Part shown: positions 1 through 35,328 of the stretch, in pieces
Position numbering within the stretch: position 1 is the first letter of the stretch
Layout of the letters: each line of letters opens with the position of its first letter
Source: a virus
Reading direction: 5' to 3' (one strand)
Virus record (IMG/VR): IMGVR_UViG_3300049595_004353
Coordinates: 1-35,328 of that record
Length of the DNA: 35,328 bases
Position numbers and translations under genes: made by a program
The notes under the pieces: generated by a model
Told to the model about the DNA's origin: nothing
What the model saw: only the letters and a program-made list of their open reading frames with translations
Database searches by the model: none

Positions 1-835
1 CTGATGCTAGGTCGTCCCCATCTTCATTAGCCCACTCTGCTGGCGCTGCGTTCTTCACGTTGTTCGTGGAAGAAGGAAGCAGCGCCTTGAAAGAACCGCC
101 CGCACCCTCAGACAGTAGCTTGCTCATGTCATCGAACGACTGGAATCGGCCAATCTTTCCAAGGTCGGGAAGTTCAAAATCCGGGGGAACTGGAGCCTTG
201 GTCTTCTTGAGGTCTGGCTGCACCGTGTAGCGGGTCTTCATCTTGTCCTTGTTACCGATCTTGGTAAGGATGATGTTGTGGCCTTCCTCACGATCCGTGA
301 TGTCCAGCTCGTTCGCAAGCACGATAGAAGCGATCTGCTCGTAGATAGTGGAAGTGGAAGCGTAGACCTGAACCTTTGCATCGCCCACGGCAAACGGAGG
401 CTCCGCGTCTGGACGCTCCTTCTTCCAATCCGCAATGTCCTTTGCAGTGTACACAGCGTCCGCCAAGTCCACCACGGACATTAGGTACGCCACCTTTGCT
501 CGCAAATCCTTCGCCAGTTCCTGCGCCTGCACATTAGACTTCTGCGTACGCAACTGCTCTACGAAGTCACAAATCGGGCAATCAGGGTCTTCACTTCCAG
601 GAGTCTTCTTGGGGCAAAGAACAGGACCTGCCTCTTCTGCTACGTTCCAATGCTGCCACACCTCTCGCCAAAAAACGCCAGCGAAAGTACCCTCATCCGT
701 CCAGGGAGGCAGGATTCGGATGCGATTTACACCTTCTTGTGGCTTCCAGAACTTCATACTGGGACCGCCACCACGGGTCATTCGCGCCTGAACCTCTGCC
801 TGAGCCTTCTTCAACTTTGAGATATCTAGTGCCAT
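1..835 (-). CDS. gp32-like single-stranded DNA-binding protein (3' end outside window)
   Basis: I translated this from the minus strand; it starts at the ATG at 835 and runs off the left edge, so about 278 residues of N-terminal and core sequence are visible. The start has a good ribosome site (GGAG five bases upstream). Near the N-terminus is MKFWKPQEGVNRIRILPPW, followed by a tryptophan/histidine-rich strand (FWREVWQHWN) and a cysteine cluster CPKKTP...DCPICDFV. This layout is typical of T4 gp32-type phage SSBs, in which Cys/His ligands hold a structural zinc inside the OB fold. The visible end is acidic (NEDGDD), like the C-terminal partner-binding tail of SSBs, though the true end is not seen. 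The protein would coat single strands during replication and recombination. It lies downstream of a UvsY-like gene and the polymerase, which fits. Family assignment is by motif, not by search. Confidence 0.8.
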   Translation of the reverse strand, partial: MALDISKLKKAQAEVQARMTRGGGPSMKFWKPQEGVNRIRILPPWTDEGTFAGVFWREVWQHWNVAEEAGPVLCPKKTPGSEDPDCPICDFVEQLRTQKSNVQAQELAKDLRAKVAYLMSVVDLADAVYTAKDIADWKKERPDAEPPFAVGDAKVQVYASTSTIYEQIASIVLANELDITDREEGHNIILTKIGNKDKMKTRYTVQPDLKKTKAPVPPDFELPDLGKIGRFQSFDDMSKLLSEGAGGSFKALLPSSTNNVKNAAPAEWANEDGDDLAS

Positions 836-857
836 GTTTTCTCCGTTTAGTTAGTTA

Positions 858-871
858 CTACCGTTTGGTAG
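858..871 (-). promoter_or_regulatory. small hairpin in the SSB leader
   Basis: CTACC-GTTT-GGTAG is a perfect 5-bp stem with a 4-base loop, 22 bases upstream of the SSB start codon. If the promoter at 884-911 is real, this hairpin lies in the mRNA leader. T4 gp32 represses its own translation by binding a structured leader, so an autoregulatory role is conceivable, but that is inference only. Confidence 0.3.
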
Positions 872-879
872 AATTGAAT

Positions 880-907
880 CACTAACCTACCACAGTGTAG
901 GTTAGTG
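880..907. repeat. perfect 11-bp inverted repeat
   Basis: The arms CACTAACCTAC (880-890) and GTAGGTTAGTG (897-907) are exact complements around a 6-base loop. The repeat begins immediately after the stop codon of the UvsY-like gene and is not followed by a T-run on the minus strand, so it is a poor intrinsic terminator. It overlaps the candidate promoter at 884-911, which makes an operator or a transcript-end hairpin equally possible. Confidence 0.6.
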
Positions 908-911
908 TCAA
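884..911 (-). promoter_or_regulatory. candidate sigma70-type promoter for SSB
   Basis: Minus-strand TTGACA (906-911) is a perfect -35 box. At a 16-base spacing lies TAGGTT (884-889), a weak -10 with three of six matches. Predicted transcription would start near 877, giving a leader of about 40 bases before the SSB ATG. The call rests mostly on the exact -35 box and on the same arrangement at 1418-1445. Confidence 0.4.
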
Positions 912-1396
912 CCTCTATCTCGAAGCTCCCGACCTATCACAACTGCATCGGCCCGGAACTCCGTACGCTGATTAGCCCCCAAAGAAACAAGCATTTCTTT
1001 TCTGGCAGCCATTGAATCCCTAGCCGCCTTCAATAGTCCGTGCTGCTTTTCTGCGTCCATGAGTTCAGACTGAACAGCGACGTATCTGTCATCTGTGATG
1101 ACCATGTTTTCTATCATTTTTTCTGTAGTCTTAACCCCACTGTTCATCATCTCGCCCCGCTTCTCAGCGTCAAGAACAGCGTACATGCGCTTCAAGTCTA
1201 TGTCTAGACGCCTAACTTTGTCAGCAGCTAGTTCAAAGCAGGTGGCGTAGTAGGCAAACCGCTCGGCGTGAGATGCAAATTCAGAAGAAAGGTCTGACCT
1301 ATTGATGTACAGGTGCTCGTCTAAATGTGAGTCGTAATCCACAACGCCCACGGTATGCACAGGTACTAGGTCACTAAGCTTGGTGTTATCCGACAT
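908..1396 (-). CDS. UvsY-like putative recombination mediator (coiled-coil protein)
   Basis: This is a 162-residue charged, mostly helical protein. The first 35 residues contain HLDEHLYINRSDLSSEF, then long amphipathic helices (about 40-80 and 90-145) rich in Lys/Arg/Glu/Asp without membrane segments. The order 'short N-terminal strand with Y/F-I-(N/D)-x-x-x-L, then HAERFAYYA helix, then two coiled helices' resembles T4 UvsY (137 residues), which loads the UvsX recombinase onto SSB-coated DNA. Position directly upstream of the gp32-like gene supports that. Sequence identity to UvsY is low by eye, so this is an inference; it could be an unrelated coiled-coil protein. The start at 1396 has GGAG seven bases upstream, and a candidate promoter lies just before it. 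Confidence 0.5.
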   Translation of the reverse strand: MSDNTKLSDLVPVHTVGVVDYDSHLDEHLYINRSDLSSEFASHAERFAYYATCFELAADKVRRLDIDLKRMYAVLDAEKRGEMMNSGVKTTEKMIENMVITDDRYVAVQSELMDAEKQHGLLKAARDSMAARKEMLVSLGANQRTEFRADAVVIGRELRDRG

Positions 1397-1412
1397 TTTT
1401 AGCTCCGAGGAA

Positions 1413-1437
1413 AAGGCACTCTAGCAAGCAGTGCCTT
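1413..1437. repeat. perfect 8-bp inverted repeat before the UvsY-like gene
   Basis: AAGGCACT (1413-1420) and AGTGCCTT (1430-1437) are exact complements around a 9-base loop. It lies between the polymerase stop codon and the next start and covers the spacer of the candidate promoter at 1418-1445. There is no T-run after it on the minus strand. Operator, RNA processing site or weak terminator are all open. Confidence 0.55.
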
Positions 1438-1445
1438 GGTGTCAA
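1418..1445 (-). promoter_or_regulatory. candidate sigma70-type promoter for the UvsY-like gene
   Basis: Minus-strand TTGACA (1440-1445) is a perfect -35. At a 16-base spacing is TAGAGT (1418-1423), matching four of six -10 positions. Initiation near 1411 would leave a short leader that keeps the GGAG ribosome site. The geometry repeats that of the SSB promoter candidate 534 bases downstream. Confidence 0.45.
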
Positions 1446-1461
1446 CCATTGTTAAGGTGCC

Positions 1462-3663
1462 CTACGGGTTTTCTACGTGCAGCGCCTTCTTAGCTCCCCA
1501 AGATTCCGTAGAAGACGAGAATTCAGCCACAATAGGCACAGTGAACTTCCAGGCTTCCATAGCCTGTTTGATAGCAGGTAGTAGGTATAGCTCGTCTTTG
1601 TGCATGTATAGCTGCACTTCGTCGTGTACGAAGTTCACGAGTTTACTTTTCTTGCCGTTCAAGATGTTACGGATTCGTACTACGGCAATTTTAAACATGT
1701 CTGCGCACGTAGACTGGATGAGAAAGTTTACGCCCTGTCGTTGCGCTCGTGCTTCCATCCGGAACAAAGAATCGTCCTTCAGTATCTTGCGAGCATGAGC
1801 ACAAGGCAAGTGTCGCACTCTTCCGAAGTAGTTAGTAAGCTCAGCGTTGTCTTTGACTAAACGATTTCCCTGGTTGATGAAACGCTTAACGCCTACATAC
1901 TTAGCGAAGTACTTGTCTATGAATTCTTGACAAGCGTTCACCCATTCTTCGTCTGTCGCGTTCTTGTATTTCGCTGGCCTTTCCACTTGCTCAGACAGTC
2001 CTGGAGCACCTACACCGTAGATTGTCCCGAAGTTTATTCTCTTAGCTACGCCACGAAGCAAGGAATACTCTGCGTTCTTCGGATGATTCTCATCTTTTAG
2101 GATTTGAGACACCTCAGCTATGTCAAGACTAAACATCTCGCAAAAAGTGCGAGTATGAATGTCGTGCCCCTTCGCGTAGGCATCCAGCAGCAGGGGGTCC
2201 TGAGAGTAGTGTGCAGTAAGCCGTACTTCTACCTGTGAGTAGTCGGCAAACACATAAATATGGTCGTCATCCCAAGGGATAAATGCTTTACGAATAGTCT
2301 TATCCCTGGCCGGAATGTTCTGTAGGTTCGGGTTTTGACTGGACATGCGTCCGGTGCTTACGTTCTGATTGAACGAGCAGTGTAAAACGTTGTCTGGCGT
2401 CAACTTCTCCAAGATACCATCTATGTAGGTTCCTTTGACCTTTGCGTACTCTCTCAACTTAAGAATATCTTTTACTATATCGTATTTGCCCTTTAGCTTC
2501 TCAAGCACTTTTTTATCCAGGGCGTAGCGTCGCTCCTCTTCGTTCTCTAAGTGCTCTGTAGCTTCAGTGAACTTAGTCAGCTCTACTCCGTGATCTTGAA
2601 GTGCGCCAACCAATTGCTGAACAGACTTTAAGTTGATGTCGCCTATGACAGACTTGATCTTTAGGTCAAGTTCAGCCATCTGCTTATCGAACTCCACTCC
2701 CGCGTGCATTAAGTGCTCTCTGTTAATGCGTACGCCATGCTCTTCGGCCTCATATAGCGCTAGCATCAACTGCTGCTCATTCTTGTACAGCGCAGTTAGT
2801 CCTGGAGTCCAATTTATGTGCTTGACGCAGTACTCGTATACCTTGTACGTCAAGAACGTGTCTAACGCGGCGTACTCGGTCATGAGGCTAATAGGCACCA
2901 TGCCGTAGTGAATGTCTTCTTTGTTTGCTTTAGCGTACGGATGGTTGTGTAGTATCTCCGAAGCAATGTGCTTTTTCAGAGATGCGCGGTTCAGATGCTG
3001 ATACGCGAGGTCTTTGCAGAGTTTGTCAGCTTCCGCCATTACAAGCTTACGGAATGCATCGCGCCGCAGTCTGGACTCTTTCGTGCGCCAGTCAGATATT
3101 TCCTTTTCTTTGGCATTGGCGTTACCTGCAACGATGCCTTTATGCCATCGACCTAAGTCGTCTTTCCACCCAGATGCAATAGTCTTTAGTGCTCCTGGAG
3201 CGTTTTCATCATAGAAATGCCATAATGTTCGCGTGTCGTGAATCTTGCAAGCAATCTTTATGCCTTCTCTGGTGTAGAAATGATAATCGAATTTACAGTT
3301 GTGCCACAACGTAGTGCGGCTGGTCTTACTAAAGAAGCAGATTAGGTCATCCCGGATTTCTTCAATAGTAAGCTGCTCCGGTGCCTGTGTCTCTTGAATA
3401 GACTTCTCGTGCCTGACCGGCACGTAGAAGTGCATGTCTCTCCAACCAAAGGACAAACCGACTATGCGGTCACCGGAATGCCAGTTAAATCCGGTCGTCT
3501 CAGTATCACAAGCTACTAAATCTTGGGATTCAAGCAGCTTGTAGAAGACGTCCCATTCTACTTTGGTGTTAACAAGAAAAAGTTTTGAGTCGCCAACACC
3601 AGTCCAGCAATTGAATGTGACTCCATTGAGTTGTCGGGTTGGAAGAGCTTCATTATTTATCAT
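1462..3663 (-). CDS. family A DNA polymerase with 3'-5' exonuclease domain
   Basis: The 733-residue protein replicates the phage genome. The proofreading domain occupies roughly residues 30-290: Exo I with D53 and E55 (DTETTGF), Exo II HNCKFDYHF (D126) and Exo III YAALD (Y264, D268). The polymerase domain follows: motif A FADYSQVEVRL (D474), motif B RGVAKRINFGTIYG (R537, K541, F545) and motif C FVHDEV (D681). F545 sits at the position of Phe762 in E. coli Pol I, where T7-type enzymes with tyrosine accept dideoxynucleotides. No 5'-3' exonuclease domain is present, as usual for phage enzymes. All catalytic residues are intact and I see no intein. The start overlaps the end of the upstream cysteine-cluster gene by 11 bases, so the two are likely translated from one message. 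Confidence 0.95.
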   Translation of the reverse strand: MINNEALPTRQLNGVTFNCWTGVGDSKLFLVNTKVEWDVFYKLLESQDLVACDTETTGFNWHSGDRIVGLSFGWRDMHFYVPVRHEKSIQETQAPEQLTIEEIRDDLICFFSKTSRTTLWHNCKFDYHFYTREGIKIACKIHDTRTLWHFYDENAPGALKTIASGWKDDLGRWHKGIVAGNANAKEKEISDWRTKESRLRRDAFRKLVMAEADKLCKDLAYQHLNRASLKKHIASEILHNHPYAKANKEDIHYGMVPISLMTEYAALDTFLTYKVYEYCVKHINWTPGLTALYKNEQQLMLALYEAEEHGVRINREHLMHAGVEFDKQMAELDLKIKSVIGDINLKSVQQLVGALQDHGVELTKFTEATEHLENEEERRYALDKKVLEKLKGKYDIVKDILKLREYAKVKGTYIDGILEKLTPDNVLHCSFNQNVSTGRMSSQNPNLQNIPARDKTIRKAFIPWDDDHIYVFADYSQVEVRLTAHYSQDPLLLDAYAKGHDIHTRTFCEMFSLDIAEVSQILKDENHPKNAEYSLLRGVAKRINFGTIYGVGAPGLSEQVERPAKYKNATDEEWVNACQEFIDKYFAKYVGVKRFINQGNRLVKDNAELTNYFGRVRHLPCAHARKILKDDSLFRMEARAQRQGVNFLIQSTCADMFKIAVVRIRNILNGKKSKLVNFVHDEVQLYMHKDELYLLPAIKQAMEAWKFTVPIVAEFSSSTESWGAKKALHVENP

Positions 3664-4327
3664 GGTTGTGTTTATTTACGAGTGAGTTAATTTGTGTATG
3701 CAAACCCTCTGTGCCTTGTCGCATACCCTCTGTAATTCTAGGGTCGCCTACGCAAGTGTACGTCCTGCATGTAGTCGGTCGAATGTCATAGATTCCACAG
3801 GAATTCTCAGGGGTCAAGAACGGGCAAGGATCTCCAATTTTTCCTTCTAAGAAATAGTCAGGTTTGAACGGCAAGCCTGCCATTACGGGTAACAAGAAGT
3901 TACTCCTAAGCTGCTTATACATCTCAGGAGTTAGCTGAACTGCTGCATCACCGTAAAGGCCGCTTTCATATTCCTCTTTGCTGATGTTTACAGCGAAAGC
4001 AGAGCAGCACGCAGCTGTTTTACACGACGAACAAGGAGGCTTCAGGTGATCAGGTAAAGGCGGTACGCGGTCGTGCAGCACTCGCAGATTCAACTGCTTT
4101 TTGTTCTTCTTGAAAAGGTCACTTTGTATGACTTTTGGACGTTCTAGCTTTTCCAAGCCAAGAGTGCTTGTTTTCTCTTTTACAGGCTCAGGTAATTGCA
4201 CTTGCTGCACATTTGCCGGGACAGAAAATGGGGCATCACGCAGCTTTCCTTCATTGGCTAGCTTTTGAATATGAGTAGGCTTTAGTATAGCCAGGTGCAC
4301 TGGCTTTTTTAGTATGTCCTCGCTCAT
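3653..4327 (-). CDS. YkgJ-like (CxxCxxxxCC) zinc- or iron-binding protein
   Basis: This 224-residue protein has an extended basic N-terminal region (1-90) and a cysteine domain: C99, C102, C107-C108, then C168, C177, C187 and C192 with DPCPFL and CGIYDIRPTTCRTYTC. This order (CxxC....CC, then a C-P-F-L and CxIYxxRPxxCRxY block) is the signature of the YkgJ family, described as putative zinc- or iron-chelating proteins of unknown reaction. It starts with ATG at 4327 overlapping the upstream stop by one base (TAATG). It sits between a zinc-ribbon gene and the polymerase. The 90-residue N-terminal extension is not part of the family core and is unexplained. Confidence 0.8.
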   Translation of the reverse strand: MSEDILKKPVHLAILKPTHIQKLANEGKLRDAPFSVPANVQQVQLPEPVKEKTSTLGLEKLERPKVIQSDLFKKNKKQLNLRVLHDRVPPLPDHLKPPCSSCKTAACCSAFAVNISKEEYESGLYGDAAVQLTPEMYKQLRSNFLLPVMAGLPFKPDYFLEGKIGDPCPFLTPENSCGIYDIRPTTCRTYTCVGDPRITEGMRQGTEGLHTQINSLVNKHNHDK

Positions 4328-4602
4328 TACTTTTTCTTTCCCATGACATGCCGACTCATTTTCATGGAAGTTGGGTCTTTTTTAAGCATCGCTTTAGTGT
4401 GGTCTCTAGACCTTTTGCGCAAATGCTTTGCTTGGTCATCCTTACTCATCAGAGAGTAAGAAGCGACATTAGTCGCTGACATTACGTAGTTACTCAGCGT
4501 ACCGCACTCAGGGCATTTTTGCGCTTCTTCACCACGCCTAACAATGTCTGCCCACTCATGTCCACAGCTGTCGCACAAGTACTCGCGGCTTATCCAACCC
4601 AT
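4327..4602 (-). CDS. small FmdB-like zinc-ribbon protein
   Basis: This is a 91-residue protein. C10-x2-C13 (YLCDSCGHEW) and C30-x2-C33 (KCPECG) form a zinc ribbon of the FmdB type. The remaining two thirds is strongly basic (KHLRKRSRDHTKAMLKK and a C-terminal GKKK), which suggests nucleic-acid contact. The start ATG at 4602 has GAGGG just upstream, although it overlaps the preceding reading frame by 47 bases. Function in the phage is unknown; small ribbons of this type can act as transcription or replication accessory factors. Confidence 0.7.
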   Translation of the reverse strand: MGWISREYLCDSCGHEWADIVRRGEEAQKCPECGTLSNYVMSATNVASYSLMSKDDQAKHLRKRSRDHTKAMLKKDPTSMKMSRHVMGKKK

Positions 4603-5077
4603 ACACCCTCTTTACTGCATCCATTAAAGCAATAGCGTGAAATTTCTGCCATATACGGATGCGCTTAGTCATTGGTTTACATTTACGTACGTTACCTGCT
4701 GGTATATCCACTATCTTAGAAAACGACACAGCAGAGGACAAGTACACCGCCAGGGGTTCGTTCAAGTCTACTTGACAATGCTGTGCTGCGTCTAACCAGA
4801 CACGCAACACCTTGTGACCGTTTATTAGCAGCAAGTGGGAATTGCTAGCGGCTGCCCACAATACGGTACCATAGCTGCCATAACGTTTTTGAAAAGAAGC
4901 GACATCACGATGGTGCCAGCGTAAAGGAAGTCGCCCGTCACCGGGCAGTTGCTCAAGGATAGTAGAAAGGACATGATCCGATCTTCGACCCTGGTTAACA
5001 TAACCGGTGCGGGCATATTTATACTCTTCAGATATCTCTAGATCAACGGTTGTCGCCACTGCCCTGCAGTGTGCCAC
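4556..5077 (-). CDS. hypothetical protein, basic, unknown function
   Basis: A 173-residue frame with no recognised family. It contains KRYGSYGTVLWAAASNSHLL and a basic segment RKCKPMTKRIRIWQKFHAIA, and has no membrane helix or signal peptide. The start is uncertain: the GTG at 5077 has a weak AAGG, and a second GTG at 5059 has AGGG close by. Either choice overlaps the end of the MazG-like gene. It continues the same transcript, and without it there would be a gap of about 440 bases, which supports it being a real gene. Confidence 0.6.
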   Translation of the reverse strand: MAHCRAVATTVDLEISEEYKYARTGYVNQGRRSDHVLSTILEQLPGDGRLPLRWHHRDVASFQKRYGSYGTVLWAAASNSHLLLINGHKVLRVWLDAAQHCQVDLNEPLAVYLSSAVSFSKIVDIPAGNVRKCKPMTKRIRIWQKFHAIALMDAVKRVYGLDKPRVLVRQLWT

Positions 5078-5372
5078 GAGCCTTGCGAGAGCGCAACTTT
5101 TCTATATTTCCTTCAGCAACCTCAGCCATAGAAAATCCTAGTTCTGAGCTAAGACGGGCAACGTACCATAAGCAGTCGCCTAGCTCCTTTTTGAGCGCCG
5201 CTCTCGTTTCTTCGTCTAATACTCCGGCTTTGTCACGCAACACCTTTTTGATTTTCTCTGCGACTTCTCCCGCTTCACCACAAAGCCCAAGTGCAGGATA
5301 CACGAAGTTTGATCCTACGTTGGGATAAACTGCTGTCGTACTAACGGCGTCTTGATAGTCTGTGAAGTCCAT
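5043..5372 (-). CDS. MazG-like nucleotide pyrophosphohydrolase
   Basis: This 109-residue protein carries the all-alpha NTP pyrophosphohydrolase signature: GLCGEAGEVAEKIKK (about 29-43) followed by KKELGDCLWYVARL (about 61-74). The ExxE and ExxD acidic residues bind magnesium and hydrolyse NTPs or dNTPs to monophosphates. In phages such enzymes are thought to clean the nucleotide pool or lower the alarmone level. Length matches the single-domain MazG/RS21-C6 group. The start has a strong AAGGGAGA ribosome site. It follows the triplicated glycine-repeat genes. Confidence 0.85.
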   Translation of the reverse strand: MDFTDYQDAVSTTAVYPNVGSNFVYPALGLCGEAGEVAEKIKKVLRDKAGVLDEETRAALKKELGDCLWYVARLSSELGFSMAEVAEGNIEKLRSRKARGTLQGSGDNR

Positions 5373-5385
5373 ATATTAGTCTCCC

Positions 5386-5826
5386 TTACGTATAAATGTC
5401 GTTTCTAAGCTCTAAGATACCTAAAATACTCTCATACTCAAGAGCAGTATTACAGTTGAGTAGTATGTTAGCTAACTCTAAGGTTTCGTTGGAGAGTGGG
5501 AGAAACAAGTGCTTTAGAGCATTGGGGATTCCCATCTCCTCCAATATTGCTTCACCGTCACCGTCACCGTGACCGTTACCGTTACCGTAACCGTTACCGT
5601 CACCGTCACCTTTACCGTCACCGTCACCGTGACCGTTACCGTCACCGTCACCGTCACCGTCACCGTCACCGTCACCGTGACCGTTACCGTCACCGTCACC
5701 TTCACCGTCACCGTGACCGTTACCGTCACCGTAACCGTTACCACCGTCACCGTTACCGTTACCGTCACCGTGACCGTTACCGTTACCGTAACCGTTACCG
5801 TCACCGTTACCTTCTAGCGTAGACAT
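5386..5826 (-). CDS. Gly-X dipeptide-repeat protein, paralogue 3 of 3
   Basis: The 146-residue protein begins MSTLEG and then alternates glycine with Asn, Asp, Tyr, His and a few Lys/Glu for about 85 residues (for example GDGDGDGDGDGNGHGDGDG). It ends in a folded-looking domain, EAILEEMGIPNALKHLFLPL, then LSNETLELANILLNC and YESILGILELR, likely three short helices. The repeats are encoded by GGTNAC hexamers. The start ATG overlaps the previous paralogue by 13 bases and uses AGGAGA inside that gene as its ribosome site. Its own C-terminus (NDIYT) differs from the other two. No family was recognised. The Asp-rich stretches could bind calcium but lack the GGxGxDxLx order of RTX repeats. Confidence 0.75.
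   Translation of the reverse strand: MSTLEGNGDGNGYGNGNGHGDGNGNGDGGNGYGDGNGHGDGEGDGDGNGHGDGDGDGDGDGDGNGHGDGDGKGDGDGNGYGNGNGHGDGDGEAILEEMGIPNALKHLFLPLSNETLELANILLNCNTALEYESILGILELRNDIYT
5553..5812. repeat. GGTNAC hexamer array 1
   Basis: On the plus strand this is a run of ACCGTN units (minus strand GGTNAC), about 43 units, with N varying among all four bases. One half-unit (GGT GGT) disturbs the dipeptide rhythm in the first third of the gene. It encodes the Gly-X part of paralogue 3 and stays open in several other frames, which gives long false frames of Thr-Val and Arg-His. Confidence 0.9.
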
Positions 5827-5894
5827 ACATCTCTCCTAAGCTCTAGAATACCTAGGATACTCTCATACTCAAGAGAGGTATTACAATTGAGTAG
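5811..5894. repeat. 84-bp perfect direct repeat, copy 1
   Basis: Identical to 6224-6307, offset 413 bases. It spans the start of one glycine-repeat gene and the end of the gene upstream. High similarity continues for about another 95 bases, to the start of the hexamer array. This marks a recent tandem duplication. Confidence 0.85.
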
Positions 5895-6239
5895 TATGTT
5901 AGCTAGCTCTAAGGTTTCGTTGGAGAGTGGGAGAAACAAATACTTTAGAGCATTGGGGATTCCCATCTCCTCCAATATTGCTTCTACTTCACCACCGGTA
6001 CCGTTGCCGTTACTGAAGTCGTTACCGTAGCTATCAGTGTAGCCACAACCGCTACTCATACCGTAACCGTTACCGGTACCGTTACCGTAACCGTTACCGT
6101 TACCGTTACCGTCACCGTCACCTTCACCGTCACCGTGACCGTTACCGTTACCGTAACCGTAACCGTAACCGTTACCGGTACCGTTACCGTCACCGTGACC
6201 GTTACCTTTACCTTTACCTTTACCTTCTAGCGTAGACAT
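5814..6239 (-). CDS. Gly-X dipeptide-repeat protein, paralogue 2 of 3
   Basis: The 141-residue protein begins MSTLEGKGKGKGNG and has a Gly-[N/D/Y/T/H/E] region of about 80 residues. This is interrupted near residues 61-78 by non-repeat sequence (MSSGCGYTDSYGNDFSNG). The same C-terminal domain as its neighbours follows (EAILEEMGIPNALKYLFLPL ... ELRRDVCLR), with only a few substitutions. It overlaps both adjacent paralogues by 13 bases. Its last codons contain AGGAGAG, the ribosome site for paralogue 3. The function is unknown. Confidence 0.75.
   Translation of the reverse strand: MSTLEGKGKGKGNGHGDGNGTGNGYGYGYGNGNGHGDGEGDGDGNGNGNGYGNGTGNGYGMSSGCGYTDSYGNDFSNGNGTGGEVEAILEEMGIPNALKYLFLPLSNETLELANILLNCNTSLEYESILGILELRRDVCLR
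5990..6222. repeat. GGTNAC hexamer array 2, interrupted
   Basis: About 35 hexamer-equivalents of ACCGTN on the plus strand, broken by non-repeat sequence between about 6006 and 6057. It also contains several GGTACC variants and, at the start of the gene, four GGTAAA units giving Gly-Lys. The array encodes the central part of paralogue 2. Confidence 0.85.
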
Positions 6240-6307
6240 ACATCTCTCCTAAGCTCTAGAATACCTAGGATACTCTCATACTCAAGAGAGGTATTACAAT
6301 TGAGTAG
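6224..6307. repeat. 84-bp perfect direct repeat, copy 2
   Basis: Identical to 5811-5894; see that entry. The first mismatch is at 6308 (G against T at 5895). Confidence 0.85.
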
Positions 6308-6685
6308 GGTGTTAGCTAGCTCTAAGCTTTCGTTGGAGAGTGGGAGAAACAAGTGCTTTAGAGCATTGGGGATTCCCATCTCCTCCAATATTGCTTCACC
6401 GTTACCGTCACCGTCACCGTTACCGTAACCGTCACCGTAACCGTCACCGTCACCGTCACCGTTACCGGTACCGTAACCGTAACCGGTACCGTCACCGTCA
6501 CCGTCACCGTTACCGTCACCGTGACCGTTACCGTAACCTTCACCTTTGCCGTGACCGTTACCGTAACCGTAACCGTTACCGTAACCGTTACCGTTACCGT
6601 AACCGTCACCGTTACCGGCACCGTAACTATTGCCTAGTTCACGCCCAGTAACGGCAATGTGCGCGCAAGGATTAAGTACGGTCAC
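6227..6685 (-). CDS. Gly-X dipeptide-repeat protein, paralogue 1 of 3
   Basis: The 152-residue protein is the first of the tandem set in transcription order. Its N-terminus differs from the other two (MTVLNPCAHIAVTGRELGNS). About 80 residues of alternating Gly with N/D/Y/H/K/T follow, then the shared C-terminal domain with small changes (NESLELANTLLNC). The start is a GTG sharing four bases (GTGA) with the stop of the VWA gene, so translation is probably coupled to it. Its end, ELRRDVCLR, is identical to paralogue 2 and carries the AGGAGA ribosome site for it. Confidence 0.7.
   Translation of the reverse strand: MTVLNPCAHIAVTGRELGNSYGAGNGDGYGNGNGYGNGYGYGNGHGKGEGYGNGHGDGNGDGDGDGTGYGYGTGNGDGDGDGYGDGYGNGDGDGNGEAILEEMGIPNALKHLFLPLSNESLELANTLLNCNTSLEYESILGILELRRDVCLR
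6397..6632. repeat. GGTNAC hexamer array 3
   Basis: About 39 ACCGTN hexamers on the plus strand encode the Gly-X segment of paralogue 1. Variation is almost confined to the fourth base of the minus-strand unit GGTNAC, giving Asn, Asp, Tyr or His; rare units give Thr, Lys or Glu. Confidence 0.9.
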
Positions 6686-8370
6686 TTAAGTCTTATTCCT
6701 TTTCTAAGTAAGCGGTCAAGCACTTTTAACGGTTCTTCGGTAAAGTCTTCCAATCGTTGGATTACTACGCTGTTAGGATAGTACTGTCTAACGTCGGTAC
6801 TCTGTATACCAAAAGCGACGATCTCAATGCCGTACTCAGAAGCAGCGCTTACTACGTCCAGCAAGTGTTGCTGACATCGGCCCACATGTCCGTGCCCAGG
6901 ATAGGGCATACCATCATTGAACACAAAAAGTATCTTGCGTTTCTCTTTGCGTAACAACAATCGACGAATACCGTGCTTCACAGATTCTGCGTCTAGAGTG
7001 TTACTTCTGATGTTAGTAGACGCCTCCGATAGACGCAAGGCTCCTTTTTCCCAGGGCTCATTAAAATCTCTGTAGTATCTAATCCACAGACTATTCCAAC
7101 GTGCGTAGGGCACACAGTCAGCTGGAATGCTGGTAGGTTGGTCTGTGGAATATGCGTACGCAGCGAATGGAATACGCAAAGAGTCCAACACATCGCCCAG
7201 CACTATAGCTGCGGTTCCGGCTAAGTCCAGCTTCCTGCCAACCATGGACCCGGAATGGTCGATAGCCAGGCACACAGCTGTGTCTATGTGTAGCCTGTTA
7301 GCTAGCTGCTTGTACACTGCGTTGTCGGTACCTAATACAGACCTGTATAGTTTTCTAGAATCAACTTTGCCTTCTTCTTTGCTGCCTACCCAACGCCGTC
7401 TTGCTTGTGCACGCAAAGAGTTAACTAACCTAGTTCGCAGTACATTTGTTACGGCTTTATGCGTGTCTCTTATCCGTTGAAGTTTTTGTCCATTCAAAGC
7501 AACTGCAACGTCAGGAAAAGGTTTTACAGTGTCATCTGCTGTAGAGAACACTATGTACGTTTTGTCACTGTCTGCATCGTGCTTATATCCTGTTGCGTTT
7601 TTTCCGCTCTTGGATACAAGAGCAGCTGCTTCCTGTCCTAGTAGTTCACCTAACTGGTCTTGGGATACTGGTTGCGAAGAAGAAGGCGTACCTCCCGCTT
7701 CTATGGTTGCTGTTTGTTTGGATTTCTGCTTCTCTCTCTTTTTTCTGTCTTCCTCTTCCTCTTCTGCGTACTCTTTTAGCACTTCGAACATGCGAAACCC
7801 TGCCTCAATTGCTAAATCGGTAGATACTATGTTAGCTACAGGGCCTACTGCATCTACGCATTTATCAACCAACAGCTTTGTCTGCTCGTCTACTGTGTGC
7901 ATCCAGAAATCTGTGTATTTGCCATAGGCAACAAAATTCCCGTAAGCAGTACAAGCCCGCATAAATTGATTAATGTTTTGCCAATTTTGGCGTATTTTTG
8001 GCACCATCCAGTCGTTGCTAGCCGCTAGGTTTGTGACGGAGCCGGGAAACAAGCGACACACCGCAGCCTCCACCCGATTGTCTTCTATTACATTGATGCA
8101 ATGAAATTGTGTTGCAGTGGGAGTTGGTGTGCGCTCTTTTATTGCCTTGAAATCAGTGAATAATACGTGGGCGGTTTCATGGTCCAAGAACCCGTGCACG
8201 GCAGCCAGAAGCTCGCTAGGAGCGTCACTAGGGAGCGTAGGCAAGTAGATGGTATTGCCGTCAGTCTTGCACTCTCCCGATTTCCACACAACGCGGATAC
8301 CGAATTGCAGGGAGAGAAGGCGCGCAGTGCGCTCGATAGATGATTCGGCTAACCGAACATTACTTCTCAT
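6682..8370 (-). CDS. CobT-like VWA-domain protein with HExxH motif
   Basis: The 562-residue protein resembles phage proteins labelled cobaltochelatase CobT. Residues 59-72 hold GFLDHETAHVLF (H64, E65, H68), an HExxH metal site, with EDNRVE at about 96-101 as a possible further ligand. A Lys/Glu-rich linker spans 200-235. The C-terminal von Willebrand A domain has a complete MIDAS: D371-x-S373-x-S375 (DHSGSM), T458 and D486 (FNDGMP). Real CobT works with the AAA+ subunit CobS in cobalt chelation; phage pairs lack the rest of that pathway and more likely act as a MoxR/VWA-type remodelling machine. The CobS-like partner is encoded at 9205-10275. The start at 8370 has GGAAG upstream. Confidence 0.8.
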   Translation of the reverse strand: MRSNVRLAESSIERTARLLSLQFGIRVVWKSGECKTDGNTIYLPTLPSDAPSELLAAVHGFLDHETAHVLFTDFKAIKERTPTPTATQFHCINVIEDNRVEAAVCRLFPGSVTNLAASNDWMVPKIRQNWQNINQFMRACTAYGNFVAYGKYTDFWMHTVDEQTKLLVDKCVDAVGPVANIVSTDLAIEAGFRMFEVLKEYAEEEEEDRKKREKQKSKQTATIEAGGTPSSSQPVSQDQLGELLGQEAAALVSKSGKNATGYKHDADSDKTYIVFSTADDTVKPFPDVAVALNGQKLQRIRDTHKAVTNVLRTRLVNSLRAQARRRWVGSKEEGKVDSRKLYRSVLGTDNAVYKQLANRLHIDTAVCLAIDHSGSMVGRKLDLAGTAAIVLGDVLDSLRIPFAAYAYSTDQPTSIPADCVPYARWNSLWIRYYRDFNEPWEKGALRLSEASTNIRSNTLDAESVKHGIRRLLLRKEKRKILFVFNDGMPYPGHGHVGRCQQHLLDVVSAASEYGIEIVAFGIQSTDVRQYYPNSVVIQRLEDFTEEPLKVLDRLLRKGIRLK

Positions 8371-8371
8371 A

Positions 8372-8399
8372 TTTTCTTCCTAAAATAAACTGCTATACT
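8372..8399 (+). promoter_or_regulatory. extended -10 promoter of the metalloprotease gene
   Basis: TGCTATACT (8391-8399) is an extended -10 element (TG, one base, then TATACT with five of six consensus bases). Only a weak TTTTCT lies in the -35 region, as is common for extended -10 promoters. Transcription would start about 7 bases on, at or next to the ATG at 8406. Confidence 0.6.
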
Positions 8400-8405
8400 T
8401 ATTGC

Positions 8406-8987
8406 ATGCGTAGTATACGCTTGTTAGTGGTGGTAGCAGCTACAGTCTTGATAGGCATAGTTAGCTGCGCGCCCAGAACGGTGTGGTTACCGCGTGCAAA
8501 CGGAGTATGGTACAATTCCAGCGGAAAATTAGTACACTGGAATCGTAACAGGTTTCCGTTAGTGATCGCATTAGACAGCTCCATAAGCTTTGTAGATTTT
8601 CTACACATGAATATTGCTATGGAGCATTGGAACACGCAAGTAGGGGCGGATGTCTTTGTTTTTGACGCCGAACGTCCAGCAGACATATACTTCGAAAAGA
8701 CAGACTTACCGGACGTAAACGAAGAAGTACAGCTACAAGGTCTTGCCAGCCTGCAGGAATTCGATGGAGAAGTCATAAACTGCCGCATACGCCTAGACGT
8801 GGCCACAAGTGTGGAAGACGCTACCGTAGTGTTGGTGCACGAGCTTGGTCACTGCTTGGGCTTAACGCACGACTCATGGCCAGGATCTGTGATGTTTCCG
8901 CACGCTGCGGAGTCTGGAAGACAGATATTGCAGGATGACTTAGAGTTTGTGCGATGGCAGAGGGTAGGTATACTTAACCAGAAATAA
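8406..8987 (+). CDS. matrixin-like zinc metalloprotease lipoprotein
   Basis: This is the only plus-strand gene in the window. The 193-residue protein starts with MRSIRLLVVVAATVLIGIVS and a lipobox ending at C21, so it is probably exported and lipid-anchored. The catalytic site is HELGHCLGLTHD (H145, E146, H149, H155), the HExxHxxGxxH(D) zinc signature of metzincins. SVMFP just after it provides the Met-turn methionine (M163). Short length and a missing propeptide suit bacterial or archaeal matrixin-like proteins. Upstream in-frame ATGs (8340) would lie before the promoter and encode non-signal sequence, so 8406 is chosen. No Shine-Dalgarno sequence precedes it. It may modify the host surface or exclude other phages; that is inference. 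Confidence 0.85.
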   Translation: MRSIRLLVVVAATVLIGIVSCAPRTVWLPRANGVWYNSSGKLVHWNRNRFPLVIALDSSISFVDFLHMNIAMEHWNTQVGADVFVFDAERPADIYFEKTDLPDVNEEVQLQGLASLQEFDGEVINCRIRLDVATSVEDATVVLVHELGHCLGLTHDSWPGSVMFPHAAESGRQILQDDLEFVRWQRVGILNQK

Positions 8988-9009
8988 AAACGCCCCCAAG
9001 AAGGAGGCG
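8986..9009 (-). terminator. intrinsic terminator of the replication transcript
   Basis: Read on the minus strand: CGCCTCC, loop TTCTT, GGGGGCG, then TTTTT. This is a 7-bp GC-rich stem with one G-U pair and a T-run, directly after the small gene at 9020-9208. On the plus strand the same stem has a C-A mismatch and no T-run, so it does not clearly end the metalloprotease message. Confidence 0.8.
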
Positions 9010-9019
9010 TGTGCGAAGG

Positions 9020-9208
9020 TTACCAACCAACCAAGTGTTTGTCACTCTCGTATTCGGTAAGCAAGCTCCACAAGAGCCTGGCTAGGCTTTCATCTGCGTG
9101 CATATAGCTACTGTAGAAGCACACCCAACATGAATTTTGGCTAATTACACCGGCCTTCTCTAGGTAAAGTGTGTGGCCGAATAGCCGTAGTCTGTAGGGA
9201 GCAGTCAT
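9020..9208 (-). CDS. small hypothetical protein (62 residues)
   Basis: The frame starts with an ATG overlapping the stop of the AAA+ gene (ATGA) and has GGGAG upstream, and it ends just before the terminator, so it looks like a genuine last gene of the transcript. The sequence (MTAPYRLRLFGHTLYLEKAG ... SLARLLWSLLTEYESD) shows two cysteines (CWVC) and a helical end but no known family. Confidence 0.55.
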   Translation of the reverse strand: MTAPYRLRLFGHTLYLEKAGVISQNSCWVCFYSSYMHADESLARLLWSLLTEYESDKHLVGW

Positions 9209-10275
9209 GTACGCTTGCTCCCTAGTAAGTACTTCTTGTCGTCTTTCTCAGGAAGCTTAAAGTGGCGCTGAATTAGGTTGGCGACAGCCAAAGCGTCGCT
9301 AGGCGGAAGCTTGTCTAGGAAGCTGTACCTAGCCGACTTCATCGGGAAAGGTACGCGAGTAAGTTTTTCAAGCCAATTAATTCCATCGCGAGTAGTAAGG
9401 GGCACAGAAACAGTGCCTGCCTTGAACGCTTCTCGCACAGCAGATAGAACCTTGACTACGGGAGAAATAAAAGGCTGCACATGTACAGCGGGGAACATGC
9501 TCTCCAGCACCTTTACTTCGCTTGCAGGGGAAATATAGTCAATGGCTATTACTGTCTTCCATCTATTCAAGAAAGAAAAATTCTGTACGTTAGTACCCGC
9601 TACGTAGAGACCTGAATCATCTCCCATACCTGTTGTGTTTGCGGTTCCCACTATGCAATTCTGTGGATGAAGTTCAAAAATCTGGTTTGTTTCATGCATG
9701 AGGAAACGCAAGTCTTCGCTAACAGCTCTCTGTAAAACGAAAGCAGTTTCTGGCGGGCACGCGTCTATCTCGTCGAACAGCACTATGGTTCCGGGCTCTG
9801 TAAACGCCAGGGGCACTAAACCATAACGGAACAGCATGTTGCCGTTTGCTATTTTCCAGTCACCAAGCAAGTCACTACGGGACAGATGGCCGTCGAAATT
9901 GATTTGAACTACGTTGTAATTCAGGCGAGCTGCTACTTGGTTTACCAGGGCTGTTTTACCAGTTCCTGATTGACCAACTAGATACGTAGTGTCTCTTGAC
10001 GTTATTGCCTGAAGTAGCTGTACTAGCTCTTCTTTTGGAAAGACATAGTTTGGATTCAAACTAGGAGTCAGAACTCCAGGAGTTGCAAAGCCAGTAACCG
10101 CGATATCTAAGTAAACTGTATTTCCCTTCGAGTCTTTTACAGACTCTCCCTGGCTCATCTTTACGCCAGTATCAATCTTAAACGTATCTCTTACGGAGAA
10201 TGACTTAGTCTCTCTATTAGCTCTGTGTGGAACAACAGAAATAGCAGCATGAGAGAGCTGTGTGTGGATGTCCAT
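9205..10275 (-). CDS. CobS/MoxR-like AAA+ ATPase
   Basis: The 356-residue protein has one AAA+ module. Walker A is GQSGTGKT (101-108), Walker B is IVLFDEID (164-171), sensor 1 is IVGTANT (208-214), and R238 in FLNRWKT is a candidate arginine finger. The order and the LLGDWK segment after the second strand match the MoxR/CobS group. These ATPases act as hexamers with VWA-domain partners; the CobT-like gene at 6682-8370 is the obvious one. I chose the ATG at 10275, which overlaps the upstream stop by one base (TAATG). A GTG at 10290 would add five residues. The protein target is unknown. Confidence 0.85.
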   Translation of the reverse strand: MDIHTQLSHAAISVVPHRANRETKSFSVRDTFKIDTGVKMSQGESVKDSKGNTVYLDIAVTGFATPGVLTPSLNPNYVFPKEELVQLLQAITSRDTTYLVGQSGTGKTALVNQVAARLNYNVVQINFDGHLSRSDLLGDWKIANGNMLFRYGLVPLAFTEPGTIVLFDEIDACPPETAFVLQRAVSEDLRFLMHETNQIFELHPQNCIVGTANTTGMGDDSGLYVAGTNVQNFSFLNRWKTVIAIDYISPASEVKVLESMFPAVHVQPFISPVVKVLSAVREAFKAGTVSVPLTTRDGINWLEKLTRVPFPMKSARYSFLDKLPPSDALAVANLIQRHFKLPEKDDKKYLLGSKRT

Positions 10276-10718
10276 TATAGTATGTCCCACTCCGTTTGTT
10301 CAACTATCGTCGGGGTCTCTAGGGTCTTGCGAGTTCGTACGTATTGGGTTTGTCCGTTGAGGAAAGACAGCTCGGTACCTGTAGGCACAGCTACGAGTGC
10401 ACCTGACAAGACTATAGGTAAAGTGTCACGCTCGTCAAGGTGGCGAGAGTGCACCTCCACATTATGTTCACGCAACAGCGTGCGAATACGACTAACTGCA
10501 GCTTTTATGCTGGGCATCTCTAAGTCGTACTCCAGGAGTTTAACGTTCGAAGGCAGTATCCAACCAGCAGGAAAGTTGTACTTGTTACCGTGAGACAGTA
10601 GTACAACCAACTTGTTTGCCTTTGCCAGGGAATCTACTACTTCGTGATGCTTTTCATTCTCAGGAAGTACGGTTGGGTCCTTGACAAACACGATGCGGTT
10701 TAAAACGTGATCTGCCAT
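10275..10718 (-). CDS. hypothetical protein between primase and AAA+ ATPase
   Basis: A 147-residue protein of unknown family beginning MADHVLNRIVFVKDPTVLPE. The ATG at 10718 is preferred because GGAG lies eight bases upstream; an in-frame ATG at 10754 is deeper inside the primase gene. The middle (NKLVVLLSHGNKYNFPAGWI, then IKAAVSRIRTLLREHN) suggests alternating strands and helices. No catalytic motif was recognised. It overlaps the primase by 19 bases, so the genes are probably co-translated. Confidence 0.65.
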   Translation of the reverse strand: MADHVLNRIVFVKDPTVLPENEKHHEVVDSLAKANKLVVLLSHGNKYNFPAGWILPSNVKLLEYDLEMPSIKAAVSRIRTLLREHNVEVHSRHLDERDTLPIVLSGALVAVPTGTELSFLNGQTQYVRTRKTLETPTIVEQTEWDIL

Positions 10719-11779
10719 TTGCTGTACTCCAAAGTATTGTATGTATCCACACAATCCTCTAGTGCCAGCTTAAGCATATCAGCACCGTTAATTTCTGCAA
10801 GTGTGTTACCTGCATCCATGTGTGCAGGCCAGCCGGTCATGCGACTAACATACACTTTTCGGAAGTGCATGTGCAAGTCTGGCACTGCACGCATTATCTC
10901 TTTGCGTGCATCTCGCCTATCCCAGAACACTGTGACCTCTTCAACTCCCCATGACTTTAGGAGCAAGATCTGTTCTAGTGAAATCTTTTTTGAAAAAGTG
11001 GCGTATGATGATGTTTCTGGAATTCTACGAACCGCAAGCGCGTCAAGAACTCCTTCAACAAGTATAGCATGATTTCCATACGGACGTACATACGGCCAAA
11101 AAGTTTTTGCTAGCTCTGATTCCGGCGCTGAGAGGTACTTATCGCTGCCTGCGTAGGCTGGATCAATGACTCTAGCCTGCCATGACACGAGGGAATTGTC
11201 GCCACCATAAATAGGAACAACCACACGACGACCAATATTGCCTCTTCGTTTTCGTTTTGAATCATATACAGCACACGAATGTTCTGGTACGTAATGAAAC
11301 CGTACTGCCTTTATTTCTTTTTCAGTAATGCCACGAGAGATCAAGTAATCCCAGAATGGAGCGTTTTGTTCGTCTCTAGAAGTGAGAGGCTTGCACGCAC
11401 TTGGAAGACTGCGAATAGTTTTGATGGGAGTGATTACTACCGGCTCGGATATCTTTGTCTCGTCCAGTTGCTGGATTAAGCACATCGGGTCGTCAGGTGT
11501 GGTACGTGCGTACTCTTGCACCAAACGTTTGATGGCTAAGTGCTTAGGCGTGTTCTCTGCCTTTGCTACAAAATCAAAAGTGTCGTACTTACCCGAAGAG
11601 AAACCACATTTGAAGCAATTAAACTTTCGCTTGGTCGGATTGACGTACAGCTTGAAGTCATTGTCGCCACAAGCAAAGCAGCAAACACGAAGCTCCTCGC
11701 TCGGTGTGTGCTTCACGTCCAATGTAGCGTGGAGGTATCCGTCCCAGTCAAAGTCTTCTTGAACTCTGCGAAACAGCAT
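10700..11779 (-). CDS. CHC2/TOPRIM DNA primase
   Basis: This 359-residue primase would make RNA primers with the DnaB-type helicase encoded just upstream. A zinc-binding domain is formed by C34-x2-C37 (CFACG) and C55-x2-C58 (CFKCG), with KLYVNPTKRKFNCFKCG typical of CHC2 folds. The TOPRIM domain has the acidic strand ILVEGVLDAL (E242) and the later VFWDRRDAR (D287, D290) and MDAGNTLAEI segments. The second TOPRIM motif reads D-R-R-D rather than the usual D-x-D, a small deviation. The ATG at 11779 has GGAG six bases upstream; the frame stays open upstream to 11944, but that would invade the preceding gene. Confidence 0.85.
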   Translation of the reverse strand: MLFRRVQEDFDWDGYLHATLDVKHTPSEELRVCCFACGDNDFKLYVNPTKRKFNCFKCGFSSGKYDTFDFVAKAENTPKHLAIKRLVQEYARTTPDDPMCLIQQLDETKISEPVVITPIKTIRSLPSACKPLTSRDEQNAPFWDYLISRGITEKEIKAVRFHYVPEHSCAVYDSKRKRRGNIGRRVVVPIYGGDNSLVSWQARVIDPAYAGSDKYLSAPESELAKTFWPYVRPYGNHAILVEGVLDALAVRRIPETSSYATFSKKISLEQILLLKSWGVEEVTVFWDRRDARKEIMRAVPDLHMHFRKVYVSRMTGWPAHMDAGNTLAEINGADMLKLALEDCVDTYNTLEYSKWQITF

Positions 11780-11795
11780 GAAAACTCCTAGTGGC

Positions 11796-12257
11796 TCAAA
11801 GAGGTTCTGGAGGCATCGGAGATACTCTCTGTTCGTGAGGCAGGATGTAAGGACTCTCCCATATTCGCTTAAAAGGAATCTTCTTTGCACATTGTCCACA
11901 ATCCGCGTGCAAGAACTTAGAAGACCTACGATCCCACGCAGCACTAGATTGCACGGCTCCGTACACAGCTGTTCCCTTGTCGTCTTGTGAAAGGTAAGCG
12001 AACGCCACTTTCAAATTGTTCGCGTAATGTGCAACTACGAACTGGTAGAATCCGCAACGCGCACACTGTAGCGCACCAGCGGGAAGTTTACCAAGCACCA
12101 CTTGTAGGTCGTACACACAATTGTGACAAATCACTTTGTCACTGTTATCTGACTTCACCGCTAGCTTTTCTACTTTAGTTCCACAAAAGCTGCACTCGTG
12201 TTCTTCGTTGACGGCAGTTAACATTTGTTTATGCGCCCAGGTTAGAAAGTCAGTCAA
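11796..12257 (-). CDS. zinc-ribbon protein with four CxxC pairs
   Basis: The 153-residue protein has C22/C25 (CSFCG), C44/C47 (CHNC), C65/C68 (CARCG) and C120/C123 (CGQC). These could hold two zinc ions. The family is unknown. It lies between the replicative helicase and the primase, so a replication accessory or a regulator is plausible. The frame opens with TTG at 12257, overlapping the helicase end by eight bases; an ATG at 12224 is an alternative and neither has a clear ribosome site. Confidence 0.65.
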   Translation of the reverse strand: MTDFLTWAHKQMLTAVNEEHECSFCGTKVEKLAVKSDNSDKVICHNCVYDLQVVLGKLPAGALQCARCGFYQFVVAHYANNLKVAFAYLSQDDKGTAVYGAVQSSAAWDRRSSKFLHADCGQCAKKIPFKRIWESPYILPHEQRVSPMPPEPL

Positions 12258-13653
12258 GGACTACATCACCAGTTGCAAAATCAGGAATTTGAGCAAGCTC
12301 TTCGTGACGTTCGCCTGCTTCGATCTCCTCCACAGTAGCACTCGCCTTTCCGCTCTGCAAAGCGGAGTCTTTAACAGGACCAGCGTAGAACTGCATGTGC
12401 CCGAAATCTGTGGCAATTTTCACAGTGCGAAGCGCAGGACCATTTCGGTTCTTGTTTATGAACAGGCGCATGACCCCGTCTTCCTTCTCATCCTTGGTCT
12501 GTGCCAAGATAATTGACATGTCAGCAGTGTATAGGCGGGAGATAGACCCTCCAATTCCCGTCTCGTCTGCTGTCTCCATTGCCATACCAGAGCGGTTAAG
12601 CTGCAGAGCGGACCATATGCGCGTGTTAAACTCCTTTGCCATACCTCGCGTAGCCTTAGCCACGGCCGCTTGCTCTTGGTTCACGTCACCGTAAGTGCGA
12701 TGAGGCTTCATCAAATCTAGGTAGTCAATGATGACCAATCCAGGCGTAACACCAATAGACGCTAGTTGCTTGTAGTGCGCTTTAATAGTGTGGATGGTGG
12801 CCTCATCTTCTGGATACTCCTTGATTATGAGGTTGTTACCGAAGCGTTGGTGATACCCATGAAGCTGCTTGTACGCAGCGTCGTTCATGGATTTCAAATC
12901 GTTAGGCTTGATGTGACAAAACAAGGAGTCAAATCGGTCAGCGATGTCTTCTGCAGACAGCTCCAGTGTATAGTAAACGACCTGTTGGCCAAGAAGGATA
13001 GCCACACGACCTAACCATTCAAGGAAGATGGACTTACCACGACCTGAGCCGCCGATAATCAAGCCCATCTGCTTGGTCTTAAGACCACCAAAAGTAAGCT
13101 CGTCAAGCTCGGCAATACCGGTTGACAGCTTTCTTTCTTCCTCCCGAACTAGTCGGTTGTTTAGGCGTTCTTCAAACTCTTTGAAGTAGTTCGTACCTAC
13201 AGTAAGCACGTCCATTCCTGTGTTACGTGCCTTTTCTACAACCTGAACTACCTCATCCCAGCGTTCTTCCTTTATCAAGTCCAATGAGTCAAGGATAGCC
13301 TGCTTCATGGACTGCGTGCGAATGAACTTAGCAAACGTATCTTGTATGTGCTGTTCTTCGAACGGTAACGGAGGCTTTACGATGTGAGCGTAATAACTCG
13401 CGACCTTGTCAACCTCGGACTCTTTGATGACTTTGGTCTTCGCTGCTTTGATTAGCTCTTCACGAAGCGTAATCGGAGTAAGCGGAATATGGGCTGTCTT
13501 TATTTGTACAAAGTACCACTGCAATGCTCTGTTTGCAAAATGGGAAGCATCTACAGTTTCTCCAGCTATCTCTCGAAAAGAAGAGTTAGCCAACATGTAG
13601 GAGAGTACCCGTGTTTGGTACTCTTCCGTATACATCAGGGGATTTTCAGCCAT
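12250..13653 (-). CDS. DnaB/gp41-type replicative DNA helicase
   Basis: The 467-residue RecA-fold helicase unwinds the fork. The N-terminal region (about 1-140) is the helical DnaB-N-like domain, followed by a linker. The ATPase has GGSGRGKS (201-208, Walker A), TLELS after strand 2, and LVIIDYLDLM (306-315, Walker B), then ALQLNR (349-354) as the motif H3-like strand and FINKNRNGP near 398-406, as in DnaB and T4 gp41. The length is typical. It overlaps the upstream gene by eight bases. I see no intein, although DnaB is a frequent intein host. Confidence 0.92.
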   Translation of the reverse strand: MAENPLMYTEEYQTRVLSYMLANSSFREIAGETVDASHFANRALQWYFVQIKTAHIPLTPITLREELIKAAKTKVIKESEVDKVASYYAHIVKPPLPFEEQHIQDTFAKFIRTQSMKQAILDSLDLIKEERWDEVVQVVEKARNTGMDVLTVGTNYFKEFEERLNNRLVREEERKLSTGIAELDELTFGGLKTKQMGLIIGGSGRGKSIFLEWLGRVAILLGQQVVYYTLELSAEDIADRFDSLFCHIKPNDLKSMNDAAYKQLHGYHQRFGNNLIIKEYPEDEATIHTIKAHYKQLASIGVTPGLVIIDYLDLMKPHRTYGDVNQEQAAVAKATRGMAKEFNTRIWSALQLNRSGMAMETADETGIGGSISRLYTADMSIILAQTKDEKEDGVMRLFINKNRNGPALRTVKIATDFGHMQFYAGPVKDSALQSGKASATVEEIEAGERHEELAQIPDFATGDVVLD

Positions 13654-14281
13654 TAGACTTGACTTTCTTCCACAAGGGGTCTGCGTTCAAGAACTTATCT
13701 GGAAATACAGCTAGACCGGGAAGAACTAAATTACGGTACACTTCTTCTCTAGACATCTTTTGTGCCCGCATCAAATCAGTCATTTGCTTTTCACACCTAC
13801 GAAACAAATCACCAATAGGTATGTTCGCCTCTATATTGGAAGTTCGCACCTGTACAGGTTTTACTGATGCAGCGCGAACAACTGCTGCATCAGTAGTCAA
13901 CTGCACTGGCTTTGGTGCTGTACGAAACTTCTCGTGAAACCAAGTAAACTGTGCACGTAAGAAAGTCTCCAAGTCAACTCCTGAGGCTTTCAGAGCTGAA
14001 GTAACACGCTTCCAAAGCGACAAGCCCTTTGGAGTGAAAGCTTGTCCAGTCATACCGTGGTATGGCTTGCGTGTGTACTCTTCCAATAAACGGTAATACG
14101 CCGAACGGGCACAATACTCTTCCAGGTGTTCAGTGTGGAGTTCCGTCTCTCCATTAAGCAATGCGCTAGTTTTCGTGGCGATATTTGCCACCCTGCGCTC
14201 ATGGTTTTCAGTAGCTGCAATGCTGCGGTTCAAGGTTGCAAGGCGCTGCGCCTGAACCATGGCGATTATATCTACACCCAC
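13646..14281 (-). CDS. hypothetical protein directly upstream of the helicase
   Basis: The preferred start is the GTG at 14281, two bases after the J-domain gene stop and five bases after GAGG, giving 211 residues. The frame continues up to 14386 but would overlap the J-domain gene by 103 bases. The protein is basic and mostly helical. It has a Tyr-rich helix (EEYCARSAYYRLLEEYTRKP), then GLSLWKRVTSALKASG and FLRAQFTWFHEKF. No family was recognised. Its place between a J-domain protein and the replicative helicase, and a size close to T4 gp59 (217), make a helicase-loading role a guess worth testing. Confidence 0.6.
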   Translation of the reverse strand: MGVDIIAMVQAQRLATLNRSIAATENHERRVANIATKTSALLNGETELHTEHLEEYCARSAYYRLLEEYTRKPYHGMTGQAFTPKGLSLWKRVTSALKASGVDLETFLRAQFTWFHEKFRTAPKPVQLTTDAAVVRAASVKPVQVRTSNIEANIPIGDLFRRCEKQMTDLMRAQKMSREEVYRNLVLPGLAVFPDKFLNADPLWKKVKSNG

Positions 14282-14283
14282 AG

Positions 14284-14652
14284 TCACCTCTTGGTCATGA
14301 GAGTTTCGTACGCTGTTTTTGCTCGCATGAACGCTTCGGAGTCCCCCCCGTGGTCCGGATGCAGTATCTTTGCGAGTTCCCGCCAAGCGGCCTTTATAAT
14401 AGCCGGTGGGGCAGTGGGTAGCAAGTGAAGAACCGCGTAGGGGTCGGAAGGCTGTTCAGTACTAGCTGCGGCTGAGGCATCTATCTGCCTAATACTGTCT
14501 ACATACTTTTCGTGCACATACCATACCCCGTTCACCATATTACGGTATGCATTGGGTATGGAGTACTTTATGTAGCGGAGTACTAGCTTGGTGGGGTGTG
14601 ATACTCTCCACCAACCAATCCAGTCTCCGGATTGTATTGGCGTCAAGTCCAT
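14284..14652 (-). CDS. J-domain (DnaJ-like) protein
   Basis: The 122-residue protein ends in a J domain (about 70-120): DPYAVLHLLPTAPPAIIKAA, then WRELAKILHPDHGG with the HPD motif at 98-100, and AFMRAKTAYETL. The HPD loop stimulates the ATPase of DnaK-type chaperones, so this protein could recruit host DnaK. The N-terminal 55 residues (LRYIKYSIPNAYRNMVNGVW) form a separate small domain. Its pattern (I-x-x-A-x-R, then W-x-V) is reminiscent of HARP-like modules seen with helicases, a weak resemblance. It overlaps its upstream neighbour by 10 bases. Lambda and T4 precedents link chaperones to replication and head assembly. Confidence 0.85.
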   Translation of the reverse strand: MDLTPIQSGDWIGWWRVSHPTKLVLRYIKYSIPNAYRNMVNGVWYVHEKYVDSIRQIDASAAASTEQPSDPYAVLHLLPTAPPAIIKAAWRELAKILHPDHGGDSEAFMRAKTAYETLMTKR

Positions 14653-15059
14653 CGCAGCGATACCTCTTCGGTAGTGCGATAATTTCTGTTGTGGCTACCG
14701 ATCGCTATTTGCGTAGGTCTGTACGGATTCTGAGGCTTTCCAGGAAAGTTTACTTTAGACAGCCTGCGGAGTCTAGACAACGCCAAATACGGAATGTCCA
14801 CCGGCAGGGGAGACGACACTGCCATGGCGTAGCGGTTCATTTCTTGAACCTCCACACTCAGAATGCCTTGTGTAACGTCGTTGTGAATAAGAAGACCAGT
14901 GAACTTGCTTAGGTCGTCCAGGCTATATCTAGCTGGTGTACTAGGTACATAACGAAAAGGCATGCCTGTAGCTGCGTTTCGGTCTTTTCGCAACGCAAAC
15001 CCCAACTTCATCCAGCCGAGAAGTTCATCTCCTGGGCGGAGGTCCGTTACTTTCAGCAT
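14643..15059 (-). CDS. hypothetical protein downstream of the UvsW-like helicase
   Basis: A 138-residue protein with no recognised domain; it begins MLKVTDLRPGDELLGWMKLG and ends TEEVSLRWT. It has mixed strand and helix character, Pro-rich stretches and no membrane segment. It overlaps the helicase by 35 bases with only a weak GGA-containing ribosome site, and the J-domain gene by 10. The tight packing supports a real gene in the replication transcript. Confidence 0.6.
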   Translation of the reverse strand: MLKVTDLRPGDELLGWMKLGFALRKDRNAATGMPFRYVPSTPARYSLDDLSKFTGLLIHNDVTQGILSVEVQEMNRYAMAVSSPLPVDIPYLALSRLRRLSKVNFPGKPQNPYRPTQIAIGSHNRNYRTTEEVSLRWT

Positions 15060-18000
15060 CTTGCGTCCAAATCTTTCTTACTAGTGCTACATCAGGCCCA
15101 CTCTGAATCAGAGGAAAACACTCTTCCTTCTTGTAGTCTTCCCAACGCTCCAAACTATGCTTGAGCAGGTAATCATTGGTGAAGTTGGCAAACTCTACTG
15201 CAATTAGTTTGCTGCCTCGCAAGCCTCTACCCAGGCGCTGCATGGTCTTGATCCGGCTCTTACGGGATCCGGCTAAAATGAGAGCATCAATTGTAGGCAC
15301 GTCCACGCCTTCATCAAGGATTGTACTTGCCACTAGTACTGGCAACTTTCGCTCACCGAAGTCTTTTAGCGCATTGGCACGAACTTCCGTAGCTTCTTCA
15401 CCATGGATAAACAAGTGCGGGATGAATACATCTCCAGTAGCTGTCCACAAAGCCTGGTCGATTGCTTTGCCATGCTCAATCTGCTCACACAGAATCAGCG
15501 TACTCAACCCAACCTCTTGAAAAACCTTTGTCCATTCAACGATGAGATTGAGTGCATTAGGATTGTCCACTACCCCTTGTTTGTAGGCAGACGCATACGC
15601 CAGTTTCTTGGGTAGAACAGGCGCGGTTATCTTCGAGAAGATAACATACGTTTTAGCGCTGATACCGTTCTCAACCAAGAACTTGTTAGGGATGTCCACA
15701 ATGACAGGACCAATTGTCGCAAGAAGGCGTAAGTTAGCGCCATCGGTACGGTCCATAGGAGTGCCACTAAGGCCGTACCTGTAGTTAGCAGGACATGCAG
15801 TACAAACATCATACCAGGTTTCACTACCTGCATGATGGCAGTTATGCGTGAGCAGTCCATTCGCAACAAACGTATGGTCTTCCTCTACTTCGAACTCTAC
15901 GGTGTTCAAGGACAGTCCTGTGTCAACTTTCGTAACTAGTACGGGACGAGCGTTTACACTACTGGCGATAGCGGTCACCTCTGAATCGAACACAGACGGA
16001 AGTCTGCCGTGTCTCTTAGAAGCCAACTGCTTTCTTGGCAAGAAGCCAGGGCACAAACTGGAAAACTCAGTTGTGGACACACTGGGGACTACCACTCTGT
16101 ATCCAGGATTCTGTTGTGACTTCTTAGGGCAGACTTGCAGTCTAGCGGCAATATTATTGTCCCGCAAAAATCGCTGTAGGGCAACCATCAACGCATAGCA
16201 AGTGGTTTGTATACCACAACGATTGCTCTTAAGGTCAACAAAGCCCTTAGCGTCGAACAACCCAGAAATATAAGACCGCATGTTAGGATGCAGAGGCAAA
16301 TGCTTATACTTGTTCTGCCGAACGCTAAAGCCCAAAGCAGCCAAGTCCAACAGGAAAGCATCTGAGGAAACGGTAAGTGTGTGACCACCTCGGGCATTTG
16401 TGGACACGCACGTTGAGGAATCTGGATATGCCTTAGTAAGCAAAGAGGGCACTACTGTTTCCCAGAACTCGAAGTCTTTCCTGTAGGAAAAGCGGACCTT
16501 GTTCGTGCTGTGCCAATGTCCACCACCAGCAAACAAGCCTGCCAAATATGCGGAAAGGCTGAAATCAGCCAAGGGCCTAGAGGGAGACATGCGTTCTAGC
16601 AGAACATCGTCAACACTAACGCTATCTGCGTAGATATAGGTAAGCTTGCCGTTACGAACAACGGCTATTGGGTGCTCCACAGAGCACAACAAAGAGAGCC
16701 CATCACTTGCGTGCAGTTTGACGCCCTCTCTTGTGTGGGTGGTAACTCGCGTGACCGGCTTCATTCCGGAATGAGTTACAACTACATCTCCTACCTTGAT
16801 ATCCTTGGCGTAGGAATACCCAGATTCCGTGGAAATCACAGAGTATTCGTCCACACATTCGTCCACGAAAAGAACTTCGCAACCCTTGAGAAGGTCCTGG
16901 CACGACTGTTGTTCAAAACGAGACTCAAGCGTGTCAACGGTGGCGATTGTAACCCAGGTTCCTGGATTCCAAACTCCATCTCCGACGATTCCAATTTCCT
17001 CTTCCGTTGCTCCCAAGCGCTTCATGAAGCGTGCACGGGACTGATGCAGGAGTTCCCTGGTGGTGACCATGAAAATAGTAGGCATTTCAAGATAGCGTGT
17101 AATTGCGCACGCCACCTCGGTGTTGTGTGTTACTGTGAAATCACCCAACAGGAATCTACCGTCTCCATCTAGAGTGAACCCCGCGTAGTCACCTACACCA
17201 AGCGGCTCAACGCGAAAACCAGTGTTCAGGCGATAAGGTTGTTTGCGCTTCTTAGCTTGCTTTCGAGGAAGACGCGTAGGGATCTTGTGTAGGTCGCCGT
17301 AAATGTGAAGCCTGTGGTAAGTGACACCGTTCACGACCTTCGGCTTCACATTCACTCGAAAGCCTAGCGAACGAGCAAGATCCCGAATACCCTCAGCGTA
17401 AGTAGCTCGTACTTGCGTGATCTCAAACCACTTAGAGTTCACCTCCAAGTGGCCGTCAGTATCCAACAAGCCTGCAAGAAACAGTAGGCGCACACGCTCA
17501 CTTCCGCGAAGACAAGACAGTGGCAGAGTGGAAGCATCTCCGCACACCCTACGCATTTCCGTGAGTAGAGGATTCGTCTCCCCACGAGGAGTAACAAGAG
17601 CATAGGTATCTGCTCGTCCTGAAGACTCGGATGCATACTTGATGAGATTCAACGACCAAGACTTGCAGGTGTCGGAAAGCAGGTCCACGATCTCTGAATC
17701 CATCATGGTAACTTGCACGCCCTGCTTAAGGTCCTTGCGCCCGTCTCCAAACCACACACCCAAGAAATACGGGTCAATCGAAGGATCCGGAATAGCCGGA
17801 TAGTTAACGCCCGTGCTGAACTGTTTCAACAGTCTGCGACGATTCGTAGACAACTTAAAGTACTCGGGAAGCTCAATATCTACAACTTCGTTGGCGTGCT
17901 TACCGGTACGTCTAGAGTCACGCAGTGTGAGAACGTGAACATCGTTGCAAATCCAGGGGTCACCTAGATTAGGTACAATCCTGTACATAGGCCCGGTGCC

Positions 18001-18543
18001 CGTACAGGTACTCTGAACGGCGCGCGGAAGCGAATCTGGACCCATCAACAGATTGCCCACGCGAATGTTCTTCGCGGCGGCTACACTCCCGTCGAACAGC
18101 ATCACTGGAGTGTCAGGATGCAAACACTTACCTGCGTTTGTAGCCATGCGAAGGACACCACGCTTGGCTTCAACTGCCTTCTTTGCGGCCTCCAGTTGGT
18201 ACGCGTACTTGCCATCCATTCGCACGCCCACAAGATCAAAGGATCCACTCCTGGGCTGTGGAGAAGTGCGATGATCGGTAACGATTACATTGGCTCCAGC
18301 TAGCTCGCACGCTTCTTTCACCAAGCTTAGCAGACCTGTGGGAAACGTCTCAGACGTAAGACGGAACAGGTGCTTACGTCCATCCCACACGCCCTTACGA
18401 TATGACTGGGAAAACTGCGCACCCTCTACTGGATACGAAGTGACCATACGTACAGCAGACTTTGGGTAGGGTCCGCTGATCTTGGAAGTGGGACCATACA
18501 CGTCGATGTGTACGTCTGCGGTCACTGACGACTCCTCACTCAT
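15025..18543 (-). CDS. uvsW: UvsW-like SF2 helicase carrying two inteins
   Basis: The 1172-residue precursor contains three extein parts: residues 1-139, 475-562 and 902-1172. Joined they make a 498-residue helicase of the size of T4 UvsW. Extein motifs are the Q-like AYQLEAAKKAV (114-124), motif I ATNAGK|TEVA, motif II VLFVDE|CHH (DECHH after splicing), motif III GLSGTPMDRT (about 924-933), and motifs V and VI (STILDEGVDVP and QRLGRGLR). It would act on branched DNA, R-loops and recombination intermediates, as UvsW does when converting origin-dependent to recombination-dependent replication. Both inteins sit inside ATPase motifs, so the precursor should be inactive until both are removed. 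It overlaps the upstream gene by eight bases (ATGAGTGA). Confidence 0.92.
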   Translation of the reverse strand: MSEESSVTADVHIDVYGPTSKISGPYPKSAVRMVTSYPVEGAQFSQSYRKGVWDGRKHLFRLTSETFPTGLLSLVKEACELAGANVIVTDHRTSPQPRSGSFDLVGVRMDGKYAYQLEAAKKAVEAKRGVLRMATNAGKCLHPDTPVMLFDGSVAAAKNIRVGNLLMGPDSLPRAVQSTCTGTGPMYRIVPNLGDPWICNDVHVLTLRDSRRTGKHANEVVDIELPEYFKLSTNRRRLLKQFSTGVNYPAIPDPSIDPYFLGVWFGDGRKDLKQGVQVTMMDSEIVDLLSDTCKSWSLNLIKYASESSGRADTYALVTPRGETNPLLTEMRRVCGDASTLPLSCLRGSERVRLLFLAGLLDTDGHLEVNSKWFEITQVRATYAEGIRDLARSLGFRVNVKPKVVNGVTYHRLHIYGDLHKIPTRLPRKQAKKRKQPYRLNTGFRVEPLGVGDYAGFTLDGDGRFLLGDFTVTHNTEVACAITRYLEMPTIFMVTTRELLHQSRARFMKRLGATEEEIGIVGDGVWNPGTWVTIATVDTLESRFEQQSCQDLLKGCEVLFVDECVDEYSVISTESGYSYAKDIKVGDVVVTHSGMKPVTRVTTHTREGVKLHASDGLSLLCSVEHPIAVVRNGKLTYIYADSVSVDDVLLERMSPSRPLADFSLSAYLAGLFAGGGHWHSTNKVRFSYRKDFEFWETVVPSLLTKAYPDSSTCVSTNARGGHTLTVSSDAFLLDLAALGFSVRQNKYKHLPLHPNMRSYISGLFDAKGFVDLKSNRCGIQTTCYALMVALQRFLRDNNIAARLQVCPKKSQQNPGYRVVVPSVSTTEFSSLCPGFLPRKQLASKRHGRLPSVFDSEVTAIASSVNARPVLVTKVDTGLSLNTVEFEVEEDHTFVANGLLTHNCHHAGSETWYDVCTACPANYRYGLSGTPMDRTDGANLRLLATIGPVIVDIPNKFLVENGISAKTYVIFSKITAPVLPKKLAYASAYKQGVVDNPNALNLIVEWTKVFQEVGLSTLILCEQIEHGKAIDQALWTATGDVFIPHLFIHGEEATEVRANALKDFGERKLPVLVASTILDEGVDVPTIDALILAGSRKSRIKTMQRLGRGLRGSKLIAVEFANFTNDYLLKHSLERWEDYKKEECFPLIQSGPDVALVRKIWTQDAESNGPPPRR
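15841..16857 (-). other. intein 2, in the DExH motif, with a degraded homing endonuclease
   Basis: Residues C563 to N901 of the helicase precursor (339 residues). It starts CVDEYSVISTESGYSYA with a later SVEHP block B histidine, and ends DHTFVANGLLTHN followed by Cys902, a standard class 1 layout (Cys1, His-Asn end, Cys +1). It splits DE|CHH. Two LAGLIDADG-like segments are visible, LAGLFAGGG (667-675) and ISGLFDAKG (759-767), but the catalytic acidic position is Gly674 and Lys766. Splicing residues look intact; DNA cleavage is probably lost. Confidence 0.9.
17122..18126 (-). other. intein 1, in the Walker A motif, with intact LAGLIDADG motifs
   Basis: Residues C140 to N474 of the helicase precursor (335 residues). 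It begins CLHPDTPVMLFDGSVAA, has NDVHVL as block B histidine, and ends FTLDGDGRFLLGDFTVTHN followed by Thr475, giving the canonical His-Asn end and Thr +1. It interrupts AGK|T of Walker A. The endonuclease motifs LGVWFGDG (261-268) and LAGLLDTDG (356-364) keep the acidic residues (D267, D363), so homing activity is plausible. Confidence 0.93.
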
Positions 18544-18985
18544 GTGGTTTTAGTAGCAGGCTCTGTACGGGAATCAAGGTCGTCGAACGACTTAACGTCA
18601 GGTATTCCATCGTAGGAACCCAAGTGAACGTCAAGCCTTCTCGCTGAAACTTTTTGAACGCAGACTGGTTTAGTGTCATCACTTTAGGTTCGCTTAGATT
18701 TCTGTCGAACACACCTGCTCTAATTGAATTTGGCTTGTCTCTGTACTTAAAGTAAGCAACCAGTAATTGCGCTTCCGGTACTACGTAGGTGAAGAGGTAG
18801 TTAATTCTCTTAGCCAAAATATCCATACAACCGACATTTGCAGGACAAATATCTGCCTTGAGGCAATGCAATGGCGCTACCTTGTCGTATTTCTCTATTA
18901 GGGTAAAGCACTCACCGTACACGTATTTAAGCGGCATAAATACGCTGTGCTTTTGAAAGACGAAAAACGCCAACGGCTGGGTCAT
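18536..18985 (-). CDS. hypothetical protein upstream of the UvsW-like helicase
   Basis: The ATG at 18985 overlaps the stop of the TIM-barrel-like gene (ATGA), giving 149 residues that begin MTQPLAFFVFQKHSVFMPLK. It has two nearby cysteines (CLKADICPANVGC) and mixed beta and alpha character. No family was recognised. By gene order it bridges the putative lysis block and the replication block. Confidence 0.6.
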   Translation of the reverse strand: MTQPLAFFVFQKHSVFMPLKYVYGECFTLIEKYDKVAPLHCLKADICPANVGCMDILAKRINYLFTYVVPEAQLLVAYFKYRDKPNSIRAGVFDRNLSEPKVMTLNQSAFKKFQREGLTFTWVPTMEYLTLSRSTTLIPVQSLLLKPHE

Positions 18986-19818
18986 AGACACGTTGCGCCG
19001 CGTTCCATCCTGTCAGCCATCTTTGAGAAAGAGGTCCACAGGCCTGGTGTCATGAAGTTCTCTGCCCAGCCAATTAGTGCTGGTATAGAGATTTCTTCGT
19101 CAATGAACTCTAAGAAGTGAGAATCCAGCTCTGTGGGAGTTTTCGCCCTAACTTTACCGTTTACCCGTGCATAAGCTCCAAAGTTAGGGACTAGGTCTAT
19201 TACGTCCAGTCCTCCATGCTTCTCTATGAGCTTGTGAAAATCAGCGATAGAGGGCGCGACATTTTTGTCGTCAGTGTAGGTCTGTCCTCCCATGAATGAC
19301 ATACCAGGGAAATAAGTAGCGAGCGCCTTCGCGTACGCGTTAGTGGGGAACCACTTTAGGCGAACACCAGAGCCAAAAGTACTGAATCCGCAAACCCTGT
19401 ACTTAAACCGTTCGCTCATTAATTTGACTAGCTTATCTGCCCCTAAATCTGCTTTGCGCTTACCCACGCCAGTTGATTCCCTAGTAGGGTTTGCACCAAG
19501 CTCAGGGTCTAAGAGCGCATTGCCTAAGGTTCCTGCGCAATCGCGCATGGCGTCAGCAAACGCTTCTTCTCTGCCGAGCCAAGGGTAACCCCAGACGTAG
19601 GGTTGCAATCCTTCCTTGGATGCAGCTTCTACTAAAGATTTGCACACGTCTGGCTTGTTTATATATCTCAAGCCTTCTGGATTATCGTCCCAAGGTCCTG
19701 CGATAGCAATCCATTTAGCTCCATGTTGCCTGTGCTTCTTCATTAGCTGCGCAGGCGTGCCATGGTCCGCTTTAGAGTACTTACGCAAGTACAAAGCCAA
19801 GCCAACAGGCAAAATCAT
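18982..19818 (-). CDS. putative TIM-barrel hydrolase (candidate endolysin)
   Basis: The 278-residue protein shows a regular series of strand-helix units fitting a (beta/alpha)8 barrel: KWIAIAGPW, LQPYVWGYPWLG, NALLDPELGAN, YRVCGFSTFGS, MSFMGGQTYTD, VIDLVPNFGAY and IPALIGWAENFM. ALLDPELGAN near residue 104 provides an Asp-x-Glu pair at a strand end, the place of catalytic acids in GH25-like lysozymes. It follows membrane and coiled-coil genes that look like a lysis cassette. A glycan-degrading endolysin is therefore a fair inference, but I cannot name the family. There is no signal peptide. The start has an unusually strong GAGGAGGAG ribosome site. Confidence 0.6.
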   Translation of the reverse strand: MILPVGLALYLRKYSKADHGTPAQLMKKHRQHGAKWIAIAGPWDDNPEGLRYINKPDVCKSLVEAASKEGLQPYVWGYPWLGREEAFADAMRDCAGTLGNALLDPELGANPTRESTGVGKRKADLGADKLVKLMSERFKYRVCGFSTFGSGVRLKWFPTNAYAKALATYFPGMSFMGGQTYTDDKNVAPSIADFHKLIEKHGGLDVIDLVPNFGAYARVNGKVRAKTPTELDSHFLEFIDEEISIPALIGWAENFMTPGLWTSFSKMADRMERGATCL

Positions 19819-20213
19819 GGCTCCTCCTCGTTAGCTTGCGAAGACAAGTTTACGGTTATGTTGTTGGCTGCTAGAGCTTCTAACACGCGCGCCAGCTTGA
19901 ACTCAAGCTGAATAATGCGGTCAGAGAATACCTGTGTTCCCTCAGCTGCGCGCTTAGCGATAGTAGCCACCTCTGAAGCTGCAAGTGCGGCATTGTGAGC
20001 GTTGGCGGCTGCGCTTTCCGACCTAAACACAGACTTCTGCAACGAAGTCAGCTGTGCTCTGATTCCCTTTGCTTCTTCTTCATTTATAGGTAGCAAGGAA
20101 ACCTTCTCTGATAAATCAGGGGTGATTGCCAAGCCGTTTGTGCGCTCCTTAAATAGACGCACAAATTCTTCGTCTTCTACCGAGGCCAACAGTTCTTCTC
20201 TTGTTCCAGTCAT
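19815..20213 (-). CDS. coiled-coil protein in the lysis-like block
   Basis: The 132-residue protein starts at the ATG at 20213 overlapping the upstream stop (ATGA). Residues 50-125 form a long Ala/Glu-rich helix (AAANAHNAALAASEVATIAK) with heptad character, and the end is acidic (NEEEP). No signal peptide or membrane segment is seen. The function is unknown; it may associate with the neighbouring membrane proteins. Confidence 0.6.
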   Translation of the reverse strand: MTGTREELLASVEDEEFVRLFKERTNGLAITPDLSEKVSLLPINEEEAKGIRAQLTSLQKSVFRSESAAANAHNAALAASEVATIAKRAAEGTQVFSDRIIQLEFKLARVLEALAANNITVNLSSQANEEEP

Positions 20214-20662
20214 TGAATACCTACTATAATTCCGAGTACAACAGTTGCAATGGCGAACCCACCCGCCAAAGTCCAGGGCACCCACACCCAATCATTAGCT
20301 TCCTCTGTCGCTATTCTTAGCCTGTTTTCTTCTTCCCAAAGAGCTGTGATGCGTGAGCGATCTGCGTCCAGCAGGTGTACTTGTGCGTTACAGACGCTTA
20401 ACGCGGATCTAAGTTCTACTGCTGTCACAGTCAGTGCGCTGATCCTGGCCAGGTCCAGGTCGTGAGTGGCTGTGAGTTCCCTGAGGTCGTTATCCATGTG
20501 CAGTAGTTCTCGGTACTCCCCAAGATTGAAACCTTGAAAAGTTTCGCCCGAGACTGTTAAGCGCCTACCTGGAGGAAGGCGGTAACGGACGTAGTCTTGT
20601 CCCCAAGCCAAAGAAGGCATAAACCACAAGACTACAACCAATAAACTAACGAACGCGCGCAT
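20210..20662 (-). CDS. exported membrane-anchored coiled-coil protein, spanin-like
   Basis: Starting at the ATG at 20662 (GGGA about eight bases upstream; 20671 is an alternative), the protein has 150 residues. It has an N-terminal signal peptide (MRAFVSLLVVVLWFMPSLAW, cleavage likely after WG), a helical middle (NDLRELTATHDLDLARISAL) and one C-terminal membrane helix (WTLAGGFAIATVVLGIIVG). A periplasmic coiled coil between two hydrophobic ends is reminiscent of spanins, which bridge inner and outer membranes in Gram-negative hosts. There is no lipobox. The role is inferred from layout. Confidence 0.6.
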   Translation of the reverse strand: MRAFVSLLVVVLWFMPSLAWGQDYVRYRLPPGRRLTVSGETFQGFNLGEYRELLHMDNDLRELTATHDLDLARISALTVTAVELRSALSVCNAQVHLLDADRSRITALWEEENRLRIATEEANDWVWVPWTLAGGFAIATVVLGIIVGIQ

Positions 20663-21050
20663 CGACGTCATCCCATGACTTCAAAGAGTCAATTATTTCT
20701 GAGTTTTTTAAGCCTTCCGCTTCGAGTATATCCACTCTGCGGTCTAGCTCGGTTGCACGTCTTGTAGCTTCATTCGCTGCGGCGATGTGCTCTTCTTTTT
20801 TCGCCTCTAGCTTTTCTAGGTCTGCGTCCACTTCGTGCTTGTTCGCCTCTTCCTTAAGAAGGTCACGTTCGTGACGCAAGCTAGCAATTCGGCGCTGCCT
20901 AGATACTTCCCTAAGATAGATAGCAACCAAAGCTATTACTACAGCGACTACTGCCAGCGCACCAAATAAAAGCTTTCGCCAACCAGTAGGATTAGACGTG
21001 CGGTAGTCTTCAATGAACGTTAGAAGTTTGTCCATATCACAAAAACTCAT
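20646..21050 (-). CDS. single-pass membrane protein with coiled coil, spanin-like
   Basis: The preferred start at 21050 has AGGA three bases upstream; 21035 and 21077 are alternatives. About 134 residues. One membrane helix lies near 27-46 (LLFGALAVVAVVIALVAIYL), followed by a long charged coiled coil (SLRHERDLLKEEANKHEVDA). This N-in, C-out membrane-plus-coil topology matches inner-membrane spanins of Rz type. The adjacent signal-peptide protein could be its partner. Evidence is topology and context only. Confidence 0.6.
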   Translation of the reverse strand: MSFCDMDKLLTFIEDYRTSNPTGWRKLLFGALAVVAVVIALVAIYLREVSRQRRIASLRHERDLLKEEANKHEVDADLEKLEAKKEEHIAAANEATRRATELDRRVDILEAEGLKNSEIIDSLKSWDDVDARVR

Positions 21051-21552
21051 CTTTCCTGGAACCACCAATCTGATCATCCTGCAGAGATATAGCGGTCAGA
21101 AGATTGCGAAGTATTGATGTATTCCTTGTGTCAAAGTGAGAAGGGATAGATTTCAGTACTTGCATTGTTTTTGTGACTCTAGCAGCGTAGGATGCGGGTG
21201 GCAAGTACACTTGTGTCCCCGCTGAATCCACCAAAGCACCACTAAGGGTAACAGCATAGTAAGCTCCTAACGTATGACGCGTAGTCAGAAGGTACACATA
21301 TTGTGTAGTCACAACGTTAGCGTCTGTCGGAGGCAAAACCTCTAGCACACGTACTTCGTCTCCTGGCTTTGGCGTATCAGAGCGTAAAGCTATAGAGTAG
21401 TTATTTACGTCTAAGTATTCAGAATCGACTCGTGCCTGAGCCGACAAATCTAGTCTAATCAAATCTTCAGCAATAAAGGTCGCAGATCCCACGGCAGGAC
21501 CGGGGAGAAACATGGGAAGGTACCACGGTAACGGATTGGGTAAGATAGGCAT
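21037..21552 (-). CDS. putative virion beta-sandwich protein
   Basis: The 171-residue protein has a Pro-rich N-terminus (MPILPNPLPWYLPMFLPGPA) and a beta-rich middle (VDSEYLDVNNYSIAL ... YAVTLSGALVDSAGTQVYLP) that resembles Ig-like adhesion or structural domains. It ends in a helix (SILRNLLTAISLQDDQIGGS). No signal peptide is evident. Its place next to tail fibre genes suggests a tail or decoration component. No family was recognised. Confidence 0.6.
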   Translation of the reverse strand: MPILPNPLPWYLPMFLPGPAVGSATFIAEDLIRLDLSAQARVDSEYLDVNNYSIALRSDTPKPGDEVRVLEVLPPTDANVVTTQYVYLLTTRHTLGAYYAVTLSGALVDSAGTQVYLPPASYAARVTKTMQVLKSIPSHFDTRNTSILRNLLTAISLQDDQIGGSRKDEFL

Positions 21553-21555
21553 AAA

Positions 21556-22134
21556 TCACAGGATTATAGACACTTCAGGTTGAAGTATGGCTGAAGTGGC
21601 AGATACGGCCCAACCTATTTTAAGCGAGAGATTGCCTGTGCCGCTTGGTACTGTGCTCGTTATTACCCCTGCTGTTGTAGTGCTTAAGTATACAGGAGTA
21701 TTAGCAGTTACAGAAAGTCCCGTGACTAGACCGGCTACTCGGATAGACGCACTAACTGTGCCTCCGCCGTTTCCGGTGCCACCCGTAACGCAAACACCTA
21801 GGAATCCCGGAGCAGCGTTTGCTACTGCGTTTGCGCGCCTACAACGACCTGAGACGGCACTTACGGCTACTGCCTGTCCTGGAGAGATAGTCTCACCGGA
21901 CTCTATAGGTAGAGAAATGTTAGTGGCTGTGGTAGCCACTGCTATGACAGCTTCCCACAAAGAACCTGCTGTTGACCCGTCAGTTAGCCCGACTTCTTGA
22001 AATAGTTCGATTATTCGGTCTTTTATCTTTTCTAGGTTAACTGCAGAGAACTCGTTAGCGACCGGGGCGCGAATGTTCGTAAGAACCGTGCCTAGGTCAC
22101 CGGCAGTCTTAGTAGGTATGGACGTAATAGTCAT
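21556..22134 (-). CDS. putative fibre or decoration protein, Gly/Thr/Ala-rich
   Basis: The 192-residue protein has a helical N-terminal part to about residue 60, then a low-complexity beta-rich region (GETISPGQAVAVSAVSGRCR; GFLGVCVTGGTGNGGGTVSA; GLSVTANTPVYLSTTTAGVI). This pattern is common in phage head or tail fibre and decoration proteins. The start overlaps the holin-like gene stop (ATGA). It probably belongs to the virion; the exact site is unknown. Confidence 0.6.
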   Translation of the reverse strand: MTITSIPTKTAGDLGTVLTNIRAPVANEFSAVNLEKIKDRIIELFQEVGLTDGSTAGSLWEAVIAVATTATNISLPIESGETISPGQAVAVSAVSGRCRRANAVANAAPGFLGVCVTGGTGNGGGTVSASIRVAGLVTGLSVTANTPVYLSTTTAGVITSTVPSGTGNLSLKIGWAVSATSAILQPEVSIIL

Positions 22135-22487
22135 GGTTCGTCATCCTCATCCAAGTCTTCTTTTGGTGCAGCAGATCGAGAACCGGATTTGCTGTCGCGT
22201 CCTAGCAAGCGCATCAAAGCTTTGTACGACCACGAAGAACAAATACCTGCTACGGCACCGAATAGTAAGCGAGTTCCTATTTCCGCGCCGATCGACTCAG
22301 GCATTGGAAATATCGGAAGAGAAGCTATTGCAGTGGCGACAATCGGCGCGTGAAACACGATAGTGCGCTGGTACCAAGCCTTAGCAACTAACTTTGGAAA
22401 AATAAGTTTGACCTGTTGGCCTAACGTATAGACTAATACGCCAAGAAAAACGAAGGACCACCACTGTATCAGCTCTTCTGCAGTCAT
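22131..22487 (-). CDS. holin-like small membrane protein
   Basis: The 118-residue protein has hydrophobic segments near 9-27 (WWSFVFLGVLVYTLG), 43-60 (IVFHAPIVATAIASLPIF) and 68-85 (IGTRLLFGAVAGICSSW), and a charged C-terminal tail (APKEDLDEDDEP). Two or three membrane spans with a hydrophilic tail fit phage holins, which open the inner membrane at lysis. GAGGA precedes the ATG at 22487. It is the first gene after the tailspike and the first of the lysis-like block. No specific holin family was recognised. Confidence 0.6.
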   Translation of the reverse strand: MTAEELIQWWSFVFLGVLVYTLGQQVKLIFPKLVAKAWYQRTIVFHAPIVATAIASLPIFPMPESIGAEIGTRLLFGAVAGICSSWSYKALMRLLGRDSKSGSRSAAPKEDLDEDDEP

Positions 22488-22493
22488 AAATCC

Positions 22494-25400
22494 TCATGTA
22501 AGCTTGTTGAAGTTGGTCAACGCAGCTGCTCCGTACGTCCAGCCACCAGCAGCTACAGCAGGGTTAATCGCGCCAGCCGTAACAGAGTCTCCAAAGGAGT
22601 TAGAATGTGCTTGTCCGTCTTGTATGTTAGCGGTCAGTATATTTAACTCGTAGTTAGACGCACCACCACTAGGACGAACTATATTGCCTACCACGTTAAA
22701 CTGACGCCAGGTTCCAGCGAGCGTGCTGAGAAGCTCGATAGAACTCCCGGTAGCGAGAGAAGGCTCCATCCAGTCAACGAGATTATTGAGTACGGAGACT
22801 ACTCTACAATCACGTATCAATATTGCAGGTCTTCCCGCTGAAACAGATCCAGTTTTTGCGCCAACCAGAGTGTTAGAGCACACAACTACACCACGAGTCT
22901 GTACTGGGTTGTTGTGTCCCTCAACTAAGATACCACTATGGCCCGCAGCCAACGTAGTTTCGCGTATTAAATTGTCTGAAATGCTAAGACCAGAAGAGTT
23001 ACCACCCAGATAAGCGTAAACACCAACCCAACCAATATTGGAGTTCATTTCTATGCTGTTGTTCTGTACCTGTACACCTGCGATGGATGCAGCCGTTGTA
23101 GTGTCCCTTGTAATGATAATGCCGTGTATGCCCCCTGTGGAGGAGCTAACAATTCGATTACCGATGAGCTGTATACCTGCACAGGAGTCGGAGATTAGCA
23201 CAATGTGGCCAGACGCCAGTGCACCCGTTTCTCCAGCCTGAGAACAGATGTTGTTGTTAACCAGGATAGATGACTGCTGTCCGCGCAGCTTGATTAGCGC
23301 ACCGTAGAGGTTTACGGCTGCTCCAGACGCAGACGCTGCTCTGAATAGCCGATTGTGCCCAACTACCACGTTCTGGCATCCATTGAGCAATATGCTCACT
23401 CCTTCTCCGGAAGCATTATTTGTAGCAGTTTGTACAATCTGATTAGAAGACACGGATCCGCGCGATACTCCGCTGAAGTAAACACCGTAAGCACTTGTAG
23501 ATGCTCCAGCCAAACCAGTACCAACAATCGAGTTGCCTACTACCTCGAACTCAATGCCTGTAGCAGCCGAGGGGTTGAAGTATACACCAGCTGAATACGT
23601 TCCTGTGCCTTGAATGTCTCGGAATTTATTGTTCTTTACCCTGACACTACCTGCCGATGGAGCAGTAGCTATTGAGCTGAATAAGACGCCGGATGCTTGT
23701 GTTCCTGTAAACAACCAAAATATGTTGTTCTCTATGGTAATGTCTACACACTGAAGTGTGTCCCAGGTAGCGTCAACGCCCACACGAACACCTGCTCCAA
23801 CGTTGTTAAAGTTGGTAAAGTAATTCCTGGTTAGCTGAATATGACTGGCTGTGGGCGTAGAAAACAGGCGTAAACCGTACGCTACTACGCTAGAACCACC
23901 ATTGTTGCCAAAGTTGTCAGTGATCATATAATCTCCGCTAATCATGTTGTTAGCGGACGATCCAATGCGCACCATCTCAGCCAAACGGAAGCAGTTATTG
24001 CCCGTGAAGCGAATAGGCTTAGGAGTTGATAAGCCGTCTGACGACAAACCGATTACGTAAGCACCAGTTGGAACTTCAATGTCGTTTCGCTCGACGCGGA
24101 GGTTAGACACTGTGCCAGCGGCGTTAGCGGATACTATGGAACCAGGATTTGCCTCAGTAAGCGCACCAACTCCAGTAACCTGGATGTAGCTATCGGCTAC
24201 AGCAAAGTTAGAAAGGTTTCCAGTGCTAGAGAACAAAAATACGGCGCCATTTACAGCCAACGATGTGGCTGTTATGTAGCAACGCGAGAAGCACACTTCT
24301 GTGATTACTTGGGTAGAAGTACTAGCAAACACAGACGAAGCCACAGTGATGTTACACCGAGAAACATTCAGGCTTTGAACTACGTCCGATACACCCCCAG
24401 CTAAGAACCCTATCCCTGAGAAGATGAAGCAGTCGTTGAGCGCTACTCCATTCATCGGGCAAGAGAAAGCTACCAAAGAGGATACGAACGAACAATCGTT
24501 GAATGAGGAAAGCGATAGCGTCCCTCCTCCAAGAGAAGACACGCAGGCAACTGCCGTAGAAGGAGAAAAAGATGTCCGGGACGCACGTATAGCGCCTGTG
24601 ACTGCTCCGTTTATTCTCACTGAAGTAGTAATCACACAGTATTCAATCGTAGTTGTGACGCTACCTGCTACGTCAATTGCGGCAGCCAGTCCCCCAGCTG
24701 CCTTGGAGATTGTCATATTCCTGAAAGCACAGGAAACGGTGACACTGAACGCAGGACCCGCTGCTGCGTTGTTAGTTATGTTTACTACGTTGTAGCCCTC
24801 ACCTACAAAGGTGACTTGCTTACCAACAACTACAGTGGATGCGAATGTGTATGTACCGCCTTTGACAAATACGGTACCTCCACCAGCAGGCAATGCGTTA
24901 ATTGCAGCTATGAACGCAGCCTCCGTGGTGCCGTTAAAGTCACCAAACGTAGTGCTTCCATTGCCGATGGATACTGTGTTTGTCTTCGCTCCCTGAATAG
25001 AGCCAGCGCGGTCAAAATACCTTGGTCTAGCAGAAAAGGCGGAAGGAGGCGCGGAGGATACTATGTCTGGCCTAGGGTGACCAAACTTCATCTCTCTGAG
25101 CTGTGCGGAGAGATAGTCTATTTGGTCTTTTAGCGACCTGAGATTCAGGTCATCTCTTGCTCCAAATGTTTCTTTGGATTGAAGGAGACCGGAACCTCTA
25201 AGCTCATTAGCCTGCCACATTCGTTGTGCTGGATCTGGATGTCCAGGAGTGGCAAGCAGAGGGTCAAGCGTGGGGTCGGACGGGTCGGTTCGCTCGCGAT
25301 AGATATTCGCTGTGCCGCTAGTTACACGTACTATTGCACCTGCTTGATGGGTAGATGCTGTGGCTACACTTAGCGTCAAGATTCCGTTGATACGGTCAAC

Positions 25401-26120
25401 AGAAGTCACCGTACGAGCTTCCGGAACAGCACTGCCTACGTCAACGGTAACGTTAAACGGCGTAGTAGCGGGAAAGATCCTAGCGTCAACAACACGTAGG
25501 TTTACTGTACCTATAGCAGTATCGGCTTCAAGCACAGACGCGGCCGTAACCAAGGTCAGTCCGGGGTTTGCGCCACCCGTAATCTGGTTCGAAGCATCTG
25601 TGCGGAAGACGCCAACAGGTACTCGTATGGAATTAGGGTTTGAACTTTGTTGGAATCCTGTGGTTGACACAGGAGTCACAACACGCCAGTCCGGTGTTAT
25701 CCTGGTTGCTACGTTCAGGGTAAATTCACTACCGTTGGGGTCTGGAGGATTTGGTATCGTGGGGTCCCAAAAGTACCTAGCGTCAGTGTCGCTTACAACT
25801 TCCGCGAACTCAATCTCGACATAGAAGTTTAAGTTAGACCCAGTAAGCGTGATCGACCTGGCATCGTTTGGTACTTCTTCGTTGTTTATCAGTCTGCCGT
25901 CACGGTCTACTGCGTTTCCGTTAAAGATGGTGATTAAACCAGGGTTCGCAGTCTGGTCCTCCACACGAATACGAAAGCCATCCAGGATCCTAGCTCTGCG
26001 ATCCGTGAGTTCTCTTTCTATGAAAAACTTCTGGGTGTCCTGCGTATAAGTATTGGCGCCCAATACGTAATCAGGTAAGTCCAGACGCTCGCCAGGATGT
26101 GCTTTTAACGCCTTCGGCAT
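22494..26120 (-). CDS. beta-helix tailspike / receptor-binding protein
   Basis: The 1208-residue protein has an N-terminal virion-binding part (1-350; beta-rich, with EVEFAE-like strands and a copy of the recurring tail module near 193-262). A parallel beta-helix of the pectate-lyase type follows from about 390: TTEAAFIAAINALPAGGGTV, VFVKGGTYTFASTVVVGKQV, then many Asn-ladder turns (ENNIFW, VKNNKF, VVGNSIV, VSSNQIV, VQNNSIE). Such spikes bind and often cleave surface polysaccharide. It lies downstream of baseplate genes, as expected for an adsorption protein. Catalytic residues cannot be assigned by eye. Confidence 0.85.
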   Translation of the reverse strand: MPKALKAHPGERLDLPDYVLGANTYTQDTQKFFIERELTDRRARILDGFRIRVEDQTANPGLITIFNGNAVDRDGRLINNEEVPNDARSITLTGSNLNFYVEIEFAEVVSDTDARYFWDPTIPNPPDPNGSEFTLNVATRITPDWRVVTPVSTTGFQQSSNPNSIRVPVGVFRTDASNQITGGANPGLTLVTAASVLEADTAIGTVNLRVVDARIFPATTPFNVTVDVGSAVPEARTVTSVDRINGILTLSVATASTHQAGAIVRVTSGTANIYRERTDPSDPTLDPLLATPGHPDPAQRMWQANELRGSGLLQSKETFGARDDLNLRSLKDQIDYLSAQLREMKFGHPRPDIVSSAPPSAFSARPRYFDRAGSIQGAKTNTVSIGNGSTTFGDFNGTTEAAFIAAINALPAGGGTVFVKGGTYTFASTVVVGKQVTFVGEGYNVVNITNNAAAGPAFSVTVSCAFRNMTISKAAGGLAAAIDVAGSVTTTIEYCVITTSVRINGAVTGAIRASRTSFSPSTAVACVSSLGGGTLSLSSFNDCSFVSSLVAFSCPMNGVALNDCFIFSGIGFLAGGVSDVVQSLNVSRCNITVASSVFASTSTQVITEVCFSRCYITATSLAVNGAVFLFSSTGNLSNFAVADSYIQVTGVGALTEANPGSIVSANAAGTVSNLRVERNDIEVPTGAYVIGLSSDGLSTPKPIRFTGNNCFRLAEMVRIGSSANNMISGDYMITDNFGNNGGSSVVAYGLRLFSTPTASHIQLTRNYFTNFNNVGAGVRVGVDATWDTLQCVDITIENNIFWLFTGTQASGVLFSSIATAPSAGSVRVKNNKFRDIQGTGTYSAGVYFNPSAATGIEFEVVGNSIVGTGLAGASTSAYGVYFSGVSRGSVSSNQIVQTATNNASGEGVSILLNGCQNVVVGHNRLFRAASASGAAVNLYGALIKLRGQQSSILVNNNICSQAGETGALASGHIVLISDSCAGIQLIGNRIVSSSTGGIHGIIITRDTTTAASIAGVQVQNNSIEMNSNIGWVGVYAYLGGNSSGLSISDNLIRETTLAAGHSGILVEGHNNPVQTRGVVVCSNTLVGAKTGSVSAGRPAILIRDCRVVSVLNNLVDWMEPSLATGSSIELLSTLAGTWRQFNVVGNIVRPSGGASNYELNILTANIQDGQAHSNSFGDSVTAGAINPAVAAGGWTYGAAALTNFNKLT

Positions 26121-26132
26121 TCTGCGTTCCTC

Positions 26133-29045
26133 TCATCGCTTAGATATAAACGTGACCAATACGCCAGCAGCGCGTACTAGGTCTATCACGAACTTAATAC
26201 GGTCTTCGATTGTAATGGGAAGACGTAGTGGGAAGTCAAAGCCATTTATTCGCGGGTAGTTAGTACCTACCGTAGGTGCAATAAACTCGGCCGACTGGTG
26301 GGTATTGTTGACCAATAGGTAGGGAGATGTGGAAAGAGTGTTACCTGACTTACTAGTATAGCTGAAGTTTTCTTCCTGACCAGGGGTGAACTCTACGGCA
26401 GTGCCTGTTGGGTACGACCATTTTGTACCGTGAGATATGGTTAGCTGATTCAACCCCGTATTATTATTTGTTACATGTACAAGCTCTTCGTACAAAGGAC
26501 CGAGTCCCTTTCCTAGGCGTACGATGTAAGGGTATCCCGTAGTTGGGAAGTCAGAAGTATCGCTACACTGAATCACAGTAGCAGCGATTGCAGTCAGAGC
26601 AGACGTAGCACTACGCGCGGCACCCACAGCATTGCCAAAGTTAGCTACAGCGGTGCCACCATCGACAGAGAAGTCAGTTCCTGCAAGGCTTAACGAGACA
26701 GAAGTATACAGAGGACGAACAGTGTCGGCTGACGTTGATTGCGTTTCAGGTGCGTAAAAAGCTAGCCTGTCTGCAGCTGCAATGATACCTAGGTGATCGT
26801 CTCCTGTGGATGGAGCCACGCGTACCAAATCGGACAGTAACACAATGCGGTCGCCTAGTGCATGTGGCGCAGTTGTACCAAATGCCAGGTTAAGCACTAA
26901 GCCTGGTCCGGTGCTGATTACTTCTACGACTTCTACGACTGTGGGGCTCGTCCAAATCGCCACTCTGTATGTCCCAGCGTTTGGGAAAGCATTTGCTGGA
27001 GCCAGTGGTCCGCTCAAAGAAGCAACAGGTATGCTAGTGGAACCGACAGGCAATACTGCAGTGTTTACAGTAGTATAGGTGCGGCTCTTCAATGATACCT
27101 GCTGTACTGCAAGAGTCTCCCTGTTACCACTATTTTCGCCCACAAGAATGTTGTATGGCGTAGCTAGCGGAAAAGCAGAGCCGTCTTCAAGTTCAAGCAC
27201 AGAGCTACCTGCCAAGCGGTCAACGCTGAGGTTTGTTGGACCAGACAAATAGGTGGTAGCTGAGTTAGCTGCTACAGTCTGCTGCTTATGCACATGAGAA
27301 TACAAATCCCAAACATAGGGACCTGCCCATACGTCCGCTACCGACCAGGTATCACCGGACATGTAGTTCGCGTAAAAACTCAAAGTGTCGCCGAATAGAA
27401 TTGGGCTTGTAAGAGGTCTTGCTAGCTTGAGTATGTTTTCTTCCCTAACCAGCATTCCGCGTACAACAGCACTAGGCAAAGCAGAAACGCCTAGAGTAAA
27501 CGCGTCTACTACCGTGTAAGAGACCAGCGTTACTCCATCAATTCTCAAAGTTCCAGTAGAAGGAAACAGTGCTGTGCTGTTGACTTTTATGGAAGTGGCA
27601 CCCGCTGCAGCCTCTGTGCTGATCCACGCGTGCGGATTATAATACGTATACCGTATGTTTCCTGGCGTATGCTCTAGTACGCCAACTAATGCAAACGAGT
27701 TGGTACTAACTACAGACGTGTCAGTACCGCCTGGGTAGAATGGAGCGTTTGCTGTTGAACTGCCTGCCCCTGCAGCGCGTATGTAGCTGGCGGATCGCAG
27801 GTCGTTCTCAAGTGCATCTGTTGGCAGTAGAATCTCAACGTGGTCAGCGTCTGACTGTATAACGTCCCAGCCTCCAGACTTAACCTGGACCTGTGCGATA
27901 CAAACAGTTGTGCTGGGAATTAGTACAGAGAACTTAGTGTTGGCAGCAAATACCTGCAAGTTTGGCAATTCCTGCTTCATTAGCACTGAGTTGTCTGATT
28001 CCTGCGCTCGGATGTACTCAAAGTTAGCTATGAGAACAAACGTATCACCAGCTACGGGTGAAGCAGGTAAGGTGTTGAACAGAAAGAAGGTGGTAGTGTT
28101 GTTGCTAGCCACGTATCCTACACGTCCAGCTAGAGCTGCGGTTACGTTTCCATTAAATCTAATAGTGAATCCGCTATAGGGTGAAGTAGTAGGAAGGGGA
28201 CCCGCAGTAACTACTGTTGTAGTTGTTCCTCCAGTGGCGGTAAGAGCGCCTGATACGTCTCCTGAAAGTATTCCTTTCTCTAGTGGAAGCGTTGACACGC
28301 TGTCCATGTTTAAGTAATACGCGTTAGACTGTGATGCGGTCGCCGCTAGTAACGCATAGGCTCCAAGAGAGGAGTTCAATCCTGGGTGCGCGATAGGTGC
28401 TCCGTTTGTCAAAGAAATAAAACGAGCAGGAGCACTTGCAGCCGACTGGAATTCGTCAACATACTCATACTGCGTTCCCCTACCCACCACCACTGGATAA
28501 GTCGTGCCGACTGCAGTGGGGTCGGGAAACCCGGAGGTGTCGCACACAGTCCTAGTCACCTCCAAGGCGTCAGTCGGACCTATCACACCCGTTTCCCATT
28601 CCGCATTTACGGCTGGGTGGTTAAACACTAGAGGAGTGTCAAAGTACACTGTATTCGTGTACCGGTCGATGTAGCTATACCTTACTGTTTCCTCAGTCGG
28701 CAAGCCCTCGTCAATGACCATGGTGCCAACCTGTGGAAACTGCTTCGTGCCTACCAAAACAGCGTGTTTGGCGCCAGAGAGCACGGAGTTGGCGAAAGAA
28801 GAGCATTGGGTTACTTTAGGCCCCAACAGAATAGTTAGGATATCTTCAAACTTGGTCTTAACCTGTTTGTACTGTAGCGATATTACCTTAACTAGCGCAC
28901 GCCAAGTATCATCGTCGAACCCAAATGGAGGTCGCTGGATACCTAAGTTTGAGGAAACTACGTTTAAGTACTTTCCATCTGCGAAATCAAGACAAAGCTG
29001 ATCCCGAAGCTCACCAATTGCAGACTGTGAAACAGAAGTGGTCAT
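26133..29045 (-). CDS. large baseplate or tail structural protein
   Basis: A 970-residue protein. The N-terminal 75 residues are helical (ELRDQLCLDFADGKYLNVVS), and the rest is beta-rich with repeated short modules (near 81-145, 482-533, 612-650, 669-737 and 815-887) of the kind FPxxGxYxIxVGxG. It overlaps the baseplate J gene by four bases (ATGA) and precedes the tailspike, so it may connect the baseplate wedge with the spike. No named family was recognised with certainty. Confidence 0.7.
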   Translation of the reverse strand: MTTSVSQSAIGELRDQLCLDFADGKYLNVVSSNLGIQRPPFGFDDDTWRALVKVISLQYKQVKTKFEDILTILLGPKVTQCSSFANSVLSGAKHAVLVGTKQFPQVGTMVIDEGLPTEETVRYSYIDRYTNTVYFDTPLVFNHPAVNAEWETGVIGPTDALEVTRTVCDTSGFPDPTAVGTTYPVVVGRGTQYEYVDEFQSAASAPARFISLTNGAPIAHPGLNSSLGAYALLAATASQSNAYYLNMDSVSTLPLEKGILSGDVSGALTATGGTTTTVVTAGPLPTTSPYSGFTIRFNGNVTAALAGRVGYVASNNTTTFFLFNTLPASPVAGDTFVLIANFEYIRAQESDNSVLMKQELPNLQVFAANTKFSVLIPSTTVCIAQVQVKSGGWDVIQSDADHVEILLPTDALENDLRSASYIRAAGAGSSTANAPFYPGGTDTSVVSTNSFALVGVLEHTPGNIRYTYYNPHAWISTEAAAGATSIKVNSTALFPSTGTLRIDGVTLVSYTVVDAFTLGVSALPSAVVRGMLVREENILKLARPLTSPILFGDTLSFYANYMSGDTWSVADVWAGPYVWDLYSHVHKQQTVAANSATTYLSGPTNLSVDRLAGSSVLELEDGSAFPLATPYNILVGENSGNRETLAVQQVSLKSRTYTTVNTAVLPVGSTSIPVASLSGPLAPANAFPNAGTYRVAIWTSPTVVEVVEVISTGPGLVLNLAFGTTAPHALGDRIVLLSDLVRVAPSTGDDHLGIIAAADRLAFYAPETQSTSADTVRPLYTSVSLSLAGTDFSVDGGTAVANFGNAVGAARSATSALTAIAATVIQCSDTSDFPTTGYPYIVRLGKGLGPLYEELVHVTNNNTGLNQLTISHGTKWSYPTGTAVEFTPGQEENFSYTSKSGNTLSTSPYLLVNNTHQSAEFIAPTVGTNYPRINGFDFPLRLPITIEDRIKFVIDLVRAAGVLVTFISKR

Positions 29046-30904
29046 AACACCTGTACTAACGTGGCTCCTGAAGCATCAAACGGAACTGGGAGTTCCGATT
29101 CTAGCACAGTGACATTTGACGTAGGAAGCAGGACTCGGATGTCAGCTAATCCAGAGACTGTAAATGCATTGTCGATTATTTTGGACACTATAACATCTTG
29201 CCCTATGCGTAACGACGAAACATAGGACTCAATTACGGAACGAACCAATGGTGCTAAAGAAGCCTCGCTAAACCCCTCAGCGGCCGTTATACTAGCGATT
29301 ACATTGATTCTCTTGATTGTTGGCTGTTCCACTGAGAGGAATATTCCTGCCGCCTTAACACCAGGGAAGTTAACCGGGTCGTCCGGGTCGCCTTCCATGA
29401 CTTTTTGTACCTGCGCAATTAGATTTGTGTAGTACGAATAATGAGCAACCAGCTTAGTGCCGGCTACGACTCCACCTACGTCGGTTAGCTGTAGTTCGCC
29501 AGTGCCTTTGTTTAGCTTGTAATCTACATCGCGAACCAACAAAGACCAAATTCCTGAAGGCGGGCAAATCCATATACGCTCAGTATTTCGCACAACAGGA
29601 AAGTTAGTTAACTTAAATCTGCGTTGAGTAGCCTCTGCTGCGTCCGTGATTTGATCTACAAAGTTTATGATCGAACCCAAGGCGTGCGGAGACGTAGTGG
29701 ACGAGGCTAGGGTAAGAACGCTACCGTTATTTGAGATGTAGCTTACTAGTTCTATCGGATTTACGCCGTCAGACTCTATCAACACGTAACCAGAGTTTGG
29801 CCAGTCAGAAATGCTCACAGGTTGCAGTGAGCTACCGCCAAGCAGCACTGCAGACGCTAAAGAATCTGCAGGCAACCCAGAAGTGCGGGCTACTGACCCT
29901 GTACCGTCATCTACGTACAGTACTACTTCGTTGCTGGAAAAGTCTTCAACTAAGTTAGAAGATACAACGCGAGCCTGTGTAACTGGATCCGTAATCCCTA
30001 TCGCAGCTGTCTTTACAGCTAGAGGAGTTCCACGGCTCAAAGACTGAAGCTGTGCCAGTGCGCGTGTCCTGAACTCTGTGTCTGTCTCACGGTCTAAACC
30101 GCCTGCTGCCTGAGAGACGTTCTGTACTCCTGCGCCTACAAACGGAGGAGAACTAGGAAACTGATTAATTCTACCTGCACCTATATTTCCGCTGCTGCCT
30201 GAGGTGCTACACCGGACGAATACTTCATTAGATTCGTAATTTCCTTGTATGATAAACGCAGGTTCTACAGTGCTGTAGATCCTGGCAGACTCGGTCACGG
30301 TGGGAGGTGCTTGAAGCGTAGTACCTATGGTGATGGTGCGAGCTGACGCGCTAGGGGGCAGCGGCGCGCTTAATGTTCCGCCAGTTACGAAAGAGATTCT
30401 GTCACCTATGAAAATCTCATAAGGGGTAGGTGCAGACAGTGTCAGTACGCCAGTGGTGGCATTGTTAGCTGTGACCAGAAGGTTCATCAGCCTCGCAGTA
30501 CCTTCACCTACTCTTATCGTGTAAGGGTACCCGCTAGTTGGAAACCTGCTGGTGTCAAATCCGGTGATAGAAGTAACTGCTGCGGGCGAATCAGCGCCTG
30601 CTCTCGTACGAACTAGATTATTGTCGTAGAACTTTGCGCGAGCAGTTGCGCTTTGCGCCGATCTCCTGGTTAGCCCAAAATCTGCAAGACGCCTGTCTAA
30701 GTCTTCTCCGGAAGCCGTAGTAAACGAAAACAAGTCCAGCAGCTGTACCATCTGAAAGTACTGCTCGTCGTCCTCAAGAGCAGCAGCTTCCAGGATCGTA
30801 CGTATGACAGACCCTACGTTGTAATCAGAGATAGCCGTACGAGATTGCATGTATGCAATCATGTCGTTCAGTATCTGTTCAAATGTACGGGGCTGAAAGC
30901 TCAT
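29042..30904 (-). CDS. baseplate J-like wedge protein (gp6-type)
   Basis: The 620-residue protein opens with TFEQILNDMIAYMQSRT, SDYNVGSVIRTILEAAALED and LDRRLADFGLTRRSA, the N-terminal signature of baseplate J/gp47 proteins. DRETDTEFRTRALAQLQSLS with GTPLAVKTAA (about 271-300) is the conserved core of the family, which builds the wedge of contractile tails. Two copies of a small beta module are inserted (about 110-173 and 353-416), making the protein longer than P2 gpJ. It lies immediately after the gp25-like gene, as in many myoviruses. Confidence 0.9.
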   Translation of the reverse strand: MSFQPRTFEQILNDMIAYMQSRTAISDYNVGSVIRTILEAAALEDDEQYFQMVQLLDLFSFTTASGEDLDRRLADFGLTRRSAQSATARAKFYDNNLVRTRAGADSPAAVTSITGFDTSRFPTSGYPYTIRVGEGTARLMNLLVTANNATTGVLTLSAPTPYEIFIGDRISFVTGGTLSAPLPPSASARTITIGTTLQAPPTVTESARIYSTVEPAFIIQGNYESNEVFVRCSTSGSSGNIGAGRINQFPSSPPFVGAGVQNVSQAAGGLDRETDTEFRTRALAQLQSLSRGTPLAVKTAAIGITDPVTQARVVSSNLVEDFSSNEVVLYVDDGTGSVARTSGLPADSLASAVLLGGSSLQPVSISDWPNSGYVLIESDGVNPIELVSYISNNGSVLTLASSTTSPHALGSIINFVDQITDAAEATQRRFKLTNFPVVRNTERIWICPPSGIWSLLVRDVDYKLNKGTGELQLTDVGGVVAGTKLVAHYSYYTNLIAQVQKVMEGDPDDPVNFPGVKAAGIFLSVEQPTIKRINVIASITAAEGFSEASLAPLVRSVIESYVSSLRIGQDVIVSKIIDNAFTVSGLADIRVLLPTSNVTVLESELPVPFDASGATLVQVL

Positions 30905-30906
30905 AC

Positions 30907-32796
30907 TCAGAACCTACGAAGTGCGAAGCTGGTGGAGAAGATATCCTGTGAGTTCTGCAGTAGAACATCAGCGGACACAGTTAAGGTATCGGCCACGACG
31001 TTGAAGGATAGTTGACGTACGGTATTTACCCTGCGGTCGCTAATTAGCGTATTTATGGTGTTGATTCTAAGCTCGTTGAAACTTGAAGGAGTAGCCTTAG
31101 TTCCTATGGGGAACTTAGCACCAAATCTAGGATGTGCAGGCAGCTCTCCACGCTCTGTAATGAACTTTATACGTACAGCTTGTTCGACGTTGGGAATGCC
31201 TACTATAGAAGACAAATCACCACGCTGGTTAATTACTAGGTCGGTAAGCTCAGTACCACCTACGAATGTGGAACGAAGGCGAAGATCACGACCGTAAGAA
31301 AGCTGAACCGGTGTGTTTGCCTGTGCGTTTCCGTTAGTTTCATTGGTCGTCGGCTTCTGTGTTCCAACGGTCGCGCTACTCCTAGCCACCGCACTGTCCG
31401 CAGGGAAAAGTATGGTGTCCCCCGGAGCCAGCACACCAGGGGAAGCCACAGGCGCGGTAAATGGAGATCTTAAACGATTGAGGGCAACCAGTATCCGCCA
31501 TCTAGATCGATCACCAAGCAATCTTGTTGCCAGGTCTCTGATGTCTTCTCCCTCTCCAACAGTGTCTGCGCCTACCGCTGCAGGGGTAGACTCATAGCCA
31601 ATGTATGTCGGTGAGCTATCCGGTGCCCTTCTGGCAGTCGTTATAGTACCCGCAATCTCGTATATCGCTGAGTAGTTGTTTAAGATCAAGCCAACATCAG
31701 GGGTTGCAGATTCACTGGCAATGGGCTCAGACTGTATCTGAGCACAAACTATCTGAAGTCTACGGAGAGCACGGACAACTGAGTCTGCTGGTTCCGTTAT
31801 CTCCGTTAACTGCGCGATGGCTACTTGCAAGTTAGTGGACAGGGTGGTGACTTGATTTAGCAAACCGCGCACTACTCCAAATGAAGTAGACTTAACCGCG
31901 TTCAATCCATTTATGACGCCAAGCGCGGGGCTAAGGATTGTGTTGCTAATGAAGGTAGAAAATCCTTGAAGCCGATTTAGCTGATTTGACACAGTAAAGA
32001 AGATGTTGAGTATGTTCTGTCCGTACTCCTGTACTCGTGATGCTATCCTTTGCCTTGACCGCGCGTCTTCTAGGGGATCTGGAGTCAGAGAGTATGAAAA
32101 GTCAAATCTTGCTAACGTCTTGAATGCAATAGAGTACTCATATGTGAGGGGAGAGTTGGACCCTTGGGACAGCTTAAAGTCTTCCGGCTCGACAACCCAA
32201 TAGTCCGCGTCCTTTAAGTTTCTCCACAACATCACGACTCGGCCAGATAACGAATCACTGGCTTTTAAGTCAGAATACTTTCTAAATATATTACGCAGGA
32301 ATATTATGTCATCATGACCTGTTTTCTCATCCGGAGAGATGGTGCGTATGCTGGGTGATAGTCCGTTACCGAGCACCGCACTCAATTGAGTTTCTGTGAC
32401 TCCCAATACAGGAATTGTAGTTGGGGCAATCTTGTTTGGGCGTAATCCAGTTGTTCCAGAAATTCTAATAGCTTTCTGAATCGAGCCGTAAGATTCCACG
32501 TATTTGCCATGATCCTGTGTGTTGGATATGCTTGTGGCAAACGGTTCGTCAAATTCATGAACCTTTGGTGGTACACGAAAGAAGTACTCAGCGTTTTTAG
32601 TACGCTTACCAGGGTCTAATTCAGCTTCAAGTATAGCGTCCGTATTCGTGTCATACAGACAGATCGAATACAAAGATTGAATTAAATCGGTAAGTTGTGC
32701 ACCTTGAACAGCTCGTGCGCGTTCCTCGTCGGATAAGGTTACTACCGTATCACTAAACGCTAGTCCCAGAGTTGTCTGTGTGCGGCTAAATGCCAT
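30907..32796 (-). CDS. baseplate protein with LysM and gp25-like domains
   Basis: The 629-residue protein joins three parts. The first 400 residues are structural (VPPKVHEFDEPFATSISNTQ and a helical stretch near 255-350). A LysM-like domain spans about 410-465 (GEDIRDLATRLLGDRSRW; LAPGDTILFP). A C-terminal gp25/GPW-like domain covers about 500-629 (RDLRLRSTFVGG; INTLISDRRV). gp25 is the wedge protein that joins the tail sheath to the baseplate; LysM-type proteins such as gp53 also sit there. As one chain it probably links hub and wedge. There is no sign of a frameshift or a missing stop between the parts. Confidence 0.8.
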   Translation of the reverse strand: MAFSRTQTTLGLAFSDTVVTLSDEERARAVQGAQLTDLIQSLYSICLYDTNTDAILEAELDPGKRTKNAEYFFRVPPKVHEFDEPFATSISNTQDHGKYVESYGSIQKAIRISGTTGLRPNKIAPTTIPVLGVTETQLSAVLGNGLSPSIRTISPDEKTGHDDIIFLRNIFRKYSDLKASDSLSGRVVMLWRNLKDADYWVVEPEDFKLSQGSNSPLTYEYSIAFKTLARFDFSYSLTPDPLEDARSRQRIASRVQEYGQNILNIFFTVSNQLNRLQGFSTFISNTILSPALGVINGLNAVKSTSFGVVRGLLNQVTTLSTNLQVAIAQLTEITEPADSVVRALRRLQIVCAQIQSEPIASESATPDVGLILNNYSAIYEIAGTITTARRAPDSSPTYIGYESTPAAVGADTVGEGEDIRDLATRLLGDRSRWRILVALNRLRSPFTAPVASPGVLAPGDTILFPADSAVARSSATVGTQKPTTNETNGNAQANTPVQLSYGRDLRLRSTFVGGTELTDLVINQRGDLSSIVGIPNVEQAVRIKFITERGELPAHPRFGAKFPIGTKATPSSFNELRINTINTLISDRRVNTVRQLSFNVVADTLTVSADVLLQNSQDIFSTSFALRRF

Positions 32797-32800
32797 TTGT

Positions 32801-34276
32801 TCATCCTGTGCGCGTTGTTGTGGACACGGCCGCTGCCAAGTTTGCTACCAGGGTAGCTACCGCAGTGGTTACTGCAGTTGCGTAGGCAGCCTCTACGGTG
32901 GCAGTTGCAGCAGCGGCAGCCATGTTTGCTGCAAATGCAGTAAACGCATTTGTGAACGGAGTACCACCAACCACACCTCCAAGAGTGCCTGTACCAAGAT
33001 TTACTCCTGTAGAGGTAACACCGATGGAGCCTGGTGTTCCAGAGCTGCCGCCTAAGGTCCCAGCAATAGATACTGTGCCGCCGCTAAGGCTGACTGAGCC
33101 GCCTGTCAGCGACAAGCTAGTGGTGCCGGTAACGTCTAGCGTACTAGAGCTGCCTATAGTCATTGGGCCAGTGCTGTTGATGTCAGCTTGTCCAGTGACT
33201 GTAACACCCAAGTTAGTAGAGATGGTAAGGTCTAATGAGCCAGTAATATCCAGGGATGCACTACCACCAACACTGCTCTCTAGGTTCCCAGATACATCTA
33301 AAGTTAGGTCTGTTCCTACTGTAAGTGTAGTATCTTCTTCTGAATTAAGCAAGATACTCTTGTTGCTTAGAAGCTCAAACTGTTCGGGTACTTCTATGCG
33401 TACCCTGTTTTTCTCCAAGAGAATGTAGGTATTCTCTTTGTCTGGGGGGGACCCAACGTTCGCTGGATTTGTTTGAGGTAGTTCCGCGTCAGACTCGTCA
33501 AGAATACCTACACCGTTTGTTGGGGCATTCCAGTCCAACTCCAGGGTCTGTGAGGGCTTTATCCATGTCTTTATGCTGCCTCCTTCATCGTTGTTTAGGC
33601 TGCGCGGGAAACGCCCGTCAACCGGAGACAATGGCGTGCCAAATGAAAGCGATGAATTAGCAAGGTATGTAGACAGGTATACGTTGCCTGTTTTGGTTAC
33701 CACAAACTCTACACCATTTACACGATGAAAACTTCTACCTTCCTGGGATAGGTAACTAGGTGCTGTGGTATCACTAGGATTTGCATTGCCGCTGGTCGCA
33801 GCGTCGTACGGATTTTTTGGATGTGGCCACCATCTAACGACAAAAGGATTGTCTAAACTTCCTCCCAAGAAACCCACAATACACCAATCACCGTCCAAAT
33901 CATAAGGATTGATGTTGTTTATCTGATTGTTCCAATTCTGTCCCGTAACTACAGAAGAGCATCCTCTTGGTAGATTTTCGTGGTAGTCGTCAATACCACA
34001 ATGCATGTCTGGTGTGATTATTACATTGTCCAGTACTAGATAAGAAGACCTTCCGTCCTCTACCACAAGAACACTGCAGGTGTGCAAATACCCGCGACGA
34101 TCTGCTCGCTGGAAAGCAGACCGGTTTACATTAGTATCGGAAGGGTTCACAGCTAGTACGACACCAAGTACAAGACGAGTAAAGTTTAAAGCAGAATAGT
34201 CACGAGGGTCCACAGTCAGAGACTGCTGTGTAGTGCCTCCGTAGAGGTTAACAATCCTGTTCCTACCTAACGCCAT
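32801..34276 (-). CDS. gp5/VgrG-like tail spike with beta-needle C-terminus
   Basis: The 491-residue protein has an OB-like domain near 55-160 (RRGYLHTCSVLVVEDG; GDWCIVGFLGGSLDNPFVVR), typical of gp5-type spike proteins. From about 310 come short repeats LTLDVSGNLESS, LDITGSLDLTIST, TLDVTGTTSLSL, forming a trimeric beta-needle. The final 60 residues are Ala/Thr-rich and probably helical. No lysozyme domain is seen between OB and needle, unlike T4 gp5. It pierces the host envelope during tail contraction. The ATG overlaps the hub stop by one base. Confidence 0.8.
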   Translation of the reverse strand: MALGRNRIVNLYGGTTQQSLTVDPRDYSALNFTRLVLGVVLAVNPSDTNVNRSAFQRADRRGYLHTCSVLVVEDGRSSYLVLDNVIITPDMHCGIDDYHENLPRGCSSVVTGQNWNNQINNINPYDLDGDWCIVGFLGGSLDNPFVVRWWPHPKNPYDAATSGNANPSDTTAPSYLSQEGRSFHRVNGVEFVVTKTGNVYLSTYLANSSLSFGTPLSPVDGRFPRSLNNDEGGSIKTWIKPSQTLELDWNAPTNGVGILDESDAELPQTNPANVGSPPDKENTYILLEKNRVRIEVPEQFELLSNKSILLNSEEDTTLTVGTDLTLDVSGNLESSVGGSASLDITGSLDLTISTNLGVTVTGQADINSTGPMTIGSSSTLDVTGTTSLSLTGGSVSLSGGTVSIAGTLGGSSGTPGSIGVTSTGVNLGTGTLGGVVGGTPFTNAFTAFAANMAAAAATATVEAAYATAVTTAVATLVANLAAAVSTTTRTG

Positions 34277-35328
34277 CAGTCAACGTCTCCAATGTTAAAC
34301 GGATTTAGAATCTCAACCAGGCTAGATACGTTGTGGCTAGCTTGTGGGTTTCCTTCAGCACCTGTTGCCAAGATTGATTCGGACCCTCTCAAACCAAGAG
34401 ACTTCTCATTCGAAATCTGTTGTTGCTCAAAGGCACTTCGCATTTGACGTTCGAATTCGGCATCTACCTCTGCTGTGCTAGCTTCAATCACAGCTTCGTT
34501 ATATCTTGTGCCAACAGATTGTTCTTCTCCCGTTCCAGCCCACCAACCGGTAGTGCCCTTTGTATCTACTTCGTTGATGTCCTCACCCGCTCTTGCGACA
34601 GCGCTCTGTACTTGTGCGCTAGGGTCATCCGTTGCTCTACGCTGGATCTTCAACGAACGTCGCACAGATAGGGGGTCCGGTGATATGAAGAACGCGGCCA
34701 GTCGCGAGTTTGTTGTGCGCTGGGTTGATGTAGCATTAAACGTATTAAGAAAGGGAAGAACGTACACAGGATAAGGGTTACTGGGCTGTCCACGAGTAAC
34801 GTGAAGTGTGGTGGTCATTGGTTGACCATAGCTCCAGTTATGGGCTACTCCTTCTACATAGAACGACATGTTTCTGTCAGGCAAATCCAACCTGTAACCA
34901 ACCCTTATTTCTGGTGCTCCGCGCATTTCAATGCTGCCAGATAGGTACTCTAAGTTGTGCTGATACCAGTGGTCGTTAAGCAATGCCCAACGTGCCAACG
35001 CCCTACGTGTATCGGGGGTGTCTACCTGCCCTGGAAAATATTCTCTTGTTGTGGACTCTCCAGGATCTGGTTCTGTACTCTGTTCAGTGGGAGCCACCGG
35101 AACTTCCGGCAAATCAGGAAACTCAGCTTCGTCACCAGGAAAAGTTGCCTCTGGTGGTGGGTCAAGTGCTGGAGAAGCTGCGTCTGCTGCGCTTGCCCCA
35201 ACAGGCAATACCTTTCCCCATCGCTCGCGGAATACACGCACAGGGTCCTGGCTAATAGTAAGACTCTCTGAAGGATTTGCTGGGCGGTCGTTAGACACAG
35301 GAAAGCCTGCTGTAGCAGTTGCTTCGTC
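34276..35328 (-). CDS. tail hub protein (gp27/gpD-like), 5' end outside window
   Basis: The frame stays open to the right edge with no in-frame stop, so the gene is truncated at its 5' end; a GTG at 35298 is probably internal. The visible 351 residues include ALLNDHWYQHNLEYLSGSIE, then PEIRVGYRLDLPDRNMSFYV, EGVAHNWSYGQPMTTTLHVT and RGQP. This is the usual C-terminal fold of baseplate hubs (distance-from-axis domain with an FYVEGVxHxW strand). Beyond it is a long Gln/Glu-rich tail (EFERQMRSAFEQQQISNEKS). It lies just before the spike gene that would sit on the hub. Confidence 0.65.
   Translation of the reverse strand, partial: DEATATAGFPVSNDRPANPSESLTISQDPVRVFRERWGKVLPVGASAADAASPALDPPPEATFPGDEAEFPDLPEVPVAPTEQSTEPDPGESTTREYFPGQVDTPDTRRALARWALLNDHWYQHNLEYLSGSIEMRGAPEIRVGYRLDLPDRNMSFYVEGVAHNWSYGQPMTTTLHVTRGQPSNPYPVYVLPFLNTFNATSTQRTTNSRLAAFFISPDPLSVRRSLKIQRRATDDPSAQVQSAVARAGEDINEVDTKGTTGWWAGTGEEQSVGTRYNEAVIEASTAEVDAEFERQMRSAFEQQQISNEKSLGLRGSESILATGAEGNPQASHNVSSLVEILNPFNIGDVD

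Follow-up and report, generated by a model that had tools for sequence, protein, structure and literature searches.

Phage genes encoding Gly–X arrays with variable X residues and uniform synonymous sites, joined to a conserved helical domain

Insect and spider silks are built in part of Gly–X fibroin dipeptides. The repeats of spidroin genes are homogenised (PMC3933166), and silk is the nearest known kind of gene for repeat homogenisation to the phage arrays considered here: in both, a long Gly-rich repeat lies between short unique ends, is homogenised at the DNA level, and is present in several copies. We claim a likeness of repeat organisation, not homology, and the phage arrays differ from silk in being short (median 72 aa), acidic, and rich in Tyr, Asp, Ser and Asn, with diverse X residues and uniform synonymous bases.

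Another system for comparison is provided by bacterial (GY)n tracts, many of which, found after ILND-like segments, we take by eye to be tails of Wzc-type tyrosine kinases. They have the (Gly–Tyr)n peptide in common with phage Gly–X chains, but are nearly pure in Tyr, use mixed synonymous codons and are apparently attached to a kinase, their codon signature being opposite to that of the phage arrays.

The DNA analysed here is a viral record of 35,328 nucleotides (IMG/VR IMGVR_UViG_3300049595_004353), taken whole and referred to below as the window. The following features of the window are relevant.

5043–5372, minus strand: MazG-like nucleotide pyrophosphohydrolase, downstream neighbour (PF03819, E 1.6e-13)
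5386–5826, minus strand: Gly–X gene copy 1 (P0001), 146 aa; MSTLE, Gly–X array at about 5554–5811, C-terminal domain at 5389–5553
5814–6239, minus strand: Gly–X gene copy 2 (P0002), 141 aa; array at about 5985–6224 with a non-repeat interruption, domain at 5817–5984
5833–5837, minus strand: AGGAG ribosome-binding site for copy 1, within the last codons of copy 2; this layout recurs in relatives
6227–6685, minus strand: Gly–X gene copy 3 (P0003), 152 aa, GTG start; distinct N-terminus, array at about 6398–6634, domain at 6230–6397
6246–6250, minus strand: AGGAG ribosome-binding site for copy 2, within the last codons of copy 3
6682–6685, minus strand: GTGA overlap of the copy 3 start and the stop of the CobT-like gene, seen in the sequence
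6682–8370, minus strand: CobT-like VWA protein, upstream neighbour (PF11775, E 2.2e-18; PF06213, E 1.2e-10)
9205–10290, minus strand: CobS/MoxR-like AAA ATPase (PF07728, E 5.9e-15)

The three open reading frames are real protein genes. Each encodes a Gly–X stretch followed by a 55-residue domain (EAILEEMGIPNALK...GILELR), and the domains of copies 2 and 3 are 87–89% identical to that of copy 1. The initial annotation had described three tandem genes of strict Gly–X alternation with X being Asn, Asp, Tyr or His; the tandem genes and the shared domain are confirmed, but the regularity is less complete. The final third of the copy 2 array is interrupted by MSSGCGYTDSYGNDFS, where strict alternation is lost, one X is absent from copy 1 (Gly–Gly), copy 3 begins with VTVLNPCAHIAVTGREL instead of the MSTLE of the others, and Lys, Glu, Thr and Ala occur among the X residues as well. 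Consecutive copies overlap by 13 nt, both at the 3' end of copy 2 with the start of copy 1 and at the 3' end of copy 3 with the start of copy 2, the LRRDVCLR-stop end of one copy holding both AGGAG and the MSTLEG start of the next. The GTGA overlap suggests that translation of copy 3 may be coupled to that of the upstream CobT-like gene.

The neighbours had been proposed to be VWA chaperone-like and MazG-like, in agreement with the Pfam matches to CobT-like (PF11775/PF06213) and MazG (PF03819) families, and the CobS/MoxR-like ATPase is the probable partner of the CobT-like protein. As a clue to function this adjacency is only a lead, since in another phage carrying the same cassette (L249, below) the neighbours are different. 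Also in the window, the gene at 8340–8987 runs on the plus strand in the midst of minus-strand genes and encodes a Matrixin-like (M10) zinc metalloprotease whose N-terminus is signal-like. A helicase at 15025–18543 has matches to Hom_end and LAGLIDADG_3, domains of inteins or homing endonucleases, and seems to carry two inteins.

At the DNA level, the window arrays are runs of GGTNAC in which position 4 varies almost alone, with few exceptions. All 44 Gly codons of the copy 1 array are GGT and all its Asn, Asp, Tyr and His codons end in C, whereas in the rest of the window genes GGT accounts for 255 out of 761 Gly codons and NAC for about 63% of codons for these four amino acids; hence, the copy 1 array is not due to chance. 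The C-terminal domains of the same three genes lack the array-type codon bias. We define phage Gly–X array proteins as those with at least 12 Gly–X units, mixed X, and uniform third codon bases; by the codon table, copies 1 and 3 belong to this class, and copy 2 does so over its first two thirds.

Two scans of IMG/VR, one with six GGTNAC units (scan 1, at least 119 stretches) and one with a codon-neutral pattern (scan 2, at least 120 stretches), yielded, among the matches listed and after filtering for X diversity, at least 242 distinct mixed-X arrays of at least 12 units in at least 175 loci. The arrays are attached to many different N- and C-terminal sequences. Thus, the earlier statement that no phage family has this architecture is valid for the domain, which belongs to no known family, but in phages it is common for Gly–X arrays to be joined to other end domains. 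In the open-access papers searched, we found no literature on such arrays or on DUF6948, a domain discussed below, and within that literature phage Gly–X arrays seem to form a widespread, undescribed class.

As in the window, tandem genes whose ends are constant while their arrays vary occur in locus L167 (MGLKAFLKF...PNLTSAGATVVEE), where the ribosome-binding site of the next copy likewise sits in the tail of the previous one, and in L046, L110 and L123 (M...YPVG...TRTRRR); the end sequences of all these are unrelated to the 55-residue domain of the window. In five other loci (L106, L117, L118, L125, L242) the arrays are N-terminal, preceding a domain of about 150 residues (AHG.T..EA ... LTGSC..GR), and the L106 copy has no match in Pfam, PHROG or NCBIfam.

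The arrays combine uniform synonymous positions with diverse residues, a feature, along with the fixed synonymous positions in the window, absent from the initial annotation. Averaged over the at least 242 mixed-X arrays, within-array pair identity is 0.94 for the Gly third base and 0.97 for the X third base, but 0.31 for the X residue. Scan 2 without the X-diversity filter gave 122 mixed arrays with 0.92 and 0.96 for the Gly and X third bases, respectively, and only four homopolymeric arrays among the matches listed, so that the comparison within phages is thin; no correlation was seen over all scan-2 arrays (rho 0.06). This signature, uniform synonymous sites with near-random residues, reverses that of cellular Gly–Tyr tracts: for the 121 bacterial tracts listed, pair identity is 0.45 for the Gly third base, 0.59 for the X third base, and 0.89 for X. 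The bacterial genome scan, whose pattern favoured Tyr, listed at least 120 stretches, those listed being Gly–Tyr tracts, many in kinase-like tails, and not mixed arrays of the phage type. That the arrays mimic the Tyr-rich tail of BY-kinases, acting as decoy substrates that upset capsule control, would fit the many genome matches to the peptide pattern that by eye look like Wzc-type tails; given the few Tyr residues in the window arrays and the admixture of Asp and Ser in phage arrays generally, we regard it as very improbable.

Host codon preference was considered as a source of the uniformity and rejected: the array matches the preferred Gly codon of its contig in 65 out of 138 cases, and the preferred X third base in 84 out of 138, the preference being estimated roughly, on the basis of long open frames.

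The near restriction of variability to position 4 of GGTNAC in the window could also be read at the DNA level, as a coding GTNAC array that serves as a binding or recombination site. The fixed bases differ among phages, though, which argues against a common DNA motif: among the matches listed, GGT..C is fixed in 131 arrays (a count inflated by scan 1, the pattern of which required GGT..C), GGC..C in 81, GGC..T in 19, and GGT..T in six, and TCC units also occur. For the same reason the GTNAC palindrome is ruled out as a DNA-binding site. Moreover, the Gly–X frame is kept, and in the DUF6948 modules it starts inside the upstream gene. Such a DNA element is, therefore, in our opinion quite unlikely.

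The composition of X recurs from array to array. In the 213 array genes listed, mean X composition is 37% Tyr, 25% Asp, 17% Ser, and 12% Asn; Tyr makes up at least 10% of X in 97% of them and acidic residues at least 10% in 95%, while Lys and Arg together exceed 5% of X in only 5%. The length of the array region in these genes stays near 58–83 residues, the median being 72. The order of X is near random, with a mean lag-1 autocorrelation excess of 0.01, and a repeated substring longer than in shuffled sequences (p<0.05) was found in 28% of 138 arrays. In the tandem genes of L167, the sequence flanking the arrays is identical and the X order differs, with zero synonymous change in the arrays. 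The simplest reading of these patterns and of a toy model is that hexamer units are shuffled while selection keeps the mixture: a simple neutral simulation, in which blocks are duplicated or lost and point mutations accumulate, failed to reproduce 0.94 together with 0.31, an argument that presupposes simple turnover and one mutation rate for all positions of the hexamer. In this respect, composition may be a selected trait, as judged from the sequences.

These data bear on the possibility that the arrays are junk, that is, self-expanding in-frame hexamer repeats that are tolerated and ride on the domain. Synonymous uniformity and the block repeats in some arrays would be expected of such repeats, but neutral turnover should homogenise X along with the synonymous sites, the composition recurs in unrelated phages, the length stays within the above range, and the pairing with DUF6948 is conserved elsewhere, all of which makes this explanation improbable. 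We rate about equally low a chain binding Ca2+ or another metal in the manner of RTX or EF-hand-type Asp/Asn/Gly loops: Asp, Asn, and His do stand at alternate positions, and TrAA12 and Sdr-type regions are matched weakly, through low complexity, but the register of the RTX nonapeptide or of the 12-residue EF loop is absent, as is a hydrophobic position, the X order is near random, and the commonest X overall is Tyr rather than Asp.

Net charge of the arrays ranges from -6 to -20, as would suit an acidic mimic of DNA, or a decoy, sequestering DNA-binding proteins of the host, for instance those of restriction, and the accessory setting and mobile cassette would be compatible with this role. 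Against it, the copy 2 array is only mildly acidic and has Lys, many arrays elsewhere are Tyr-rich, and the DNA-mimic proteins known to us are folded; hence, we give it little credence.

The C-terminal domain and the array differ in their predicted structure. The domain alone is modelled by AlphaFold as four helices with pLDDT 90.8, whereas the Gly–X array is predicted to be disordered (pLDDT about 25), in line with the earlier description of a constant domain attached to a variable low-complexity chain. Among 11 distinct domain sequences, pN is 0.039, pS 0.198, and pN/pS 0.20, and thus the domain is a protein under purifying selection. It has no match in Pfam, PHROG or NCBIfam, and its best Foldseek match in PDB has E 2.5, the full model having none; the expectation that it falls outside well-known families, as far as these databases and PDB are concerned, was borne out. 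The full window protein matches nothing in Pfam beyond the low-complexity TrAA12. Two PHROGs of unknown function, 18306 and 10432, show low-complexity, compositional Gly–X matches to the window arrays, and do not match the C-terminal domain. The end of a zinc-finger-like protein in L007 (1241–2026; ...TLNEFLDGTQETKDSILAILELRKENS), with the tail SILAILELR, by eye resembles the domain end; as a relative of the domain it was rejected, the domain profile not having detected this tail.

The domain is encoded in five further IMG/VR contigs, and the profile search with the domain, as had been proposed, matched viral contigs only in these same five, with no distant relatives. Three of them represent the same phage species (98.9–99.8% identity where aligned); two of these three carry two copies of the gene, compared to three in the window, and the third ends inside the cassette. 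In one of them, L246, the first copy joins the copy 3 array (75 out of 76 codons) with the copy 2 domain (identical DNA), and from this hybrid it follows that the three copies of the window and the two of L246 differ by recombination within the cassette. The remaining two contigs, L249 and L250, come from an otherwise unrelated phage: BLASTN matches to the window are confined to the cassette, and strong protein matches are to frames within it, besides one match of 25% identity (3e-5). L249 carries at least seven copies of the cassette, dispersed over three places. Hence, the cassette, whose presence in an unrelated phage had not been noticed before, moves between phages and changes in copy number. 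In all cassette relatives the Gly–X frame is open, with neither the stop codons nor the frameshifts that had been named as evidence against a functional family.

Diversity of order could itself be the product, with a varied Gly–X repertoire serving to evade recognition or engage a range of partners, similarly to antigenic or anti-defence systems. Tandem multi-copy cassettes with constant ends and differing arrays are what such a repertoire would look like, as are horizontal sharing and the presence of two or more Gly–X genes in 24 out of 169 loci. However, most loci have a single copy and composition is conserved; besides, between 99%-identical phages, the array order differs by one changed codon out of 76–87, plus a two-codon insertion in one, so that change is not fast at that scale. 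We therefore consider this explanation unlikely, if with some chance of being right. The confinement of variation to X positions might also point to targeted mutagenesis of the X codon, by a diversity-generating retroelement or otherwise. No reverse transcriptase (RVT_1) was found in the 35 kb window record, which may be partial, the X codons (TAC, GAC, TCC, AAC, and few others) are unlike the outcome of adenine-specific template mutation, and shuffling of whole units between identical flanks is observed in L167; this origin is extremely improbable.

The reading we prefer, with a probability of about 0.5, is that of a disordered Gly–X chain, selected for composition and held by a folded end domain, that functions as a multivalent scaffold and evolves by hexamer shuffling and cassette recombination. 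Each gene would produce a disordered chain in which every second residue is Gly and the others are polar or aromatic (Asn, Asp, Tyr, and His in the window; Tyr, Asp, Ser, and Asn in most other phages), anchored by the small helical domain. What selection acts on would be the make-up of the chain, whatever its order, maintaining an acidic mixture with Tyr spaced along the chain in most phages; hexamer units would be shuffled and copied, so that third codon bases stay uniform within an array, and whole cassettes would duplicate, fuse, and pass among phages through recombination. In the infected cell, the domain may dock on one partner, while the chains make many weak contacts or space partners apart. 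The scaffold role is suggested by the composition and predicted disorder, and its sticker argument is weaker for the window, since its copies are poorer in Tyr than most arrays (3, 7, and 10 residues; only 3 among about 43 X in copy 1); the mild acidity of copy 2 also counts against the reading. A tether, a metal-binding surface or a condensate, as proposed in the initial annotation, would be alternative roles of the chain; for a condensate, the pertinent data are those on composition, and for silk-like fibres the predicted disorder of the array. The signature of the arrays offers a natural way to test if composition by itself can be what is selected in a disordered protein. A broader reading, which we hold tentatively and think rather doubtful, is that in phages of many hosts a random Gly copolymer, with Tyr, Asp, Ser or Asn as the other residue, is a functional object of a new class, with composition selected, order free, and recombination that reassorts X but leaves the codon frame uniform, and that, together with DUF6948 or end domains, it forms a phage-made intracellular material.

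In other phages, Gly–X arrays are linked to DUF6948 (PF22253), a connection not made in the initial annotation. A Pfam match to it was found in 19 out of 116 neighbour proteins from 38 Gly–X loci, and in 36 out of 50 Gly–X contigs (35 above the curated cut-off) compared to none out of 33 controls (Fisher p 2.5e-12), the latter being tract-bearing contigs of the same scans without a mixed array, some of them short, and not a random phage sample. In contigs that allowed both genes to be located, DUF6948 is on the same strand as the Gly–X gene in 35 out of 35 cases and directly upstream in 34, with a median gap of 51 bp; the single exception may be due to a circular contig cut between the two genes. 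At E 10, nothing in the window matches DUF6948, and the contigs of L005, L007, and L009 lack it as well; thus the window family is a separate setting, without DUF6948, of the same kind of array.

The linked arrays of Pectobacterium phage Ymer (WCD42787.1), Iodobacter phage PhiPLPE, and Vibrio phage IKEMa6-1 are of the same type as in the window, and that of PhiPLPE has the uniform-codon signature. As in the window, they are encoded by small accessory genes whose start overlaps the upstream gene: in these three phages, the start of the Gly–X gene falls within the DUF6948 gene or directly at its end. They differ from the window in that X is mostly Tyr, Asp or Ser, and in the lack of the window-type C-terminal helical domain. 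The pairing offers a practical way to approach function through cultured phages. Some members of the class are unannotated or called in the wrong frame. In PhiPLPE (L371), an unannotated Gly–X gene at about 1172–1410 lies directly behind the DUF6948 gene gp84; after it come a short inverted repeat of high GC content and a run of T. In Chlorobiaceae phage CV-1-33 (L372, 2843–3088), the annotated gene25 (QOE32032.1) reads MAMAMALAMA..., while the Gly–X frame, MDGINYGYGDG...GDV, which starts within the DUF6948 gene, is probably the genuine one.

Follow-up and report, generated by a model that had tools for sequence, protein, structure and literature searches.

Two inteins at the Walker A and DExH motifs of a phage UvsW-like helicase

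The helicase gene and its two inteins

The window, by which we mean the whole 35,328-nucleotide stretch analysed here (IMG/VR record IMGVR_UViG_3300049595_004353), comes from a tailed phage with a syntenic group of relatives in IMG/VR; no near relative turned up in a DNA search of isolated phages. A minus-strand open reading frame of 1172 codons and a stop, read from position 18543 down to 15025, encodes a helicase precursor with the following features.

15025..18543, minus strand: gene of the UvsW-like SF2 helicase precursor with two inteins (translation; Pfam ResIII, Helicase_C and near-threshold UvsW_N; T4 UvsW match)
18127..18543, minus strand: N-extein, residues 1-139, ending with the ATNAGK of motif I (translation, orthologue comparison)
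17122..18126, minus strand: intein 1, residues 140-474, 335 residues, class 1, with a LAGLIDADG endonuclease, at Walker A AGK/T (Hom_end_hint and Hom_end; PI-SceI alignment; empty site in orthologue L009; intein of relative L007)
17740..17766, minus strand: intein 1 LAGLIDADG motif 1, FLGVWFGDG, catalytic Asp kept (aligned with PI-SceI LLGLWIGDG)
17452..17478, minus strand: intein 1 LAGLIDADG motif 2, LAGLLDTDG, catalytic Asp kept (aligned with PI-SceI LAGLIDSDG)
16858..17121, minus strand: middle extein, residues 475-562, from the Thr of motif I to the DE of motif II (orthologue comparison)
15841..16857, minus strand: intein 2, residues 563-901, 339 residues, class 1, with a degenerate LAGLIDADG endonuclease, at motif II DE/CHH (LAGLIDADG_3 and intein_Cterm; Nitunavirus allele; empty site in L009)
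16519..16545, minus strand: intein 2 LAGLIDADG motif 1, LAGLFAGGG, Gly in the catalytic acid position (aligned with the Nitunavirus allele)
16243..16269, minus strand: intein 2 LAGLIDADG motif 2, ISGLFDAKG, Lys in the catalytic acid position (aligned with the Nitunavirus allele)
15025..15840, minus strand: C-extein, residues 902-1172 and stop, starting with the Cys of DECHH (translation, orthologue comparison)

The spliced helicase would comprise 498 residues. This figure, the gene boundaries and both intein lengths, all given in a preliminary description of this DNA, match the translation. The GC content of the inteins (49-52%) and of the exteins (48-54%) is not usefully different, and an argument for foreign origin from base composition was dropped.

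The spliced protein matches T4 UvsW (2oca_A) with E=6.3e-15 over residues 34-443, that is, across the N-terminal and both RecA domains, the extent we used to define the UvsW family. Matches to XPB/Rad25 are stronger, but span one RecA domain. The UvsW_N profile (PF21241) scores 23.0 bits on the spliced window protein against a cut-off of 25.3 and passes it, at 26.4 bits, on the intein-free orthologue L009. The 2oca match thus bears out the initial naming of the host protein, for which "UvsW-like" SF2 helicase appears fair.

We assigned inteins to class 1 by an N-terminal Cys, Ser or Thr, a TxxH or NxxH in block B, a terminal His-Asn pair and a Cys, Ser or Thr at position +1. Intein 1, whose junctions read RMATNAGK/CLHPDT and TVTHN/TEVACA, carries all of these residues (Cys1, block B NDVH, His-Asn and Thr+1). 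It is matched by Pfam Hom_end_hint, above cut-off, and by Hom_end, and aligns with PI-SceI (E=9.2e-15) over both catalytic Asp motifs. We took a pair of LAGLIDADG motifs that each hold a catalytic acid as the signature of an active endonuclease, and intein 1 has this pair at the sequence level. Its endonuclease is probably active and able to home into empty uvsW alleles. Intein 1 is part of a wide family found at GK/T in phage helicases and in further phage proteins labelled terminases and a portal protein (352 records).

The junctions of intein 2 are LFVDE/CVDEYS and LLTHN/CHHAGS, and its class 1 splice-site residues are present (Cys1, SVEH, His-Asn and Cys+1). Pfam LAGLIDADG_3 matches within it and NCBIfam intein_Cterm, above cut-off, at its end; Pfam Intein_splicing scores below its cut-off. 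Its closest relative is an allelic intein, also at DE/CHH, in a Nitunavirus/Siophivirus helicase (E=6.6e-10). The endonuclease reading frame is kept, and both catalytic acids are missing; the same Gly and Lys substitutions occur in a near-identical copy (L006). We propose that intein 2 is probably splicing-competent, with an endonuclease that is probably dead because Gly and Lys replace both catalytic acids. For the Pyrococcus horikoshii VMA intein, a dead endonuclease with splicing retained is documented (PMC8966425). A profile built from intein 2 and the Nitunavirus allele had no match among PDB sequences. Among PDB structures, a model of intein 2 matches LAGLIDADG enzymes and inteins; we set the structure models aside as evidence, as their confidence is too low (mean pLDDT 45 for intein 2, pLDDT 33 for the full precursor).

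Empty alleles and movement of intein 1

Orthologues from the same phage group, recognized in IMG/VR by a common gene order, present three occupancy states. Four of them (L008, L009, L011, L013) are uninterrupted at both sites and read ATNGGKTEIAC and VDECHHAGS, two (L007, L012) carry intein 1 without intein 2, and in one (L010) site 1 holds the end of an intein, with site 2 empty. The same two-intein frame recurs unchanged in two IMG/VR metagenome contigs (L014, L015) and as near-identical partial copies in two others (L006, L004), and intein 2 was detected in this one phage population only. The orthologues with both sites empty or with intein 1 alone are 73-75% identical to the window helicase, and their junctions agree exactly with ours.

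Comparison of these alleles indicates that both inserts are optional and precisely placed, because the orthologues include exact empty sites, intein 1-only alleles and two-intein alleles. The empty alleles and the profile matches also uphold what the preliminary description had read from the letters, namely an insert of 335 residues between AGK and T of motif I and one of 339 residues between DE and CHH of motif II, each beginning with Cys. The helicase would work without its inteins, since orthologues in the same group at 73% identity have none.

Exteins and inteins group the relatives differently. By its exteins, L007 goes with L010 (88% identity), whereas by intein 1 it goes with the window (85% identity over the part they share, against 55% for L010); this conflict is based on ~110 residues, as L010 retains just the last 112 residues of its intein. 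The AU test rejected the swapped topologies both for the intein (p=0.007) and for the extein (p=0.002). These tests indicate that intein 1 was transferred horizontally between lineages, because they reject congruence of extein and intein either way.

The L007 intein is 75-76% identical to intein 1 of the window. No dN/dS estimate could be had between the window and L007, synonymous sites being saturated. The window and L006 differ by five non-synonymous changes, all five in the inteins and none in the exteins. The sister phage bearing L007 has a further intein in an apparent large terminase, named by inspection only (L135, 181-2991).

Intein sites in other helicases

Examination of other phage UvsW genes for both insertion sites, as the preliminary description had proposed, identified 53 distinct UvsW-like open reading frames, 50 of which span both sites; these counts come from pattern-seeded searches and do not represent a random sample. 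Nine of the 50 are occupied: six at site 1 only, two at site 2 only and one at both, with the remaining 41 empty. Site 1 is used by two unrelated intein types, one of ~330 residues with Hom_end_hint and one of 420-425 residues (L083, L109, L110 and Staphylococcus phage Quidividi). Outside UvsW, one helicase (L050) has an intein at site 2 only. We conclude from these comparisons that separate invasions of each site have taken place in other phage helicases, the P-loop GK/T and the motif II DE/CHH being recurrent landing sites. Every occupied allele has Cys directly after site 2; in empty alleles this residue varies among Cys, Ala, Val and Tyr. A need for Cys+1 would produce such a pattern, which parallels that of resistant MCM-d alleles (PMC10643990). 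In Staphylococcus phage Alsa_3, the annotation divides a UvsW-type gene that has an intein at site 1 (L019, 1402-4402) into three open reading frames; the gene is apparently broken within the intein and again within the helicase.

Several known systems resemble the window helicase. Quidividi UvsW (MH321490; Twort and phiIPLA-C1C are similar), annotated as an intein-containing UvsW precursor, likewise has an intein in Walker A, between GGK and T. It differs in having a single intein, of 420 residues and of another lineage, which can hardly be aligned with intein 1. The Nitunavirus/Siophivirus DNA helicase (phiNIT1 orf959b, fHSPT3) belongs to the same helicase family and holds a homologue of intein 2 at DE/CHH (25% identity over ~260 residues), but this single intein has 369 residues and keeps its LAGLIDADG acids, Asp and Glu.

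The Vibrio phages PS65A.1 and 13VV501A encode an SF2 helicase with two inteins at the equivalent GK/T and DE/CHH positions, so the pair is rare but not unique. At site 1, the PS65A.1 intein is a homologue of intein 1, with 35% identity. The Vibrio protein differs in being of a non-UvsW family, with a longer C-terminal part that includes Cys-x2-Cys pairs; its site 2 inteins are mini-inteins of 143-150 residues, and the site 1 intein of 13VV501A is a mini-intein as well. The inteins of both Vibrio genes (L016 in PS65A.1, L018 in 13VV501A) are unannotated, and the products are labelled just as hypothetical or P-loop proteins.

Among cellular helicases, Mycobacterium smegmatis DnaB also has two inteins (DnaBi1 and DnaBi2), one of them in the P-loop, and a homing endonuclease in just one of the two (PMC6195587). 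It differs from the window helicase in being the replicative DnaB, in that DnaBi1 is a class 3 mini-intein and the second site is a DNA-binding loop, and in that redox control was demonstrated experimentally (PMC6195587). The haloarchaeal MCM-a and MCM-d inteins are, like ours, neighbours in one helicase, with alleles carrying none, one or both and with limits on splicing set by the +1 residue, whereas their host is a cellular MCM helicase and both endonucleases are active (PMC10643990).

Inteins at both sites, two-intein helicases and mixtures of active and inactive endonucleases were thus each known separately already. A literature search that did not cover most subscription journals found no paper on two inteins in a UvsW. 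What our analysis contributes is a clear example of two inteins in a phage recombination helicase, together with close relatives that have both inteins, intein 1 only or none.

Origin, persistence and role of the inteins

We consider it very likely that two unrelated class 1 inteins entered the UvsW-like helicase gene at different times, that intein 1 is mobile and intein 2 can no longer home, and that the pair has no regulatory role. Both look like ordinary selfish elements and not like an inbuilt timer. The gene would first yield an inactive 1172-residue precursor, from which each intein would excise itself by an acyl shift at Cys1, transfer to Thr+1 (intein 1) or Cys+1 (intein 2) and cyclization of its terminal Asn. 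Intein 1 would persist by homing into empty uvsW alleles. Intein 2 would persist since any inexact loss would destroy the helicase, exact removal alone being tolerated.

It is possible, although rather unlikely, that intein 2 also spreads despite its lack of a working endonuclease. In a mixed infection, intein 1 would cut the P-loop site, 264 bp from site 2, and repair of this break across both sites would carry intein 2 along, which would add to the explanation above. The close spacing of the empty sites, set by the middle extein, and the combination of one intein that looks active with one that looks inactive are consistent with such co-homing. However, intein 2 was confined to one phage population in our searches, L007 has intein 1 and not intein 2, and co-homing is inefficient in Haloferax, where both endonucleases are active. 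Co-homing in double-intein genes where one intein has no endonuclease has been named as an open question (PMC10643990), and the pair described here offers a test of whether such an intein can hitch-hike on its neighbour.

A regulatory function had been suggested in the preliminary description, in which the need to splice delays UvsW activity after translation. Its premise, that the unspliced precursor would be unable to use ATP normally, is supported, as the inserts interrupt both the P-loop and motif II. For P. horikoshii RadA, work cited in PMC6195587 reports that ATPase function is disrupted by a P-loop intein. In its fuller form, the inteins would act as a post-translational delay or a redox switch that times the change from origin-dependent to recombination-dependent replication. 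Both inserts begin with Cys, splicing of one of the two M. smegmatis DnaB inteins is redox-controlled (PMC6195587), T4 UvsW acts late (PMC3016281), and intein 2 is still present though homing has apparently been lost.

The proposed delay nevertheless found no support. Orthologues of the same group at 73% identity are intein-free, occupancy is sporadic (41 of the 50 spanning frames are empty), and intein 1 is horizontally mobile. The timing of T4 UvsW is transcriptional, set by a late promoter (PMC3016281), and a homing-dead intein can persist without benefit because only its precise deletion is tolerated. We therefore regard a timing role as very improbable and infer that the inteins have none; their position in ATPase motifs is by itself no ground for reading regulation into them. 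That the inserts are in-frame helicase domains or assembly artefacts is contradicted by the exact empty alleles and the recurrence of the same frame in independent contigs, and the intein profiles, Cys1 and the His-Asn junctions also speak against it.

Elsewhere in the window, two very large open reading frames of 1208 and 970 residues (22494-26120 and 26133-29045, both minus strand) adjoin baseplate J and tail tube initiator genes; neither had a match in a Pfam search, and the 1208-residue frame had none in PHROGs. The phage replication region also contains a cobaltochelatase-type pair encoding a CobS-like AAA ATPase and a CobT-like VWA protein (9205-10290 and 6682-8370, both minus strand).
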